From Thermoplasmata archaeon (lineage in GTDB: Archaea > Thermoplasmatota > Thermoplasmata > Lutacidiplasmatales > UBA184), in the NCBI GenBank assembly GCA_022750055.1, contig JAKIWL010000001.1, forward strand, positions 62,001 through 126,000: a stretch of 64,000 nt of DNA, given 5' to 3'. Positions 1 through 64,000 of this stretch are shown here, one piece after another; the first letter of the stretch is position 1; every line of letters begins with the position of its first letter. Below the pieces are notes generated by a model. The model was not told where the DNA came from and ran no database searches. It saw only the letters and a program-made list of their open reading frames with translations. The position numbers were made by a program, and so were the translations under genes.

Positions 1-214
1 CGAGGAGGGCCGGTTTCAACGCGCTGGCTTCCGTCGCGAAGAGGTCGAGGCCGATCTGAACGACGCGCCCGTTCGCACCCTGGCACGCGAACTCGTTGGG
101 GTCGGCGGCGGTCCGCCCGCGCCCCTCGATGGCCTCGCCCGTCGGGTGAAGGTCGAGGACCCGGGCGTGGAATCGGGCCAGCCCCCGGGGGTCCGCGGAA
201 GGATATCCCGACAT
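1..214 (-). CDS. Partial hypothetical protein (N-terminal 71 residues)
   Basis: An open frame starts with ATG at 214 and runs off the left edge without a stop. The visible protein begins MSGYPSADPRGLARFHARVL and is rich in Gly, Ala and Asp. I do not recognise a family from this fragment. A TATA-like element reading TTATATTG on the minus strand (near 236-243) lies about 25 nt upstream, which supports a leaderless start and a promoter divergent from the kinase gene at 279. The missing C-terminus prevents any functional call. Confidence 0.45.
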   Translation of the reverse strand, partial: MSGYPSADPRGLARFHARVLDLHPTGEAIEGRGRTAADPNEFACQGANGRVVQIGLDLFATEASALKPALL

Positions 215-278
215 GCGGCCGGGAGTTGGAGACTCAATATAAGCCACCGAGCGCGGTCGCGTCCGAGGGCGGCTGAAC

Positions 279-983
279 GTGGGCGAGAGCAACCGGAGCC
301 GCGGATCGGCCGGTCGAACGATCGCCCTGGAGGGAGCCTCCGGCGTGGGGAAGAGCGCGGTGGCCCGATCCCTAGCACGGGCGTTGTCGGGGACCCTGGT
401 CCGAGAGGCCTACGAGCGGCTCGAGCCTCCCCTGGCGCTTGACTTCGCCGACGGCCCTACCCTCGCGGCCCTCCAGAGGAGGCTTCTCGAGGAGGAGAGC
501 CGCCGATTCAAAGAGGCCGAAGGGCAGCGCACTCAAGGGGGAGACGTGGTCCTCGATACGGGATTCCTAGGGCCGTTGACCTACAGCGCGGGCCTCGCCC
601 ATCTGGAACCGGCCTGGGCCGCGGCCCTTGGGTCGGTGGGGCGCGCGGTCCTCCGACGGGTCCGGGACGATCGTCTCGGCCTCGCCGACCGGACGATCTA
701 CCTCGACCTCGAAGCTCGAGCCGTCGCCTGGCGCGTCGCGGGGGACCCGGTCGGGCACCCCCCGGAGCGCGCCGCGCTCCACGCCCGGGTCCACTCTTGG
801 GAGCGCTATCTATGGCTCGATCGGTTCCCGTCCGTGTGCGAGGGCCGCCTCGAGGTGATCCGAGCGGATCGTCCGGTCGAATCTCTCGTCCAGACGGTTC
901 TTCGGAGGCTGGCGAGGCCCGGTTCGCTCCCCCACCCGCGGCCGCTCGAGGCGGCCCGAGTGGTCCGCTCCTTCCTGCGTTGA
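279..983 (+). CDS. P-loop nucleotide/nucleoside kinase-like protein
   Basis: The 234-residue protein carries a Walker A motif GASGVGKS at residues 19-26 directly after a beta strand (TIALEG), a Leu/Glu-rich helical middle, a VLDTGF segment near residue 90 resembling the DR-type motif of thymidylate-kinase-like folds, and a YLDLEARA strand near 145. This layout fits the dNMP kinase/AAA_33 group of small phosphotransferases. The exact substrate cannot be read from sequence. The start is GTG. The AT-rich stretch around 236-243 serves both this gene and the divergent partial gene. It is transcribed alone ahead of the eL37 region. Confidence 0.6.
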   Translation: MGESNRSRGSAGRTIALEGASGVGKSAVARSLARALSGTLVREAYERLEPPLALDFADGPTLAALQRRLLEEESRRFKEAEGQRTQGGDVVLDTGFLGPLTYSAGLAHLEPAWAAALGSVGRAVLRRVRDDRLGLADRTIYLDLEARAVAWRVAGDPVGHPPERAALHARVHSWERYLWLDRFPSVCEGRLEVIRADRPVESLVQTVLRRLARPGSLPHPRPLEAARVVRSFLR

Positions 984-1088
984 CTCTCGACCGGGCCACC
1001 CGAGCGTAGCCCAATCCCGCTTCGCGTCCGACCGGGAACGTCCCGCGGGCAAGCGTTATGAACCGTTCCCGGCCTCGCCCTCGCTCCC

Positions 1089-1160
1089 ATGCCGACTCTC
1101 GAAATCCGGCGCGCCCCGGCACCCCCCACGGCCCAGGTGCGAGCGGAGCCCGTCCGTTAG
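1089..1160 (+). CDS. Possible 23-residue leaderless peptide upstream of eL37
   Basis: ATG at 1089 opens a 23-codon frame (begins MPTLEIRRAPAP) ending in TAG at 1158-1160, nine bases before the eL37 start. A TATA-like sequence GCGTTATGAA (1052-1061) sits about 30 nt upstream of 1089, the spacing used by leaderless genes elsewhere in this window, and there is no comparable element at -27 of the eL37 gene itself. The peptide could be a real small protein, a regulatory upstream ORF, or merely a short leader. No family is recognised. Confidence 0.3.
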   Translation: MPTLEIRRAPAPPTAQVRAEPVR

Positions 1161-1169
1161 AAACACCGC

Positions 1170-1331
1170 ATGACGAAAGGGACACCCTCCCGGCGCGGCG
1201 GCAAGATCGTGCACGTCATCTGCCGGCGGTGCGGCAAGCATTCCTACCATCGCCAGAAGAAGGTCTGCGCCTCGTGCGGGTTCGGGGATACCGCCCGCCG
1301 GCGTGGCTATGACTGGGCGAAGCTGAAGTAA
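1170..1331 (+). CDS. rpl37e: 50S ribosomal protein L37e (eL37)
   Basis: This 53-residue basic zinc-finger protein of the large ribosomal subunit binds 23S rRNA. It starts MTKGTPSRRGGK, has the zinc-binding pairs CRRC (Cys18, Cys21) and CASC (Cys33, Cys36), and shows the hallmark KHSYHRQKKVCASCGFG block, ending in a basic/aromatic tail. Its length matches archaeal eL37 (about 55-65 residues). In many archaea an LSm gene precedes it; here a 23-codon ORF does instead. The AAG glycosylase gene ends convergently three bases downstream. Confidence 0.95.
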   Translation: MTKGTPSRRGGKIVHVICRRCGKHSYHRQKKVCASCGFGDTARRRGYDWAKLK

Positions 1332-1333
1332 GG

Positions 1334-1927
1334 TCACCGCGACGATCGCAGGGGCCGGGAGATCCACCGGTTCCCATCGAGGACGAATCGCAGCGGACGG
1401 TCCGCATCGTGCCGGATCCCGACGCGTACGCCGCGACGGATCCGCCCAACGGGGGCCGGCCCCGACAGGATCCGGACCGGCCCGTCGATCAGGCTGGTGC
1501 CGTTTTGCTCCATCCCGATCCGCAGGACCCGGCATAGCCGGCCCGGGCCCCGGGGGTTCCCGATCGCCCCGGCTCCCGGTTCCGCCGCCCGGAACAGGAC
1601 GGCCTCGCCCGGACGAGTGACCGCGTTCGCAAGATGGACCTGGTGGATCCGGTAGACATACAGCGTGCCGGGCGGTCCGAACATCGACCGGTTGCGCATC
1701 GTCGGCCCGAGGCGAGCATGGTTCGCGAGGTCCCCGGAGACGTAGGCCTCGGTCTCCACCAGCCGGACGATCCGGTACCGATCGGCGGTCCGGTGAACGA
1801 GGTAGCGACCCAACAGCTCCCGCGCCACTCGAACGGTGGGACGGTCGTACCACGCTATGGGAAGAGCTCGGGCGAATTCGCTCCGGGGGTCGGGGCCCCG
1901 ACTCAGAACAGCTGGCCCCGGTCGCAT
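1334..1927 (-). CDS. DNA-3-methyladenine glycosylase (AAG/MPG family)
   Basis: This base-excision-repair glycosylase removes alkylated purines from DNA. The 197-residue protein has the AAG core: LVETEAYV with the general base Glu60 and the intercalating Tyr62, His70 in ANHARLG, MRNRSMFGPPGTLYVY, and GPGRLCRVLRI. The family is typically 190-220 residues, so the ATG at 1927 fits well. The frame stays open farther upstream inside the previous gene, but that part is antisense-like composition. It overlaps the end of the M29-fold gene by 25 bases and is the last gene of a five-gene minus-strand unit. Confidence 0.9.
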   Translation of the reverse strand: MRPGPAVLSRGPDPRSEFARALPIAWYDRPTVRVARELLGRYLVHRTADRYRIVRLVETEAYVSGDLANHARLGPTMRNRSMFGPPGTLYVYRIHQVHLANAVTRPGEAVLFRAAEPGAGAIGNPRGPGRLCRVLRIGMEQNGTSLIDGPVRILSGPAPVGRIRRGVRVGIRHDADRPLRFVLDGNRWISRPLRSSR

Positions 1928-3012
1928 AGGGCTCTCCCGTCGACCGAGACCGTAGCCTTCCCGATCACGATCCAGGAGAGGAACGGGCATCGGTTCGAGC
2001 CGCCGTACTCCTGGTTCCCGCCGATCCCGAGCGTGACCGCCCCGGCCTCCTGGTCCTCCGCCTGAGGGACTCCGGCTCCGATCGTAGGGTGGAGTCCCAC
2101 CGAGAAGAGGGAGAGGACGTCGCGGCCCGCCGGGGCGGATCGGTGGGCCTCCTCGAACTCGCTCTGCCCAGTGGTGTATCGGAACGCCTTCAAGCGGCCG
2201 TCGGAGATCTCCCACTCCCCCCCCTCGGCCCGTCCGCTGGGGAGAAAGCTCGGTCGATCGGCGATCGCGATCCCGTTCGCGCTCTTCTCATCGACCGCCA
2301 CCACGACCGTTCCGGGTGGGGCGATCGTCATGTTCCGGCCGAGGCGCACGTCCTCGCGGGACACCTCGCCGTCATCGATGACCGGCACGCGGCCGCGCAA
2401 GCGCAGCGTGAGGTCCGTCCCGTTCGGAGCCGTGACCCGGACGAGGCGCCCCCTGCGGAGCTTGGCGGAGGCGTTCCGGCCGGCCCGACCGATCGCCGGA
2501 AGCCGCGCGTCCACGATGGCGGTGGCGAGCGACCGCCTCCACTCCGGGCCGGGCACCCCCCAGTGGGCGGCTTGAGCATCCGAGGCGTAGCCAAGGAGGC
2601 ATCGGACCCCACGCAGGCGCGCCATGCGGGCCCGGCGATACCACTCTGAGTTGTAGCCGACGAGCGCCGCCCTCAGCTTCATCGGCAGGGCGCGCAACCT
2701 CGGCCGGTCGGCGGGGCCCGGGAAGAAGAGGAAGGCATCGGTCGCGGCGAGGGAGGCCCACTCGTGCGAACCCGGGCGGGTCCATCCGCCGGCTCCGGGC
2801 GCCCGCTCCACGCTCGCCCAAAACGCCGATTCGTCCTCGGTGATCAGCAACGGCCGGGCCCCCAGCTCGCGGGCCCGGACCACGCACGCCGCCGCGTACG
2901 GCAGGCAGTGGGTCCACGATTCGATCAGGAGGTTTTCCCCCCGTCGGAGCCGGAGCGCCCGGGCGACGAGTGCGTCGGCGAGGGCCTCCGGGCTCTCGCC
3001 GTCGGTCGCCAT
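1903..3012 (-). CDS. M29 (aminopeptidase T)-fold protein lacking metal ligands
   Basis: The 369-residue protein has the N-terminal alpha/beta domain and C-terminal layout of the thermophilic M29 aminopeptidases: GENLLIESWTHCLPYA near residue 25, a strand-rich region with NGTDLTLRLRGR near 205, a segment aligning to the GEVF.AP.E block, and a final VSVDGRALCDRG. The expected metal ligands appear replaced: Thr for the first Glu (GTVVVAVDEKSANG), Thr for the His of GTVHIALG (GAVTLGIGG), and Leu/Trp for the terminal His-x-Asp. So it is probably not a classical metallopeptidase. It lies 24 bases after the GT-like gene. Confidence 0.65.
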   Translation of the reverse strand: MATDGESPEALADALVARALRLRRGENLLIESWTHCLPYAAACVVRARELGARPLLITEDESAFWASVERAPGAGGWTRPGSHEWASLAATDAFLFFPGPADRPRLRALPMKLRAALVGYNSEWYRRARMARLRGVRCLLGYASDAQAAHWGVPGPEWRRSLATAIVDARLPAIGRAGRNASAKLRRGRLVRVTAPNGTDLTLRLRGRVPVIDDGEVSREDVRLGRNMTIAPPGTVVVAVDEKSANGIAIADRPSFLPSGRAEGGEWEISDGRLKAFRYTTGQSEFEEAHRSAPAGRDVLSLFSVGLHPTIGAGVPQAEDQEAGAVTLGIGGNQEYGGSNRCPFLSWIVIGKATVSVDGRALCDRGQLF

Positions 3013-3036
3013 CGACCCCCGATGGGCTTTCCCCGC

Positions 3037-4365
3037 TTAAACCCGTCCGGCTTCCGGCGGAGACTCCCCGATGGAGCTCGCCCACTTCGACTCGGATCGA
3101 ACGACCGCGACGAAACGCACCGCGGTGTTGGCGGAACGAGCCCACCGCCGGGTCAGGTGAACGAGCCCGTTCCCTGCGTCGGCGAAGGGCTCCGGAAATC
3201 CCTTCGGTCGCCAGATCGGCCGGAACTCTCGGCGGAAGCCCGGGTCGGAGGCCGCTCGACGGACCACCTCTCGAACTCGTCGCCCTTTCGAAAAGGCATC
3301 CAGGTCCGCCGTGAGCCGACCGCGGATCCCCTCGGAGCGCCAGGCGGCGATCAAGGAGCGGATCTTCTCCGGACGATGGCGACGCTGCCCGGGGCCCGAA
3401 CCGATCAAGCCGTTGAAGTAGAGGAACGGGACTCCATCCGACAGCGCTTCGAGAAGGGTCCGGCTGCCGGTCACGATCCGTACCTCGGCCGACCGAACGC
3501 GTCGCCTCCAGGTCCGCGGAGTGTCCTGGCGCTCGAGGAACTCGCCGGAGAGGGTGGGCCACTGCGCGACCCGGTTCGACCGGACGTCGAGGTGGATCGG
3601 CGGACGTGCTCCGGTGAGTCCTTGGAGAACCTCCGTCGCGATCCGCGGTGAGGTCGACGCGCTCGCATACCAGAGCCACGTCCGTCGGGCGCCGTGGGCC
3701 GCGGGTCGGAGCATCGTGGGGCGAGCGGGCCACAGCGGACCGATCTGGACCGCTTCCGGGTACTCCCGGGCGAATCGAACCGACGGGTGGAAGGTGGCGA
3801 AGAGGTGGAGCAAGTTCGGACGATCGAACGCGCGAAATTTTCGGTACATGTCGTGGAACTCCCTCACTTCCGCCCGGCCCCGCGCCGAGGCGAGATGTCG
3901 GCGCACCTCGGAGATCCGGCGTCCGCCTTCCCGATACCGTTCCACGGTCTCCTCCCGGCTCGTCAGCGTGCGCGCGAACTCCTCGAGGCTGACATGGACC
4001 ACGTTCGAGGCCCCGTAGGACGACTCCAATTGTTCGCATTCCCGCGCCCAATCGCCGGCCCGCCCGAACGGTTCGTCCCGGGCGGGTGCGGCCGAGACCC
4101 CCCAACACGAGGAGATCGTGAGCGCCCGAGCGTGCGCTCGAACCGGGGATCGATCCCACCGGAAGCCGCTGTCGGCGAGCAGCGTGGTCGCGGATGCCGG
4201 GAGCGAACGCCCTCGGGAGCGGAACACGCGCACGGGGAACCCGGCCCGCAGCAGCCGCTCGCCGGCCCCGCGGACCTGGGTCACATCGCCCAGACCGCCT
4301 CCCACGACCGCCGGGAAGAGGTAAACGTCGACGCCCGTCGCCCGATTCCTACGTCGGTCCGTCAA
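3037..4365 (-). CDS. Putative GT-B-like glycosyltransferase
   Basis: About 442 residues from a TTG start at 4365. No ATG or GTG lies close to the conserved N-terminus DVYLFPAVVGGGLGDVTQ, which resembles the Gly-rich first loop of GT-B glycosyltransferases (GGGLGD). The C-terminal half has a stretch (VRIVTGSRTLLEALSDGVPF) similar to the acceptor-domain signature that recognises nucleotide sugars, followed by a helical Arg-rich tail. Substrate and product are unknown, and the assignment rests on these two blocks only. It overlaps the GNAT stop codon by 17 bases, implying translational coupling. The frame stays open to 4476, so a longer N-terminus is possible. Confidence 0.45.
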   Translation of the reverse strand: MTDRRRNRATGVDVYLFPAVVGGGLGDVTQVRGAGERLLRAGFPVRVFRSRGRSLPASATTLLADSGFRWDRSPVRAHARALTISSCWGVSAAPARDEPFGRAGDWARECEQLESSYGASNVVHVSLEEFARTLTSREETVERYREGGRRISEVRRHLASARGRAEVREFHDMYRKFRAFDRPNLLHLFATFHPSVRFAREYPEAVQIGPLWPARPTMLRPAAHGARRTWLWYASASTSPRIATEVLQGLTGARPPIHLDVRSNRVAQWPTLSGEFLERQDTPRTWRRRVRSAEVRIVTGSRTLLEALSDGVPFLYFNGLIGSGPGQRRHRPEKIRSLIAAWRSEGIRGRLTADLDAFSKGRRVREVVRRAASDPGFRREFRPIWRPKGFPEPFADAGNGLVHLTRRWARSANTAVRFVAVVRSESKWASSIGESPPEAGRV

Positions 4366-5299
4366 CTGCGCGAGCCCACAGGTCCCATCGTTCCGCCTCG
4401 ACGAAGCCGGTGCGGCGCAGCTGCGCAGCCGGGGCGCCAAGGGGGTCGAAGGTCTCGGTGACGACCCGCTTCGCACCCTGACTCCAGCACCACGCGAGGG
4501 CCGCGCCCAGGACGATCCCCCCGGATCTCTCGCAGACCGCCGGGTCGAGCACTATGTGGAGGTGGGCCGATTCGGTTGCCCGTGAAAAGGTGGCGCGGAC
4601 GAACGCGTCGGGACCCGCCGGTCCGTCGTGGACGAGCGCCTTCGTGCTCGATCCCAACGCCCGCGCGACCGTCGGAGAAACCTCCAGACCGGACCTTCGA
4701 ACCGGGTGGACCGCCTCGAGCCTGGGTCCCCGAGCCTGTCTCGCGAACGGAACGAGCGCCGCCGCGTCCGAGCCCCGGTAGGGACGAACTCGCGCCTCGT
4801 TCGCGAGTCCATCCGGGGTGGGAGCCAGCTCGAATCGCCACCACTGAGAGACGCCGATCAGTCCGAATCCGACCGTCGTCATCTCGGACCGCAGATCCGG
4901 CGCCTCGCTCAGGACCGACCCCGGAACGATCAGGGTCGAGAGCCCAGTTCGGCGGGTCTCCTCCCAGCATCGTTCGATGAGACGATCCCGAATCCCGGAG
5001 CCGTCCTGATCCGGGTCGATCCCCAAGACCGCGATCCAAGCGGCCTCGCGGCCGGGCGTCCATACGATCGCCCCTCCGATCGTTCCATTCACTTCCTCGA
5101 CGAACACCCGAGGGGTCGGGCGTCCTAACCGGGATGCGACCCAGAACGCGGCTCGCAGGCCCCATCGGGACAACAACCCTCGGATCAAGGCGTTGAGTCG
5201 TTCTGAATTCCAATCCGCGCCGGCCGGCCCAGCGGCGAGCGTTCGGGAGAGAAGGGAGGACACCGCCGGGGAATCGCTCGGACGTGCGGCCCTCAGCAT
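4349..5299 (-). CDS. Tandem GNAT-domain acetyltransferase
   Basis: The 316-residue protein looks like two GNAT folds in tandem. The first (residues 1-155) has FVEEVNGTIGGAIVW, IAVLGIDPDQDGSGIRDRL (the acetyl-CoA pyrophosphate loop, Q/D-x-G-x-G) and GLSTLIV. The second (from about 165) has VRPYRGSDAAALVPFARQA, LHIVLDP, and a final GAPAAQLRRTGFVEAERWDL, typical of the GNAT C-terminal strand. The acceptor is unknown. ATG at 5299 overlaps the HEAT-repeat stop in ATGCTGA, which supports this start over the much longer open frame. It probably works with, or is regulated by, its HEAT-repeat neighbour (inference). Confidence 0.65.
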   Translation of the reverse strand: MLRAARPSDSPAVSSLLSRTLAAGPAGADWNSERLNALIRGLLSRWGLRAAFWVASRLGRPTPRVFVEEVNGTIGGAIVWTPGREAAWIAVLGIDPDQDGSGIRDRLIERCWEETRRTGLSTLIVPGSVLSEAPDLRSEMTTVGFGLIGVSQWWRFELAPTPDGLANEARVRPYRGSDAAALVPFARQARGPRLEAVHPVRRSGLEVSPTVARALGSSTKALVHDGPAGPDAFVRATFSRATESAHLHIVLDPAVCERSGGIVLGAALAWCWSQGAKRVVTETFDPLGAPAAQLRRTGFVEAERWDLWARAVDGPT

Positions 5300-6783
5300 C
5301 CGGTCTCGTCCTCTTCGAGCAGGCCCGGGAGCGCCGCATCGAAGAGTTGACGAAGGCTCGGTACGTTCCGGTCCGGGCCGGTCTCCCAAACGGGCAGTCG
5401 GGCCGGCCGGTCGAGCTCGGTATCGTCCACGCGCGCAAGGGCTTCCACCAGCGCTCCGACCACGGCCGGATCGGTGTTCGAGGGGAGGATCCGTCCAAGC
5501 GCCTGGACCGTTGTGTCGAACAGGCGCCCTTCCGCATCGGAGCGGATCGCGACCGCGCCGTCCCCCACCGCGATCGGCGGGGAGGGATCCCCTTCCACCG
5601 GGTTCGCGGACTTCAGCACCTGGACGAGGGACTCCTTCGCCCCGTCGTCTCGTAGACGACCGAGGGCCCAGACCGCGGCGAGGCGTACCTCCGCTTCGGG
5701 ATGGCGGGTCTCCTCCCGGACCCGCGGGGCCGCTTCGGAGAGACCGAGGCGCCCGATCGCGTACAGCGCCCCCCGACGCGGCCAAGGATGGGGGTCTTCC
5801 AGGGTCGCGTGCAGCAGAGCGAGGTCGGTTGGGTTCCCTATCCGTCCGAGGCATTCCGCGGCGGCTCCCCGGACCGACCAGGCCGGATCGGCCACGAGCC
5901 GGCGCGCCGTATCGGACGCCTCCGTGGCGTCCAGGTTCCCGAGCGCATGGAGCGCGCTTACGCGGACCCAGGAGGCCGGATGACTGCACTCTCGCACCAC
6001 GGCCGCGACGGCGGCGGGATCGCCGATACGGCCGAGCGCGACGAGCACGGCCGGACGCACCCAGGACTCCGGTCGCGCGAGCAGCTCCAACAGGGGCGCG
6101 ACGGCCTCCCGGTCCTTCAACCGGCCGAGGACGACCGCGGCGGCAATGCGGACCCGCCGAGCGGGGTCTTGAAGGAAAGGTCGGACGATCCCCGCCACCG
6201 AGGCGTCCGGAGAACGCCCGAGCCCGAGGATCGCCTCACGGCGAACCCGGTCGTGCGGGTCATTCAAGGCTCGCCGTAGTCCATCGCTGCCCTCGGCGGT
6301 GCCGAATCGGCCGATCGCGGTGGCCGCGCTCCATCGGACCGACGGGTCTGGGTCGGCGAGCGCGGGGAGGAGCGCGGGGACCGCCTTCGGGTCACCGATC
6401 GCCCACAGGGCCCAGGCCGCCTGTTCGCGCACTCGGGGGCTCTCATCCGCCAACGCGGTCTCGAGCGGGAGACGGCTCTCCGGCCGGCCGATCCGGCCGA
6501 GCGCCTCCGCGGCGATCGAGCGGGCCTCAGGGGTCGGGTCAGAGATCATCGCCTCCAGCCATGGGCGAGCGCGCGCCTCCCGGCGCTCCCCCAGGGACCA
6601 GGCAGCCGCCCGACGAAGGATAGGGTCCGGATCGACCAGTGACTGGATGAGAAAGTCGGCTTCCGAGGGTTCTTGGCCCTCGGAGGCGGCTCGAATGCGA
6701 TTGAGCTTGGGCCCGAGCAACCGCAGGGCAGTCCGGACGCCTCCAGACGAAACTCGGCGTGGCCGCTTCGCCCGGGTCGTCAT
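5293..6783 (-). CDS. HEAT-repeat (PBS-lyase type) scaffold protein
   Basis: The 496-residue protein is almost entirely short HEAT-like repeats of about 31 residues, each with a core like D P xx x VR xx AA xx LGRIG, from residue 45 to about 390; at least ten are visible. The last 100 residues are less regular (FDTTVQALGRILPSNTD). Such solenoids bind proteins; no catalytic motif is seen. An open frame continues to a GTG at 6807, but a TATA box at 6808-6815 (minus strand CCTATAGG) sits 27 nt from the ATG at 6783, so a leaderless start at 6783 is preferred. It is the first gene of the five-gene unit running to 1334. Confidence 0.8.
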   Translation of the reverse strand: MTTRAKRPRRVSSGGVRTALRLLGPKLNRIRAASEGQEPSEADFLIQSLVDPDPILRRAAAWSLGERREARARPWLEAMISDPTPEARSIAAEALGRIGRPESRLPLETALADESPRVREQAAWALWAIGDPKAVPALLPALADPDPSVRWSAATAIGRFGTAEGSDGLRRALNDPHDRVRREAILGLGRSPDASVAGIVRPFLQDPARRVRIAAAVVLGRLKDREAVAPLLELLARPESWVRPAVLVALGRIGDPAAVAAVVRECSHPASWVRVSALHALGNLDATEASDTARRLVADPAWSVRGAAAECLGRIGNPTDLALLHATLEDPHPWPRRGALYAIGRLGLSEAAPRVREETRHPEAEVRLAAVWALGRLRDDGAKESLVQVLKSANPVEGDPSPPIAVGDGAVAIRSDAEGRLFDTTVQALGRILPSNTDPAVVGALVEALARVDDTELDRPARLPVWETGPDRNVPSLRQLFDAALPGLLEEDETGC

Positions 6784-6807
6784 GATCGCTCCCGAATGGG
6801 GGTTCAC

Positions 6808-6815
6808 CTATAGGC
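6808..6815 (-). promoter_or_regulatory. TATA box for the HEAT-repeat operon
   Basis: The minus strand reads CCTATAGG, centred about 28 nt upstream of the ATG at 6783. This is the leaderless spacing typical of archaeal promoters and decides the start of the HEAT-repeat protein. Confidence 0.5.
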
Positions 6816-6914
6816 GGAGCCCCCGATTACGAACTGAAGGTCCGTCCGGGATGCCGTTCTCGCCTCCGGCAGGTTAATCCGCCCCTGCCTGCATGTATAC
6901 TCAGTCGAGGCCCG

Positions 6915-7118
6915 ATGACCCTGTGCCCCAACTGTTCCAAACCGATGGCCCCGGGCTTCCTCGGCTCGGAGAGCTTCGTCGGCGGGTCCAAGTGGTTCCT
7001 CGAAAGGACCCGACTCGCGTTCGGCGGGGAGGAAGTGGCCAAGCCGAACGCGTTCGGGATGGTCTACCTCGCCGGTTTCCGCTGCCGCGAGTGTAAGACA
7101 CTGCTGTTACGATACTGA
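6915..7118 (+). CDS. Small zinc ribbon protein
   Basis: This 67-residue protein has CPNC near the start (Cys4, Cys7) and CREC near the end (two Cys around residues 57 and 60), the pattern of a single zinc ribbon closed by N- and C-terminal knuckles. The middle is aromatic and Gly-rich (GFLGSESFVGGSKWFLERT). It resembles the small zinc-ribbon family often annotated as DUF6487-like. No enzymatic residues are visible. It precedes the ferredoxin gene but is separated by about 140 bases. Confidence 0.6.
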   Translation: MTLCPNCSKPMAPGFLGSESFVGGSKWFLERTRLAFGGEEVAKPNAFGMVYLAGFRCRECKTLLLRY

Positions 7119-7261
7119 TCGGGTGCGTCCGAGACGGTCGGCCTCCGCCGGTGATCAACCCTTTTTCGATACAGACCGGATCGGTGGCCGGCGTTCTTGC
7201 CGTCCTCAGATGGCCAAGGCGTAAATAGCGAAGATTGGTCATAGAATCGAGAGGGTCTCGC

Positions 7262-7540
7262 ATGGTCCAGGTCGACATCGAACTCTCGAAATGTACCGGC
7301 TGCGCCCACTGCCGGGACGTCTGTCCGGTGAACGTGTTCGAGTTGAAACCCCGCGATCAATTCCCAGACCTGACGGATGACGCGACGGTGGGTGCGAAGT
7401 TCCAGTTCCGGGGCGAGAAGTCCGTCGCGGTCAATGGTCCTGAATGCATCGTCTGCGAGGCCTGTCTGTTCGAGTGCGAGGGAGAGTGCATCATCATCAC
7501 CGACGATGAAGGGCACGTCCACAACTCGACGTACAAGTAG
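7262..7540 (+). CDS. Ferredoxin, 2x[4Fe-4S]-type
   Basis: The 92-residue soluble electron carrier has two Cys clusters: KCTGCAHCRDVCP (C-x2-C-x2-C-x3-CP) near residues 10-21 and ECIVCEACLFECE near 61-73, consistent with two [4Fe-4S] clusters. Between them lies an insertion of about 40 residues (ELKPRDQFPDLTDDATVG) as in archaeal zinc-free dicluster ferredoxins. A TATA-like GTAAATAG near 7211-7218 lies upstream. The ATG at 7262 is preferred over the earlier TTG/ATT frame because the ferredoxin domain begins directly at VDIELSKC. It may serve many oxidoreductases; no partner gene is adjacent. Confidence 0.85.
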   Translation: MVQVDIELSKCTGCAHCRDVCPVNVFELKPRDQFPDLTDDATVGAKFQFRGEKSVAVNGPECIVCEACLFECEGECIIITDDEGHVHNSTYK

Positions 7541-7620
7541 AGCCCGTCGCGTGGTCCGGTTCCGTCCCAGCGGGTCGCTTCGGGCCCTCGGTCGACCGGC
7601 CGGTTTCCGCCGGGACCAGA

Positions 7621-7629
7621 GTTAAATAC
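7621..7629 (+). promoter_or_regulatory. TATA box of the forward ATP synthase operon
   Basis: GTTAAATAC lies 27 nt upstream of the GTG start of atpF at 7652. The spacing predicts a leaderless transcript for the F-A-B-D-H-I block. Confidence 0.55.
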
Positions 7630-7651
7630 GGTCAACCCCCGCCGGGGGTCC

Positions 7652-7990
7652 GTGGCCGAGGTCGAATCGGGCGCCGCGGGCACCGTCGTTCTCGGCGAGC
7701 GAGAACTCGCGACCGGTTTTCGACTGATCGGGATGCAGGACGTGGTCGAGATCGGTCCCGAGACCGGCGCGAGGGAGTTCCAGCGGGTCATGGCCGACGG
7801 GCGCTACGGTCTCGTGATCGCAAGCCAATCTGTGCGCCGCCTGCTCACCGACGCGCAGCGGCAACACGCCGAGGCCTCGTTGAAGCCGCTCGTCGTGTTC
7901 GTTCCTCCTCCCAACGGCGAGTACGAGGTCGAGAGCCTCGACAAGCTCGCGAAACGGGTGCTGGGCGTCTCGCTCTCCATCTCGAAGTAG
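7652..7990 (+). CDS. atpF: A-type ATP synthase subunit F
   Basis: This 112-residue central-stalk subunit binds subunit D and couples rotation. It shows the F-subunit Rossmann-like core: VVLGERELATGFRLIGM, then YGLVIASQSVRRLL and LKPLVVFVPPP, with a C-terminal helix. The start is GTG at 7652, placed 27 nt after a TATA box, so it is probably leaderless. It is the first gene of the plus-strand block; atpA follows 7 bases after its stop. In most archaea F follows C (order H-I-K-E-C-F-A-B-D); here F opens the operon because K-E-C lies on the other strand. Confidence 0.9.
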   Translation: MAEVESGAAGTVVLGERELATGFRLIGMQDVVEIGPETGAREFQRVMADGRYGLVIASQSVRRLLTDAQRQHAEASLKPLVVFVPPPNGEYEVESLDKLAKRVLGVSLSISK

Positions 7991-7997
7991 GGGCACC

Positions 7998-9755
7998 ATG
8001 GGAGTCGTCGCGAGAGTCTCCGGGCCGGTCGTCATCGCCGAGGGCCTGACGGGGGCCAAGATGTTCGACGTAGTCCGTGTAGGGGATCTCGGCCTGGTGG
8101 GCGAGATCATCCGGCTGGTCGGAGAGACCGCGACCGTACAGGTCTACGAAGATACCACGGGGGTCCGTCCGGGCGACAAGATCGAGAACACGGGACAGGC
8201 TCTCTCGGTCGAGCTCGGCCCGGGCCTGTTGAAATCGATCTACGATGGGGTCCAACGGCCGCTCGACGTTCTTCAGAAAAATCTGGGCGACTTTATCACG
8301 CGTGGGTTCGTCGCTCCTCCCCTCGACGAGACCAAGAGCTGGGAGTTCACAGCGGTGGCCAAGCTCGGCAGCGAGGTGGGCCCGGGAACGATCCTAGGGA
8401 CGGTTCCGGAAACCCCGCTCATCGAACATCGGATCATGGTCCCTCCGGGGCTGCGCGGGACCTTGACCGAACTGAAGAGCGGGAGCTACACGATCCGAGA
8501 CCGGATCGGGTACGTCAAGGCGGCCGGCGGCACCGTCCCCCTCACGCTCACCCAGAAGTGGGTGGTCCGAATTCCGCGACCGGTCCGAGAAAAGCTTGCC
8601 CCGGGAATCCCCCTCATCACCGGACAGCGCGTCATCGACACCTTCTTCCCGGTCGCGAAAGGGGGCAGCGCCTGCATCCCTGGTCCCTTCGGGTCCGGAA
8701 AGACCGTTGCCCAGCAACAACTCGCCAAGTGGTCGGACGCTGACGTGGTGGTGTACGTCGGGTGCGGAGAGCGCGGCAACGAGATGACCGAGGTGCTCGC
8801 AACCTTCCCCAACCTTCAGGACCCGAAATCCGGTCGACCCCTGATGGAGCGAACGATCCTGATCGCCAACACGTCGAACATGCCCGTCGCCGCCCGCGAG
8901 GCGAGCGTCTACACTGGGATCACGATCGCCGAATACTACCGGGACATGGGCTACGACGTCGCCCTGATGGCGGACTCGACGAGCCGTTGGGCCGAGGCGA
9001 TGCGGGAGATCTCCGGCCGCCTCGAAGAGATGCCCGGGGAGGAAGGATATCCCGCGTACCTGGGACGGCGCGTCGCCGAGTTCTACGAACGCGCCGGCCG
9101 GGTGGTCACCCTCTCCCCGGAGGGTCGACCCGGTTCGATCACGGTGGTCGGGGCGGTTTCCCCGCCGGGTGGGGATTTCTCCGAGCCGGTCTCTCAGAAC
9201 ACGCTACGCGTGACCCGGGTCTTTTGGGCTCTCGACGCGGCACTCGCCTCGCGCCGACATTTTCCATCGATCAATTGGCTGCAGAGTTACTCGCTCTACG
9301 TCGGCGACCTCGAACCGTGGTACCGAAAGGAGCTCGCGAAGGATTTCGTTCCCCTCCGACAACGCGCCATTGAGGTCTTGCAACAGGAAGCGGAGCTTCA
9401 GGAGATCGTCCAGCTCGTCGGCGTGGATGCCCTACCGGAGCGTGAGAAGGGAGTCCTCGACATCGCTCGCATGTTGCGGGAGGACTACCTCCAGCAGAGC
9501 GCGTACGATGACGTGGACACGTACACGTCGATCCACAAGCAGTACCGGATGCTTCGCGCGATCCTCAACTTCGGGGACCGAGAGCAAGAAGCGATCGGTC
9601 GGGGCATGCTCGTGGGAGATATCCAGAAGCTCCCGGTCCGCTCCAAGCTCTCCCGGATGAAGTGGATCCCCGAGAAGGAGCTCGAGAACCAATTCGACCA
9701 GCTCGAGCTCGATATGACCGGCCAGCTCGCGGCGGCCGCTACCGGGGGAGGCTAG
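7998..9755 (+). CDS. atpA: A-type ATP synthase catalytic subunit A
   Basis: This 585-residue catalytic subunit is a hexamer-forming ATPase alternating with B. It has the N-terminal beta barrel, the A-specific non-homologous insert (residues about 110-185), a Walker A GPFGSGKT near residue 230, GCGERGNEM (catalytic Glu), [19 protein letters not shown], and the C-terminal helical bundle. Length and motifs are complete, and there is no intein at the P-loop, a site occupied by one in some Thermoplasmata and Thermococci. It is followed by atpB after 4 bases. Confidence 0.98.
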
Positions 9756-9759
9756 GGCC

Positions 9760-11184
9760 ATGGCGAGCGCGAAAGGGAAGCCCGCCGGGCGGGAGATGAC
9801 CGAAGTCCCGGTCGATTACCGCACGATCAACCGGATCAGTGGGCCCCTCCTCTTTGTCGAGGGGGTGGCCAACGCCGCCTACGGGGAGATCGTCGAGATC
9901 GCGCTTCCCGACGGGAGCCGCCGTCAGGGCCAGGTCTTGGACTCGCGCAAGGGGCTCGCCATCGTCCAGGTTTTCGGACCGACGATGGGGATGAACGTCA
10001 ATCAGACCAGCGTCAAGTTCCTCGGCGAAGTGGCGCGCCTCCCTGTCTCCGACGAGATGCTCGGCCGGGTCTTCAACGGCCTCGGCGAGCCCCGGGACGG
10101 CGGCCCGAAGATCGTGTCCGAGACGCGCCTGGAGATCGTCGGGAACGCGATGAACCCGTACTCCCGGGAGGAGCCGAGCGAGTTCATCCAGACGGGTCTG
10201 ACCAACATCGACGTGATGAACACCCTCGTACGAGGGCAGAAGCTCCCGATCTTCTCGGGCGCGGGCCTCCCGCACAACCAGATCGCCGCGCAGATCGTCC
10301 GACAGGCGAAGTTGCGCGATTCCTCCGAGAGCTTCGCCGTGGTCTTCGCGGCGATGGGAATCACGAGCGAGGAGGCGAACTTCTTCCTCAAGGAGTTCGA
10401 GTCGACCGGGGCCCTCGAGCGGACCGTCGTCTTCCTGAACCTGTCGAGCGACCCGTCGATGGAGCGCGTCATCACGCCCCGCATGGCCCTCACCACCGCC
10501 GAATTCCTCGCCTACGAACGCGACATGCACATTCTGGTCGTGCTCACCGACATGACGAACTACTGTGAGGCGCTCCGGGAGATCGCGAGCGCCCGCGAGG
10601 AGGTCCCCGGGCGCCGCGGCTATCCGGGGTACCTCTACACCGACCTCGCGACCCTGTACGAGCGGGCCGGCCGGATCCATGGCCGCAAGGGATCGATCAC
10701 CCAGCTCCCGATCCTGACGATGCCGGCCGATGACATCACCCACCCGATCCCGGACCTGACCGGGTACATCACGGAAGGCCAGATCGTCGCGAGCCGTGAC
10801 CTGCAGCGCCGCGGGGTCTATCCGCCGATCGACGTGCTGGTCTCGCTCTCCCGCCTGATGAACCAGGGCATCGGGAAGGGCCGCACGCGCGAGGATCACC
10901 GCGGCGTCGCCGACCAGCTCTATGCAAGCTATGCCACCGGGAAGGACCAGCGCGCCCTGTCGGCGATCGTCGGCGAGGAGGCGCTTTCCGCTACCGACCG
11001 GATCTACCTGAAGGTCGCGGAACGGTTCGAAAAGGAGTTCGTCAACCAGGGGCCCGACGAGGACCGCACGATCGACCAGAGCCTCGCCATCGCCTGGGAC
11101 ATCCTCTCGGAGCTACCCGAGTCCGAGCTCAAGCGGATCAAGCCCGAGTTCATCGCCAAGTTCCGCAAGCCCTCTGCGTCCTAG
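9760..11184 (+). CDS. atpB: A-type ATP synthase regulatory subunit B
   Basis: The 474-residue non-catalytic nucleotide-binding subunit alternates with A in the A3B3 head. It has [36 protein letters not shown] in place of a functional P-loop, [12 protein letters not shown], and [15 protein letters not shown]. The ATG at 9760 gives a short charged N-terminal extension; a second ATG at 9796 would give the more usual family start (MTEVPVDY). It lies 4 bases after atpA and 21 before atpD. Confidence 0.98.
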
Positions 11185-11205
11185 GCAAGAGGAACGGACC
11201 GAGCC

Positions 11206-11847
11206 ATGGTGATCGAAAACGTCCGCCCGACGCGGCTCGAGCTATTGCGAACGAGGCGACGGATCGTCCTCGCGCGCAAGGGCCTCAAGCTCCTGAAGCT
11301 GAAACGGTCGGCGCTGATCGCCGAGTTCTTCGCCCTCTCCAAGGTGGCGCTGAAGCTTCGCGGGGACCTGCAGAAGAGGGTCGCGCTCGGCTACGGCTCC
11401 ATCCGGCGTGCCGAGATGGATGTCGGGCCGGTCCGGCTCGAGACCATTGCGATGATGCTGCCGGACCTCGCACGAGTCTCGGTCGGCACCAAGAACGTGA
11501 TGGGGGTCCGGACCCCTCGGGTCGACGCCGGGGGCTATCAACCGCTCCCGAGCGCCACCCTGCTCGACCTGCCCGTCTCGATCGCGGAGTCGGTCCACCG
11601 GTTTCAAGAGATCTACCAGCTCGTGCTCGAGGTGGCCGAGAAGGAGAACGCCCTGCGCCGCCTCCTCCAAGAGATCGAGAAGACGAAGCGGAGAGCGAGC
11701 GCGATCGAGAACGTGCTTATCCCTCGGCTCGGCGAGATCGTCCGGTACATCAAGTTCCGCTTCGACGAGCTCGAGCGGGACGCGTTCAGCATGCTCAAGA
11801 CCGTAAAGCGGAAGATGGAGGCCGATGCAGAAGCCGCCCTCGCCTAG
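11206..11847 (+). CDS. atpD: A-type ATP synthase central stalk subunit D
   Basis: The 213-residue rotor-shaft subunit shows the classic N-terminal RPTRLELLRTRRRIVLARKG helix that inserts into the A3B3 head, a short middle domain, and a long C-terminal coiled coil (residues about 125-205). Length matches the family. The last 23 bases overlap the start of a 43-codon membrane-protein ORF, so the two are likely translationally coupled. Confidence 0.95.
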   Translation: MVIENVRPTRLELLRTRRRIVLARKGLKLLKLKRSALIAEFFALSKVALKLRGDLQKRVALGYGSIRRAEMDVGPVRLETIAMMLPDLARVSVGTKNVMGVRTPRVDAGGYQPLPSATLLDLPVSIAESVHRFQEIYQLVLEVAEKENALRRLLQEIEKTKRRASAIENVLIPRLGEIVRYIKFRFDELERDAFSMLKTVKRKMEADAEAALA

Positions 11848-11956
11848 ATCGGCCGTACGGCGGTTCGGCGCCGTCTGGGCCGCGAGCATCGCGGTCAAGG
11901 TCGGTGCGCTGCTGTTCGTCGTCTACCTCGTCGGCGTGAGGGGGGCCGGCCTGTGA
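11825..11956 (+). CDS. Small single-pass membrane protein within the ATP synthase operon
   Basis: A 43-residue ORF (ATG 11825, TGA 11954-11956) starts inside the end of atpD and its stop overlaps the GTG start of the next gene in a GTGA junction. The protein has a basic N-terminus (KPPSPRSAVRRFG) and one hydrophobic helix at about residues 16-37 (AVWAASIAVKVGALLFVVYL), implying the N-terminus stays in the cytoplasm. I do not recognise a family. Position and double overlap argue for a real gene whose product may sit beside the rotor or subunit I (inference). The usual archaeal operon has no gene here. Confidence 0.6.
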   Translation: MQKPPSPRSAVRRFGAVWAASIAVKVGALLFVVYLVGVRGAGL

Positions 11957-12315
11957 GCGGGGCCGTCTCTCCGAACTCCGGGGGGGAGGGGTCGACCGAC
12001 GCCCTGCGACGGGTCAAGCTCGCCGAGAAGGACGCCGAGGATCGGCTCGTGGCCGCCCGGCAGAGCTCCGAAGAACGACTCCGCCGGCTGCGGGACGAAA
12101 GCGAAGCGGCGGTTCGAGCGGCGCAGTCGGAGGCCGAGGGACGGCGCGCCCAGGCCGTGTCCCTCGCCCAAGCCCGGGCGACGGCCGAGGCGGACGGGAT
12201 CGAACAGGACGGGGCACGCTCCGCCGCGGAGGTAGCGGCCCAGGGATCTCGCCTCAGCACGGCCCAGCGCACTTCCCTGCTCCAGGCCGTCCTCGCACCG
12301 TTCCAAAGCGAGTGA
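11953..12315 (+). CDS. atpH: A-type ATP synthase subunit H (peripheral stalk coiled coil)
   Basis: The 120-residue protein is almost wholly charged coiled coil from residue 15 to 110 (LRRVKLAEKDAEDRLVAARQ, EERLRRLRDESEAAVR), as expected for subunit H, which pairs with E to form the peripheral stalk. Sequence is poorly conserved in this family, so position directly before atpI is a large part of the evidence. The GTG start overlaps the stop of the 43-residue membrane protein (GTGA). Confidence 0.8.
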   Translation: MSGAVSPNSGGEGSTDALRRVKLAEKDAEDRLVAARQSSEERLRRLRDESEAAVRAAQSEAEGRRAQAVSLAQARATAEADGIEQDGARSAAEVAAQGSRLSTAQRTSLLQAVLAPFQSE

Positions 12316-12333
12316 TCTCGGGAGACAGTACCG

Positions 12334-14325
12334 ATGGGGGTCCTGCGACCGGTCCGAATGGCCAAGATCGGCTTCCTCGGCCTCAAAGAGGACCGCGACA
12401 CCATCCTCACCGTCCTCCACGACCTGCGGATCGCCCAGGTGGAGCCCGTCTCCCCGGACGTGCTTGCCCAGATGCTGCCGGACCGGGGGTCGGAGCTCCA
12501 ACGACGCGTCGGCGACGAAGCGCTGCGGTTCCGGGGCCTGAAGTCCGCCCTCCCGCCGTTGGGTCGGACCCCTCCCCGACAGTTCGCGAGCCTCGAGGAG
12601 GTCCTCCTCCTCGCCCAGAGCGTCCCGATCGACGCCGAGGTCACGACGCTGAAACGGGAGGACGACCAGCTCCAGACGCTCGAGAAGTCGCTCGACGACA
12701 CCTTCGACCTCCTGGGCCGGATGGCGTTCTATCCCGACCGTCTCGAACTCCTACACGCGCGCAGCATCGTCACCCTATTCGGAGAAGGACGGACCGAGGC
12801 CGTGGACGGGTGGCGCGCCCGCCTCCCCCCGGAGCTATTGTCCCAGTTCCTCGATGGGGTTCGGGGCCGGACCGCAAGCTTCCTCGTCACGGTGCGACCG
12901 GCGGACACGGATCTCATCACCCGGACCGCTCAAGCGGCCTCCGTCCAGCTCCGGCCCGTCCCCGCCCTCGCGGGCACTGCGGCCGAGGAGCGGGTGGAGA
13001 ATCGCCACCGCCGTTCCGAGTGCGTCGCTCGACGCGAACAGATCGCCGAGCGGCTGGGCGCCATCTCCCGGGATTGGTTTCCCGTCGTCGCTTCGGTCGA
13101 TGAGGCGCTCGCCGTCGAGGCGCGGAAGTTCGACCTATACCCGAAGATGGCGAGCGGCCGAGCGGCCTTCGCGGTGGAGGCCTGGGTGCCCGAACGCGAC
13201 GTCGATCGGCTCGCTCGGGCCGTGGACCAGGCGGCCGGAGGCCGGACCTTCCTCTATCGGAGCGCCTCCGCGCAGGATCCCCCGACGTTGATGGACAATC
13301 CACCGGGCTTCCGCTGGTTCGAGTTCTTCATCCGGTTCTACTCGATCCCCAACGCGAAGGAGTGGGACCCGACGCTCGTCTTCGCGCTCGTCTTCCCGGT
13401 CTTCTTCGGGTTCATGATCGGCGACTGGGGCTACGGCCTCGTCATCCTGCTCATCTCGGTATGGATGATCGCGGGGTTCCCGGGCGGGGGGAAGCTGCCG
13501 GCGTCGATCCGAGGATTCATCAAGACCATCATGGGCCCGTCCACCCTCCGTCAGCTCGCGCTCTGCCTCGTGCCGGGGGCGGTGATCGCCCTTGCCTGGG
13601 GCCTCTACCTCGATTCGTTCTTCGGCTACGGCGTCCTGAACGCGCTCGTCGGCTACGTTCCGCGAGTCCGCCCGAACACCAACCTCGGTCAGCTCCTACT
13701 CCTCGCCGGGTTCATCGGCCTCGGCATGGTCACGCTCGGTTTCGCCTTCGGAGCGCTCAAGGAGTACTTCCACCACCACTATCGGGGGGCCGTTGGGAAG
13801 TCCGGGGGGATCGTCTTCGCCTGGGGGGTCACCTTCTTCGGTCTCGGGGTGCTGCGACACATCACCACCCCGACGCTATCGAACCCGTCGTTCTACCTGC
13901 TCGTCGCCGGCGCCATCCTCTTCGTCGCGGGGGAGGGGCTACAGAACGGTCCGCTCGGCCTGATCGAGGTCGTGAGCCACGTCCTGTCCTACACGCGGCT
14001 CGTCGGCATCCTGCTCGCGAGCGTCATCCTCGCGGTGCTGATCAACTCCGTCGCGGTCGCCGAGTTCCACTCCGGAGCGGTCGGCGTGGCGATCGGCGTC
14101 GCCGTCCTCGTCATCGGGCAGGGGTTCAACGTCGTCCTCGCGGTGTTCGAGCCGACGATCCAAGGGATGCGGTTGATGTTCGTCGAGTACTTCTCCAAGT
14201 TCTACGAGGGCGGCGGGCGTCCGTTCCAGCCGTTCGGCGCGGACCGGACCCACACCCTACCGTACCGGTCGCCTTCGCCGCCGCCCCCGACCGGTGCGCC
14301 GGCCCCGGTGGGGCCGCCCGCTTAG
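12334..14325 (+). CDS. atpI: A-type ATP synthase subunit I (a/I, membrane stator)
   Basis: The 663-residue subunit has an N-terminal cytoplasmic coiled-coil half (residues 1-340, starting VLRPVRMAKIGFLGLKEDRD) and a membrane half with about seven or eight helices, including FALVFPVFFGFMIGDWGYG and VLSYTRLVGILLASVILA, where the Arg near residue 555 is the essential residue facing the K-ring carboxylate. The C-terminus is a Pro-rich tail (PPPPTGAPAP). It ends convergently with atpC with a 4-base overlap. It completes the plus-strand block. Confidence 0.95.
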   Translation: MGVLRPVRMAKIGFLGLKEDRDTILTVLHDLRIAQVEPVSPDVLAQMLPDRGSELQRRVGDEALRFRGLKSALPPLGRTPPRQFASLEEVLLLAQSVPIDAEVTTLKREDDQLQTLEKSLDDTFDLLGRMAFYPDRLELLHARSIVTLFGEGRTEAVDGWRARLPPELLSQFLDGVRGRTASFLVTVRPADTDLITRTAQAASVQLRPVPALAGTAAEERVENRHRRSECVARREQIAERLGAISRDWFPVVASVDEALAVEARKFDLYPKMASGRAAFAVEAWVPERDVDRLARAVDQAAGGRTFLYRSASAQDPPTLMDNPPGFRWFEFFIRFYSIPNAKEWDPTLVFALVFPVFFGFMIGDWGYGLVILLISVWMIAGFPGGGKLPASIRGFIKTIMGPSTLRQLALCLVPGAVIALAWGLYLDSFFGYGVLNALVGYVPRVRPNTNLGQLLLLAGFIGLGMVTLGFAFGALKEYFHHHYRGAVGKSGGIVFAWGVTFFGLGVLRHITTPTLSNPSFYLLVAGAILFVAGEGLQNGPLGLIEVVSHVLSYTRLVGILLASVILAVLINSVAVAEFHSGAVGVAIGVAVLVIGQGFNVVLAVFEPTIQGMRLMFVEYFSKFYEGGGRPFQPFGADRTHTLPYRSPSPPPPTGAPAPVGPPA

Positions 14326-15401
14326 AGCCGCGGGATCACGAGCCACGGGCCGATGCGCGCCTTCGGGACCCCGTAGACGAGGCCGAAGGTGATCCGCCGG
14401 ATGTCGGAGCGCTCGAGCTCGGCCAGAAGGAGGTACTGGAAAATGATGCTCAACGAGAGGGGGTACATGCGCATCCGGCCGATCTCCGCGACGGCGTGAT
14501 CGCGCGAGAGGGCCCCTTCGTAGCCGGTGAGGGTCGCGTCCGAAGCGAACGCTTCGTCCCCCTCCGAGATGGACGGATAGCTCGGCCGCAATCGTTCGGC
14601 GAGCGCCGGGACCGACTGGGCCCCGAAGAGGTCGGGCACCGAGGCTTCGGCGATGCGCCCGCCCGCGATCCACCGCTCGGAGACGTCCTCGGTCCGTACG
14701 CCGTCCGCCGCCTTCCCCTTGAGGAGGAGCAGGACGTTGTGCAGATCGATCTCGGAGCGCAGGAACTCCCGAACGACCCACTCGTCCCCCTGGAAGAAAC
14801 GGGCCACGTCGGTCAGGCGTTGATAGTACTCGCGCTGCAGTGCGGTCGCGATCGGGAAGATGTCGCGGGTGCGCCGGAACGCCTCGACGCGCGCCAGGAT
14901 GGTCGCGCCGTAGCCGAACGGGAGCAGCGCGTGCGCCACCGCCTCGAGGGTCGGTTGGGCGAGCAGGCCCCGCAGGTCGTCGAGGGTCAGGACCCCGCCG
15001 TACGAGCCCGCGGGGACCTCGCGGCTCGAGACCAGCTCGTGCTCGGCCTCGAGGATCGAGCGGTCCAACGCCTTCGCTGCGAGGATGAGCTCGATGTTCT
15101 GCAGATCCCACCGGCCCAGATAGGCGCCGACGAGGGGGCGACCGGCGAACGGCGCGGCAAGGTGGGCCTGCTGGAGGCGACGGACCAGGGTTCGGTTGAT
15201 GGCGATCTCGACGAGTGGAGCGCCTTGGTAGCTCGCCCGAGCGGCCGTCAGGTCGGCGCCGTAGGCCGTCGGTTCGAGGAGTTTGATGATCTCGCCAACG
15301 TCCTTCGCCTCTAGGAGCGCCGACACCTGCTCCTTCGGCAGGAACTCGGGAAAGTACGGTTTCAGGCGCCCCAGCGAACTCGCGTAGGAGGAGGCGGCCA
15401 A
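14322..15401 (-). CDS. atpC: A-type ATP synthase subunit C (rotor-stalk adaptor)
   Basis: The 359-residue subunit caps the K ring and carries the central stalk. It is mostly helical with the family's threefold repeated domain: YASSLGRLKPYFPEFLPKEQ at the start, YLGRWDLQNIELILAAKAL near 130, and FLRSEIDLHNVLLLLKGKA near 210, each repeating the D-x-x-N-x-x-x-x-L-K/R-A pattern. It lies 8 bases after atpE on the minus strand. Transcription runs head-on into atpI. Confidence 0.9.
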   Translation of the reverse strand: MAASSYASSLGRLKPYFPEFLPKEQVSALLEAKDVGEIIKLLEPTAYGADLTAARASYQGAPLVEIAINRTLVRRLQQAHLAAPFAGRPLVGAYLGRWDLQNIELILAAKALDRSILEAEHELVSSREVPAGSYGGVLTLDDLRGLLAQPTLEAVAHALLPFGYGATILARVEAFRRTRDIFPIATALQREYYQRLTDVARFFQGDEWVVREFLRSEIDLHNVLLLLKGKAADGVRTEDVSERWIAGGRIAEASVPDLFGAQSVPALAERLRPSYPSISEGDEAFASDATLTGYEGALSRDHAVAEIGRMRMYPLSLSIIFQYLLLAELERSDIRRITFGLVYGVPKARIGPWLVIPRL

Positions 15402-15409
15402 GCTTCCCC

Positions 15410-15961
15410 CTAGGCGAGGATCTCGCGGACCCGATTCTCCCGCAGTCGAAGAAGTTCATCGAAGGAGAGGTTCAACCGGCGCTTCCCGTCGGCCGTCTCG
15501 GCCACGATCCCGCCGCTGATCGCTCGAGGGGTGGGGTCGAAGGACTTGCCTGCGAGCTTGCCGAGTTGCGGGCCGTCCTCGGCCCGGCCGCTGATGCGCG
15601 CCGATCTCCCGAACGCCTCGACGGCACGGGCGACCATCCGCCGCAGGACCGCGCCGTACTCGTCGGACTCCGTGAACTCCTTCAGGAGCTCCGAAGCGGC
15701 CCCGATCGAATCGCGAAGACGTCGCTCTCTAGCCTCGTAGACCTTCTTGCGAGCCGACAGCTTCGCGGCGGCGAGCCGCTGGGCACGCTCGCGGGCCACC
15801 TCGACCTGGGTCTCCCGTTCCTGTTCGGAGCGGATCGACGCGATCCGCTCGTCGCGTTCGCGGGCGATGCGGGACTCCTCGCGGGCGGATTGGGCGAGGA
15901 GTTCGGCGAGCTCGGTCCGGGACCGGCGCTGGATCTCCTCGATGAGACTGTCGAGGCTCAT
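15410..15961 (-). CDS. atpE: A-type ATP synthase subunit E (peripheral stalk)
   Basis: The 183-residue protein has a long N-terminal coiled coil (residues 1-100, MSLDSLIEEIQRRSRTELAE) and a globular C-terminal domain with SGGIVAETADGKRRLNLSFD, the conserved E-subunit motif that contacts the A3B3 crown. The ATG at 15961 matches the family start; the open frame continues upstream across the K gene only as a shadow. It lies 16 bases after atpK and 8 before atpC. Confidence 0.92.
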   Translation of the reverse strand: MSLDSLIEEIQRRSRTELAELLAQSAREESRIARERDERIASIRSEQERETQVEVARERAQRLAAAKLSARKKVYEARERRLRDSIGAASELLKEFTESDEYGAVLRRMVARAVEAFGRSARISGRAEDGPQLGKLAGKSFDPTPRAISGGIVAETADGKRRLNLSFDELLRLRENRVREILA

Positions 15962-15977
15962 GGTTGGAGGCGAGGGC

Positions 15978-16196
15978 CTACAGGGAACCGCTGAGCAGGG
16001 CGATGCCGAAGACGAGCCCCAAGATCCAGAGGGTCTCAGGGATAACGAAGAACACGAGTACGATCCCCAGCTTCTCCCTCTTTTCCGCGATGATCCCCAT
16101 CCCCGCGGCGCCGATCCCCGACTGGGCCATTCCGGTGCCGATGAATCCGCCCGCGATGGTAATCCCGGCCGCCAGGGTCTCAAAATCCGTCGGCAT
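15978..16196 (-). CDS. atpK: A-type ATP synthase proteolipid subunit K (c ring)
   Basis: The 72-residue hairpin has two membrane helices (about residues 7-35 and 43-68) joined by a charged loop (AEKREK). The ion carboxylate is Glu54 in VIPETLWIL. Gln25 in GTGMAQSGIG and Thr55 next to Glu54 occupy positions that act as extra Na+ ligands in sodium-translocating c rings, so Na+ coupling is possible (inference). It is a single hairpin with one carboxylate, as in bacterial c, rather than a duplicated form. It is the first gene of the K-E-C block behind a strong TATA box. Confidence 0.93.
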   Translation of the reverse strand: MPTDFETLAAGITIAGGFIGTGMAQSGIGAAGMGIIAEKREKLGIVLVFFVIPETLWILGLVFGIALLSGSL

Positions 16197-16227
16197 GGCT
16201 GAGCTCGGGCGGGCCGAGAAAGGTCGA

Positions 16228-16236
16228 TTATATAAC
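16228..16236 (-). promoter_or_regulatory. TATA box of the atpK-E-C operon
   Basis: The minus strand reads TTATATAAT about 32-40 nt upstream of the atpK ATG at 16196. It is one of the best TATA matches in the window and shows K-E-C has its own promoter, independent of F-A-B-D-H-I. Confidence 0.65.
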
Positions 16237-16360
16237 GCGGCGGACGGGCGCCTTTCCGACGACGGAGTACCTCCGGGCCCTTCGGCCGGCGTATCGGGTT
16301 AGGCGCTTCCCAATCGTAAACCATGTATAGGGTAGGGTAGTCCAAGGCGCAGAGCATCCC

Positions 16361-17065
16361 ATGAACGACCTGAGCGCGATCGCGAAGCAGCTGTCCGAGG
16401 ACCTCGAGCTCGACCGGCCGCCGGTGCAGGTCTCCTACCTGAACGAGGCGCCGGTCGGCGTGGACCACCACCCCGGAGGGGCGCCGTCCGTCTGCACGTT
16501 CTTTGCCGAGGGTACCCGCCGACCCTTCTACGCTGGCCTGTCCGACCATGAGGCCTGCGAGGTCGGCGCGTTCGTGCTGGGGATTCCCCCCCAAGGCGAG
16601 CTCGGGGCCCGCCTGATGGGAACGGTCGGGATGATGCAGAAGGTGGGATACCTCGCCCCGGGCGAGGAGGCCCGGATCCCTCGGAACGCCTCCCCGCCGA
16701 AGTTCGTCGCGTATGGCCCGTTGGGGTCGATCGCGGCGCCTCCGACCAGTGTGCTCATCTTCGCCCGCCCTCGGTCGGCGATGTTCGCGATGGAGGCGGC
16801 CCACGGTCCGGTCCCGATGAACGGTCGGCCGATGTGCGCGATCGTTCCGACCCTGAACCAGGGGGCGCCGGTGGCGATGTCGATGGGCTGCATCGGCTCC
16901 CGTGTCTTCACGCAAATGGGCGACGACCGGCTGGTCGTCGGGGTCCGCGGCGATCATTTGGAGTCTTTCGCCCGCCGAGTGCGGGAGATCCGGGAAGCGA
17001 ACGCCCCCGTCGCGAACGAGGACACCCGCCGCCGCAACGAGGCCGCGAACCCGTTCCGCGGGTAG
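16361..17065 (+). CDS. DUF169 family protein
   Basis: The 234-residue protein matches the DUF169 pattern: LDRPPVQVSYLNEAP near residue 20, SVCTFFAEG with a conserved Cys, ACEVGAFVLGI, an interior hydrophobic PLG/PPTSVLIFARP, and GCIGSRVFTQM near 180 followed by a C-terminal helical tail. The function of DUF169 proteins is not established; conserved Cys residues have suggested a redox or metal role. A TATA-like GTATAGGG near 16325-16333 precedes it. It stands alone and converges on the VKOR gene. Confidence 0.8.
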   Translation: MNDLSAIAKQLSEDLELDRPPVQVSYLNEAPVGVDHHPGGAPSVCTFFAEGTRRPFYAGLSDHEACEVGAFVLGIPPQGELGARLMGTVGMMQKVGYLAPGEEARIPRNASPPKFVAYGPLGSIAAPPTSVLIFARPRSAMFAMEAAHGPVPMNGRPMCAIVPTLNQGAPVAMSMGCIGSRVFTQMGDDRLVVGVRGDHLESFARRVREIREANAPVANEDTRRRNEAANPFRG

Positions 17066-17093
17066 AGTACCCTCCCCAGCCGGCGCCGGCCGG

Positions 17094-17591
17094 TCAGGTC
17101 GACTTGAGATCGGTCGCGCTCGATGGGGTGCCGTCCCCTCCGGTGTGGCCGACCAGGACGGGCATCCGGCCCTTCCAGATCAGCATCAAGGCCGAAGCGA
17201 ACACGAGGCCGTTCGCGAGGTACGCTGAGAGGCAGACCGGACAGAGGGCTTGGATCCGGAACAGCTCGATGTAGGCGAGGTACGCGCTGACCCCAACCCC
17301 GACGGCGGAGGCGGCGGTGAGGGTCTGCAGTAGGACCGGTCGCCACGAGGCATACAAGGGAATGTCGATCGCCAGCAGGAAGAGGAACCCCCCCGTGCCG
17401 ATGGCCCAATCCGGGATCCCGAGGGTCGTCGTCTGGCCGCTCTGGTCGACCTTGGCACAGGAGAAGAATGCATTGACCGAGCAGTCGTGCTGCAGGGCCG
17501 GGTCGACGCTCTCGGCGTAGGCGAAGACCGACAGTCCGACCCCGACGATCGAGGCGAGCAGGATGATCGCATGGAGGGACTCGGCTCGCAC
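17094..17591 (-). CDS. Vitamin K epoxide reductase (VKOR) family protein
   Basis: The 165-residue membrane protein has four or five helices and both VKOR cysteine pairs: the loop pair Cys37 and Cys45 and the active-site CPVC (Cys117, Cys120) near the quinone. VKOR homologues oxidise a thioredoxin-like partner and pass electrons to a quinone, driving disulfide formation outside the cytoplasm. The thioredoxin-like protein is encoded 6 bases upstream in the same operon, which fits a DsbA/DsbB-type couple. Confidence 0.88.
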   Translation of the reverse strand: MRAESLHAIILLASIVGVGLSVFAYAESVDPALQHDCSVNAFFSCAKVDQSGQTTTLGIPDWAIGTGGFLFLLAIDIPLYASWRPVLLQTLTAASAVGVGVSAYLAYIELFRIQALCPVCLSAYLANGLVFASALMLIWKGRMPVLVGHTGGDGTPSSATDLKST

Positions 17592-17597
17592 GGGCGC

Positions 17598-18746
17598 CTA
17601 CGTGATCTGTTTCAGGTAGTTCGCGACGTTCGGATCGTTCGCCAATCCCGTTGGCTGGCCGTGATTGAGCTTGACGAGGAGCGCTTCCATCAGGTACATC
17701 TGTGGACTGATGGCGACCCAGGCCGCACCGGATTGCGCATTGATCTCGCCTTGGACCTGTTGGGGAGTGAGCGGGTTGCTCGACGCGTCGCCGGGGGTCG
17801 TCCGAAGCTGGAGCGGGTCGACGAGGGTGTTCGTGTGGATGTAGATCCCGCCGAGTACCACGAACGGGATCCCTCCCGTCGAATCGTAGGCGCTGACGTA
17901 CGCCTGGTCGATGCAAGAGGGGGTCGCCGGCGGGGTGATGACCTGGGGGTCCGTGGACTCATCGACGTGGAGGGCGACGTACTGGCTCACCAGGGTTGCG
18001 GTGGCCAGGACTACCTCGGGCGTGTTCGGAATATCGTTCGGATTGCTATCGGAATGGCCGTAGTACGTTCCACTGAGCGTACCCGTGGCATTCAGTGCCC
18101 CGACCATCGCCCAACTCGAGGCGGAGCAGTACGGGCATGCGATCGACCCGTAGAAGAAAAAGACCGGTACTCCGTTCTCGGTCCACTCTGCGTTCGGTGC
18201 TTTGACCCAACCACCGGGCTCCTGCGTCGAGGCGGCCTTGAGGACCGGGCATCCCTGGAAGACCGCGACGCCGGCGAGCACTCCGGACACGACGAAGCCG
18301 AGGATTATGCCGACGACCAAGGCGGACCGCATGGCGCGGTTCCATCGCTCCACGGATCGAAGGAGGCCAAAGGCCAGCAGGAGCGCGGCCGCCGCGAGGA
18401 TCAGGCCGACCCATGGGATGGCGGCCAGATAGACGCCAACCGGAGAGGGATACACCAGGGCGAGCAGGAACCAGATGCCCACCAGGGGAACCGCGACGTA
18501 TCCGCCCAAGGCAAGTAGTGAGTATCCACGCTCGGGCGCTCCGTTGGTTCCCGAATGGTCCGGCCGCTCCGAGTCCCCCGAGGTCTTGCGGGTCTTCGAC
18601 CGACGGGCGTAGTAAAGCGCTCGCAGCGCGCGCCCGGGGTCCCCGGCTCCCTCTTCGGCATGGAAGCCGACCTTCGGGTCCTCCGCGATCCGGTCCCAGT
18701 CCCAGCCCTTCGCGCGGCGCCTGTCGACGAGATCCCACTCCACCAT
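17598..18746 (-). CDS. Membrane thioredoxin-like protein (DUF929 family) with CPYC
   Basis: The protein has a soluble charged N-terminus (residues 1-75), three membrane helices (about 78-103, 105-128 and 141-165) and a large C-terminal domain with FFFYGSIACPYCSASSW, a CxxC thioredoxin motif at about residues 204-207, plus GIPFVVLGG carrying the cis-Pro, typical of DUF929. The C-terminal domain should face outside. Its place just before VKOR suggests it is the disulfide donor reoxidised by VKOR. ATG at 18746 is chosen; a GTG four codons earlier is also possible. Confidence 0.8.
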   Translation of the reverse strand: MVEWDLVDRRRAKGWDWDRIAEDPKVGFHAEEGAGDPGRALRALYYARRSKTRKTSGDSERPDHSGTNGAPERGYSLLALGGYVAVPLVGIWFLLALVYPSPVGVYLAAIPWVGLILAAAALLLAFGLLRSVERWNRAMRSALVVGIILGFVVSGVLAGVAVFQGCPVLKAASTQEPGGWVKAPNAEWTENGVPVFFFYGSIACPYCSASSWAMVGALNATGTLSGTYYGHSDSNPNDIPNTPEVVLATATLVSQYVALHVDESTDPQVITPPATPSCIDQAYVSAYDSTGGIPFVVLGGIYIHTNTLVDPLQLRTTPGDASSNPLTPQQVQGEINAQSGAAWVAISPQMYLMEALLVKLNHGQPTGLANDPNVANYLKQIT

Positions 18747-18894
18747 CGGCTCCCTCACGACGTCACGAGTCGTACAAACGGTTTGTCGGCCACGCGCTGG
18801 AGGGGCCGAGCTGCCGAGGGCGGGGCTCGCGGGCCCCGGCCGGCCTCCGCCCTACCGGGCCCGGTCTTAATGTGCAAGGGGTCCTCCGGCTCCC

Positions 18895-19800
18895 ATGCGC
18901 CTCACGTTCCTTGGCACGGCCGGGTCCTGGCCGACGAAGGATCGGTCCGCGAGCGCGATCGCCCTCGACCTCGAGCGGGAGCTCGTCCTGCTCGATTGCG
19001 GGGAGGGGACCCAGCGTCAGTTCTTTCAATCCCCCCAATCGTTCATGCGGGTCCGTCGCATCTTCCTGACGCACTTCCACGGCGACCACTTTCTCGGCCT
19101 CCCGGGGCTCATCCAGAGCATGTGCCTGAATCACCGCACCGAACCCCTCGACATCTACGGACCGGAGGACGCCCGGGACATCATCGATCGGGTCCTGCAC
19201 CTCGGATACTTCACGCTTCGATTTCCGGTGACCGTGCATCCGATGACGCCGGGGAGCTCGGTCGACCTCGAGGGCTACACCGTTCGAACGGCGCGGGCGG
19301 ACCACCCGGTCCCGTCGCTCGCCTTCCGTCTCGAGGAGTCCGGAAAGCGAGGGCGATTCAACGGGGAGCTCGCCCGCTCCCTCGGCATCCGGGGTCCGGA
19401 TTTCGGGCGGCTCGAGGCAGGGGAGACCGTGCGGGTCGGGGACCGGGAGGTGCATCCCGAGGAGGTGATGGGTCCCCCCAGGGCGGGACGTTCGATCGTT
19501 TACTCCGGAGACAGCGCCCCGGCGGAAGAGATACGGAAGCTTTCGATGGGCGCGACGCTCCTCATCCACGAGGCGACGACGGCGACGGACCTGGAGACAG
19601 AGGCCAATCAGTGGGGCCACTCCTCGGCGCGCCAGGCCGCCGAGCTGGCCCAGTCGGCCGGGGTACGCGGGCTATTCCTGACGCACTTCTCCTCCCGGTA
19701 CAAGGAGACCTCGCTCCTCGAGGAGGAGGCGCGGGCGGTGTTCGTGGACGCGAAGGCCGCCCGGGACCTGCTCGATCATTTCATCCGGCAGCCGGAATGA
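18895..19800 (+). CDS. rnz: Ribonuclease Z
   Basis: This 301-residue metallo-beta-lactamase-fold endonuclease matures tRNA 3' ends. It shows LTFLGTAGSWPTKDR, DCGEGTQRQF, the zinc motif HFHGDH (His60, His62, Asp64, His65), SIVYSGDSAP, LIHEATT and a final LTHFSSRY. Length equals the short RNase Z form. A TATA-like CTTAATGT at 18866-18873 is 25 nt upstream of the ATG, so it is leaderless. The stop overlaps the hutI start in ATGA. Confidence 0.95.
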   Translation: MRLTFLGTAGSWPTKDRSASAIALDLERELVLLDCGEGTQRQFFQSPQSFMRVRRIFLTHFHGDHFLGLPGLIQSMCLNHRTEPLDIYGPEDARDIIDRVLHLGYFTLRFPVTVHPMTPGSSVDLEGYTVRTARADHPVPSLAFRLEESGKRGRFNGELARSLGIRGPDFGRLEAGETVRVGDREVHPEEVMGPPRAGRSIVYSGDSAPAEEIRKLSMGATLLIHEATTATDLETEANQWGHSSARQAAELAQSAGVRGLFLTHFSSRYKETSLLEEEARAVFVDAKAARDLLDHFIRQPE

Positions 19801-21050
19801 AGGCCGAGCTGATCCTCGGGGGCATCGGTGACCTCGCGACCGTCGCGAGGGGGCCGGTGCCCCGGGTCGGCGACTGTGCCGCAGACCTCGCGCGGATCGA
19901 CGGGGCCGCGCTCGCCATCGACGGGGGCCGATTCGTCTTCGTCGGGACGGCCCGGCGGGCTCGACGCGAGGTGACCTTGCGATCCGGTGGCCGCGCGCTC
20001 GACTTGGGCGGTGCCGCCGTGGTCCCGGGGTTCGTCGATGCGCACACCCACCTATTGTTCGCGGGGGATCGGGCGGACGAACTCGCCGACCGGGTTCATG
20101 GTGCCACCTACCGGGAACTCGCGCGTCGGGGAGGAGGCATCTATTCCACGGTGCGCCGGACCCGCCATGCCTCGGACGCTCGCCTGTTGTCGGAGGCGGG
20201 GGCTCGTCTCGGCAGAATGGCGCTCAACGGCACCACGACCGTGGAGGTGAAGAGTGGATACGCGCTCGACCACGGCGGCGAGCTGCGACTTCTCCTACTC
20301 GTTCCGCGCCTGGCCCGGCGGTCCGGGATGCGTCTCGTCCCTACCTACCTCGGCGCTCACGCGTATCCACCGGGACCCCCCGGGTCAAGGCCCCGGTACG
20401 TGCGTTCGATCCTCGAGCGCACGCTGCCGGCCGTCGCGCGCGCTCGCTTGGCCAAATTCTGCGATGTCTTCTGCGAGCCGGGATTTTTCGACCTCGCGAC
20501 CTCGGAGCGGATCCTCCGAAGAGCGGCGAGCTTGGGCCTGGGCCTCAAGATCCACGCCGAGGAGTTCGTCCGGTCCGGGGGCGCGGCCCTCGCGACCCGG
20601 CTTCGGGTCCGCTCGGCCGAGCACCTGCTCGAGGCCTCGCCGCGCGACCGGGCGGGGCTCGCGCGAGCCAAGGTCATCGCGGTCCTCCTCCCGCTCACTC
20701 CGCTCACCTCGACCCAGGGGGCGCGTAGCCCGGGTCGGGAGATGGTCGACGCGCGAGTACCGGTCGCGCTGGGTAGCGACCTATCCCCGAACTCCTGGGT
20801 CGAATCCATGCCGCTCGTTATCGCCCACGCGGTGTACTCGGCCCGCCTTACACCGTCGGAGTCGATCGTCGCCGCGACGGTGAACGCGGCGTACGCGATC
20901 GGCGTGGCCGACACGGCCGGCACGATCTCCGTCGGCCGGAGCGCGGACCTGGCGGCGTTCGACCTCGACTCGGTCGAGAAGATCCCCTATCGGATCGGAG
21001 CCGTACCGAGCCACGTTTACCGACGGGGAATTCGCATTTCTCCCTCGTGA
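19797..21050 (+). CDS. hutI: Imidazolonepropionase
   Basis: This 417-residue amidohydrolase performs the third step of histidine degradation, hydrolysing imidazolonepropionate to formiminoglutamate. It has GGAAVVPGFVDAHTHLLFAG with metal ligands His83 and His85, GTTTVEVKSGYALD, LKIHAEEFV, and ALGSDLSPNSW with the catalytic Asp region, then the closing composite domain. ATG at 19797 overlaps the rnz stop (ATGA), which fixes the start; the frame is open far upstream only as an rnz shadow. HutH is encoded at 52305-53831; HutU is not in the window. Confidence 0.93.
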   Translation: MKAELILGGIGDLATVARGPVPRVGDCAADLARIDGAALAIDGGRFVFVGTARRARREVTLRSGGRALDLGGAAVVPGFVDAHTHLLFAGDRADELADRVHGATYRELARRGGGIYSTVRRTRHASDARLLSEAGARLGRMALNGTTTVEVKSGYALDHGGELRLLLLVPRLARRSGMRLVPTYLGAHAYPPGPPGSRPRYVRSILERTLPAVARARLAKFCDVFCEPGFFDLATSERILRRAASLGLGLKIHAEEFVRSGGAALATRLRVRSAEHLLEASPRDRAGLARAKVIAVLLPLTPLTSTQGARSPGREMVDARVPVALGSDLSPNSWVESMPLVIAHAVYSARLTPSESIVAATVNAAYAIGVADTAGTISVGRSADLAAFDLDSVEKIPYRIGAVPSHVYRRGIRISPS

Positions 21051-21107
21051 ATGCGCCCGCACATTCAAATAGGAGGGCTATCCTCGTCCCCGGCGAGGTC
21101 GCCCAAC

Positions 21108-21323
21108 ATGGCGGAGCGAGTCGGAAAGGAGCAGATCAAGCGAGAGAAGGGATACCTGTACTACCTCGGCAAGGACGGGTATCTGTGGAAGACGCCCACG
21201 AAGCTGAACAAGTCGGGGCGCAAGGCGAAAGTCGGCACGGAGAAGGTCGTCCGCGCGGACGGCTACATGTATTTCCTCGACAAGAAGGGGTACATCTCCC
21301 GCGCTCGAATGAAGAACGCCTAG
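21108..21323 (+). CDS. Small basic protein with duplicated GYxYxLxKxGY motif
   Basis: The 71-residue Lys-rich protein contains two related segments: GYLYYLGKDGYLWK near residues 15-28 and GYMYFLDKKGYISR near 52-65, separated by a basic linker (KLNKSGRKAKVGTEK). The duplication suggests a small two-repeat beta domain. No named family is recognised; the composition fits a nucleic-acid-associated protein, but that is inference. ATG at 21108 follows a CAAATAG element at 21066-21072 by about 40 nt. Confidence 0.6.
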   Translation: MAERVGKEQIKREKGYLYYLGKDGYLWKTPTKLNKSGRKAKVGTEKVVRADGYMYFLDKKGYISRARMKNA

Positions 21324-21456
21324 ACGAACGACCCACCGGGCCCCTCCGAGCCGATTCGCTCGAAGGGGTCCGCGCCGAACCCTACCCCAACTGTCCGTAG
21401 CGTTGCTTCCGAGTTGCATCGCTGCATACATCCACGGACGAGCTCGGACCCCGCCG

Positions 21457-21618
21457 ATGGCGTGCCGAAACGATCCGGACGACCCTCGCAAGTGCGAGCG
21501 TTGCGGACAGTTCCTCTGGGTCTCCGACGACGGGATGTTCTGCGGGGACTGCGGCGTGACGATGCCCTGCACGATGCGGCTCCTTCCCGCGCCGCCCGAT
21601 CCTAAGATCCGTGGTTGA
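21457..21618 (+). CDS. Small putative zinc-binding protein
   Basis: A 53-residue ORF starts MACRNDPDDPRKCERCGQF and contains CERC and CGDC pairs plus two further Cys (Cys3 and one in TMPCTM), a zinc-ribbon pattern. The frame is open upstream to 21403, but the N-terminal 18 residues of that version look unrelated to the Cys-rich domain. No function is recognised. Confidence 0.45.
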   Translation: MACRNDPDDPRKCERCGQFLWVSDDGMFCGDCGVTMPCTMRLLPAPPDPKIRG

Positions 21619-21934
21619 ATCGTCGCCCCCCACGAGGTCTCTGCCTCGGTCCTGAGGGCGTCGGAGCGATCGGCGCTCGACGGAACGGACGGCCCGTCGT
21701 TTTCGGCCGAACGGTCGGCCCGTTCCGGCCCATGGGTCCGCGGGAGCCGGCCCCCGATGGTACACGCCAACAGGGCGGTGGAACGAAGTCTTGGGGGCGC
21801 CGTTCCACCGCTCGTGTCTCCCTCCGGCGGCCGCGCGATGGGGGCGTGAACCGGTCTAGATCTCGACGAATGCTCGGGGCGGGCACGCATCCCGAACCAT
21901 ATCTCTAAGAACTAGGTTCGACCGACCATCGGTC
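21619..21934. other. Intergenic stretch with an inverted repeat
   Basis: No convincing gene is seen in these 316 bases. The plus-strand frame covering it lacks a recognisable protein and is Arg/Gly/Pro-rich in the way of GC-rich chance ORFs. It contains a perfect 11-bp inverted repeat (21775-21785 and 21801-21811) and, near its right end, the AT-rich CATATCTCTAAG stretch (21898-21909) that may be the promoter of the Kelch/PKD gene. Confidence 0.5.
21775..21811. repeat. 11-bp perfect inverted repeat (hairpin)
   Basis: GCGGTGGAACG (21775-21785) and its exact complement CGTTCCACCGC (21801-21811) flank a 15-base loop. The stem is the strongest structure in an otherwise empty region; it could be a terminator-like hairpin, a small RNA, or a DNA-binding site. 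Confidence 0.55.
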
Positions 21935-23875
21935 ATGGTGCGCCTTGGGAGGGACATAGAGTCGGCTTTGCTCGTGATCGGCCTGGTCGCGCTCGTCTCC
22001 GGGTTCGTCGTTCCACCCTCCTGGGGAGCGGGTCCGGCGTTCGGGACGATCACCAATCCGCATCGCGTTGCCTCCCCGTCGCCGACGGAATCGAGCCGCC
22101 AGCTCTCGCTCGCCGGATCGTCCCTCGCGCGTGGGGCCGGCCCGGCCGCCGGGATCCCGCTGGTCTGTCCGAGCCTCCTGGCTTCGACCGTCCGATGCTC
22201 CCTGGCCCATTCGGCGGCCGCCGGCTCGGGCAGCGGGGTCGGTACTTGGTCGAACGTCACCACGCTGGTCGGAGCGGGGCCGTCCCCCCGGGTCACGACG
22301 ATGGTCTGGGATGCCTCCGATGGCTACGTCCTGCTGGTCGGGGGGCTCGGCTGCGGCGGCGTCTGCTTCATCTCCGACACGTGGACCTTCATCAACGGGG
22401 CGTGGACCAACATCACAACCACGGTCAGCGGGACTCCTCCGAGTGTGTATCTGCCCGGACTCGCGTTCGACCCCTCGACGAGCAAGGTGATCTTCTTCGG
22501 AGGCGTGAACCGGAGCCTCGTGACCCAATCCGCCACCTGGTCCTACCATGCGAAGGCGTGGGTGAATCTGTCCGCCACGGTCGTATCCACCCCGCCCGCG
22601 CGGGTCGCCCCGGCGATGTCCACCGACTCCACCGACGGGGAGATCGTGATGACGGGCGGGGAGACCATCCTAGGGGGTGGATTTTCCACCACGACCTGGG
22701 TGTTCCACGCCGGCACCTGGACCAATGACACGTCGATCGCCGGAAGCTCCGGGGGTCTCATCCTGCCGGCCTCTTGTGACTTTCCTCCCGCGAACGGGGT
22801 GCTCCTCGTCGGCGCGGAGCTCGGGGACCACACCCACGTCGCGACCCTCGAATACTACTCCGGGACCTGGCACAACCTGACGTCGAGCCTGTCGACCTCC
22901 GTGTCGCCGTTCGAGCTCGCTCAGGCCGTCTACTCGCCGAACGCGCGGGCGGTCGTCCTCTTCTCCGGGATCCTTTACAATCGAACCGGCTCGGGCATCG
23001 CCATGCCGATCACCTGGGAGTTCGCGAACGGCGCCTGGACGAACCTCACCGACCTGACGGGCTCGCAACCGGCCACGAATCTCGGCATGGGCATGGTGAT
23101 CGATCCCTCCTCGGGAGCGATCATCCTGTTCGGAGGGCAGCGGTCCGTCGCTCCGATGCTCTCCGAGTACACCTACGTCCTCAGCTCCTTACCGAGCGTG
23201 TCCGCCAACGCGTCACGCTCGGTCGTCGACGCCGGGATGGCCGACACCTTCACCGCCACGTTCACGGGCGGGATCGCCCCGGATTCCGTCAGCTGGAACT
23301 TCGCTGACGGGGGCGCGTCCGCCACCACGGCGATCGCTTCCCACACGTACTCGCATACGGGCCTGTACTTCGTGACGGCCTCCGTCACGAGCTTCGTCGG
23401 CTCGACCGGGACGGGCGGCACGGCCGTCTACGTCAATCCGGCGCTCGCCGCCTCGGCCAGCGTCGTCGGCCCCTCGACCGCCGGGAGCGCGACCACCCTT
23501 TCCGTCAGCGTGACGGGCGGTACCGCCCCGTTCACCTACGCCTGGAGCTTCGGGGATAGTTCGTCGACCTCCACCAGTACCGCCGCGGGGCCGAGCCATA
23601 CGTACTCCGCCGGCGGGACCTTCACCGCCACGGTCCGAGTCACCGACTCGGTGGGGTCGGCGGTCAATGCTACCCTGGCGGTCGTCGTCGCATCTGCTCC
23701 TTCGCCGTTCGCGAGCCTCGGGAGCGCCACCGGTATCGCCGTCATCGTCCTCCTCGTGGTCGTGTTGATCCTCGCCGTGCTGCTCGTGCGCAAGCCGAAG
23801 AATCCCGTCATGATGGCCCCCGTCCCCCCCGGAGCGTACATGACGACCAGCCCGCCTCCGCCTCCGGCCGCGTAG
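21935..23875 (+). CDS. Secreted/anchored Kelch-propeller protein with two PKD domains
   Basis: This 646-residue surface protein has an N-terminal signal or anchor helix (residues 8-27), about six Kelch-like blades between residues 100 and 410 (repeats of VLLVGGLG..DTWTF..GAWTN type), two PKD beta-sandwich domains (about 425-510 and 510-600; SVSWNFADGG and YAWSFGDSS mark them), a membrane helix at about 608-630 and a short Pro-rich tail. Many N-x-T/S sites support an extracellular location. It probably binds polymers or other surface proteins; no catalytic motif is visible. It is monocistronic. Confidence 0.85.
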   Translation: MVRLGRDIESALLVIGLVALVSGFVVPPSWGAGPAFGTITNPHRVASPSPTESSRQLSLAGSSLARGAGPAAGIPLVCPSLLASTVRCSLAHSAAAGSGSGVGTWSNVTTLVGAGPSPRVTTMVWDASDGYVLLVGGLGCGGVCFISDTWTFINGAWTNITTTVSGTPPSVYLPGLAFDPSTSKVIFFGGVNRSLVTQSATWSYHAKAWVNLSATVVSTPPARVAPAMSTDSTDGEIVMTGGETILGGGFSTTTWVFHAGTWTNDTSIAGSSGGLILPASCDFPPANGVLLVGAELGDHTHVATLEYYSGTWHNLTSSLSTSVSPFELAQAVYSPNARAVVLFSGILYNRTGSGIAMPITWEFANGAWTNLTDLTGSQPATNLGMGMVIDPSSGAIILFGGQRSVAPMLSEYTYVLSSLPSVSANASRSVVDAGMADTFTATFTGGIAPDSVSWNFADGGASATTAIASHTYSHTGLYFVTASVTSFVGSTGTGGTAVYVNPALAASASVVGPSTAGSATTLSVSVTGGTAPFTYAWSFGDSSSTSTSTAAGPSHTYSAGGTFTATVRVTDSVGSAVNATLAVVVASAPSPFASLGSATGIAVIVLLVVVLILAVLLVRKPKNPVMMAPVPPGAYMTTSPPPPPAA

Positions 23876-23939
23876 AGCGACCTCGAGCGCGCACTCGCCG
23901 GGTCGCGGACGCATCGGGACGATGGTCGGGGTCCTCGAT

Positions 23940-23956
23940 AGCGAGCCTAGCTCGCT
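23940..23956 (+). terminator. Hairpin after the Kelch/PKD gene
   Basis: AGCGAGC and GCTCGCT form a 7-bp stem with a 3-base loop (CTA), 65 bases after the stop codon. A second pairing, GCCTAGC (23945-23951) with GCTAGGC (23968-23974), competes with it. There is no long T tract, so a termination role is only plausible. Confidence 0.35.
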
Positions 23957-24073
23957 CGTCAGGAACGGCTAGGCGAGCCTCGGGTGCGGCATCGGTGGTT
24001 TCGAGGAGAATTGGGGGGAGCGAACCCCGGAAATGAGGTCTCGACCGCGCTCGCTTCGCCTTCGAGCAATTAC

Positions 24074-24083
24074 GCTTATAGGG
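24074..24083 (+). promoter_or_regulatory. TATA-like element for the RNR transcript
   Basis: GCTTATAGGG would place the transcript start near 24105-24110, giving the RNR gene a leader of about 190 bases, in contrast to the leaderless genes around it. Confidence 0.45.
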
Positions 24084-24123
24084 AGGGTCCCTTACCAATC
24101 CCCCGGAGGGACTGGATCGGGTG

Positions 24124-24282
24124 TTCGGAGGGTCGGCCCGCTCAACCCGGGCGGCAAAATCCTCCGAAGAAACGGGTCTCCGACGGCACCGTTTCACGAC
24201 CCCCCGGATAAGGTCATGGAGCCCCGTGCGCTAGGGGATCCCTCGACCTTCGGGACCGACCGAACGCCTCGAAACTGACCTT
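24124..24282 (+). ncRNA. Candidate structured 5' leader (riboswitch-like) of the B12-dependent RNR gene
   Basis: Three helices are visible. Stem 1 pairs TTCGGAGG (24124-24131) with CCTCCGAA (24161-24168) and encloses GCCCG/CGGGC (24136-24140 with 24148-24152). Stem 2, directly abutting it, pairs GAAACGG (24169-24175) with CCGTTTC (24189-24195). Stem 3 pairs AAGGTC (24210-24215) with GACCTT (24245-24250) around GAG/CTC and CCCC/GGGG. AAGGTCA (24210-24216) can instead pair with TGACCTT (24276-24282) just before the start codon, a mutually exclusive switch geometry. It does not show the conserved cobalamin-riboswitch core that I would recognise. Confidence 0.45.
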
Positions 24283-24298
24283 CCATGGAGCACTACTA

Positions 24299-27064
24299 AT
24301 GGCGGCATCCAAGCGACGCGTCGTGACCTCCCCGTCGGAGATCGCTACCAAGACCTCGACGCGGGCCGGACGAGAGCCGATCGCCGTGCCGCGCCTGGTT
24401 CCCCGAGGAAAGACCGCGTTCGAGACCGTGGATTGGAAGACACACAATTCGACGATCAAGGGCGCCGACGGCAAGTTGATCTTTGAGCAGAAGGGGATCC
24501 ACGCGCCGACGAGTTGGTCGGAGAACTCGATCAACATCGCGGCGTCGAAGTACTTCCGCGTCATCGACGGACGACGAGAGAGCTCGATCGACGGGATGAT
24601 CCGACGCGTCTGCCAATGGATCGCCCAGCGTGGACTCGAGCTCGGCTACCTCGACACCGTCGAGGAGTCCTCGACCCTCGAGGAGAGCCTCTCGTATCTG
24701 ATGGTCCAGCAGATGGCGGCGTTCAACAGCCCCGTCTGGTTCAACGTCGGGGTCCGCACGCCCCCGCAGTGCTCGGCGTGCTTCATCCAGTCGGTCGCCG
24801 ACAACATGGACTCCATCCTGAGCCTGGCCACGAGCGAGGGTCGCCTGTTCAAGGGAGGCAGCGGCACCGGCTCGAACCTCTCCTCGCTGCGAGGGAGCCA
24901 CGAGCACCTCTCCGGCGGAGGGATCGCGAGCGGACCCGTTTCGTTCATGCGGGCCTTCGACGCCCTCGCGGGCGTCATCAAGTCCGGCGGGACCACGCGG
25001 CGGGCGGCCAAGATGGTCATCCTGAACATGGACCACCCGGACATCGTCGACTTCATCGAATGCAAGGTCCGGGAGGAGGACAAGGCGATGGCCCTGATCC
25101 GCGAGGGCTACTCGTCCAACTTCGACGGGACCGACCCCGACTCCGCGTACGCCTCCATCTCCTACCAGAACGCGAACCATTCGGTCCGCGTCCCGGACCC
25201 GTTCATGGAAGCGGTCGTCAAGGACGGCGATTGGAAGACGACGAATCGGACCGACCACTCGGTCGCCGCGACGTACAAGGCCCGCGACCTGTGGCGCAAG
25301 CTCGCCTATGCGGCCTGGCGGTGCGGCGACCCGGGCGTCCAGTTCGACGACATCACCAACGACTGGCATACGAGCCCCAACACCGGGCGGATCAACGCGT
25401 CGAACCCGTGCAGCGAGTACCTCTTCCTCGACGACACCGCCTGCAACCTCGCGTCGATCAACCTGATGCGGTTCCTCGATTCGGACGGCCTGTTCGACCT
25501 CGAACGGTTCCGCGACGCGATCCGCACGATGATTATCGCGATGGAGATCATCGTCGACGCGTCGAGCTATCCGACGGCGCCGATCGCGCAGAACTCCCAT
25601 GACTACCGCCCCCTCGGCCTCGGCTACGCGAACCTCGGTGCCCTGCTGATGCACTACGGGCTCGCCTACGACTCCGACGCCGGCCGCACGCTCTCGGCCG
25701 CGGTCAGCGCCTACCTGTCCGCGGAAGGATACCACATGTCGGCGGAGATCTCCCGACGCGTGGGTCCGTTCCCGGGGTTCGACCGGAACCGCCCCGCCAT
25801 GCTGCGCGTCATGAACAAGCACCGGACGGCGGCGGACGCGATCCCGCTCAACGACCCGCGGATCGCCCCCCTCGTGACGGCGTCCCAGGAGCGCTGGAAC
25901 GGCACCGTCAAGGCGGGCGAACTCTGGGGGTACCGCAACGCCCAGATCTCGGTCATCGCGCCGACGGGCACGATCGGCCTTCTGATGGGCTGCGATACGC
26001 TCGGCTTGGAGCCGGAGCTCTCCCTCGTGAAGACGAAGAACCTCGTCGGCGGTGGCACGATGCGCCTGGTCAACCGCACGGTCTTCGAGGCGCTATCCAA
26101 CCTGGGCTACTCGCGCGACCAGGTGAAAGCGATCGGGGAGCACATCGAGAAGGCGGGCACGATCGAAGGAGCGCCCGGCCTGAAGACCGAGCACCTCGAC
26201 GTCTTCGACTGCGCGCTGGCACCGCTCGGCGGCCACCGCACGATCTCCCCCATGGGCCACCTCCTCATGCTCGGGGCCGTCCAGCCGTTCCTCTCCGGCG
26301 GTGCCTCGAAGACGATCAACCTCCCGCACGACGCCACGGTCGAGGACATCGAGAAGATCTACCTCGAGGCCTGGAAGCTCGGGATCAAGTCGGTCGCCCT
26401 GTACCGCGACGGCTGCAAGGCCTCCCAACCGTACGAGACCGGAAAGGGGCGGACAGCCCCGACGGGCCCCCGAGGTCCGGCCCGGGAACGCCTACCCGAC
26501 GAACGCAAGGCGATCACCCACCACTTCCAGGTCGGCGGCCACGACGGGTACGTGACGGTCGGGCTCTACCCCGACGGCCGCCCGGGCGAGATCTTCTTCC
26601 GGGTGACGAAGGAGGGGTCCACCGTGAACGGCCTCATGGATTCGCTCGGCATCTCGATGTCGATGGCCCTGCAGCACGGCGTCCCGCTCAAGGACCTCGT
26701 TCGCAAGCTCGCCCACCTGCGCTTCGAGCCGGCCGGCGCGACCAACAACCCGAAGATCCGCTTCGCGAAATCGATCCCGGACTACGTCGCGCGCTGGCTC
26801 GCGGCAGAGTTCCTGACCGAACCCGAGCGCCAGGCCATCGGCTTGGAGGCGCCCAATTCGGACGGGAACGGGCACGGTAGCGCGAGCGCAACGGCGGGGA
26901 AAGCGGCCACGTTCGAGACCAAGCCGCTCGATGCGTTCGCGCCGCCCGTCCCGGGCGGGGTGAGCGACGATGCGCCGTCCTGCCACATCTGCGGGGGGAT
27001 CATGGTCCGGTCCGGCACCTGCTACGCGTGTACCGTCTGCGGCGCGACGAGCGGCTGCTCGTAG
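24299..27064 (+). CDS. nrdJ: Adenosylcobalamin-dependent (class II) ribonucleoside-diphosphate reductase
   Basis: This 921-residue enzyme reduces ribonucleotides to deoxyribonucleotides using adenosylcobalamin. The barrel carries FNSPVWFNVG, CSACFIQSV (a redox Cys), KGGSGTGSNLSSLRG, the finger-loop NPCSEYLF with the radical Cys near residue 371 and nearby Glu, and APTGTIGLLMG. The C-terminus has a TSCPD-type region (VTVGLYPDGRPGEIFFRV) and a zinc ribbon CHICGG...CYACTVCG with terminal Cys residues that recycle the active site. No intein is present. The upstream structured leader may regulate it. Confidence 0.96.
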   Translation: MAASKRRVVTSPSEIATKTSTRAGREPIAVPRLVPRGKTAFETVDWKTHNSTIKGADGKLIFEQKGIHAPTSWSENSINIAASKYFRVIDGRRESSIDGMIRRVCQWIAQRGLELGYLDTVEESSTLEESLSYLMVQQMAAFNSPVWFNVGVRTPPQCSACFIQSVADNMDSILSLATSEGRLFKGGSGTGSNLSSLRGSHEHLSGGGIASGPVSFMRAFDALAGVIKSGGTTRRAAKMVILNMDHPDIVDFIECKVREEDKAMALIREGYSSNFDGTDPDSAYASISYQNANHSVRVPDPFMEAVVKDGDWKTTNRTDHSVAATYKARDLWRKLAYAAWRCGDPGVQFDDITNDWHTSPNTGRINASNPCSEYLFLDDTACNLASINLMRFLDSDGLFDLERFRDAIRTMIIAMEIIVDASSYPTAPIAQNSHDYRPLGLGYANLGALLMHYGLAYDSDAGRTLSAAVSAYLSAEGYHMSAEISRRVGPFPGFDRNRPAMLRVMNKHRTAADAIPLNDPRIAPLVTASQERWNGTVKAGELWGYRNAQISVIAPTGTIGLLMGCDTLGLEPELSLVKTKNLVGGGTMRLVNRTVFEALSNLGYSRDQVKAIGEHIEKAGTIEGAPGLKTEHLDVFDCALAPLGGHRTISPMGHLLMLGAVQPFLSGGASKTINLPHDATVEDIEKIYLEAWKLGIKSVALYRDGCKASQPYETGKGRTAPTGPRGPARERLPDERKAITHHFQVGGHDGYVTVGLYPDGRPGEIFFRVTKEGSTVNGLMDSLGISMSMALQHGVPLKDLVRKLAHLRFEPAGATNNPKIRFAKSIPDYVARWLAAEFLTEPERQAIGLEAPNSDGNGHGSASATAGKAATFETKPLDAFAPPVPGGVSDDAPSCHICGGIMVRSGTCYACTVCGATSGCS

Positions 27065-27125
27065 GCCCCGTCTCGCTCCGTCCGTATAGCCCGCCCTACA
27101 AGGGGGGTGCCGACGGTGCGATTCG

Positions 27126-27572
27126 CTACGCCAGGGCGAAGCGTGCGAACTGGATGAGGTCCCCGATCGGCAGGGAGTACTCCGGCCGGGTCGCCCCCTC
27201 GATCCAACGGGCTTCGATGGCACCCTGCGGGAAGGCCGAGCTGGGGTCGGCGTCGTGGGTCCTCAGGAGGGCTGGAGGCCCGCGCCGCTCGAACTCAAGT
27301 AGGATGACCAGGGCCCCGACGGGACCGGAGTCGACGACCCAGGTGGTGGTCGAACCCACCGAGGACTCCTCGACGCGCGCCTCCTCGTCGTTCAGGTGGG
27401 CGATCCGGGTCCTCGAGCGCCGGTCCTTCGACCGCGCCGCGACGGGCGCGCGGGTCGCGCGCGCCGTGGCCCGGGGCTTCGGTGGGTCGACCTCCCTCCA
27501 GGAGACCTGGGCCCCCGCCGCCCGGAAGCGCTCCCTCAACCCGGGGTCGAGCGCTTGGCTGCCGTCCGTCAC
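27126..27572 (-). CDS. Hypothetical protein
   Basis: The 148-residue protein starts at a GTG (27572) that overlaps the stop of the DUF2400 gene in GTGA, a strong clue to the start. The N-terminal third has LRERFRAAGAQVSWREVDPP, followed by a basic linker (ATARATRAPVAARSKDRRSR) and a folded-looking C-terminal part (TTTWVVDSGPVGALVILLEF ... YSLPIGDLIQFARFALA). No family is recognised. Coupling to the DUF2400 gene suggests a related role in DNA metabolism, which is only inference. Confidence 0.6.
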   Translation of the reverse strand: MTDGSQALDPGLRERFRAAGAQVSWREVDPPKPRATARATRAPVAARSKDRRSRTRIAHLNDEEARVEESSVGSTTTWVVDSGPVGALVILLEFERRGPPALLRTHDADPSSAFPQGAIEARWIEGATRPEYSLPIGDLIQFARFALA

Positions 27573-28459
27573 GAGGCCCGCCCGACCCCCCTCCAGAGCA
27601 GGCAATCCGGTCGCACCGCGCACGGGCCGCAGACGGCGAGGTCCCGCCTCTTAGGGCAGTCCCCGGAGATACCGGTGTGGCAGAGCACGAAATCGTACTT
27701 GACCGGGTCCAGCGCGTCGACCTTCCGTAGCGCCGCCGTGACCTGTTCGACCGTCTCCCAGGTCCGCGTCTTCCGATGGGTCAGTCCGAGGTGGTACGCG
27801 ATCCAGTAGACGTGCTGGTCGAGAGGGATCCGCAGCTCCTGGGGGTCCACCCCGGTCCACAGCCCGAGGTCGGGGTACTCCCGGCGAACCATCCAACGGA
27901 CGTACAAGGTCAACCGCTTGCAGGGACTCGACGACGGGCCGAGAGGACTGGGGAACAATCGGTCGTAGCCGGGCGGGGCGTCCCCGGCGAGCGGGTCGGG
28001 GCCCCGCAATGCGTGGGCCAGGGCATCCAGACCCCCCGCGAACGGACCGGATTCGGCGTCGCGTCCGGCCCGATAGACCTCTTCGAGCGAGTCGTGGGCT
28101 CGATACAGGGTGTGGAGGCGCGCGGCGAGGAAGCTCATCTGGTCGCCCCGCACCCATCGGTGCTTGAAGCCGGTGAGGCGCTCATCGGGGTCGACCTTGG
28201 GGTCGGCCTCGACCCACGCCACCAGGTCCCGATCCACCCGGTCCGCGAGCGAGGTGAACGCGCGCCGGATCGAGGTCGTGTTGCCGATCGCGAGGGTAGC
28301 GGCCACCAGGCCCGCGATCTCCGCGGACCGCCTCGACCGGGCGTACCGGCGCACGCAGGAGAGCGGGTCGTTGGAGAGCGAGCGTTCCAGCGGGAAGCGC
28401 TCGTAGAGCGCGCGCAGGTGACCCGGGAACTCGGGTGTGGGCCGGTGGGGCCGGGGCAT
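27569..28459 (-). CDS. TIGR02757/DUF2400 family protein (HhH-glycosylase-like)
   Basis: The 296-residue protein matches the DUF2400 family: an N-terminal LSNDPLSCVRRYARSRRSAEIAGLVAATLAIGN block, LPLDQHVYWIAYHLGLT-like IPLDQHVYW (a conserved D-x-H/N helix), and a C-terminal Cys cluster (C-x8-C-x8-C-x2-C-x5-C in the last 40 residues) reminiscent of the FeS loop of endonuclease III relatives. The fold is thought to be helix-hairpin-helix glycosylase-like. Its enzymatic role is not established. It heads a two-gene unit with the hypothetical protein at 27126. Confidence 0.85.
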   Translation of the reverse strand: MPRPHRPTPEFPGHLRALYERFPLERSLSNDPLSCVRRYARSRRSAEIAGLVAATLAIGNTTSIRRAFTSLADRVDRDLVAWVEADPKVDPDERLTGFKHRWVRGDQMSFLAARLHTLYRAHDSLEEVYRAGRDAESGPFAGGLDALAHALRGPDPLAGDAPPGYDRLFPSPLGPSSSPCKRLTLYVRWMVRREYPDLGLWTGVDPQELRIPLDQHVYWIAYHLGLTHRKTRTWETVEQVTAALRKVDALDPVKYDFVLCHTGISGDCPKRRDLAVCGPCAVRPDCLLWRGVGRAS

Positions 28460-28547
28460 ATGGGCCCGCCGAGTCGGTCGCGTGGCTTACGCTTGTCGGA
28501 TGGAACGGGCCATCGGGTGGTATGTACCCCCGGGTGGTGAGGCGGCC

Positions 28548-29354
28548 ATGACGGGGCGTTCGGGCCGGGTCCACCATGGCCTCGACCTCGACTGGCTCGA
28601 GGCGGAAGCCCGGCACGACCCGATCTCCCATGCCTATTCGCTCTGGGACGCCCGCCAGGAACCGGAGCGCACTCGCTTCGTCCGCTGGGACGGCGAGGAC
28701 GGCTCCCGATCTTACCTACTGATGTGGTTCGGGGACCCGAGCGCCCCCGTCGTCCACTGGGTGGGCCGGTCGCCCGGGGACCTCGAGCTGGCCCATGAGA
28801 TCCCCGCCACGACCCAGGTCGCGGTCGTCCCGGAGCGGGTCGCCTGGGCGGTCCTGAAACAGCGGAGGGCGAATCAATCGGAACCCCTCCTCACCCTCGT
28901 GGGGGAGGCGCCGCGATCGCCCCCGTCCCGCCCGGGGTCCACCGTCCGGCGCCTCGACGCGGACGACCGGGCCGAGGTGGTCGGATTCGTGCGTCGGTAT
29001 CCCGACCGGTTGACGGCGGCCTATGCCTCCCTCGACCTATCGAAGGAGACCGCCTGGGGCGCCTTCGATGGGGACAGGCTCGTTGGGCTCGCTCGGGCCC
29101 CGGTCCGGCTACCTTCCGTCTGGGTGGTCGGGGGGATCTTCGTCGCTCCACCCGCCCGCCGCCACGGGCACGGCCGCGCCCTGACGAAAGCGGCGATCGC
29201 GGCGGCCGGCTCGAACGGGGCGAAACTCTCGCTCTACGTGCGGGAGTCGAACGCCGCGGCCCGCGCCCTCTACGAGGAACTCGGGTTCCGCCAGTTCGAA
29301 CGGAAGGTCTGGATCGATTATCCAGGGCCGAGACAGCCCCTCCCGGTATCGTAG
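28548..29354 (+). CDS. GNAT family N-acetyltransferase
   Basis: The 268-residue protein has an N-terminal GNAT-like half (residues 1-125, possibly degenerate) and a C-terminal functional GNAT domain: VWVVGGIFVAPPARRHGHGRALTKAA is the acetyl-CoA-binding R-x-x-G-x-G/A loop, followed by LSLYVRESNAAARALYEELGF. The ATG at 28548 is preceded by a Shine-Dalgarno-like GGTGAGG about 6 bases away; an ATG at 28500 would add 16 residues. The acceptor substrate is unknown. It is divergent from the DUF2400 gene. Confidence 0.75.
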   Translation: MTGRSGRVHHGLDLDWLEAEARHDPISHAYSLWDARQEPERTRFVRWDGEDGSRSYLLMWFGDPSAPVVHWVGRSPGDLELAHEIPATTQVAVVPERVAWAVLKQRRANQSEPLLTLVGEAPRSPPSRPGSTVRRLDADDRAEVVGFVRRYPDRLTAAYASLDLSKETAWGAFDGDRLVGLARAPVRLPSVWVVGGIFVAPPARRHGHGRALTKAAIAAAGSNGAKLSLYVRESNAAARALYEELGFRQFERKVWIDYPGPRQPLPVS

Positions 29355-29365
29355 CGGCCCTATCG

Positions 29366-30235
29366 TCAACCCGTACGAGTCGCCTCGAGGGCGGGGGTCA
29401 CCGGGATCGGGGTGCGGATCGGAGCGCTCCCGTCGATGCGTCCGCGGCACTCCGGGCACTGGTGCGCCTCGGGTCCATCCGCCACGGTGACGAAGCAGCG
29501 GGCGCACAGCGGTCGGCCACATCGTACACACCGCGCGTCATCCGGACCGCCCACCAGGATCGAGCCGCATCCTACGCACAGGCTCGGCCCCGGCCACTGG
29601 TTCGCATCCGGGGAGGCCGGTGGTCCGGCCCGTACGGCCCGGCCCGACTCGAGTTCCGCCACCCGCGCGCGGAGCTGCTCGACCTCGTTCTCCAGCATGG
29701 CCCGGCTGGGCCCGGTCGAGTACTCGCTGGGGCCCCGCCGAACGGGGTCGCCCGCGTAGGGATACCCCGACCCGATCGGAAGGTCCGATTCGAGCGGGCT
29801 CAGTCGACGGCTCGCCGAGCGACCGGCCCGAATTCGCGAGGCTTCCGCGTACTGTCCTGCGATGGTGTCCGAGGCTCCCCACGAACGGGCCGACGGGGTC
29901 TGGCGCCGGGAGGCGAACGATGGGTCGGCGGGGTTCCCGCTCAGGATGGGGCCTTCGGCGAGCGAGGGCGGGTCGGCGTACGAACGGAGCCGGTCGAGGC
30001 GGGACCCTCGCTCGGGGGACCGACCGATTCCGACGATCGCCCCCGCGAGGAGGTAGAGCCCGATGGCCACGACCCACAGGTCGAAGGCCGCCGGGTCCTG
30101 GGATAGGGCCGCCCCGCCGATGGCGAAGAGCACGATCCCCATGGCGAGGATGACCAGGCCGACCGTGGCCATCGCGCTCGCGGGGCGGGGGTGGCTCCAC
30201 TCCTCGAGCCGGTGGGTCCACGATCCCGTCGTCAT
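29366..30235 (-). CDS. Two-helix membrane protein with C-terminal zinc finger
   Basis: The 289-residue protein has two membrane helices near residues 24-45 and 54-70 (TVGLVILAMGIVLFAIGG; LWVVAIGLYLLAGAIVGI), a long polar linker with a short coiled coil (ENEVEQLRARVAELESG near 180-200) and a Cys-rich domain with CVGCGS, CVRCGRPLCARCF and CPEC spacing, close to a treble-clef/RING-like or double zinc ribbon. It may recruit other proteins to the membrane. It is divergent from the gene at 30412, with a 14-bp palindrome between them. Confidence 0.65.
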   Translation of the reverse strand: MTTGSWTHRLEEWSHPRPASAMATVGLVILAMGIVLFAIGGAALSQDPAAFDLWVVAIGLYLLAGAIVGIGRSPERGSRLDRLRSYADPPSLAEGPILSGNPADPSFASRRQTPSARSWGASDTIAGQYAEASRIRAGRSASRRLSPLESDLPIGSGYPYAGDPVRRGPSEYSTGPSRAMLENEVEQLRARVAELESGRAVRAGPPASPDANQWPGPSLCVGCGSILVGGPDDARCVRCGRPLCARCFVTVADGPEAHQCPECRGRIDGSAPIRTPIPVTPALEATRTG

Positions 30236-30275
30236 GCGATGTCGCCGAGCCCCGACCGAAGGCGTAGCCGAAGGA

Positions 30276-30289
30276 AATGCTCGAGCATT
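30276..30289. promoter_or_regulatory. 14-bp perfect palindrome between divergent genes
   Basis: AATGCTCGAGCATT is identical to its reverse complement. It lies 41 bases from the start of the minus-strand zinc-finger membrane protein and about 120 bases before the plus-strand membrane protein, a place where a dimeric regulator could act on either gene. Confidence 0.4.
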
Positions 30290-30411
30290 CTTCCTTCTCA
30301 AAAGGTCGCCTTCCCTATGTTAAGAGTTCGCGCCCGGTCCGGGGCAGGTCGTCGTCCCCGGTTCCTTTCGAAGGGCGGCTTCAAGTATCGCCGGAGCGCG
30401 AAGCTACGGTC

Positions 30412-30810
30412 GTGTCGCGCCGGTACTCCGACGACTGGGAGGCGGAGGAGCCGTACCCGCCCCCGACTTCCTACCGGCCGCCGTCTCGCCGAAGGGAGCG
30501 ACCGGTGGCCCGCAAGCGGTCGAACGCCGCGATCCCGCTCGCGATCGTGGTCTTCCTCGCGGGACTCATCCTGGCCCACTACTCGATCCTCATCCCCGGC
30601 GTTCTCGGGGTCGGACTCGTCTACGTGGCGATCTCCTTCCTGTCGAGCCGATTGAACCCGTTCTCCCTCTCCTTCTACCTGACCGTCAAGCCGTCCTGGC
30701 TATCGATCGGGACCCTCGCGTTCGTCGGCCTCGCGCTCGTCGGGGTCGCCTACGGATACTATGTGTCCGGCCTGGGACCGTTCGCTCCGGGCTTACCTCG
30801 CCTTCCGTGA
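30412..30810 (+). CDS. Small three-helix membrane protein
   Basis: The 132-residue protein has a hydrophilic, Arg/Pro/Tyr-rich N-terminus (first 40 residues) and three membrane helices (about residues 43-61, 64-84 and 98-122). The GTG at 30412 lies 26 nt after a TATA-like CAAGTATC (30382-30389), so a leaderless GTG start is preferred over the longer frame from 30277. No family is recognised. Confidence 0.6.
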   Translation: MSRRYSDDWEAEEPYPPPTSYRPPSRRRERPVARKRSNAAIPLAIVVFLAGLILAHYSILIPGVLGVGLVYVAISFLSSRLNPFSLSFYLTVKPSWLSIGTLAFVGLALVGVAYGYYVSGLGPFAPGLPRLP

Positions 30811-30877
30811 TCGCGAGCGATCGGGTCCTTCCCGAGGGCAGCGCGACGGGCGCCCTCCCTCCCGTCCGGAGGCAGGC

Positions 30878-31783
30878 CTAGGAGGCGATCATCCGCTCGA
30901 GGGCGCCCCGAGCTCGGCGGGCGGTCTCGGGCGGGACCTCGATCTCGTAGCGGCCCAGGGCGAGCGAATCGAGGACGTCCCCGAGGTCGATCTGCTTCAT
31001 GTACGGACAGATGGTCCCGTCGGAGATCGGGAGGAACTCGGTCCGGGGGTTGAGCCGGCGCATGCGATGGAGGATCCCCACCTCCGTCGCGACGAGGACG
31101 GTCGGCGCCCGCGTCTCCTCGGCGAACCGCACCATGCCGTCGGTCGACAGGATGCGGTCCACGTTCGGGATCGCGGCGCTCGCGCATCCGCATTCCGGGT
31201 GGGCCACGACCTCGGCCCCGGGGTGCGCCGCCCGAGCCCGCTCGAGGTCCTCCGGCCGCATCTTCGCGTGCACCGGGCAGTCCCCGACCCACAGGTGCAT
31301 CGCCCGGCCGGTGACCTTGCGGACGTGCTCGCCCAGGAACATGTCCGGCAGAAAGAGGATCTCCTGGTCCGCGGGTACCGAGGAGACCACGCGCGCCGCG
31401 TTCGAACTCGTGCAGATGTAGTCGGATTCGGCCTTCACTTCGGCCGTGGTGTTGATGTAGGAAACGACCGCCGCGCCCGGGTGCTCCGATTTCCATCGTC
31501 GGAGCTCCTCGACCGTGATCGAATCGGCGAGCGCACAGCCCGCCTTGAGGTCGGGCAAGAGGACCGTCTTCGTCGGATTGAGGATCTTGGCGGTCTCGGC
31601 CATGAAGCGGACCCCCGCGAAGACGATCAGCGGCCGGTCGGTCTCGGCGGCCTTCCGGGAGAGATAGAGCGAGTCCCCAACGTAATCGGCGGCGTCCTGG
31701 ACCTCGGGGACCTGGTAGTTGTGCGCGAGGAGGACCGCCTGACGGTCCTCCTTCAACCGGCGCACCTCCGACTCGAGCGACAC
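30878..31783 (-). CDS. nadA: Quinolinate synthase A
   Basis: This 301-residue [4Fe-4S] enzyme condenses iminoaspartate with dihydroxyacetone phosphate to quinolinate in NAD synthesis. The three cluster cysteines are Cys83 (LKAGCALADS), Cys198 (HPECGC) and Cys259 (GTICPYMK). LLAHNYQVPEVQDAADYVGD and SYINTTAEVKAESDYICTSS are the substrate-binding blocks. It is the last gene of the operon beginning at 38679, 34 bases after nadC. NadB or an aspartate dehydrogenase is not in the window. Confidence 0.97.
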   Translation of the reverse strand: MSLESEVRRLKEDRQAVLLAHNYQVPEVQDAADYVGDSLYLSRKAAETDRPLIVFAGVRFMAETAKILNPTKTVLLPDLKAGCALADSITVEELRRWKSEHPGAAVVSYINTTAEVKAESDYICTSSNAARVVSSVPADQEILFLPDMFLGEHVRKVTGRAMHLWVGDCPVHAKMRPEDLERARAAHPGAEVVAHPECGCASAAIPNVDRILSTDGMVRFAEETRAPTVLVATEVGILHRMRRLNPRTEFLPISDGTICPYMKQIDLGDVLDSLALGRYEIEVPPETARRARGALERMIAS

Positions 31784-31817
31784 GGCCCCTCCGGGCCGAA
31801 CTAGGTTCGAATCGCAG

Positions 31818-32699
31818 TTAACGGCGCCGGTGGGCGGCGGCGCGTCGAACCTTCGACGGGCGTTCCCTGACGAACCGGAGGTGGAAGGGAAGGGCCCGGG
31901 CGGAGTGCGTGAGCTCCCCGAGGCTCGCGGCGTCGGCGCCGACCGACCGATACCGCGCGAGGGTCGCGGTGCTCAGACCCCCGGAGACCTCGATCCATAG
32001 GGGAGCGGGGGGTCGGGATCGATCGCGCGCGGCCCGCACGATGGCTCGGGCCCGGGCCGGGGGGGCGTTGTCGATGAGCAAGGCGTCGGCGCCGGCGCGG
32101 ATCGCGGCTTTCGCCTCCCGTGCGTTGCGGACCTCGACCTCGATCGGCCACCGGCCCCCGTAGGCGCGACGAAGCCGCCTCACCGCCTCTCGGATCGGCA
32201 CGAACGCGAGATGGTTGGTCTTCACGAGAAGGCCGCTCGCGAGGTCGTTGCGGTGGGGCCGACCGCCCCCGTGCACGATCGCCTCCTTCTCGAGGTTCCT
32301 CAGACCCGGAATGGTCTTGCGAGTTCCGTAGATCTCGAGCGATCCACGGGCCGCCCGGACCGCCGAGCGCGTCGCCGTCGCCACGCCGGACAGGTGCATC
32401 AGGAAGTTGAGGACCGACCGCTCCACCGCGAGGATCGTTCGGAGCTCCCCGCGGAGTTCCAGGACCCGTGCGCCGGGGCGCAGCCGGGCGCCGTCTCGGA
32501 CCAGCGATCGCACCCGCAAGCCGGTCCTCCGACCGATCCGCGTCACCGCTCGCATGCCGGAGGCGACCCCGTCTCGCTCCGCGATCACGTACGCGAGCGC
32601 CGTGCGGCGCGTCGGAAACAGGGCCTGAGAAGTCCGGTCCTGAGTGGCCCGGTCCTCCTGTAGGGCCCGAGCGAGCAGTCTCCCGGCCTCCTGATCCAC
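31818..32699 (-). CDS. nadC: Nicotinate-nucleotide pyrophosphorylase (carboxylating)
   Basis: The enzyme converts quinolinate and PRPP to nicotinate mononucleotide, the step after NadA. It shows RALQEDRATQDRTSQALFP (N-terminal family signature), ERSVLNFLMHLSGVAT, GTRKTIPGLRNLEKEAIVHGGGRPHRNDL with the conserved KTxPGLR, and IEVEVRNAREA plus WIEVSGGLS of the barrel. The GTG at 32699 fits the family N-terminus (293 residues); the frame continues to another GTG at 32798, which would lie 11 bases after gcvT but adds an unusual Arg/Pro-rich extension. Confidence 0.93.
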   Translation of the reverse strand: MDQEAGRLLARALQEDRATQDRTSQALFPTRRTALAYVIAERDGVASGMRAVTRIGRRTGLRVRSLVRDGARLRPGARVLELRGELRTILAVERSVLNFLMHLSGVATATRSAVRAARGSLEIYGTRKTIPGLRNLEKEAIVHGGGRPHRNDLASGLLVKTNHLAFVPIREAVRRLRRAYGGRWPIEVEVRNAREAKAAIRAGADALLIDNAPPARARAIVRAARDRSRPPAPLWIEVSGGLSTATLARYRSVGADAASLGELTHSARALPFHLRFVRERPSKVRRAAAHRRR

Positions 32700-32809
32700 G
32701 GCCCCAGCGGTCGACGGGTCCTGCCGGCCCGGTGGACCAGGACGCGTCGCGCGCTTGGGCCGTCGGAGGAGCGCGCGGGCCCTCGATCGATCGGGCACGG
32801 CGAGCGGAC

Positions 32810-34012
32810 TCAGCCCGCCCCGCGCGGGGCCGTCACGAACGGCAGTCGGACGACTTCGGCCGGGACGATCCGACCGCGGACGTCGACCGTGACCGCGGTG
32901 CCGGGCGAGGCCAGGGCGACCGGCAGGTAGGCGAGCGCGATGCCGTGATGCAGGGTGGGAGACATCCCTCCACTCGTCACGGTCGTCACCGCCTCCCCAT
33001 GGGCGAGCACCGGCGTCCCGTGTCGGGGGATGGCGTCCGGAGTCTCGATCGAGATCCCCGAGAGCCTCACCTTCAGTCCTTCCGTGCGTTGCTTCTCCAG
33101 GGATTCACGACCGACGAACGCATGTCCCATCTCGACGAACCGATCCTGGGCGGCCTCGAGGGGCGTTCGGTCCTCGTGGAAATCCTGCCCGGAGAGCAGG
33201 TAGCCCTTCTCCAGGCGCAGCGTGTCCCGCGCGCCGAGCCCGACCGGACGGGCCCCGGCCTCGACGAGGCGTTCGGCGATCTCGACGGCTCGGTCGCCGC
33301 GGACGAACAGCTCGGCGCCAGCCTCGCCCGTATACCCGGTCCGGCTCACCAGGATCCCATCGGCCAGATCGCGCTCGAGGTCGACGCCGAGGCGGCCGGA
33401 TCTCGGAACGGGTCCGGATCGTTCGGCGCCGAACAGGCGCGCGTGGTAAACGGCGAGGTCGCCGAGCGCCCAACCAAAGGTCGCCTCGAGAAGGCCCGGG
33501 GCCTTCGGTCCCTGCACCGCGAGGATCGCGACGCGGCCGTTGTGCCGGCCGATCGTGGTGTCCGGCCGGCGGTGCTGCCGGAGGAGGTCGTACACTCTCG
33601 AGGCCGTGGCCGCGTTTGGGACCACCACGTACGACGGCGGCTCGTCCCCTCCCCGGTCGACGCGGGTGATGAGTAGGTCGTCGATGATCTGGCCTTCTAG
33701 GTTCAGGAGGAAGGTGTAGCGGACCCGACCCGGCGTGAGACGCAGGACGTCCGCGGTCGTCCGACGGGCGAGCAGGGCCGCCGCCGAGGCGCCGTGCACG
33801 GTCAGGATCCCCATGTGGGAGACGTCGAACAGTCCCACGGCGCTGCGTACCGCCTGATGCTCGGCGAGGATGCCCTCGTAGTACAGCGGCATCTCCCAGC
33901 CGGCGAACGGCACGAGGTGGGCGTGGTGGGCTTCGTGGAACGGGAACAGGGGGGTACGAAGCAGGGGCAGCGCCTCGGCCGGCGCCGGGGGCGTACGAGG
34001 GACCGAACTCAC
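32810..34012 (-). CDS. gcvT: Glycine cleavage T-protein (aminomethyltransferase)
   Basis: The 400-residue folate-binding protein shows LVPFAGWEMPLYYEGILAEH, VGLFDVSHMGILTVHG with the conserved Asp-x-Ser-His, YTFLLNLEGQIIDDLLITR, and SRTGYTGEAGAELFV, then ARDTLRLEKGYLLSGQD. T-protein transfers the methylene group of glycine to tetrahydrofolate. GcvH, GcvP and lipoamide dehydrogenase are not nearby; the gene is instead sandwiched between purP and nadC. GTG start overlaps the purP stop in GTGA. Confidence 0.93.
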   Translation of the reverse strand: MSSVPRTPPAPAEALPLLRTPLFPFHEAHHAHLVPFAGWEMPLYYEGILAEHQAVRSAVGLFDVSHMGILTVHGASAAALLARRTTADVLRLTPGRVRYTFLLNLEGQIIDDLLITRVDRGGDEPPSYVVVPNAATASRVYDLLRQHRRPDTTIGRHNGRVAILAVQGPKAPGLLEATFGWALGDLAVYHARLFGAERSGPVPRSGRLGVDLERDLADGILVSRTGYTGEAGAELFVRGDRAVEIAERLVEAGARPVGLGARDTLRLEKGYLLSGQDFHEDRTPLEAAQDRFVEMGHAFVGRESLEKQRTEGLKVRLSGISIETPDAIPRHGTPVLAHGEAVTTVTSGGMSPTLHHGIALAYLPVALASPGTAVTVDVRGRIVPAEVVRLPFVTAPRGAG

Positions 34013-35163
34013 GTGACCACCTCGTTCAGCCGGCCCATCTGGAGCGCCGTGCGGACCTCCCGAGCGATCCGACGTCCCGTGCTCATGGGCTCCCCCCAGA
34101 GCGCGTTACCGTAGGGGTGGCCCACCGAGAGGTGGATGTTCGTCCCTCCCCCGATGCGGGCCGCGACGTCGAAGACGGTCGGCTTGCCGTCCCGGTCGAG
34201 GCAGGTCTGCAGCGTGAACGCTCCCAGGATCCCCGGGGGATAGCGAGCGCGGGCGGCGTCAACGAACCGCTCCCCGATCCGGAAGACCTCCTCCAGGATC
34301 GACTCCCGCACCGTCAGGCTCGCGTGACCGACCACGGTGTAGTCCGGTATCCGCGCCGCTTCGGGCAGCTCGAGCTGCTGAGGGGCCGGAAGCCGGACGA
34401 GACCATCGAGGGAGCTCTCGCGCCGCTCGTCGACGCCTAGGAGCTCGAGCCCGTCGGAACGGGCGGCAAGGGGGGAGAAGAAGAAGTTGAAGTTGAAGAC
34501 GGGCCCGATCACATATCGCTCGATCCGAGCGCTCGCCAGGTCGGCCTCGGCGATCACCCCGCGCGCGAGCAGGCCCGCTCGCTTCCGTTCGAACTCCGAT
34601 CGGGAGGCCGCTGTGAAGAAGCCGCGTTCCAGTCGTTTCTCGGCGTGCGGGAGCTTGACGATGACGAGTCCGTCGATCTCCGCGGGGGAGGGGACGGCCG
34701 CGGGCGCCGGGATGCCGGCCGCCTCGAGGAGGGTATAGTAGTTCTCGCGCTCGCTGCGCTCCTCGATCCGCAGGAGGGCCCTCGAACCGACGATCGGGAC
34801 CCGAAGATCTCGCTCGATCGCGTCGCTCGACAGATAGGAGCTCAACGCTCGGTTCGGGACCAGCAGGGCCGCGGCGTCGCGAAGCCGCGCCTGGGCGTCT
34901 GGGGCGGCGACCTCCGAGAACCTCGGGTAGGTCCACACCTCGTCCACGCACCCTCGGATGCGTTGGCCCGCCGGGTCTCGAACCGACCGGAAGTAGCGCG
35001 AGTAGGTCGTTTCCCGACCCTGCTCGGCGAGGACCAGCGTCCGGAATCCCTCCGAGGCCGCCCCCTCCGCGATGTCGAGGGCCGAGTGCGACCCGACCGC
35101 GGCGATCCGGGGCTCGGCGGGATATCCCGCCACGATCTGCTCGATCTCCCCTCGAGGGATCAT
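34009..35163 (-). CDS. purP: Formate-dependent FAICAR synthetase
   Basis: This 384-residue ATP-grasp enzyme makes FAICAR from AICAR, formate and ATP, the archaeal alternative to the folate-dependent PurH step. It has AAVGSHSALDIAEGAASEGFR at the N-terminus, VIVKLPHAEKRLERGFF, GPVFNFNFFFSPLAARSDG (the conserved NFN.FFSPL block), ELLGVDERRESSLDGLVRLP and FDVAARIGGGTNIHLSVG. Length matches PurP. ATG overlaps the stop of the molybdenum hydroxylase large subunit in ATGA. A complete PurH is also encoded at 48014. Confidence 0.94.
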   Translation of the reverse strand: MIPRGEIEQIVAGYPAEPRIAAVGSHSALDIAEGAASEGFRTLVLAEQGRETTYSRYFRSVRDPAGQRIRGCVDEVWTYPRFSEVAAPDAQARLRDAAALLVPNRALSSYLSSDAIERDLRVPIVGSRALLRIEERSERENYYTLLEAAGIPAPAAVPSPAEIDGLVIVKLPHAEKRLERGFFTAASRSEFERKRAGLLARGVIAEADLASARIERYVIGPVFNFNFFFSPLAARSDGLELLGVDERRESSLDGLVRLPAPQQLELPEAARIPDYTVVGHASLTVRESILEEVFRIGERFVDAARARYPPGILGAFTLQTCLDRDGKPTVFDVAARIGGGTNIHLSVGHPYGNALWGEPMSTGRRIAREVRTALQMGRLNEVVT

Positions 35164-37370
35164 CGGCGAGGGTGAGATTCCGCGAGCTTAAGGGCTCGGC
35201 TCACGCGCTCGGGAGTGAGCGGCAGCTCGAACACGCGCGTCCGGGTCGCGTCATAGACGGCGTTCGCCACGGCCGCTGGGACCGCGATGATGGGAGGCTC
35301 TCCCATCCCCTTCGCCCCGAACGGACCCGCCCCCCGCTCTCCCTCGAGCGTGACGATCTCGATGGGCGGGACCTCGCCTAGGGTCGGGATCCGGTAGTCC
35401 AACAGCGACGGGTTCAGCATCCGGCCCTCGCCGGACCAGAGGGTCTCCTCGGTCAGGGCCGTCCCCAACCCCATGGCCACTCCCCCCTCCACCTGCCCTC
35501 GGACCATCTGGGAGTCGAGCACCGTGCCGACGTCGTGGATCGCGGCGGAACGCACGACCTGGACGGTGCCGGTCTCCCGGTCGACGTCGACCTCGCAGAC
35601 GTGGAGGGCCGCCGTGAAGTCGGTGTAGGAATAGAACGTACCATCGAGAACGCGTCGACCGTCGATCGCGCCGCCCTGACCGTAGTGTTTGCCCCCGACG
35701 ACGAGGCCGCCGTCCGCCCGTTCGTTCTCGGTGAGGACCGAGGAGACGCGGCGTGAGCCGGAGGCCCCGACGATCACGATGCCCGACGCGCCTGCCTCGA
35801 GCCGGAGGTCGGAGTCACCGGTTCGTGCGGCGAGGGTCTGGAGGAGGAGCCGACCCGCCCCCTCGATGGCACGGCCGAGCGCCGCCACCGTGCGGCTTCC
35901 AAAGACGCCAGAGTCGAACGGGGCGCTCGCGGTGTCCGAATCGGTCACCCGGATCGACTCCCCGGGCAGTCCCGTGACCCGCTCGGCGACCGCGACGAGG
36001 CCGCGGACGATGCTCCCGCTCCCGATCTCGTGCTCTCCCTGCTCGATGACGAGTCCGCTATCGCTCAGGCGCAATCGGACCTCCCCGCCGGCCGAGGTGC
36101 TCGTGGACCAGAATCCGAGGCCGACGCCGATGCCGTGCCCTTCCGGCAAACCGACCCGCCATCGATCCACCGTCTTTCGGGCCACCGCCAGCGCCCGGGA
36201 CGCCCCGAACGGACCGACCGGCTGCCCCAGGAACGTCGCATCCCCCTCCTTCCAGACCTGCGCCTCCCGGAATTCGATCGGGTCCACCCCGAGGCGGCGC
36301 GCGAGCCCCTCCAAGTGGGATTCCTCCGCGAACACGCATTGCGGGGCGAATGGCGCGCGGTGGGGTCCGAAGGGAGGCTTGTGGGTCTGGACCGCGTAGC
36401 CTTCCACCTCGTAGGCGGATACCCGATAGGGCCCCAGCAGGAACCCGATCGAGTAGCCGGTCGCAAAGTCCCGACCGGGCAGCGAGGCGCCGGATTCGAG
36501 GAGAAGTCGCACCCGACGGGCGGTGATGGTGCCCCCAGAGACCGCCGTATCGAGACGGATGACCGAGCCGAGCGTCGTCCGCCCGATGCCGAACTCCTCG
36601 GGGTAGCCGAAGGCGAGCCGTACCGGCGTTCCCGAAGCGCTCGCGAGCGCGAGCGCGTACGGCTCGAGGAACGCGGCCCCCTTCCCGCCGAACCCTCCGC
36701 CGACCCAAGTCCCTTCGACCACGAGACGTTCCGGTGCGATCCCCAGGATCTCGGCCGCATCCTCTCGCACGCCGAACGGGGTCTGGGTCGTCGTGGTCAC
36801 GTGCCATCCACCGGCCGTCGCCTCCGCGATGCAGGCGTGCGGTTCGATCGCCACCTGGCAGACCCCCGAAGTCCGGTACGTCTCGGAGTGGACCAACTCC
36901 GCGGACTCGAACGCCCTCTCGACGGGTCCGAAGCGAGCGTGAACGTGGGCGACCACGCCCTCGGAGCCGGCGGCCCCGGGTCCCGGCCATTCAGGGAATC
37001 GCTGTTCGATGTCGGAGAGGACCGGAAGCGATTCCACCCGGACGCGCACCGCCGCGGCCGCGGAGCGAGCCTGCGAGAGCGTTCTCGCCGCCACGGCGGC
37101 GACGGGTTGTCCACGGTAGACGACCTCCTGCCGAGGGAACAGGGGCCGCTCGGAAGCCTGCGCCGAAGGGAGGAGCCGCTCGACCTCGGTCGGACCGATC
37201 GCAGCGACGACGCCGGGCATCGTCCGAGCGGCCGATACGTCCACGTCGAGGAGGCGCCCGTGGGCCACGGGCGAGGGCACCAGAGCGCCCCACGCCATGC
37301 CGGCGACGTCGAGGTCCATGCCGAACCGAGCGCGTCCGGAGAGCTTCACGCCCGCATCGGAGCGGGTCAT
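35160..37370 (-). CDS. Molybdenum hydroxylase large (molybdopterin) subunit
   Basis: The 736-residue catalytic subunit belongs to the xanthine dehydrogenase/aldehyde oxidase family and should bind molybdopterin cytosine dinucleotide. It has LPSAQASERPLFPRQEVVYRGQPVA, TQTPFGVREDAAEILGI, VGGGFGGKGAAFLEPYALAL, PHRAPFAPQCVFAEESHLE, and a C-terminal GAGPFGAKGMGEPPIIAVPAA whose Glu is the catalytic base. The CO dehydrogenase form-I loop (AYRCSFR) is absent, so CO oxidation is unlikely; the true substrate (purine, pyridine or aldehyde) is unknown. ATG overlaps the FeS subunit stop (ATGA), fixing the start. Confidence 0.9.
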   Translation of the reverse strand: MTRSDAGVKLSGRARFGMDLDVAGMAWGALVPSPVAHGRLLDVDVSAARTMPGVVAAIGPTEVERLLPSAQASERPLFPRQEVVYRGQPVAAVAARTLSQARSAAAAVRVRVESLPVLSDIEQRFPEWPGPGAAGSEGVVAHVHARFGPVERAFESAELVHSETYRTSGVCQVAIEPHACIAEATAGGWHVTTTTQTPFGVREDAAEILGIAPERLVVEGTWVGGGFGGKGAAFLEPYALALASASGTPVRLAFGYPEEFGIGRTTLGSVIRLDTAVSGGTITARRVRLLLESGASLPGRDFATGYSIGFLLGPYRVSAYEVEGYAVQTHKPPFGPHRAPFAPQCVFAEESHLEGLARRLGVDPIEFREAQVWKEGDATFLGQPVGPFGASRALAVARKTVDRWRVGLPEGHGIGVGLGFWSTSTSAGGEVRLRLSDSGLVIEQGEHEIGSGSIVRGLVAVAERVTGLPGESIRVTDSDTASAPFDSGVFGSRTVAALGRAIEGAGRLLLQTLAARTGDSDLRLEAGASGIVIVGASGSRRVSSVLTENERADGGLVVGGKHYGQGGAIDGRRVLDGTFYSYTDFTAALHVCEVDVDRETGTVQVVRSAAIHDVGTVLDSQMVRGQVEGGVAMGLGTALTEETLWSGEGRMLNPSLLDYRIPTLGEVPPIEIVTLEGERGAGPFGAKGMGEPPIIAVPAAVANAVYDATRTRVFELPLTPERVSRALKLAESHPRR

Positions 37371-37843
37371 CGGTCGGACTCCGTCAGTCGATGCACCGCG
37401 CGCACGATCGAGCCGTATCCGGTGCATCGGCACAGGTTGCCGGCCAGGCCCTCGAGCAACCGATCCGCGGGAGCCTCCGGGCCGAGCTCCTTGCAAAGAC
37501 CCACGAGCGCCATCACAAACCCCGGGGTACAGTATCCGCACTGGAGGGCGGGTTCGGTCGCGAACGCGCGGAGAACGTTCTTTCCGTCCGCGTCCTCGGC
37601 GATCCCTTCGATGGTCGTGATCGCCCCTTCCGTCGCGTCGAGGGTCAGGGTGAGGCAGGACAGGATCGAGGTCCCATCCCGCAGCACCGTGCAGGCCCCG
37701 CAGTCCCCGGACCGACAGCCTTCCTTCGTGCCCTTCAGGCCGAGGCGCCATCGCAAGGTGTCGAGCAGACGTTCCTCGGCGAGGACCCCCTCGCACTCGA
37801 CCGAGCGCCCGTTGACCGTCAGGCGCACGGTGTCTGCGCTCAT
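37367..37843 (-). CDS. Molybdenum hydroxylase small subunit, two [2Fe-2S]
   Basis: The 158-residue electron-transfer subunit has the plant-type ferredoxin motif CRSGDCGACTVLRDG...C near residues 43-62 and the second, alpha-helical [2Fe-2S] domain with QCGYCTPGFVM and LCRCTGYGSIV in the C-terminal half. Both clusters are complete. It passes electrons from the molybdenum site to the FAD subunit. It overlaps the genes on either side by four bases. Confidence 0.95.
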   Translation of the reverse strand: MSADTVRLTVNGRSVECEGVLAEERLLDTLRWRLGLKGTKEGCRSGDCGACTVLRDGTSILSCLTLTLDATEGAITTIEGIAEDADGKNVLRAFATEPALQCGYCTPGFVMALVGLCKELGPEAPADRLLEGLAGNLCRCTGYGSIVRAVHRLTESDR

Positions 37844-38679
37844 GCGCCCATCCGCGGAGGAGCCGCCTTCGCCAGAGCGCGCTTCAGGAGTACTCCCACG
37901 AGGCGTCTTCGGTAGGTCTCCGAGGCCCGACGGTCGGTCGCGAACGGCGCATCGCGAGCGGCGACGTCCGCGGCGCGGCTCACGTCCACCGAGCTCGGCA
38001 GCTCCTCACCCAGGATCGCCTCGGCGGCGGGAAGGCGGACCGGCCTCGGGACGATCCCCCCGAGCGCGACGGCCCAGCGATCTCCGTGGGGGAGCCGTGC
38101 GACCGCCACCCCGACCTGGGAGATGTCGTTCGACGGTCGAACCCGCTGCCAGGCGTAGGCCGACGCGGCCCGGGCCGGGAGGTCGATCGCTTCGATGAGT
38201 TCGCCGATTCCGAGATCGACGGAACGGGACCCCTTCAGGAAGCGGTCGAGCGGGACCGTTCGGCGCCCGGAGGGTCCGACGAGCTCGACCTGGGCCCCGA
38301 GGGCGAGCAGCACCGGGATCAGATCGGACGCCGGGGAGGCCCGGGCGATATTCCCGCCCACCGTCGCTCGGTGCCGAAGGGGGACGCTCCCGACGGAGCG
38401 GATCGCCTCGTAGAGACCAGGCAGGTCCCCGGCGAGGTCCGGGTCCCGCTCGAGGGTCCGTATCGGGAGGGTGCTGCCAATACGGAGTCGACCGCCCTTC
38501 CGCTCCAGACGGTCCCACGGGAGCCGGGCGAGGGAAACGATGCGCTCCGTCGCGACCCGACCGTCGTCGATATCGAGCAACAGGTCGGTCCCGCCGGACA
38601 GCGCGACCGAGCCCGGCTGGGCCGACATCGCAGCGACGGCCTCGTCGACCGTCGACGGACGGAGGAATGCCATCGGCAT
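37840..38679 (-). CDS. Molybdenum hydroxylase medium (FAD) subunit
   Basis: The 279-residue FAD-binding subunit starts MPMAFLRPSTVDEAVAAM and has ALSGGTDLLLDID (the FAD pyrophosphate loop), IGSTLPIRTLERDP, RHRATVGGNIARASPASDLIP (second FAD motif) and a C-terminal domain of the CO dehydrogenase flavoprotein type. It is the first gene of the operon that continues through purP, gcvT, nadC and nadA. A wHTH regulator gene is divergent from it 91 bases away. Confidence 0.93.
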   Translation of the reverse strand: MPMAFLRPSTVDEAVAAMSAQPGSVALSGGTDLLLDIDDGRVATERIVSLARLPWDRLERKGGRLRIGSTLPIRTLERDPDLAGDLPGLYEAIRSVGSVPLRHRATVGGNIARASPASDLIPVLLALGAQVELVGPSGRRTVPLDRFLKGSRSVDLGIGELIEAIDLPARAASAYAWQRVRPSNDISQVGVAVARLPHGDRWAVALGGIVPRPVRLPAAEAILGEELPSSVDVSRAADVAARDAPFATDRRASETYRRRLVGVLLKRALAKAAPPRMGA

Positions 38680-38770
38680 CGAAAGGGTGGACGCGACCGC
38701 GGTCCAAAACCCTTCCCCGGCCGGCCCGCGGGTGAACCGTTATCGTCTCCCTTCCGATGGACCGGCCCGA

Positions 38771-39286
38771 ATGCCCTTCGAGCTCGCGCTTCGTTCTCGC
38801 ACCCCCCTGACCCCCCTCCACGAGACCGACGAGGTCCTGACGGAGTTCCTGCGATGGATCGGATATCTCCCAGAACACGACGACGCGCGATCCGGTGAAG
38901 GTCCGGTCCGCGAGAGCCTCGGGTACCGGATCGTCCGGGACTGCCTGCTTCGGGACTTGAGCCGTCCCTGGTACGCCGAGGAGCTCGCCGCAGTGCTCAA
39001 AAGCTCCAAACCCTCGGTGTATCGTCACCTCAACAAGCTGAAGTCCCTCGACCTGCTCGAGGAGGTGGCAGGCAGTGCCGATGGCAAAGGACGCAAGGGC
39101 TACCGATTGCGATATGGGAACCTCTCCCGGGCCTGGGATTTCACCGAGGCCAACGCTCAGAACGCCCTGCGACGGTACCGAGAGACGGTGGACCACTTGC
39201 AGGGTCTGATCGAGCGGGACGCGACGGTACGGGCCGCCGCCCCCGCGACGCGACCGACGAAGTCGAAGGCCGGAGCGAATCCATGA
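38771..39286 (+). CDS. Winged helix-turn-helix transcriptional regulator
   Basis: The 171-residue protein has a wHTH domain near residues 55-125: LGYRIVRDCLLRDLSRPWYAEELAAVLKSSKPSVYRHLNKLKSLDLLEEV is the recognition region, followed by the wing (GKGRKGYRLRYG). The C-terminal helix (NALRRYRETVDHLQGLIERD) is likely for dimerisation. It is divergent from the molybdenum hydroxylase operon and overlaps the next gene in ATGA, so it may control that operon (inference). ATG at 38771 is chosen; the frame open upstream is a shadow. Confidence 0.78.
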   Translation: MPFELALRSRTPLTPLHETDEVLTEFLRWIGYLPEHDDARSGEGPVRESLGYRIVRDCLLRDLSRPWYAEELAAVLKSSKPSVYRHLNKLKSLDLLEEVAGSADGKGRKGYRLRYGNLSRAWDFTEANAQNALRRYRETVDHLQGLIERDATVRAAAPATRPTKSKAGANP

Positions 39287-39582
39287 GCGTCACGCCGCCT
39301 CCCAAGAAGCCCTCGATCGTGCTGACGGTCGGCTCCAAGGTGAGCGTCCGATCGGCCGGCAACGACAGCGACCCACTCGTCTCGAACGGGACGTTCCGCG
39401 GTCTCGTCTCCATCGGAGGGGACAGCTCGCTCGCGCTCGAGCTCGACGGCAAGGTGAAGGAGGAGAAGGGCCGAATCCGGCTGATCCCGATCAATGCCCT
39501 CCTCTCGCTCGACGTCCTCGAGGCGATGAAGCCGGAAGAGGAGAAGCGCTCGGAGCCTCCCGCGACCGGGTACTTCCGCTAG
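39283..39582 (+). CDS. Small SH3-like/conserved archaeal protein
   Basis: The 99-residue protein has a compact beta-rich middle: LTVGSKVSVRSAGNDSDPLVSNGTFRGLVSIGGDSSLALELDG and IRLIPINALLSLDVLEA, resembling small SH3/Sm-like archaeal proteins of unknown function. The ends are Pro- and Glu-rich. It is translationally coupled to the wHTH gene (ATGA), so the two may act together. Confidence 0.6.
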   Translation: MSVTPPPKKPSIVLTVGSKVSVRSAGNDSDPLVSNGTFRGLVSIGGDSSLALELDGKVKEEKGRIRLIPINALLSLDVLEAMKPEEEKRSEPPATGYFR

Positions 39583-39639
39583 GCCGACGATCCCGCCGGC
39601 GGGGCGGGCGGGCTTGGTGGGAGTTTCGGTCCGCGAGGC

Positions 39640-39715
39640 AGGGCCGCGCGGGATTTCGAACCCACGTCTTTGGCTTCGAAGGCCAAAAGGATAGTCCAGA
39701 CTACCCTACAAGCCC
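39640..39715 (-). tRNA. tRNA-Arg (anticodon TCG), atypical
   Basis: Read on the minus strand from 39715: acceptor GGGCTTG, T8-A9, a typical archaeal D arm (GGGTAGTCTGGACTATCC), a perfect anticodon stem TTGGC/GCCAA with loop CTTCGAA (anticodon TCG at 39679-39677) and a T arm GTGGG/CCCGC. Two features are odd: the T loop is TTCGAAAT, eight rather than seven bases, and acceptor pairs 6-67 (T/C) and 7-66 (G/G) mismatch. No intron or encoded CCA is seen. The first ten bases overlap the DP2 gene, and T8-A9-G10 is its TAG stop. Confidence 0.55.
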
Positions 39716-42700
39716 GCAGTCGGCGGAAGTGGTCTCTCGGTATTTGTCGGTTTTGAGGGCGCTTCGCTCTCCCCTTCCGCCGGGGTCCCCTCCGTCGGAG
39801 GGTCCGGGTCGCGAGGGGCGTACCCCTCGAGCGGCATCGGGGTCGCTTCGCGGGGAAAGAGGGTCTCCAGCGACGACTCGAGGATCTGGATCCGCTGCCG
39901 GACGTAGGGGGTGACGCCGGGGGTCGCCGCGAGCCGCTGGGAGAGGCCGAGGTACTTGCGGACCGCTCCTTCGAACACGGTGGGGAGGAGTTCGCCGCCG
40001 CACGTCGGTCCCCCCCCGCGGGCCTCGGTGCAGCGCCCGGCGATCGGCGGGCGGCGGAACGAGGTGCCGCACTTCTTGCAACGGAACTTCTGCGTCGCGA
40101 AGCTCTTGAGGTTCCCCATGAGGTCGGGAAGGAAATGGGCGTTCAGGACGAGCGTCACCGCATCCGCGAGGTCCACGGCCCGGATCTGCGCGGTCAGTAG
40201 TAGGGACTCCTCGACGATGGAGGACATCGAGCCGGCCTCCCGGTAGGCCGACCGGACGGGGCCCCCGGCGAGGTCGGTCGTGTCGTGGGTGAAAGCGAGC
40301 CCGACCATCGGGTCGGGGCGGGTGACGCGTTGCCCCAGCGTCTCGATGGAGCCTTCGACCTCCTTGGCCGGTCGTCCGCGCTCGGCCGCCCGGTAGAGGG
40401 CGAGCGGGTAGCGCGCGGCCACGTCGAGGTTGTGCGCCTCCTTGTCGACCTCGGTCAGGTCGAGGCGAGTGGTGAGCACGAGCGGCTTGTCCATCAAGGC
40501 GCCACGGCTTTCGGGCAGGTACGATCGAGAAAAATTGAGGAGGGCGTCGAGGAGGAGGGTGACCGAGTCCTCGTCCCCGTCACAGTTCCGGCGCTTCGCA
40601 GCGTGGAAGACCGGATGCGCGAAGCAGGCCTCCGCGTCGCTGAACCCGATGATCCGTCCGACGACCCCGCCGGAGGTATGGGGCGCGAGCGCCACGACGA
40701 GATGGCCCACGAGGTCCTCCTCTCGAGCGGCCCGGTAGTACGGCTCGCGGCCGTACAGCCAGGTCAGCTCGTCGTCGACGAACTGCGCGATCCGAACGAG
40801 GTAAGACAGGCAGGAACGCGACACCACGAGGTCCTGCGGCCGTAGCTCGACGAGCTGGTCCGTCTGCTCGAGCGGGCGGCCGGTCCAGTCCTCCACGTAT
40901 CCGAGGGAACGGGCTCGCTCGATCGAGAGGCCGACCTCCGCGGGCCGGAAATGGGTGAGCGGCAGGTCCGTGAGGTCGAATCGGCTCGTCCCGTCCTGGT
41001 AGACCGACACCCCGTGCGAGGCCCTCAGGATCCCCTTCTCGAGCATCTCGGGAACCTTGCCGGGGGAGGTGAGACCTTTGACTCCCTTCACCTCGGGGAC
41101 GCGCCGGAGCCGAAGCTTGTGGATCGCCGCCGTCCAGAGGGAGGGAATGGGCAACACCTCGGGCGATACGGCCCCTGTAGGCTCGGTATGCGACCCGCAA
41201 GCGCATTTCATCCAGACCGTCGAGCGTTGGCACGCCGGACAGGTCCGGACCCCGAGCTGGACGGTCGGCGCCAGATCTTCGTTCCGTCGAGCGGCCTCGG
41301 CGATCGATCGGCGGGCCCCTCCGGACTCCCCGATCGGAAAGAGGGCATGCACGTTCGGGCTCATGGAGCGCTGGCGGGCCTTCTCGGGTCGCCCGACCCG
41401 GGCGCCGATGCGAGTCGGGCCCCGCGCCTTGACGGTCACGGCGCCGAGTCGGCTCACGAGGGCGAGCGGGTTGGTGCCGATCGGGTCGACACCCACCCGT
41501 CGAACGAGCCTCGACCCCTCCACCGAAAGGCCGAGGCCGCCGACCAGGGCCTCGGAACACTCCCGCTCTCCGGCGATCTGCCCGCCCGATGGACCGAACA
41601 GGAATCCAAGCCGGGTCAGTACCTCTCGCTCCCCCCCTTCCCAGGGCAGGGTCAGCCGACCGTCGAGCCACCGACCGTGCCGTTCCACGTGCCGCGAGAG
41701 CGCCGCGATCTCGCTCGGGGTGACGTCGTGCCAGAACAGGAGGTGTCGAGGGTGCAGAGGGACCCCGTAACTTCGGGCCGTCTCGAGGGCCTCGGAGTAG
41801 GTCGGTGCGACCGGGTCGAGACCCGAGCTCGCACCGGCTTCGTCGAGCTCGGCGAGGTGCCAGTCGAGCGAGTATGCGCCGGCGACCAGGGGCCGATTGT
41901 TCTCGAGGAACTCGCCGAACGGGACGAGGAGCTCCCCGAGGTCTACGATCCGTCTCACCTGAGGCACGAGCTCCTCCGCGCGTTGGCGCTCGTGCACGGC
42001 CGTGACGGTGCCGTCGTTCAACTCGACGATCGGGCCGTCGACGGTATCGCACAGGCTGATCGCCGCTGCCTTACCCGGCAGCTCGATCTTCACCTGAGTG
42101 CCGACCGCGATGAAGCGCCGGAGGATGACCATCGTGGCGGGATTGACCGACAGGGAGGCGAGGCCGCCCGTTCGGGACCGACCGTAGACGAGACGGAAGC
42201 CCCCGGCCCGCCCCGGGTAGGCAAGCACGGGACGGCCACCGACCGCCTCCCGAAGGTACTTCGGATTCTGAGACTCGGCCGCGTCGTCGGGGTTCGCATG
42301 CCCGAGTTCCGTGAGGAACTCCCAGCCCGGTACGCCCAGCTTCTCGACGATCTTGTGGAGCTTCGCCGATTTCTGGCACAGCCCTTCGGCCAGCACGAGG
42401 CACGCGCCGCCTCGGATCCCGTTCGTCGGAACCCTCGGCAGGTTTCGAAACGCACTCACCTCGGCGTCCCCCTCGGTCGCTTCGCCCGAGACGCAGACCG
42501 GAACATGGCGGACCACGATCTCGATCTCTCGAGCGGTCGGGGCGTACTGCAGATGTTGGAGGTGTTTGTAGAGGGGAATCTCCTCCTGGTAGCGACCGAC
42601 CTCGGCGGTGTCGGGGACGTACGCGCCGAGGCCGAGGTCCCGCCGAACGATGTCGGCGAGGAGGACCGAGAGCGCCTGGGCCGTCCCGCCCGCGGCTCGG

Positions 42701-43122
42701 ATCGGCCCCGCGTAGGAGAGCTCGACGTACGGTAGGGAACCATGCCCACCCACGAGATGGACCTCGGCGAGGCCCTCGAGGGGAGCAACGAGGATGCCCT
42801 CAGTCAGGATGGCGAGCCCGACTCGGAGCGAGGCGTCGAGCCGCGACTCGAGGTCCCGTCCTCGGCGGGGGTCGGAAGCGATCCGGCGGGCCATCGTGAC
42901 GGCCACCTCCTCCCGGGGGTAGGTCTCCGCGAGCTCGCGGATCTCCTCCGAGATCCCCGACAGGGGCAGGTGGCCGAGCAGCTTCTCGACCCGCATCGCC
43001 ATGTCCTGGGCTCGGGGGATCTCGACGGTCACCTGAGGGTCGATGCCCGTCGCCCGGGCCTCCTGGGCCCGAACGTACGCGCGATCGACCTCGTCCTCGA
43101 TCGCTCGTTCGTACTCGAGCAC
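39706..43122 (-). CDS. polC: DNA polymerase II (family D) large subunit DP2
   Basis: The 1138-residue catalytic subunit of the archaeal replicative polymerase PolD has LSYAGPIRAAGGTAQALSVLL, GRYQEEIPLYKH, NLPRVPTNGIRGGACLVLAEG, a zinc finger CPACQRSTVWMKCACG, the catalytic NCDGDED near residue 845, and a C-terminal Cys cluster CKKCGTSFRR...C...CGGEL. Length is normal and there is no intein, although DP2 is a frequent intein host. The small subunit DP1 is not in the window. Its stop codon lies inside a tRNA gene. Confidence 0.98.
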   Translation of the reverse strand: MLEYERAIEDEVDRAYVRAQEARATGIDPQVTVEIPRAQDMAMRVEKLLGHLPLSGISEEIRELAETYPREEVAVTMARRIASDPRRGRDLESRLDASLRVGLAILTEGILVAPLEGLAEVHLVGGHGSLPYVELSYAGPIRAAGGTAQALSVLLADIVRRDLGLGAYVPDTAEVGRYQEEIPLYKHLQHLQYAPTAREIEIVVRHVPVCVSGEATEGDAEVSAFRNLPRVPTNGIRGGACLVLAEGLCQKSAKLHKIVEKLGVPGWEFLTELGHANPDDAAESQNPKYLREAVGGRPVLAYPGRAGGFRLVYGRSRTGGLASLSVNPATMVILRRFIAVGTQVKIELPGKAAAISLCDTVDGPIVELNDGTVTAVHERQRAEELVPQVRRIVDLGELLVPFGEFLENNRPLVAGAYSLDWHLAELDEAGASSGLDPVAPTYSEALETARSYGVPLHPRHLLFWHDVTPSEIAALSRHVERHGRWLDGRLTLPWEGGEREVLTRLGFLFGPSGGQIAGERECSEALVGGLGLSVEGSRLVRRVGVDPIGTNPLALVSRLGAVTVKARGPTRIGARVGRPEKARQRSMSPNVHALFPIGESGGARRSIAEAARRNEDLAPTVQLGVRTCPACQRSTVWMKCACGSHTEPTGAVSPEVLPIPSLWTAAIHKLRLRRVPEVKGVKGLTSPGKVPEMLEKGILRASHGVSVYQDGTSRFDLTDLPLTHFRPAEVGLSIERARSLGYVEDWTGRPLEQTDQLVELRPQDLVVSRSCLSYLVRIAQFVDDELTWLYGREPYYRAAREEDLVGHLVVALAPHTSGGVVGRIIGFSDAEACFAHPVFHAAKRRNCDGDEDSVTLLLDALLNFSRSYLPESRGALMDKPLVLTTRLDLTEVDKEAHNLDVAARYPLALYRAAERGRPAKEVEGSIETLGQRVTRPDPMVGLAFTHDTTDLAGGPVRSAYREAGSMSSIVEESLLLTAQIRAVDLADAVTLVLNAHFLPDLMGNLKSFATQKFRCKKCGTSFRRPPIAGRCTEARGGGPTCGGELLPTVFEGAVRKYLGLSQRLAATPGVTPYVRQRIQILESSLETLFPREATPMPLEGYAPRDPDPPTEGTPAEGESEAPSKPTNTERPLPPTAGL

Positions 43123-43403
43123 AGGGTCAGGACGTTCGGCCGGTGGATAAACCTGCGCGAGCGTTGGACCGGTTTTCTACAAGGAGCAAGAGGATCGGCC
43201 GAACCTACCGATCCGGGATCGGGTGTTCGGCCTCGGGGACGGGCCCGACCGACGTGATTCCAAGGCCGGCGGCCCGCCACGTGAATACGCAGGGATCCCG
43301 AGGGATTACGAGGCAACCGTTCGGTCGGCGCACCGGCCGAGGAGTGCCGAGACCCTTCGGTTCGACGATCTCGCCGGTTTCGGGACCCCGAGAACGGCCT
43401 CGG

Positions 43404-44243
43404 TCAGGGGTAGTTGGTCCACAGGGATTCCCGGCGCAGGCGCTTGACCGAGTGGGCCGTCTTGCGTGGCCCATCCACCCGCCGCCATCCCTGGTACAAC
43501 TGGTTCATCAGCTCGCAGTCATATCCCGAGATGGCGACACGACCCCGGCAGAGTCGAAGGGCCCTTGCGAGTTCGGCGTGGTCCTGCTCACTCATCTCGA
43601 ACCGGTAGGAGTTCGGATCGCCCCGAGTGCTCGCGAGGTAGGGCGGGTCGCAATAGAACAGGGTCCCGCTCGAGTCGTACCGACGGATGACCTCGAGCGC
43701 CGGCCGATTCTCGATCTGAACCCGCAACAGGCGTTCCGCGATCTCCGGCAGGGTGTCCACCGATCCGAGCCATCGTGACACGGCCCCGGCCATGCCCGAA
43801 CGGCTCGTGGTGAGGCAGTTCGCCCAGCGACCCTGGGTGGCCGTTTGCGCCAACCCGGTCCGAGCCTGGCGGGCCCGGACGAAGAACCGGCGGGCCCGCT
43901 CCCGCACCGTCAAGGTCCCGACCGGCTGGGAGAGCGCGTTGAGATATTCCGCCCGGGAGAACGGGGTCAATCCGATCGACTCGATCAACCTCTGCCGGTC
44001 CGTCCGGAGGACTCGGAAAAAATTCGCCACTTCGCCATCGAGATCGTTGTAGGTCTCCAAGGGGGAGGAGGGTCGGTTTAGGAGTACCGCGGCGGACCCC
44101 CCGAACGGTTCGACGTAGTGATGGCAAGGGGGCAGTAAGGGCAGCAGCCAGCCCAGATGACTGAACTTGCCCCCGTACCAACCGAAGGCGATCCTCCTCC
44201 GCTCGTTCTGTTTGCCGAGGTCACGGGAGCGGCCCGGGCCCAC
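43404..44243 (-). CDS. D12-class DNA adenine N6-methyltransferase (Dam-like), orphan
   Basis: The 279-residue enzyme has FGWYGGKFSHLGWLLPLLP (motif I-like SAM-binding start), HHYVEPFGGSAAVLLNRP, YNDLDGEVANFFRVLR and the catalytic DPPY (LFYCDPPYLAST), the order expected for D12/alpha-class adenine methylases. No restriction endonuclease or specificity gene is adjacent, so it is probably a solitary methylase. The GTG at 44243 gives a family-like length; an ATG at 44351 would add a Pro/Arg-rich extension. Confidence 0.85.
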   Translation of the reverse strand: MGPGRSRDLGKQNERRRIAFGWYGGKFSHLGWLLPLLPPCHHYVEPFGGSAAVLLNRPSSPLETYNDLDGEVANFFRVLRTDRQRLIESIGLTPFSRAEYLNALSQPVGTLTVRERARRFFVRARQARTGLAQTATQGRWANCLTTSRSGMAGAVSRWLGSVDTLPEIAERLLRVQIENRPALEVIRRYDSSGTLFYCDPPYLASTRGDPNSYRFEMSEQDHAELARALRLCRGRVAISGYDCELMNQLYQGWRRVDGPRKTAHSVKRLRRESLWTNYP

Positions 44244-44646
44244 GGGCCCTGGGGACCTCCGCGTCGCGGGCCTCGCCTGGGTAGAAGGGTTGCGAGCGAT
44301 TCGGCGGGATCGCGAATGCGTTCGGTCGGAATGGCGATGCGGCGGTTTCATGCGAAGGCACCGGCGTAGGTCGAGCCGGATCGACGGGACATTGGATGCG
44401 GAACGAACGGGGGCTTAACTCGCCTGTGCGCGCAGGAAAACGCGACCAGGCGGGGGTCGACGCAACCCCTGCCACGTCGATCCGGTCCTAGTTGGGCCGG
44501 CGGGCACTATCCGGCTGGGTCGAGGAGAAAACAAACCTTCAAGTACGATCTGAACCCCCGTAATCCATGTCCTCAGGGCCCGCCTCGGCCCCTCCGTTTG
44601 GTGGGGGTGGCGAGTGCGGAACGATTAGGAAGGAAGTGAAACACCG
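44244..44646. other. Intergenic stretch upstream of a membrane-protein gene
   Basis: I see no convincing gene here beyond the possible N-terminal extension of the methylase (44244-44351). A TTCAAGTACG element (44538-44547) looks like a TATA box for the plus-strand gene and would give it a leader of about 75 bases, with a Shine-Dalgarno-like AGGAAGTGA before its ATG. Confidence 0.4.
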
Positions 44647-45042
44647 ATGACGGGTTTGTCGGAGCGGAACATCGCCTATGGATTCGGATTGCTCGGCGGG
44701 CTCCTCATCGCCCTGGGGGCGCTGGCGGCCTTCGCCATCGGAGCGGTGGACCTGGTCTTCGGCCACCCCTTCGGAGCACTCTCCCTGGCGAGCGAGGCCG
44801 TGGTCCTGTTCGTGGTCGGCGTCCTCGCCGGTTTCTTTTCGTACTTGGGAAAACACGGCTGGAAGGACCGCCCATTCGCGTGCGGGGTCATGCTCGTAGT
44901 CCTCTCGCTGTTGGGATGGGGCTTCCTCGGGTTCGGGACGAATCTGTTCTCCGTCGTGGGGGGGATCTTCGTCTTCCTCGCCGGCGTCCTCTTCCTGTTG
45001 GCCCCGGCGAGACGGGCCGCTGCCGCGGTCGCCACGGCGTAG
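44647..45042 (+). CDS. Small four-helix membrane protein
   Basis: The 131-residue protein has four hydrophobic helices at about residues 10-33, 45-66, 77-97 and 102-120 (FGLLGGLLIALGALAAFAIG starts the first) with a short charged loop HGWKDRPF between helices 2 and 3. An AGGAAGTGA Shine-Dalgarno sequence lies about 9 bases upstream of the ATG, unlike the leaderless genes around it. No family is recognised. Confidence 0.65.
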   Translation: MTGLSERNIAYGFGLLGGLLIALGALAAFAIGAVDLVFGHPFGALSLASEAVVLFVVGVLAGFFSYLGKHGWKDRPFACGVMLVVLSLLGWGFLGFGTNLFSVVGGIFVFLAGVLFLLAPARRAAAAVATA

Positions 45043-45183
45043 CGACCCTCGACGGGGTACCAAACCCGCGCCATACCGGATTCAGGAACGCGGGCCACTC
45101 GCCCATCGTTCCGGCACCCCCCCTTCCCGATGCCTCTCGGAGCCGGTCGCAGCCTCGCCCGGCTCGGCTGAGGTCGGCTACGA

Positions 45184-45546
45184 TCACCGACCCTTGGACT
45201 TCGCTGCCTTCTTCGGGACGGTCCGGGCGTAGGCGAGCGACCGCACGAGCCACGAGTTCAGCCGGCGTTCGTCAGTGAGGAGCTTGGATGGAAGGGTCAC
45301 ATACTCCTTCATCGCTCGACCCGGCATCGGTTCGAAGACCGATGCCTTCTCGCTCTCGATCATCTCCCTGCGGTCCGGTTCCGAGAGACGAAGGAAGAGG
45401 CGCTCCCCAAACACCCCGTAGAACATATTCCCGCTCACGAACGCGCTCGGTTGGCCGAACACCTTCTTCACTTCGATGTCCTTGCCGACGGGGACGGTTT
45501 TCTGAAAACGGATTACTAGCTCGGCGGACGGGGTGGGGACCTTCAT
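45184..45546 (-). CDS. TfoX N-terminal domain protein
   Basis: The 120-residue protein matches the TfoX_N fold: VKKVFGQPSAFVSGNMFYGVFGERLFLRLSE with the conserved F-G-x-x-x-F..NM..GV core, followed by FEPMPGRAMKEYVTLP and a basic C-terminus (KKAAKSKGR). Bacterial TfoX is a competence regulator, but stand-alone TfoX_N proteins have no settled role. ATG at 45546 is the family-consistent start. Confidence 0.8.
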   Translation of the reverse strand: MKVPTPSAELVIRFQKTVPVGKDIEVKKVFGQPSAFVSGNMFYGVFGERLFLRLSEPDRREMIESEKASVFEPMPGRAMKEYVTLPSKLLTDERRLNSWLVRSLAYARTVPKKAAKSKGR

Positions 45547-45766
45547 GCCGGACGATCGAAAGAGAGCCGTGGTCAAGAGGGTTCGGTCCGAGCCGGGTCC
45601 CAGTGGATGGGCCGCCTTGGGGCTAGCCCGGCCGGTCGGTGCCGACCGCAGGTTCCCGATCGTCCGTCCCAGGCAGGACCACCGCGGCTGGATCGAGCTC
45701 GACCCAGACATCATGCGCGATCGAGGAGGATATTCCTCAACGCCGCGAAAGACGGCACCGCTGTAA
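45545..45766 (+). CDS. Possible small hypothetical protein between tfoX-like gene and ftsZ
   Basis: A 73-residue frame starting MPDDRKRAVVKRVRSEPG and containing HRGWIELDPDIMRDRGGY lies in the 300-base gap. A GGATTACTAG element at 45507-45516 is about 30 nt upstream of the ATG. Against it, the start overlaps the divergent TfoX-like start by two bases and no family is recognised. It may also be a chance frame in GC-rich DNA. Confidence 0.3.
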   Translation: MPDDRKRAVVKRVRSEPGPSGWAALGLARPVGADRRFPIVRPRQDHRGWIELDPDIMRDRGGYSSTPRKTAPL

Positions 45767-45775
45767 CGGAATATT

Positions 45776-45786
45776 CAAATATAAAA
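45776..45786 (+). promoter_or_regulatory. TATA box of ftsZ
   Basis: AAATATAAAAA-type sequence at 45777-45786 is the most A/T-rich element in the region and lies about 70 bases before the ftsZ ATG, giving a leader of roughly 45 bases. Confidence 0.6.
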
Positions 45787-45798
45787 ACCCGAAATCCT

Positions 45799-45827
45799 GT
45801 CAGTAGAGCGTATGACGCTCGTCTGAC
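45799..45827 (+). promoter_or_regulatory. Dyad at the ftsZ transcription start
   Basis: GTCAG (45799-45803) pairs with CTGAC (45823-45827), and inside it GAGCG (45806-45810) pairs with CGCTC (45816-45820) around a TATGA loop, with a symmetric two-base gap on each side. It sits 13-40 bases after the TATA box, overlapping the expected start site, so it could be an operator or a 5' hairpin on the ftsZ mRNA. Confidence 0.4.
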
Positions 45828-45849
45828 AAACAGGTCGGGGAACGAAGCA

Positions 45850-46983
45850 ATGAAGTCCATCATTCAGGAAGCGATCGCGAAGCACAAGGAGAACGAGGCG
45901 CTGACGGAGGAGAAGAAGCCGGCGACCGCTCCGTACAGCAGTGTCGACGACGCGGAACTCGCGAAGTTGGCGGAGACGCTCAAGGTCAACATCCGGATCG
46001 TCGGGTGCGGCGGCGGCGGGTCGAACACGATCAACCGCTGCGTGGAGGAAGGGATCCAGGGCGCCGAGATGTGCGCGATCAACACCGATGCGAAACATCT
46101 GCTCACGGTGCACGCGCCCCGGAAGATCCTGATCGGTCGCCGTGCTACCAAGGGGTTGGGGGCCGGGGCGCGCCCCGAGATCGGCGAGGAGGCCGCCCGG
46201 GAGAACGAGGAGGAACTGCGTGCCTTCATGAACGGCGCCCATATCGTATTCGTGACCGCCGGGATGGGCGGAGGAACCGGGACCGGTTCGGCCCACCTCG
46301 TGGCCCGTCTAGCGAAGGAAGCCGGCGCGCTCACGATGGGCGTCGTTACCCTGCCCTTCTCTGGAGAGGGGGCGGCCCGCATGGAGCAGGCTCGAGACGG
46401 ACTCGAGCGGCTGCGTCGGGTCTGCGATACGACGATCGTGATCCAGAACGACAAGCTCCTCGAGCTCGTCCCAAGGATGCCGCTCGACGCCGCGTTCAAG
46501 CTCGCGGACGCGGTGCTCATGACGGGGATCAAGGGGATCACCGAGATCGTGACGCGCCCGGGCCTCGTGAACCTGGATTACGCCGACATCATGACCGTCA
46601 TGAAGGACGGAGGCGTCGCGCTCATCGGACTGGGCGAAAGCGAGAGCGCGACCGACCGAGTGACCGAAGCCGTCACCGAGGCCCTCACCTCGCCGCTGCT
46701 CGGCAACGTGGAACTCAAGGACGCCACCGGGGCCCTGGTCCGGGTGATCGGAGGACCGACCATGACCGTCTCGGAGGCCGAGAAGGCCGCCGCCCTGGTC
46801 GGGGGCAAGATCTCCAAGCGGGCCCGGATCATCTGGGGATGCTCCGTCGAGAATAGCCGCGAGATGGAGAACACCATCAAGGTGCTCCTCATCATTACGG
46901 GCGTCCGGGCCACGAGCCTTCTGGGACAGAAGGGAGGCTACGCGGCCGGTGAGTCCGAGGAAGTCATCGACCTCGTCCGTTGA
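45850..46983 (+). CDS. ftsZ: Cell division GTPase FtsZ
   Basis: The 377-residue tubulin-family GTPase forms the division ring. It has IRIVGCGGGGSNTINR, the tubulin signature GMGGGTGTGS at residues 138-147, and the T7 synergy loop NLDYADIMTVM. The first 40 residues are a charged extension (EAIAKHKENEALTEEKKPA) typical of archaeal FtsZ. There is no C-terminal SepF-binding tail that I can recognise. The ATG at 45850 is preferred; the open frame continues upstream as a shadow. A Pop5-like gene starts inside its last codons. Confidence 0.97.
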   Translation: MKSIIQEAIAKHKENEALTEEKKPATAPYSSVDDAELAKLAETLKVNIRIVGCGGGGSNTINRCVEEGIQGAEMCAINTDAKHLLTVHAPRKILIGRRATKGLGAGARPEIGEEAARENEEELRAFMNGAHIVFVTAGMGGGTGTGSAHLVARLAKEAGALTMGVVTLPFSGEGAARMEQARDGLERLRRVCDTTIVIQNDKLLELVPRMPLDAAFKLADAVLMTGIKGITEIVTRPGLVNLDYADIMTVMKDGGVALIGLGESESATDRVTEAVTEALTSPLLGNVELKDATGALVRVIGGPTMTVSEAEKAAALVGGKISKRARIIWGCSVENSREMENTIKVLLIITGVRATSLLGQKGGYAAGESEEVIDLVR

Positions 46984-47308
46984 ACCGGTTTCGCGCCCCC
47001 GCTACCTCGGCATAGAGGTAGTGGGGGAGCCGTTCGTTCCCCGGCCGTGGCTCGAGGAGGTCTTGTTGCGGACGCTGCCGGCGGACCTCAGGGCGGGCAC
47101 CCCGGGCACCCGGAGGCTACGGATCGTCCGCGTCGAACGGTCGAAGGCCCTCGTCGAGGTGGGACATCGGTGGTCGGGGGAGGCACGAAAAGCGTGGAAC
47201 GGCTCGGTGCCGGGGCCCTCCGGGCGTTCGGTCTCCCTCGTCACCCGCCGGACCTGGGGCACCCTGCGCGGCGGGAAGATCTGGCTCAGGCGTCCCGCCG
47301 GGCCCTGA
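46949..47308 (+). CDS. rnp2: RNase P protein component 2 (Pop5-like)
   Basis: The 119-residue basic protein has RPRYLGIEVVGEPFVPRPWLEEVLLRTLP, RRLRIVRVERSKALVEVGHRW and VSLVTRRTWGTLRGGK, matching the Pop5 pattern (RYL at the start, an RNA-binding beta sheet, and the SGTLRGAK-type ending). Pop5 pairs with Rpp30 in the archaeal RNase P holoenzyme that trims tRNA 5' ends. The GTG start overlaps ftsZ by 35 bases; no later start codon is in frame before the conserved domain. Divergence from the family consensus lowers confidence. Confidence 0.62.
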   Translation: MSPRKSSTSSVEPVSRPRYLGIEVVGEPFVPRPWLEEVLLRTLPADLRAGTPGTRRLRIVRVERSKALVEVGHRWSGEARKAWNGSVPGPSGRSVSLVTRRTWGTLRGGKIWLRRPAGP

Positions 47309-47456
47309 CGGGAGATCTTCGGGCGGGGGTCTCCTTCTACGGACCGACGCGAGTCCCGACCACGATGTGACGCACCCCGGCCGGACCCTCTCGGAGTCGG
47401 AGCTGCGCGACCGTTCGCGCGTAACCGCTACAAGCCGAGGGAGTCTCCCCAGTCCC

Positions 47457-47918
47457 GTGCCGCTGAGCGCTCGCGAGCTCTCGATCGGGTTGGTCTTGAT
47501 CGTCGTCGGGCTCGTTACCGATATCGCTGCGGGCTATGCCCTCCCGACCCCTCCGACCTGCAACACCCTCCGGTGCAACATCGCGGCCGGCGTCGGGTTG
47601 ATCGCCCTCCTCCTCTTGATCGTGGGGATCGGACTGCAGATCCGGGCCTTCTCTCGAGCCCGGCCGCAGGCGAGCCTCCCGAACGGGTTCCAGTCAGGAG
47701 CCACTCCCCCACCCACCTCACCGTGGACCGTTCCCCAGGCTGTCGCGATCCCGTCGGCTTCCGTCGCCCCGGGAACATCCTACACCGGCGCAACTGCCCC
47801 CCCACCTTCTTCGTCTTCGAGCCCCACCGTCCAATGCGGCCGGTGTGGGCGGACCTACGGGGTCGGCCAGTTCGCCTACTGTCCGGCCTGCGGGAATCCT
47901 CTACCGTTCGCGCCGTAG
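47457..47918 (+). CDS. Two-helix membrane protein with C-terminal zinc ribbon
   Basis: The 153-residue protein has two membrane helices (about residues 8-27 and 41-62; LSIGLVLIVVGLVTDIAAGY is the first), a Pro/Ser/Thr-rich linker, and a zinc ribbon CGRCGRTYGVGQFAYCPACG at the C-terminus. The architecture recalls the protein at 29366-30235, so this genome seems to use membrane-anchored zinc ribbons repeatedly. The GTG at 47457 is chosen because the folded region begins there; the frame extends to 47367. Confidence 0.6.
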   Translation: MPLSARELSIGLVLIVVGLVTDIAAGYALPTPPTCNTLRCNIAAGVGLIALLLLIVGIGLQIRAFSRARPQASLPNGFQSGATPPPTSPWTVPQAVAIPSASVAPGTSYTGATAPPPSSSSSPTVQCGRCGRTYGVGQFAYCPACGNPLPFAP

Positions 47919-48013
47919 CCCTGGGCGGGGGCGCGCCGCTGACCGCCTCCGACCAACCGCAGGCTTCGACACGCTTATTTCTCGTCTCCGTTCCCTGTAC
48001 AGGGTAACGGATA

Positions 48014-49579
48014 GTGGGAATCCCGACCGACCCCTATACGGCCGTCCGCCGGGCACTGCTCTCCGTATCGGACCCGACGGGCCTGGCCGGATTGGCCAAG
48101 GAGCTCGTGCGCCTCGAGACCGAACTGATCGCCACGGAAGGAACCCGCACGAAGCTGCTCGCGGAGGGGATCGAAGCGCGGGCAGCCGAGGACCTGACCG
48201 GGGTGGGAGCGTGGTTCGGCGGGCGGATCAAGACCCTGCATCCGGGGCTGCTCGGAGGGATCCTGGCCCCTCGGACGCGAGAGGGACTTTCGGAGCTCGA
48301 CCAGCGTCACCTCCTCCCGATCGACCTCGTGGTCTGCAACCTCTACCCGTTCGCCGCGCACGTTCAGCGGACCTCGAACGCAAGCGACCGTGAGGAGTTC
48401 ATCGACGTAGGCGGGGTCACCCTGCTCCGTGCGGCCGCGAAAAATCACGCCTACGTTGCGGTGGCCTCTGACCCCACCGATTATCCGGGGATCGAGCGGG
48501 AGCTGCGCCTCCACCAGGGTCTCTCCGGCTCGACCCGACTCGCGCTCGCTCGGCGAGCCTTTTCTCGGACCGCGGAGTACGACCACACGATCGCCGAGGC
48601 CTTATCGGGGGAGGGCGAGCACCCCCCGGAATTTCCCGCCCGATTGGAGTTCACGCGGGAAGCGTGGCCCCTTCGGTACGGGGAGAACCCGCACCAATCG
48701 GCCGCGATCTACCGTCTCACCGGCTCCCGGGCCTCGCGCCTCCCGGCTCCCGACACCCGACCTCGCAAGGGCGAGGCCCTCTCCTACACCAACCTCCTCG
48801 ACCTCGAGACGGCCCGAGCCATCGTCTCCGAGTTCCCGACCCCCACGGCGGCGGTCGTCAAGCATGCGACCCCGTGCGGCGTTGCGTCGGGCGCGACCAG
48901 CTCCGAGGCGATCGCACGGGCCATCGCAACCGATCCGGTGGCGCGCTATGGCTGCGTGATCGCGGTCAATCACCCCATCGCCGGATCCGACCCCGAGGCG
49001 CTGAAAGGGGTCTTTGTGGACCTGATCGGCGCCCCCTCGTTCGACGCCGAGAGCCTCGCGCTCCTCGAGCGCCGCCCGAAGCTCAAGGTGGTGGAGCTCG
49101 GGATACGGGACCTCGGCGTGCCGTTCTGGGAGGCCCGGACGGCGCTCGGCCGCCTGCTGGTCCAGGAGGGAGACCGACGCCAACTCCTGCCGACCGAATT
49201 CCGGCCGGTGACCGGGACCCTCGCGACCCCCCACGAGGCGTCGGCCCTCGATTTCGCCTGGCGGGTCGTCCGACACGCCCGCTCGAACGCGATCGTCCTC
49301 GCCCAGGGCTCGAAGACCGTCGGGATCGGCTCGGGCCAACCGACCCGGGTCAAGGCGGTCGAGCTCGCGTGCGAGGTCGCCGGAGAGCGGGCGCGCGGCG
49401 CGGTCCTCGCTTCGGATGCCTTCTTCCCGTTCGCCGACGGGATCGAGCGGGCCGGCGCGGCGGGGGTCAAGGCGATCATTCAGCCGGGCGGGAGCCTCCG
49501 GGACCCCGAGGTCATCGCGGCGGCGGAACGCTACGGGATGGCGATGTACTTCACCGGGTGGCGGGTGTTCCGGCACTGA
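48014..49579 (+). CDS. purH: Bifunctional AICAR transformylase/IMP cyclohydrolase
   Basis: The 521-residue enzyme performs the last two steps of IMP synthesis. The cyclohydrolase domain (residues 1-195) has ALLSVSDPTGLAGLAKELV, GGRIKTLHPGLLGGIL (catalytic Lys), NLYPF and EEFIDVGGVTLLRAAAKNH with the key Asp and Lys. The transformylase domain has LRYGENPHQ, SYTNLLDLETA, VVKHATPCGVASG (Lys-His catalytic pair) and AFFPFADGIE. All landmark residues are present, so it should be active. GTG start; a TATA-like CTTATTT at 47974-47980 lies about 35 bases upstream. PurP at 34009 duplicates the transformylase function. Confidence 0.96.
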   Translation: MGIPTDPYTAVRRALLSVSDPTGLAGLAKELVRLETELIATEGTRTKLLAEGIEARAAEDLTGVGAWFGGRIKTLHPGLLGGILAPRTREGLSELDQRHLLPIDLVVCNLYPFAAHVQRTSNASDREEFIDVGGVTLLRAAAKNHAYVAVASDPTDYPGIERELRLHQGLSGSTRLALARRAFSRTAEYDHTIAEALSGEGEHPPEFPARLEFTREAWPLRYGENPHQSAAIYRLTGSRASRLPAPDTRPRKGEALSYTNLLDLETARAIVSEFPTPTAAVVKHATPCGVASGATSSEAIARAIATDPVARYGCVIAVNHPIAGSDPEALKGVFVDLIGAPSFDAESLALLERRPKLKVVELGIRDLGVPFWEARTALGRLLVQEGDRRQLLPTEFRPVTGTLATPHEASALDFAWRVVRHARSNAIVLAQGSKTVGIGSGQPTRVKAVELACEVAGERARGAVLASDAFFPFADGIERAGAAGVKAIIQPGGSLRDPEVIAAAERYGMAMYFTGWRVFRH

Positions 49580-49625
49580 GCCACCCGAGGCCGAACGACC
49601 TCGGGGCCGCTGGGCGCGTTCGCCC

Positions 49626-49967
49626 TCAGGCGAAGGAGAAATGACGCTTGAGGATCGAGCGGAACTCAGTCGGGCCGACCGGTCCGACCTCGCGACCCTT
49701 CTCGCGCCCATGGTCGAGGAAGAGGTACGTCGGGATCGAGTGGATGCCGAAGGAGCGGGTGACGCGGTCGGAATCGTCGACGTTGATCTTCGTGAACTTG
49801 ATCTTACCCGTCAGGGATTCCGAGAGCTCGACGAGGACCGGCTCGACCGTCTTGCAGGGAGCACACCAGTCCGCGTAGAAGTCCACCACGACCGGGAGGG
49901 CCGACCGGATCACCTCGTGCTCGAACGTTTCGTCGGTGACCAAGATCAACCCCGTGAGGTCCCCCAA
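49626..49967 (-). CDS. Thioredoxin
   Basis: The 113-residue protein has VVVDFYADWCAPCKTVEPVL with the redox motif WCAPC (Cys35, Cys38), the buried Asp, KINVDDSDRVTRSFGIHSIPT with the cis-Pro, and a final helix. CAPC instead of the classical CGPC may alter redox potential. It is divergent from mutY and is the only classical thioredoxin in the window. Confidence 0.93.
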   Translation of the reverse strand: MGDLTGLILVTDETFEHEVIRSALPVVVDFYADWCAPCKTVEPVLVELSESLTGKIKFTKINVDDSDRVTRSFGIHSIPTYLFLDHGREKGREVGPVGPTEFRSILKRHFSFA

Positions 49968-50002
49968 CGCTAGCTCCTGAGGGCGTTCACACCCCTGGGG
50001 GG

Positions 50003-50009
50003 TTTAATT
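50003..50009 (+). promoter_or_regulatory. TATA box of mutY
   Basis: TTTAATT lies 27 nt upstream of the mutY ATG at 50033, which supports a leaderless transcript and this start. Confidence 0.5.
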
Positions 50010-50032
50010 GCTTCGGCGAATCGGCAGCGTCG

Positions 50033-51220
50033 ATGGCCCGCCACGAGAGTCCGTCGGTCCTTCGCTCCCGCGTGGACCGACGTTTCTCCTCGGTCCTCCT
50101 CGCTTGGTTCGACCACCAGCATCGGCCCCTTCCTTGGCGGAAGAACCGGCACCCGTACCGCCGTTGGGTAGCGGAGGTGATGCTCCAGCAGACTCGCGTC
50201 GCCCAGGCAGGGCCAGTCTACGAGCGCTTCATTCAGCGGTTCCCGACCGTGCGCTCCCTCGCGCGTGCTTCGCCCGATGAGGTCCTCAAGGTCTGGGAGG
50301 GGGCGGGATACTATGCGAGGGCCCGGAACCTGCGGGCCGCCGCCCTCGTCCTCACGGCCTCCGGACCGGTCCGATGGCCGAGGTCGAGCCAAGCGTGGGA
50401 ACAACTTCCCGGGGTAGGCCCCTACACGGCGCGGGCGCTCGCAAGCCTGACCCGGGGTGAACCGGTCGTCGCCCTCGAATCCAACGGCCTTCGGGTCGCC
50501 GCTCGCTGGACGCTCGAGCGCGGCGACCCCGCTTCGAACGCGACCCGGCGCCGTCTCGAAGCGCACCTCGCCACGTGGCTTCCTTTGGATCGTCCCGGCG
50601 AGTTCAACGAGGCGATCATGGAACTCGGGGAGACGGTCTGCCGCCCCGTTGGGCCCCGCTGCTCGGAGTGCCCGGTGCGGGACGGTTGTCGAGCCCGGGA
50701 GGAGCTCGCCGACCCGTCCTCGATCCCGACCCGCGTCCGGAAAGGACCTCGCCCCCGGGTACGGGCCGCGATCGCGGCGATCCTCCGGGATGGACGGTGG
50801 CTCGTCCACCGGCGGCCGCCCCGAGGCCTTCTCGGTGGACTCTGGGAGCTGCCGGGGGGAAAGCTAGAGCCGAACGAGCCCCCGGAGGCGGCCATCCGTC
50901 GCGAGGTCCGTGAGGAGACCGGCCTCAGGTTGGCCGACCTATCGAGGGCCGGCTCGGTTCGTCACGACTATAGCCATTTCTCCGTCAGTCTCGACGTGTT
51001 CCGAGGGAAGGCGATCGGCCGGTTCCGTGCCGAGGAGCCGACCGACTCGTTCCGCTGGGTAACCCCCGGCGAATTCGAGCTGCTCCCTCGGCCGCTCGCC
51101 ACGATCCGGGCCGCCCGGCTGATCGGCCGGATGACGGCCGACGATGGGGCGAGAGCGCTCCCCGCTACGCAAGCCCGGCGCCGCGTTGCCTCAGACCGCC
51201 GGGTCCCACGCCCTACCTGA
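50033..51220 (+). CDS. mutY: A/G-specific adenine glycosylase MutY fused to an intact Nudix domain
   Basis: The 395-residue protein has a MutY glycosylase domain (residues 20-225): WVAEVMLQQTRV with catalytic Glu48, LPGVGPYTARALASL (HhH), and the [4Fe-4S] cluster Cys203, Cys210, Cys213, Cys219. At the position of the essential Asp of the DGNV motif it has Glu149 (LESNGLRV). The C-terminal domain (240-370) is a Nudix fold with a complete Nudix box, GGKLEPNE through REVREETGL (276-298), rather than the degenerate version usual in MutY. It may act on oxidised nucleotides as well as A:8-oxoG pairs (inference). Confidence 0.9.
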   Translation: MARHESPSVLRSRVDRRFSSVLLAWFDHQHRPLPWRKNRHPYRRWVAEVMLQQTRVAQAGPVYERFIQRFPTVRSLARASPDEVLKVWEGAGYYARARNLRAAALVLTASGPVRWPRSSQAWEQLPGVGPYTARALASLTRGEPVVALESNGLRVAARWTLERGDPASNATRRRLEAHLATWLPLDRPGEFNEAIMELGETVCRPVGPRCSECPVRDGCRAREELADPSSIPTRVRKGPRPRVRAAIAAILRDGRWLVHRRPPRGLLGGLWELPGGKLEPNEPPEAAIRREVREETGLRLADLSRAGSVRHDYSHFSVSLDVFRGKAIGRFRAEEPTDSFRWVTPGEFELLPRPLATIRAARLIGRMTADDGARALPATQARRRVASDRRVPRPT

Positions 51221-51546
51221 ACCGATTCGCACGAGCTACCGGGCGATGCCCGGGATCCCGCCAGGCCCGGACCGGTCAAGGGTTTCGATCTCCTTCGGGA
51301 CGGTCGATAAGGCGCGTCCTCGATCCAAGGGGAGGGTTCCGATCGACCCGGCACCCTTTCCACCGCCCCCGGGTAGGGTCATCCTCCACCCCCCAGACGA
51401 CCCGGAACCTATATAGGCGCTCGAGGATTTCCTGTTTTTGGCCTCGGGCACCGGTCAGAATCGCTCGGGTGGCAACGTCCAGGGACCCGGCGAGACCGAC
51501 CGGTGCCTTCCCAGTTCTCCTCGACCGACAGATTTTAGCTCCGTCC
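51221..51546. other. Intergenic stretch with promoter and possible leader hairpin
   Basis: No gene is supported. It contains the palindromic TATA element CCTATATAGG (51408-51417) and an 8-bp inverted repeat (GGCACCGG 51447-51454, CCGGTGCC 51500-51507) between the TATA box and the ATG at 51547, so the following gene probably has a structured leader. Confidence 0.45.
51408..51417. promoter_or_regulatory. Palindromic TATA box
   Basis: CCTATATAGG is a perfect palindrome and an excellent archaeal TATA match. It would start transcription near 51440, about 105 bases before the wHTH/zinc-ribbon ATG. Confidence 0.5.
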
Positions 51547-52275
51547 ATGGCCCTCTTCCGCAGGATGGCGTTCCTATTCGGGCCCTCCCTCGCAGAGCGT
51601 TCGCAACTCGTCCGTACGATCCACTCCCTCGGCCCGACCTCCATCGACGGCCTCGCTGCCGCCCTTTCCTGGTCGACCCGCAAGACCGAGAGGCTGGTCA
51701 CCACCCTCGCTCGGCGAGGTGAGGCGGGGATCTGGTACGCACCCTACCTCCGACAGGTTCGCATCGGACCCCCACCGCCGGATCCCGACCCCGCCGCGCT
51801 CCTTCCACCCCTTGCTCCCCCCGAGGAAGCGATCCGCCCTGCGGAACGGAGTCGAGCCGGCGCGCCATCGGTACAACCCACACCGGCCCTGCCGACCCGT
51901 CGGGTCAGCGGCAGGAAATGCCCGAACTGTTCGGGATCGCTCGAAATGATGGGGGACAACGAATCCCTCGTTTGCCCTCGATGCGGGCGCCTGTCGCTCG
52001 CCCCACGTCCCGCCGGGACGACGGACGCGCCTGGAGGCGGGGCCGGACCCAACCCGACCCAGGGTGCCCTCGGGGATCGACGTTCTCAGGAGATGCTCGC
52101 GGCCTACGTGACCGCCCGTCCGATCCCATGTCCCCGATGCCGCGGCCCCCTGCGCCATCAGGGGCTCGGGACCTTCCGGTGCCCTTCGTGTGGGGAGGCC
52201 GTCACGTTCCCCCGGGAGTCCCCGACGGTGAGTCCGCCCCCCCTACCGGCCGCTGCCGCTCCCAGAGCCCGCTGA
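51547..52275 (+). CDS. wHTH domain protein with two zinc ribbons
   Basis: The 242-residue protein begins MALFRRMAFLFGPS and has a wHTH domain (residues 15-75; LVRTIHSLGPTSIDGLAAAL), a Pro-rich linker and two zinc ribbons: CPNCSGSLEMMGDNESLVCPRCG (split here as Cys pairs near 125 and 143) and CPRCRGP...CPSCGE near 200-220. This mix of DNA-binding wing and ribbons is common in archaeal regulators; target genes are unknown. The ATG at 51547 is preferred because a stem-loop occupies the upstream frame; a GTG at 51469 is the alternative. Confidence 0.65.
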   Translation: MALFRRMAFLFGPSLAERSQLVRTIHSLGPTSIDGLAAALSWSTRKTERLVTTLARRGEAGIWYAPYLRQVRIGPPPPDPDPAALLPPLAPPEEAIRPAERSRAGAPSVQPTPALPTRRVSGRKCPNCSGSLEMMGDNESLVCPRCGRLSLAPRPAGTTDAPGGGAGPNPTQGALGDRRSQEMLAAYVTARPIPCPRCRGPLRHQGLGTFRCPSCGEAVTFPRESPTVSPPPLPAAAAPRAR

Positions 52276-52304
52276 GCGCCTGGGCGCGGTCCGCGAGCCT
52301 GCCG

Positions 52305-53831
52305 CTAGAACGGGACGTCGGAGCGTACCTTCGCGACGAGGGACCCATCCGCGATCCGGGCTCGTACCGCCTCGATATCCGGGGAGGGCGGCCGATCGGC
52401 CGACCATGGGGCGACCACCTCCCGGATGGCTCGCAGTCCCGCTTCGCTCCCGCGACCCCCGTGCGCGGGCCGACGGAGCTCGAGCGCCTGGGCCCCGACG
52501 ATCCACTCCACGGCGACCACGGTGCGAGCGTTGTCGATGACGCGTCGCAGTTTCGCCCCCGCCCAAGGCCCCATGCTCACAAAATCCTCTTGGTCGGCCG
52601 ACGTCGGCAGGCTGCCCGTGCTGGCGGGGTGGGAGAGGACGAGGTTCTCGTTCACGCAGGCCGCGGCGAGATACTGGGCGATCATCCAGCCGGACGTGAG
52701 GCCCGGCGTCGGAGCGAGGAACGCAGGCAGCCCCCGGTTGAGCGATGGGTTGAGGAGACGAGCGATCCGACGCTCGGAGAACGCCGTCAGGTACTGGGTC
52801 GCGATCGCGAGGGTGTCGAGGGCGAGGGCAAGGGTCTGCCCGTGGAAGTTACCCCCGTTGACGAACTCGTCGCCCTCGAACATCACAGGATTGTCCGATA
52901 CGGCGTTCAGCTCTGCGTCGAGGATCTGGCGCGCAAATTGGGTGGCGAGCCGGACCGCGACGAGGACCTGGGGTAGGCAGCGCAGCGTGTACGGGTCCTG
53001 GCCCTGATAATCGGCCCGCGCCACCGAGAGGGCGCTCTTCTCGATCAGGGCACGAAGCGACGCAGCCACGGCTCGCTGCTCGGGCAGGTTCCGTACCTCC
53101 CCCAGCCGGTCGTCGAGCGCGGACGGGTCGCCGCGGAGCGCGTCGAAGGAGATCGCGGCGGCCGCGAGCGCGGCGTCGAACAGCCCTTCCGAGTCCGCGA
53201 TGGCCAGCGCGAGATAGCTCGTCATGAGCGAGGTCCCGTTGAGGAGGGCGACCCCCTCCTTTTCCTGGAGCGAGAGCGGCTCAATCCCGTTGGCCGCTAG
53301 GACGGGCCCGGCCGACTGGGGTCGGGCGTCCGTGCCGAGGAAGGCGCCCTCGCCCATCATCGCGAGGCTCATGTGAGCGAGGGGGGCCAGGTCGCCCGAC
53401 GCACCCACGGAACCTTGGCGCGGGACGAACGGGACGAGCCTACGGTTCAGGAGCTCGAGGATCAGGTCGAGGACCTCGACCCGCACCCCGGAGTGAGCCG
53501 CGGCGAGCGAGTTGGCGCGAAGGAGCATCATCCCGAGGACGAGCTCCGCCTCCAAGGGCTCGCCGGCCCCGCTCGAGTGGCTGCGGACGAGCGAGCGCTG
53601 TAGCTCCCGCGCCTGGCCGGCGGGGACGACCTGCTGGGAGAGCGCGCCGAACCCGGTCGTGATCCCGTAGACCGAACGTCCTTGGGCGAGCACCCGCTCG
53701 ACCGACCGACGAGCGCTGGAGACCGCGGACCGTGCCGTGGGGGCGAGCGAGACCGCGCAGCGGCCCCGGACCACAGCGAGGAAATGGTCGAGCGAAAGGG
53801 AGTGGCCATCGATGGGCAACGACTCGGTCAC
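52305..53831 (-). CDS. hutH: Histidine ammonia-lyase
   Basis: The 508-residue enzyme deaminates histidine to urocanate, the first step of histidine breakdown. The MIO prosthetic group forms from Ala144-Ser145-Gly146 in GSVGASGDLAPLAH; Tyr55 in SVYGITTGFG is the catalytic base, with NGTSLM and FHGQ (NFHGQ) completing the active site. Length and order are normal. It ends convergently with the wHTH/zinc-ribbon gene. HutI is at 19797. Confidence 0.97.
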   Translation of the reverse strand: MTESLPIDGHSLSLDHFLAVVRGRCAVSLAPTARSAVSSARRSVERVLAQGRSVYGITTGFGALSQQVVPAGQARELQRSLVRSHSSGAGEPLEAELVLGMMLLRANSLAAAHSGVRVEVLDLILELLNRRLVPFVPRQGSVGASGDLAPLAHMSLAMMGEGAFLGTDARPQSAGPVLAANGIEPLSLQEKEGVALLNGTSLMTSYLALAIADSEGLFDAALAAAAISFDALRGDPSALDDRLGEVRNLPEQRAVAASLRALIEKSALSVARADYQGQDPYTLRCLPQVLVAVRLATQFARQILDAELNAVSDNPVMFEGDEFVNGGNFHGQTLALALDTLAIATQYLTAFSERRIARLLNPSLNRGLPAFLAPTPGLTSGWMIAQYLAAACVNENLVLSHPASTGSLPTSADQEDFVSMGPWAGAKLRRVIDNARTVVAVEWIVGAQALELRRPAHGGRGSEAGLRAIREVVAPWSADRPPSPDIEAVRARIADGSLVAKVRSDVPF

Positions 53832-53898
53832 CCTCCTCCTCCCGGACCTCGAGTCCGCTCGGAGTCGGACCGCACCGTCCCGGGACCCGACCGATGGA

Positions 53899-54435
53899 TC
53901 ACGCCGCGCCGACGGGGTAGACGATCTCTCCGCCCGACTTCTGCATCGAGGGTTGCCGGCGCGTCTTGGCTCCCTTCGTGATCCAGAAGAGCTCGGAGAA
54001 CTCCTGGACCAGCCTGACGAGCTCCTGGGCGTCGGCCGTGGACGTGCTCTGGCGGGTCTTCGATGCCTGCTTGAGGATCTTCCAGGTCACGTCGTGGACC
54101 TGCGGGTTCGCCTTGGCGAGGTCGGGGGTGAAGTAATCCCCCCAAATGACCCGCACCTCGGCCTTGACCCGCTCCGAGTGGAGCTCCTTGACGGCGGTGT
54201 ATCGGGCGAGCTTGCTCACGTACTGCGCCCGGTCCTCGGATTTCGCGTCCATCGGCGGAGCGGCGAGCTCCCCGATCAGCTGGTCCATCCGAAGGACGGT
54301 CAGCGCCGCGATCTGCGCATCGTGCGGGTCATAAATGCCGCAGGGGATGTCGCAATGGGCATAGACGGCCCGGGGTGGGACCATAGCGTCCAAGAAGCGG
54401 TTCACGATGCCGGTCGACCCGTCCGTGAGGAACAT
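53899..54435 (-). CDS. sodN: Nickel-dependent superoxide dismutase (pro-form)
   Basis: The 178-residue protein disproportionates superoxide with a Ni centre. The Ni-hook HCDIPCGIYDP begins at residue 27, so a 26-residue pro-peptide (ending VPPRAVYA) must be cleaved to expose His as the new N-terminus; Cys28, Cys32 and the freed His ligate Ni. The rest is the four-helix bundle of the family with a slightly longer C-terminus. An S26-type peptidase is encoded divergently. A TATA-like CCTTATCCG (54457-54465, minus strand) is 28 nt upstream of the ATG, suggesting a leaderless mRNA. Confidence 0.92.
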   Translation of the reverse strand: MFLTDGSTGIVNRFLDAMVPPRAVYAHCDIPCGIYDPHDAQIAALTVLRMDQLIGELAAPPMDAKSEDRAQYVSKLARYTAVKELHSERVKAEVRVIWGDYFTPDLAKANPQVHDVTWKILKQASKTRQSTSTADAQELVRLVQEFSELFWITKGAKTRRQPSMQKSGGEIVYPVGAA

Positions 54436-54456
54436 GCTCCCGCGAGCCCGGACGTT

Positions 54457-54465
54457 CGGATAAGG
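54457..54465 (-). promoter_or_regulatory. TATA-like element of sodN
   Basis: CCTTATCCG on the minus strand lies 26-30 nt upstream of the sodN ATG at 54435 and supports that start. It abuts the start of the divergent peptidase gene. Confidence 0.4.
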
Positions 54466-54954
54466 ATGCCGGCGCCGACGTCGGACGGACCGGGACCTGC
54501 GCAGCCCCCGCCTCCGTCCCGATGGCACCGATGGCGAAGTCGACGGGTGGTGGTGCGTGACGAGAGCATGGCACCCCAGCTCCAAGCAGGGGACCGGCTC
54601 CTGGTCGACACGGCGGCCTACCGCGACCGGCTCCCGGCCCGCGGCGACGTGGTGGTGTTCGTCGATCCGGAGGAACCGGCCCGTTGGCTCGTCAAGCGCG
54701 TCGCCGGGGTCGGTCCCGGCCGGTTCTGGGCGACCCGGAACGGATTGGGCGCGCCGGTCCCGCCCGGGCCCGACCCAGCGCCCCCGCCCGATTCTGTCGA
54801 AGCGCTCACCCTTCCCGAAGGAACGGTCTATGTCGTCGGAAACACGATCGGCCGCGCCCGAGATAGCCGTAGCTTCGGTCCGATCGCCCTCGCCACCCTC
54901 GTCGGCCGGGCGTACCGTTGCTACGCCCCGGCCGGCCGACGTCGGGACCTCTAG
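54466..54954 (+). CDS. sodX: S26-family peptidase, likely NiSOD maturation protease (SodX-like)
   Basis: The 162-residue protein has the Ser/Lys dyad of signal-peptidase-like enzymes: Ser34 in RDESMAPQLQAGDRLLVD and Lys77 in WLVKRVAGVG, then PEGTVYVVGNT and RSFGPIALATLVGRAY. It lacks a membrane helix, unlike signal peptidases, which suits a cytosolic role cutting the NiSOD pro-peptide. Divergence from sodN supports the assignment. The ATG at 54466 is the most likely start; the N-terminal 25 residues are Pro-rich and a GTG at about 54547 cannot be excluded. Confidence 0.8.
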   Translation: MPAPTSDGPGPAQPPPPSRWHRWRSRRVVVRDESMAPQLQAGDRLLVDTAAYRDRLPARGDVVVFVDPEEPARWLVKRVAGVGPGRFWATRNGLGAPVPPGPDPAPPPDSVEALTLPEGTVYVVGNTIGRARDSRSFGPIALATLVGRAYRCYAPAGRRRDL

Positions 54955-54978
54955 CTCGTAGACGGCCCGGGCCGCAAG

Positions 54979-54987
54979 CCTTTAACC
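54979..54987 (+). promoter_or_regulatory. TATA box of the molybdate/tungstate transporter operon
   Basis: CCTTTAACC lies about 25-30 nt upstream of the ATG at 55010, the leaderless spacing, and favours that start over an upstream ATG at 54989. Confidence 0.5.
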
Positions 54988-54989
54988 GA

Positions 54990-55004
54990 TGTGGGATTCC
55001 CACA
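54990..55004. promoter_or_regulatory. Palindromic operator candidate of the oxyanion-transporter operon
   Basis: TGTGGGA-T-TCCCACA is a perfect 15-base palindrome between the TATA box and the ATG at 55010, overlapping the expected transcription start. A regulator bound here would block transcription. The last gene of the operon encodes a ModE-like regulator, the natural candidate to bind it. Confidence 0.55.
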
Positions 55005-55009
55005 CATCG

Positions 55010-56098
55010 ATGGCCGCGGACGCCGTGATCGCCCTCTCCCTGATCGTCGTCGCCGCCGGTGGTGCGGGGGCGGGGTTCCTCGCCGGATACGAGTACAAGG
55101 TTTCCCCCGCGAACGCCCCGGGACCGGTGGCGAACTCGACGCTCAGCATCCTCGGTGCGGGGACGCTGAGCCCCTTCTTTCCGCCGCTCGCGAGCACCCT
55201 CGCGAATGAAACGCCGGGCGTGAGCGCGCCGACCGCCGCCCAGACGTACGAAGGTTCGCTCGATGTCACCACGGCCCTCTCTTCTCTCCACGCCCGCGCG
55301 GACGTGGCCGCGGTCGCCGACCTCCGGCTGATCCCACAGCGTCTGGAACCGAACACGGCGAGCTACACCATCGTCTTCGCGGCCACCCCGGAGGTGTTGG
55401 TGTACGACCCGTCGCTCGCTGCGTTCAACGGGGTCACGACGTCGAATTGGGCCGACAAGCTCGTCGCAGATGTCACCACGCACGGCAACGCCCCGTTCGC
55501 GGTCTGGAACGCGTCGACCGACCCGAACGGCTACAATGCGATCTTCAGCCTCGAACTCCAGGGTCTTCTCTACAGCGGGAGCCCGACCCACTACTACCCC
55601 ACCTTCTACGGCGGGGCGTCGGGGGCCCCGGCCGTGCCCGTTTCCGCGACAACGAAGGTGGAGAAGGAGTCCCAGGCCGCCACCCTGATCCACACCAAGG
55701 TCGTGTCGGCCCTGATCACCTATCGGTCCTACGCGGTGGCCAACCATCTCTCCTTCGTACCGTTCGACCCGATCGTCGGCCTCCAGGCCAACAACTCCAC
55801 GGCGCTCGCGGACTACGCGAAGCTCTCTACGACCATCGTCTCGTCGAGCGGGGCGTTCGTGTCGGTCGCGCCGGCCCCGGTCCTGTTCGCGGTCACCGTC
55901 CCGACGCAGGCCCCGAACCCCGCGCTCGGAGCGGCCTTCCTCCACCTCCTCCTCTCCCCTCAGGGCATCGCGCTGCTCTCGGCCGGCGGCGCGTTCACAC
56001 CGATCTTCCCCGGCTGGACCGACCATCCGAGCGCCGTCCCTTCCGTCCTGGCGCCGGACGTCGTCGGACTGCCGGCCTGGGCCGCCGCCTATCTCTGA
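55010..56098 (+). CDS. wtpA: ABC transporter substrate-binding protein, molybdate/tungstate type (WtpA/ModA-like)
   Basis: The 362-residue protein has an N-terminal membrane anchor/signal (residues 5-24, VIALSLIVVAAGGAGAGFLAGY) and a periplasmic-binding-protein fold: STLSILGAGTLSPFFPPLAS with the oxyanion-binding loop, YEGSLDVTTALSS, ADVAAVADLRLIP, and WADKLV, with TVPTQAPNPALGAAFLHLLL near the C-terminus. It is longer than bacterial ModA, as usual for archaeal WtpA. Permease, ATPase and a ModE-like regulator follow in one operon. The leaderless ATG at 55010 is preferred over 54989. Confidence 0.85.
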   Translation: MAADAVIALSLIVVAAGGAGAGFLAGYEYKVSPANAPGPVANSTLSILGAGTLSPFFPPLASTLANETPGVSAPTAAQTYEGSLDVTTALSSLHARADVAAVADLRLIPQRLEPNTASYTIVFAATPEVLVYDPSLAAFNGVTTSNWADKLVADVTTHGNAPFAVWNASTDPNGYNAIFSLELQGLLYSGSPTHYYPTFYGGASGAPAVPVSATTKVEKESQAATLIHTKVVSALITYRSYAVANHLSFVPFDPIVGLQANNSTALADYAKLSTTIVSSSGAFVSVAPAPVLFAVTVPTQAPNPALGAAFLHLLLSPQGIALLSAGGAFTPIFPGWTDHPSAVPSVLAPDVVGLPAWAAAYL

Positions 56099-56985
56099 AG
56101 CCTCCGCAGCCCCGGAGCGACCCTTCCCCACCGACGCGGATCCGCAGGGGGTCGGGCCCGCTCTGGCTCGGCCTGCAGGTGGTCCTCTCCGGATCGTTGC
56201 TCCTTCTGTTCCTCCTTCCGATCCTCGCCCTGTTCACCTACGCTCCCCTCTCCCACTTGCTCGTGACCTCGAACAGCGCCGGGGTCCGAGCGGCCCTGTG
56301 GCTGACCTTCTTCTCCTCGGGGATCGCCGTCCTCGCCGCCGTCGTGTTCGCGATCCCCTTGGGATACCTGCTCGCCCGTCGGTCGTTCCGAGGCCGGGCG
56401 GTCATCGAATCGCTGGTCGCACTTCCGGTCGTCGTGCCCCACCTGCTCGTAGGGCTCGGGCTCTTCCTGCTCGTCATCCCCGGCGCCCCCCTCTACCGTT
56501 TCACGCAGGCGGTCGGGTTCCCGGTCTACGACACGATCTGGGGCGTCGTGCTCGTGATGGTGTTCGTGAGCGCGCCGTACACGGTGCTCGCGAGCGAGCT
56601 TTCGTTCCGGGCGGTGGACGAACGGGTGCTCGAGGCCGCCCGATCCCTCGGCGCGGGGAGGGCGACCGCGTTCCTGACGGTCACCCTCCCGCTCGCCCTC
56701 CGCGGGATCGTCGCGGGGCTCCTCCTCTCCTGGGCCCGTTCGGTGAGCGAGATCGGGGGATTGCTCGTCCTCGCGTATGCGGTGTACCCCGGCGGCCCGT
56801 ACGCCGGACCCGTCACCACGACGGTCTCGGTCTACATCTACAACCTGTTCCAGCTCGGCGACCTCGCCGACGCGGCCTCCGTGAGCTCGCTCTTTCTGCT
56901 GATCGCATTCGCCCTCTTCCTCCTGGTCCGGCTCGGGGAACGATCCGGATGGGTCCCGTGGCGACGCGGAGAGCTCGTGCCATGA
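56095..56985 (+). CDS. wtpB: ABC transporter permease, molybdate/tungstate type
   Basis: The permease has six helices (first LWLGLQVVLSGSLLLLFLLP near residue 24) and the EAA loop EAARSLGAGRATAFLTVTLP that docks on the ATPase. No ATG, GTG or TTG opens the frame before the cytoplasmic RIRRGS stretch; a CTG at 56095 overlaps the wtpA stop as CTGA, mirroring the NTGA junctions used in this window, while the first conventional codon, GTG at 56179, would start within helix 1. The longer CTG form is given but the start is uncertain. It overlaps the ATPase start in ATGA. Confidence 0.85.
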   Translation: MKPPQPRSDPSPPTRIRRGSGPLWLGLQVVLSGSLLLLFLLPILALFTYAPLSHLLVTSNSAGVRAALWLTFFSSGIAVLAAVVFAIPLGYLLARRSFRGRAVIESLVALPVVVPHLLVGLGLFLLVIPGAPLYRFTQAVGFPVYDTIWGVVLVMVFVSAPYTVLASELSFRAVDERVLEAARSLGAGRATAFLTVTLPLALRGIVAGLLLSWARSVSEIGGLLVLAYAVYPGGPYAGPVTTTVSVYIYNLFQLGDLADAASVSSLFLLIAFALFLLVRLGERSGWVPWRRGELVP

Positions 56986-58028
56986 GCTCCCGTTGGGTCG
57001 TCGAAGGACTGGAGGCCCGGCTCGACCGCTTCCACCTCGGTCCGGTCGACTTCACGGTCCCCTCCGGGACGGCGCTCGCCGTCCTGGGCGCCTCCGGCGC
57101 GGGCAAGACGACGCTCCTTCGGACGCTCGCGGGATTCCTGCCAGCCCGAGCGGGCCGGATCTTTCGCGATGACGAGGAGGTCACCGCCTGCCCCCCCGAG
57201 GAGCGTGCCCTCGGCTACGTGCCCCAGGGGCTCGGGCTGCTCCCTCACCGTACGGTCGAGGGCAACGTCCGATACCCGATGGAATTGCGGGGGCGTCCCG
57301 ACGCGGCACGGCGGGCCGCCGAGCTCCTCGAGCGGTTCCGGCTGACGCCGCTCGCTCATCGATACCCGCCGACCGTGAGCGGCGGAGAGCAGCAACGGGT
57401 GGCGCTCGCCCGTGCCCTCGCGGCCGACCCGGGTCTCGTCGTCTGGGACGAGCCGTGGCAGGGGCTCGACGTGCTCGCTCGCTACGAGCTGGGTCTCGTC
57501 CTACATGACCTCCGCGAGACCGAAAAAGTGCCGGTCATCGTTGTCACGCACGACCCGGCCCTCGCGTTCTCGATCGCGGACTCCTTCCTCGTCCTACAGC
57601 GCGGTGTGGCCCGGGCCCAGTGCGACGCCGCCACGCTCCTACGGTCGCCCGGCGACCCGTTCGCGGCGCGATTCGTCGGGTTCGACAACGTCCTCGACCC
57701 GTCCGAGCTTTCGCCCGGTCCCGGCGGTTCGCTCCGTGCATGGCTCACCGACCGGTCCGGCCCCGACGGGATCGCGTTCGCCGCCCCGAGCCTCCCGGTC
57801 CGACCGGACCTGTCCCCGGTGTGGGAGGGCACGGTCCGCAGCGCCCGCCCGAGTCCGACGGGACTGACCCTCGAGGTGGTCGCCGACGACCTGATGGTCA
57901 CCGTCCGGATGCCCCCGCCGTGGGCGCCGCCGCTACCAGCCCTGGGCGAGCGGATCCGCTTCGGCATCGACCCCGCCTCGGTCCACCCGCTCGGGTCCCG
58001 CCTCCGGTCGACGAGGGAAGCCGGATGA
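56982..58028 (+). CDS. wtpC: ABC transporter ATP-binding protein with TOBE-like C-terminus
   Basis: The 348-residue ATPase energises the oxyanion permease. It shows Walker A GASGAGKTT at residues 36-44, the Q loop GYVPQGLGLLPH, signature VSGGEQQR, Walker B LVVWDEPWQGLD, and the H switch VVTHDP. The C-terminal 110 residues form a regulatory TOBE/MOP-like domain (LTLEVVADDLMVTVRMP). It is sandwiched by ATGA overlaps with the permease and the regulator. Confidence 0.93.
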   Translation: MSSRWVVEGLEARLDRFHLGPVDFTVPSGTALAVLGASGAGKTTLLRTLAGFLPARAGRIFRDDEEVTACPPEERALGYVPQGLGLLPHRTVEGNVRYPMELRGRPDAARRAAELLERFRLTPLAHRYPPTVSGGEQQRVALARALAADPGLVVWDEPWQGLDVLARYELGLVLHDLRETEKVPVIVVTHDPALAFSIADSFLVLQRGVARAQCDAATLLRSPGDPFAARFVGFDNVLDPSELSPGPGGSLRAWLTDRSGPDGIAFAAPSLPVRPDLSPVWEGTVRSARPSPTGLTLEVVADDLMVTVRMPPPWAPPLPALGERIRFGIDPASVHPLGSRLRSTREAG

Positions 58029-58759
58029 GGCGAGCGTTGACGATCACGGACACCGATGTCGCCCTGTTGCGCTCGCTCGGAGGAGCGCGCTCGATCGTCG
58101 CGGCGAGCCGGACCGTCGGGATCACGCGGGACCGGGCGACCTACCGGATCGCTCGGCTCGAGCGAGCGCTCGGGGGGCCGGTGGTCGCGAGCGTCCGGGG
58201 AGGTCGCTCGCACGGAGAATCTCACCTCACCGCCCTGGGGGACCGGCTCCTCCGTCGGGGCTTCGACTCGGTCGAACTGTTGGATGCACGGCCCCTCGCC
58301 CTGCCTTCCCCCTCGAACCGGCTCGACGGGACGTACCACCGATCCCCGGCTCCCCGGGTCGCGTTCGGCCGGGGGCTAGCATGGCGGGTCGCCTTCGACG
58401 CGGAGGAGGGGGAACGGGTGTCGATGCTGCTGGACCCGGAGGCGGTCCTCCTCGCCCGACGGCGCTTCCCCTCGAGCGCTCGCAACGTGCACCGGGCGAC
58501 GGTCGAATCGGTCCGACCCGGGCTCGGTCCGCTCTCCCGCACCGTCGTCCTCCGGGCGGGCCCGCTCCGGCTTCGCGTGGCGGTGACGGAGGAGCCGGTG
58601 CGCGAGCTCAACCTCTCTCGCGGCGCGCCGGTCTGGCTCTACGTGAAGGCGACGGCCTTGCGCCGCATCGGCCGGCGCGGGCCCCGTCCTACTCGCGGAT
58701 CCCTTCGGAGGTCAGCGAAAAGACCGCCTCCCCCTCGGGGAGGTTCGGCGAGTCGATGA
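58025..58759 (+). CDS. modE: ModE-like transcriptional regulator (LysR-type wHTH plus Mop/TOBE)
   Basis: The 244-residue protein has an N-terminal HTH (residues 8-75; [31 protein letters not shown]) of the ModE/LysR type and a C-terminal molbindin-like domain ([20 protein letters not shown] ... [20 protein letters not shown]) that senses molybdate or tungstate. Being last in the transporter operon, it likely autoregulates it, with the palindrome at 54990-55004 as a candidate target. Its last 71 bases overlap the end of radA on the other strand. Confidence 0.8.
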
Positions 58760-59684
58760 GCCGCGCGATCCGCTTCGGCGGCTTCGACTTCCTCAGGTAG
58801 ACCCGATAGGTCGCTGCGTGGGCCACGATGTTCCCCCCGATCGGCCGCGTCGGGTCGCCGAACAGGACATCCGGGCGCGTGGAGACCTGGTTGGTCACGA
58901 GGATGGCGGCGTTGTACGTGTCCCCGAACTTCAGCAGCTCGTGCAGGTGGCGGTTCAACAGCTGCTGTCGGGGTGCGAGCTCGCCGCGCCCAACGTACTC
59001 GCTGCGGAAGTGCGCGGTGAGCGAGTCGACGACGATGAGGCGGATCGGACGCTCTCTCGCGAGCTCCTGCGCCTTCTGGACCAGGAGCATCTGGTGGTTC
59101 GAGTTGTACGCCCGCGCGATGTGGATCCGGGAGAGCGCCTCGGTCGGGTCGAGGCCAGCGGCCTTGGCCATGTCGACGATGCGCTCGGGACGGAACGTGC
59201 TCTCCGTGTCGATGTAGACCGTCTCACCGACGAGGCCCCCCTGTTCCGCGGGCATCTGGACGTTCACCGCGACCTGGTGGGCGATCTGGGTCTTGCCGGT
59301 CCCGAACTCGCCGGCGAATTCAGTGATCGCCTGGGTCTCGATGCCACCGCCGAGCAGCTCGTCGAGCGCGCTCGAACTCGTCGAGATCCGCCCGAGCCTC
59401 TTGCGGCGCTCGAGGAGCACGGTTCCGATCTCGAAGCTCCCGACATCGGCCTGCCGGCGCGCGTCGGCAATGATCTTTTGGGCGACGGTGGTCCCGATCT
59501 CCGCGGCCTCGGCGACATCGCCAGGGGAGGCGACCGCGAGCTCCATCAGGTCGGTGTAGCCGGACTCCCGTAGCTTCTCCGCGATCGTGGCCCCCACGCC
59601 CGCGAGGTCCTCGAGGGCGACCTCGCGCTTCGGGGGTTCGTCGGTCTCGGCCGGGCTCGTTCGGGACGGCGTCTTGGGTGCCAC
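58689..59684 (-). CDS. radA: DNA repair and recombination protein RadA
   Basis: The 331-residue RecA/Rad51-family recombinase has an N-terminal helix-hairpin-helix domain ([20 protein letters not shown]), the polymerisation motif region, Walker A GEFGTGKT at residues 125-132, Walker [16 protein letters not shown], and L2 loop [15 protein letters not shown] with [10 protein letters not shown]. Length is normal and no intein is present. It is the last gene of the minus-strand run from the malic enzyme. Confidence 0.98.
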
Positions 59685-59770
59685 GACCGCCGAGCGGTCC
59701 CCCGGTTGATAAAGGGGCGGGAGGGGAGGGAAACGGTGGTCGATGGGACCGACCGGCGGACCCCGCCGGG

Positions 59771-60748
59771 CTAGAACGAGCCGGAGGGGGCCGAGCCATC
59801 CGAGGCGTGGAACGGCTCGCCCGTCAACCGCTCGAAGACCGTCGTGTACAGCCGGCTGACCTCATCGACCAGGAGCGGAGGGAGCGGCGGGATCGGAGGC
59901 TCTGGATCGCCGGTCGCGCGAGCCCGGACGAGGGAGTCGTAGTATCCGATCGTGCGGTAATGCTGGCGGACGAACTCCTTGGAGAACTCCACCTGGCGCC
60001 CCCGCTCGTGGGCCCCTCGGTCCCAGAACCGGTCCTCATCGGCCGTCCCGAACGTGTCGAGGAGGATCAGCCGGCCTTCGGCGTCGATCCCGAACTCCTT
60101 CTTCCCGTCCACATGGAGCAGGCCCCGCGGCTCGATCTCCTTGTCCATGGCCGCGTCAACCTTGCGGATCGTCGCCTCGACCTCTGCCAGGCGTGGGCGA
60201 TCGATCACCGCGAGCTCGAGCGCTTCGGCGACGTCCAGCGGTCGGTCGACCGGTTCGAGCTTCGTGGTCATCTCGAACAGCGGTTCCGGCAGCGCTTCCC
60301 CGTATTCGATGTGCTTGCCGGAAGGGAAGCCGAGCTGTTCGGGTCGGACCGTCCCGGCCTTCACGCGGTCCCACATCGAGCCGGCGACGTAGTAACGCAT
60401 GATGAACTCGAGCGGAAGGAGATAGTTCCTCGGCGACGGTCCGAGCGTCGCGGGCTTCGGAACGACCCGTACCCGACGGACGCGCATGGAGGTCGGTCCG
60501 GATAGGGAGAGAAAATGGTGGGGGACCTTGAGACGGGTGCACAGCTCGAACCAGTGGGCCGCTGTCAGGGCGAGCGTCTCGCCCTTGTGCGGGATCTCAC
60601 TGGGAATGTGCTTGTCGAACACCGAGATGTCGTTCGTGAATCGGAATTCGAGCTCGGTCTCCGAGACCTCGTAGACCTCCTTGACCTTGCCCCGTCGCAG
60701 GTACTTGGGGGCGGCGGCCGCGGCGCTCGCAGTCGTTCGGGGCGACAT
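59771..60748 (-). CDS. purC: Phosphoribosylaminoimidazole-succinocarboxamide synthase
   Basis: The 325-residue SAICAR synthetase joins aspartate to CAIR in purine synthesis. It has [11 protein letters not shown] (nucleotide-binding loop), [65 protein letters not shown] and [28 protein letters not shown], the expected order. It lies 67 bases after a GNAT gene and 86 before radA. PurP and PurH elsewhere in the window supply later steps. Confidence 0.96.
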
Positions 60749-60815
60749 CGGCGGCGGAGCATCGCTCCCTTACAAATGCTCAGCGGGCGCCGGAACGAGG
60801 GGACCCCGCCGACCG

Positions 60816-61325
60816 CTATAGGGAGCGCGCATGCAGCGAGGTGATGGGTCGGAAGCCCCGCTTCTGGTAGAAGCGCACTGCGATCTCGTTGTTCGAAGGG
60901 AATTCGGCGGTCACGACCGCCGCACCCAGCGCCTTCAGGTGGGACGTCGTCTCCTTCAGGAGGAATTCCCCGACGCCACGGCGCCGATAGAGGGGAAGCA
61001 GATAGATGTCCAGGATAACGCCTTCCAGCTCGGGCAGGTAGAACTTGCGCTCGCGCACCTGGGCGCGGACCACCCCGACCACTTTGTCCCGGTCGGGCCC
61101 CACGCCCTCGGCGGCCAAGACCACGGCCCGGGGATTCCCGAGGTCGGCGAGCAGGACCTCAGCGGCCCGCTCCTCGGCGTCGTCCCGCACCTTGAGCAGC
61201 GGGTCGAACTCTTCGTTCAGCCGCTTGAGCCGCACGATGAGCGGCACGAGCGCGGGCACGTCGGCCGGGGTCGCCGGGCGCAGGTGGATCGGGAGGGGGG
61301 CCTCGGCGGGGGTGCTCGCGCTCAT
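60816..61325 (-). CDS. GNAT family N-acetyltransferase
   Basis: The 169-residue single-domain GNAT has IHLRPATPADVPALVPLIV at the start, VILDIYLLPLYRRRGVGEFLLKE with the acetyl-CoA R-x-x-G-x-G/A loop, and AEFPSNNEIAVRFYQKRGFRPI at the end. The acceptor is unknown. Its ATG overlaps the malic enzyme stop in ATGA, so the two are co-translated; acetylation of a metabolic enzyme is one possibility (inference). Confidence 0.85.
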   Translation of the reverse strand: MSASTPAEAPLPIHLRPATPADVPALVPLIVRLKRLNEEFDPLLKVRDDAEERAAEVLLADLGNPRAVVLAAEGVGPDRDKVVGVVRAQVRERKFYLPELEGVILDIYLLPLYRRRGVGEFLLKETTSHLKALGAAVVTAEFPSNNEIAVRFYQKRGFRPITSLHARSL

Positions 61326-62749
61326 TCGCGCGCCTCCGGGTCGCCGGGCTCATCCGGCATCGGCGAGATCAGATGAGCGCTGGCTAGCGCGCCGGCGAGC
61401 TTCGCGGGTCGTTCCATGAGTTCCTCGGCCCGTTGAAGGAACTCCTCCCGGCTCTTCTTGGTTCGGGCGATGCCTAACTCGACCGCTTTCACGGCTACCG
61501 CCGCCGCGATGCGCGGGAAGACCGCCCGTTCGTCCATCGTCGGGAGGATGTGCTGGGCTGTGACCCCCGAGTCCTCTGCGCCCCGAGCGAGCTCCCGGGC
61601 GGCCGTCAGGACGAGCTCGTCCGGGATGGAGCGGGCCCGCGCGTCCAGGACGCCCCGGAACACCGCGGGGAAGACGAGAGAGTTGTTGACCTGATTCGGA
61701 AAATCCGAGCGACCCGTCGCCACCACCGCCGCTCCGGCGGCGAGCGCGTCCGCCGGCCAGATCTCGGGCAATGGGTTCGCGAGCGCGAAGACGACCGGCC
61801 CGGAAGCCATCGAGCGGATCGCCTCGGGACCGACGGTGCCCGGGACGGGTGTCGACGCCGCGATCAGCACGTCGGCCCCCGGGAGGGCCTGGAGCAATCC
61901 ACCGGTGCGACCGCCCCCGTGCGTCTGCAGGGCGAGCCGGTACTTCCACCGATTGCGCAGCATCATCTCGTCGATGTCCGAGCGCTCCCCGTGCAGGATG
62001 CCGCGATGGTCGACGAGGGTGAGCCGCCTCGGGTCGTGTCCGAGGGTGAGGAGCAACCGGGCCGTCGCGAGGTTCGCCGCACCGGCCCCGAGCAGGACGG
62101 TACGAGCCGACGCGATCGAGCGTCCGGTCAGGTTGAGTGCGTTCAGGAGGCCCGCCACGATCGCCGCCGCGGTCCCGAGCTGGTCGTCATGCCAGACCGG
62201 GATGGGAAGTCGCTTCTGCAGCTCCTCGAGCACGTAGAAACACTTCGGCGAAGCGATGTCCTCCAGGTTCACCGCGCCGAACGCGGGCGCGAGCCGGACG
62301 ACGGTCTCGACGAGCTCCTCCGGGGTCCGGGTAGAGACCGGGACCGGGATCGCGTCGACCCCGCCGAGGAACTTGAACAGGAGCGCCTTTCCCTCCATCA
62401 CGGGAAGGGCGGCGACCGGGCCGATGTCGCCGAGGCCGAGAACGCGGCTTCCGTCGGTCACGATCGCGATCGTGTTCCACCGTCCGGTGAGCTCGAAGGA
62501 GCGGTCGGGTTCGGCCGCGATCTCCCGAGAGACCTGGGCGATCCCCGGCGTATACCACAGGGAGAAATCGTTCAGGCTGCGGACCGGGACCTTCGGGACC
62601 GTTTCGATCTTGCCTTGGTAGAATCGGGCGAGTCGGGCGGACCGTTCGTTGAGCGCCTCGGTCTGGTCGACCTCCGGGTGGTGAGCCTCGTCGGCTCGCT
62701 TTCGGGGGCCTCGGACCGGGCTCGGGGCGGGAGCCGACGCCGGCACCAT
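61322..62749 (-). CDS. maeB: Malic enzyme (malate dehydrogenase, decarboxylating)
   Basis: The 475-residue enzyme converts malate to pyruvate and CO2 with NAD(P). It has SLWYTPGIAQVSREI with the catalytic Tyr, IVTDGSRVLGLGDIGPVAALPVMEGK, VNLEDIASPKCFYVLEEL (metal-binding Glu-Asp), VWHDDQLGTAAAIVAGLLNAL with the metal Asp, and VLLGAGAANLATA (Rossmann). FALANPLPEIWP closes the active site. No phosphotransacetylase fusion is present. A TATA-like GCGTTATC on the minus strand near 62777-62785 lies upstream. Confidence 0.95.
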   Translation of the reverse strand: MVPASAPAPSPVRGPRKRADEAHHPEVDQTEALNERSARLARFYQGKIETVPKVPVRSLNDFSLWYTPGIAQVSREIAAEPDRSFELTGRWNTIAIVTDGSRVLGLGDIGPVAALPVMEGKALLFKFLGGVDAIPVPVSTRTPEELVETVVRLAPAFGAVNLEDIASPKCFYVLEELQKRLPIPVWHDDQLGTAAAIVAGLLNALNLTGRSIASARTVLLGAGAANLATARLLLTLGHDPRRLTLVDHRGILHGERSDIDEMMLRNRWKYRLALQTHGGGRTGGLLQALPGADVLIAASTPVPGTVGPEAIRSMASGPVVFALANPLPEIWPADALAAGAAVVATGRSDFPNQVNNSLVFPAVFRGVLDARARSIPDELVLTAARELARGAEDSGVTAQHILPTMDERAVFPRIAAAVAVKAVELGIARTKKSREEFLQRAEELMERPAKLAGALASAHLISPMPDEPGDPEARE

Positions 62750-62809
62750 CGGAGTACAGACGAGCGGTCCTCGGGAGATAACGCTTTGGCCGGACGAAGG
62801 GAGCGTTCG

Positions 62810-63322
62810 TCAGTCGTCGTTTGCCGCGCGGACCGAACGAGGCTTCCGCCTCCCCGAGCCGGTGGCCGCGCGCATCGAGTTGCGCAGCGCCCGGACGAGC
62901 CGCTCGACCTCCGGTCGGTTCCCTCGTGGCGCCTTGGGCCACCGCTGGATCCCCAGCCGGACGTAGCGCGCCGGGACCCCCGGATACCGAGCGATGACGA
63001 ACTGGTGGACGTGTCGGAACCCCTCCGTGAAACAGTACGTGTAGGTCCACGGCACCCCGAGCACGGCCCGGAGGGCGCGACTGACCTGGGCTACCAACCG
63101 CCCCATCCTCGCTCCCTCCTCGTCGGTGATCTCGGCGAGGCCGGACTCGGTGTGACGTTTCAGCAGCAGCATCACCGCTCCTCGATAGCTCGCCCCGCCT
63201 TCCTCGAGCTCGTGCGCGACCCAGAGGAGATCGTCCTCGTAGAGCACCCGACCCGACCCGCGTTCCGGGTCGGTGAGCAGGTCGCAGAACGTGCACGCGG
63301 TCATCGACGAAGCGGCCCCCAT
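62810..63322 (-). CDS. HIT-superfamily protein
   Basis: The 170-residue protein starts MGAASSMTACTFCDLL with the CxxC of zinc-binding HIT proteins, then VLYEDDLLWVAHEL, KRHTESGLAEITDEE, and FRHVHQFVIARY, where His104 and His106 match the first two of the His triad but Phe108 replaces the third; Gln107 sits between. It therefore resembles HIT hydrolases/transferases with a modified active site. A GGAGAGGAG Shine-Dalgarno sequence immediately precedes the ATG at 63322. The Arg-rich C-terminus may bind nucleic acid. Confidence 0.75.
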   Translation of the reverse strand: MGAASSMTACTFCDLLTDPERGSGRVLYEDDLLWVAHELEEGGASYRGAVMLLLKRHTESGLAEITDEEGARMGRLVAQVSRALRAVLGVPWTYTYCFTEGFRHVHQFVIARYPGVPARYVRLGIQRWPKAPRGNRPEVERLVRALRNSMRAATGSGRRKPRSVRAANDD

Positions 63323-63500
63323 CTCCTCTCCGGGGACCCGTCGAGTTCGACATCCGCCCCTGCTGTAAAGGGTTGGCGAGGGGGGGCCGACTGCGGGCCC
63401 CCACGCGGCGCGCGTGCCGTGGATTGTCCGAGGCGCAAGCGCGTTTCGCGCTCCGAATTCCGCCACCCTTAAACCTCGAACCCGGCTCCGCCCGCCTCCC

Positions 63501-64000
63501 ATGGAGGTCCATACGATGCTCACCGGCCCGTTCCCCCGGTCGGAGGCCCTCGTCGCTGCGACCCGCGACCTCGACCGCGGCCGGACCTCGCAGGAGACCG
63601 TTCGGGCGCTCTACCAGTCGACCGAAGACGAGGTGAGCGCCCTCGAAGAACGCCTCGGCTTCGACCCGCGCAGCGGAGGGTACCTCGCCTGGGCCGACCT
63701 CTTCCGCCCCTTCTCGGAGACCTGGCGGGGGTTCACCGTCGGACCCGTCACCCGGTGGTTCGAGACGAACACGTTCTTCCGGCAACCGATCCTGCACGCT
63801 CCCCCCGAGCGCGTCGACGGCGCGCTCGAGTCCTTCTGGCCCCTCGGAACCCGCCTCGAGCCGACGGCGATGAAGGTGACCCTTCCAGGGCCGTACACCT
63901 TCGTCGGACTGCTCGACAACCGCTCGGGAGAGACCCGGGAGGCGCTCACCCATCGGATGGGCCGGCTCCTCGCTGAAGAGGTCCGTTCCCTCGCGGCCCG
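63501..64000 (+). CDS. Cobalamin-independent methionine synthase-like (MetE family), partial
   Basis: The frame runs off the right edge (166 residues seen). It starts MEVHTMLTGPFPRSEALVAATRDL, resembling the first strand-loop of MetE-type barrels, and has SGGYLAWADLFRPFSETWRGF and VTLPGPYTFVGLLDN, the L-P-G-P-Y/F-T block of archaeal MetE N-terminal-like proteins. It could be the short archaeal form acting with a corrinoid protein or a paralogue. A TATA-like CCTTAAACC (63468-63475) is 29 nt before the ATG, so it is leaderless. Confidence 0.7.
   Translation, partial: MEVHTMLTGPFPRSEALVAATRDLDRGRTSQETVRALYQSTEDEVSALEERLGFDPRSGGYLAWADLFRPFSETWRGFTVGPVTRWFETNTFFRQPILHAPPERVDGALESFWPLGTRLEPTAMKVTLPGPYTFVGLLDNRSGETREALTHRMGRLLAEEVRSLAA

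Follow-up and report, generated by a model that had tools for sequence, protein, structure and literature searches.

The analysed stretch of DNA, referred to here as the window, is 64,000 nucleotides long and comes from a genome of 1.5 Mb. The host is a Thermoplasmata archaeon of the order Lutacidiplasmatales, which are soil archaea; the assignment to this order follows from its named close relative, Candidatus Lutacidiplasma. The window carries nrdJ, the gene for a B12-dependent ribonucleotide reductase, and sequence comparison marks the DNA in front of this gene as a real conserved regulatory region. The features of the locus are as follows.

24075-24080, forward strand: distal TATA box CTTATA, with a predicted start near 24102-24106
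24105-24110, forward strand: GGAGGG, where the long leader is predicted to start; 5' strand of the candidate helix P1 and Shine-Dalgarno-like sequence of the upstream ORF
24121-24234, forward strand: short upstream ORF with a GTG start and a TAG stop, 37 codons in the window species
24169-24195, no strand: 27-bp palindrome GAAACGG-N13-CCGTTTC, which is also a 7-bp stem; candidate DNA operator
24207-24217, forward strand: proximal TATA-like box 2, degenerate in the window species; placed from the AT profile after the palindrome and from the boxes of sister genera
24279-24284, forward strand: CCTTCC just upstream of the nrdJ ribosome-binding site, 3' strand of P1; placed from the lowest-energy leader fold and from permutation and independent-pair tests
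24287-24290, forward strand: GGAG, Shine-Dalgarno-like sequence of nrdJ; a GGAG/GGAAG-type sequence precedes the ATG in most relatives
24299-27064, forward strand: nrdJ, class II B12-dependent ribonucleotide reductase, 921 aa (Pfam PF02867, PF08471, PF12637)

Orthologs of nrdJ were drawn from GTDB contigs and from the host genus, and 73 distinct upstream regions were kept. Conservation of stems was counted in 72 relatives, a stem being taken as formed when at least 75% of its pairs can be made. All 73 orthologs have a TATA-like hexamer 198-228 bp before the nrdJ ATG, so an nrdJ leader of approximately 175-200 nt probably exists. The leader of about 190 nt proposed in an earlier, sequence-only reading of this DNA is plausible, as CTTATA sets the predicted start near 24104. 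Approximately 30 bp past the distal TATA box lies GGAGG, which is invariant in 51 aligned relatives.

Several other observations concern the surroundings of the gene. Ahead of the distal TATA box, many relatives share an extra conserved block similar to AAGGAACGG-TT-N-CGCTTCG-N-CGACGC, and it lies at about -300 from the nrdJ ATG in L006, L010, L011 and L022. In several relatives the DNA some hundreds of bp before nrdJ resembles the end of a zinc-ribbon ORF (CGDCGVTMPCTMR; ORF 21403-21618), and in the window species a gene for a Kelch/PKD-like surface protein (21935-23875) separates this ORF from nrdJ. One contig titled Klebsiella pneumoniae (a MAG, L102) encodes an nrdJ that is 50% identical to archaeal nrdJ and is probably a mislabelled bin.

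The palindrome at nrdJ and at other genes

The palindrome is 24-27 bp long across the orthologs, follows the consensus GRAAC(G)-N14..17-(C)GTTYC and is typically followed after about 20 bp by an AT-rich TATA-like box. It is present in 63 of the 72 relatives, which makes it the one conserved element among the four that the sequence-only reading had named, there as a 7-bp RNA stem (24169-24175/24189-24195). Its half-sites covary in phylogenetically independent pairs (p = 0.001-0.03). A stem in RNA is expected to favour G.U over A.C combinations, and at the most variable pair the two are equally frequent (7 and 7). This balance argues for a DNA element rather than an RNA stem; it is not decisive alone, because the element at a Rad51-family gene, presumably untranscribed, has more G/T than A/C. 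The compensatory changes GAA..TTC to GGA..TCC and ACG..CGT to ACA..TGT replace amino acids encoded by the upstream ORF; being nonsynonymous, they indicate that the nucleotide sequence is kept and not the peptide. The palindrome could additionally form a hairpin in the distal transcript. An outer stem around it was considered and rejected, as its positions are only 58-68% paired.

Downstream of the palindrome, relatives usually have a proximal box of the form TTAG, ATAG or CTTAAG at about +19 to +24, which is approximately 65-75 bp before the ATG. The box of the host genus is short (TTAG/ATAG, with three AT-rich positions). The window species has two candidates after the operator, GATAAGG at +12 to +18 and TCAT at +19 to +22, each either poor or out of register. 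The proximal promoter of the window species may therefore be weak. A pattern search for a strict palindrome followed by a strong TATA box found few sites, since box 2 is TTAG-like rather than TATA. Sister genera, with nrdJ 66-71% identical, also have two TATA-like boxes at comparable distances, the proximal one often being a strong TATA (CTTTATTT, CTTTATG, CTTAAG), and this is consistent with an arrangement of two promoters.

A covariance model of the leader was built from 51 leaders and searched against 78 genomes of the host genus. It matches strongly at nrdJ, nearly always once per genome, with two further matches at nrdJ of a sister genus. Weak matches also occur in front of other genes; these have in common with the leader only the stem and, about 20 bp past it, an AT-rich box. 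When the palindrome was searched for with one mismatch allowed and a spacer of 14-18, it was found upstream of the Rad51-family gene at 27 of 30 loci and upstream of a small RNA at 23 of 29, compared with a rate of 3.4% in random stretches of 220 bp. Three sites in the host's own 1.5-Mb genome carry the exact form GAAAC-N17-GTTTC, namely those at nrdJ, at the small RNA and at a DNA methylase-like gene, and a 25-bp version precedes the Rad51-family gene. Past the palindrome, nrdJ and the Rad51-family gene have AT profiles that agree to the base, being mostly low to +18 and peaking at +21 to +23 (AT fractions of 0.88, 0.84 and 0.84 for nrdJ and of 0.96, 0.93 and 0.96 for the Rad51-family gene). 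The ATG of the Rad51-family gene follows about 38 bp after its box, and the box of the small RNA, CAAATA, lies about 26 bp before the predicted start. At both genes the palindrome is upstream of the core-promoter box and should therefore be untranscribed. Since the same palindrome and spacing recur upstream of core promoters elsewhere, the palindrome is read here as a DNA element.

The protein encoded by the Rad51-family gene (L175:502-1359, minus strand, in the host's own genome) matches PF08423 at E = 4.5e-5, just above the curated cut-off. This divergent protein is conserved in the genus (loci L228-L257), and its gene often lies on the same contig as nrdJ, approximately 20-35 kb away. The small RNA (L215:1467-1550, minus strand, in the same genome; loci L258-L287) is found in 44 of the 78 genomes of the genus and has a conserved structure of about 70 nt with strong covariation, comprising a 13-bp basal stem, an internal loop AUCGCC/GGCGUG and an apical loop GCACCG. 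It has no match in Rfam even at E = 1.

An archaeal operator would be recognized by a conserved palindrome at a fixed distance from a core promoter box and by the same site upstream of the core promoter at other genes, and both are found here. The palindrome at nrdJ is therefore likely to be a promoter operator of a putative dimeric factor, with control mainly at the level of DNA and with nrdJ, the Rad51-family gene and the small RNA as a candidate regulon, which is the best explanation of the conserved stem. The distal TATA box would direct a transcript with a long leader and the proximal box one with a short leader. The factor would bind the palindrome just upstream of the proximal box, and the spacing of the two half-sites, about two helical turns apart, would be typical of a dimeric protein. 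Once bound it could activate the proximal promoter or, by derepression, release it. What we infer is the factor itself, the direction in which it controls its targets, the signal that induces it and where the two transcripts start. The three genes are placed in one candidate regulon because of the shared element only; the list derives from the loci followed and comprises at least three genes. As a guess from gene content and from the analogy with Halobacterium described below, its theme is plausibly replication or DNA damage. The palindrome points to a small, previously undescribed gene circuit.

Upstream ORF and candidate long-range helix in the leader

Control may also act at a second, translational level on the distal transcript. 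In relatives the 5' GGAGGG has a possible pairing partner, a CCCTCC-like sequence immediately ahead of the nrdJ ribosome-binding site. The resulting long-range helix, P1 (24105-24110/24279-24284 in the window), perhaps closes the leader, with moderate support from sequence comparison. The duplex energy of a leader's own strands averages -16.07 compared with -14.76 (sd 0.25) for permuted strands, and none of 5000 permutations does as well, in a test that ignores phylogeny. Swaps between phylogenetically independent pairs are significant at small distances (p = 0.003-0.013) and not significant at larger distances (p = 0.18-0.23), and a control window is negative. Matching changes on both strands are seen in two relatives, with GGAGGAG/CTCCTCC in L002 and GGAAGG/CCTTCC in L057.

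The start codon of the upstream ORF is present in 58 of the 73 leaders and absent from the remaining 15, and in 35 of those 58 the ORF is exactly 32 codons long. In most leaders the GTG lies 14-17 nt from the start of GGAGG. It is nearly invariant, and where it is replaced, in L002 and L079, the substitutes are TTG and ATG. Stops within 28 codons are depleted in frame 0, with 2, 11 and 15 of 62 leaders having one in frames 0, +1 and +2, respectively. A conserved peptide was rejected as an explanation: although the ORF often keeps its length, the distance between the GTG and the palindrome differs by 1-2 nt in several lineages, and substitutions within the palindrome are nonsynonymous. Because the peptide is not conserved and the frame shifts, the upstream ORF, if it matters, acts via its translation and not via its product.

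These observations bear on the proposal that nrdJ is controlled in translation. In this proposal the 5' GGAGGG doubles as the upstream ORF's ribosome-binding site and pairs with the CCCTCC beside the nrdJ ribosome-binding site, such that nrdJ translation would be affected both by how the leader folds and by translation of the upstream ORF. Such control would be compatible with the operator. The permutations, the close-range swaps, the constancy of GGAGG and of the start codon and the depletion of frame-0 stops speak for it; the loss of significance at larger distances, the neglect of phylogeny in the permutations, the shifting frame, the variable peptide and the leaders that lack a start codon speak against it. 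On balance translational control of this kind is possible but somewhat doubtful. A fuller scheme would make the long leader an archaeal translational regulator, in which a long-range helix ending beside the nrdJ ribosome-binding site masks the leader's own 5'-terminal Shine-Dalgarno sequence and is toggled by translation of the upstream ORF, while the palindromic operator within the leader switches on a second, short-leader promoter in a regulon of nrdJ, the Rad51-family gene and the small RNA. As a whole this scheme is speculative, and we regard it as unlikely.

Relation to known control systems

In bacteria, NrdR boxes are short AT-rich palindromes in tandem that control ribonucleotide reductase genes. 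The element at nrdJ shares with them the palindromic control of such a gene, whereas it is not a tandem of short AT-rich palindromes. An NrdR regulon was rejected, as TIGR00244 is detected in none of 5 genomes of the genus and in 9 of 14 control genomes.

Short elements with a TTTC core are also known from promoters of archaeal damage genes. In Sulfolobales, Orc1-2 binds the DNA damage response element ANTTTC (PMC9738581). This element is an asymmetric hexamer with A at position 1, whereas the element described here is a spaced palindrome in which that position is almost always C or T in both half-sites. In Halobacterium sp. NRC-1, radA1 and the class II nrdJ are consistently induced together by UV, and genes responding to UV-B have a promoter motif, TTTCACTTTCA, a TTTCA direct repeat upstream of TATA, which is reported at radA1, vng17, top6B and vng280 and not at nrdJ (PMC2556686). 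The TTTC core and the pairing of a recombinase with nrdJ are common to both systems. However, the Halobacterium motif is a direct repeat that is not reported at nrdJ, whereas the conserved element here is an inverted repeat, GAAAC/GTTTC, with its halves about two helical turns apart, and it is located at nrdJ. Because the sequences differ, the palindrome is assigned neither to the Halobacterium motif nor to the Orc1-2 element.

The palindrome might instead be a general upstream promoter element, such as the site of a housekeeping activator or a chromatin protein, rather than the operator of a regulon. Three unrelated genes have it at the same position relative to the core box, and one of these, the small RNA, is perhaps constitutive, which would suit such a role. 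The exact site, however, occurs three times in the 1.5-Mb genome with nrdJ included, and the leader model finds few further sites, which makes a general element distinctly improbable.

Little is known of how Thermoplasmatota regulate dNTP supply and repair, and the paper naming the order Lutacidiplasmatales mentions neither ribonucleotide reductase nor transcription factors (PMC9287336). With a defined operator at three genes, the factor responsible can be found. Such an operator also allows a test of whether archaea other than Halobacterium, where this is known, control nrdJ and a recombinase together.

The proposed reading of the leader as an RNA switch

Bacteria have leader RNAs upstream of nrdJ and cobalamin riboswitches upstream of B12-related genes. 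The leader described here resembles them in lying upstream of a B12-related gene and differs in having no Rfam match. The sequence-only reading had taken it for a switch-like, cis-regulatory RNA that perhaps senses cobalamin, nucleotides or metals via alternative pairing. All four pairings that it named are perfectly complementary when every pair is checked. Apart from the palindrome, none of them is kept in the 72 relatives: the 8-bp stem (24124-24131/24161-24168) is formable in 2, the arms of the third hairpin (24210-24250) pair in 3, and the alternative pairing of AAGGTCA with TGACCTT, on which switching would depend, is found in 1. The reading had itself named conservation of the stems as its test, and on that test the switch fails.

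Further results concern the RNA more generally. Positions 23850-24350 have no match to Rfam covariance models up to E = 10, and the only Rfam match in the window is a tRNA elsewhere, with none in the leader region; a known cobalamin riboswitch or another Rfam family was therefore rejected. The pairing GGTGTC/GACACC was also rejected as a conserved RNA helix, since its covariation in independent pairs is not significant and its 5' side hardly varies at the GTG. Folding of 24104-24310 gives z = -2.3, with 5 of 200 dinucleotide shuffles equally good, and folding of 24120-24255 gives z = -2.1, with 6 of 200, so that the leader fold is only marginally better than shuffles. The conserved leader with its distal TATA box, this slight excess of folding and the moderately supported closing helix can be cited for a switch; against them stand the pairings that are not kept, the switching one included, the missing Rfam match, the failure of GGTGTC/GACACC to covary and the recurrence of the one conserved stem upstream of core-promoter boxes of other genes, and no evidence points to any of the three ligands. 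The riboswitch reading of the nrdJ leader is not supported, and a switch of this kind is very improbable. The case of the palindrome also carries a caution, in that a conserved stem with compensatory changes in an apparent leader can be a DNA palindrome.

Some nrdJ leaders of a sister genus (L205, L206 and L208) contain a hairpin downstream of the distal TATA-like box, both arms of which have matching changes (GGAGCC/GGCTCT, GAGGACC/GGTCCTC), and this may be a different structured leader.
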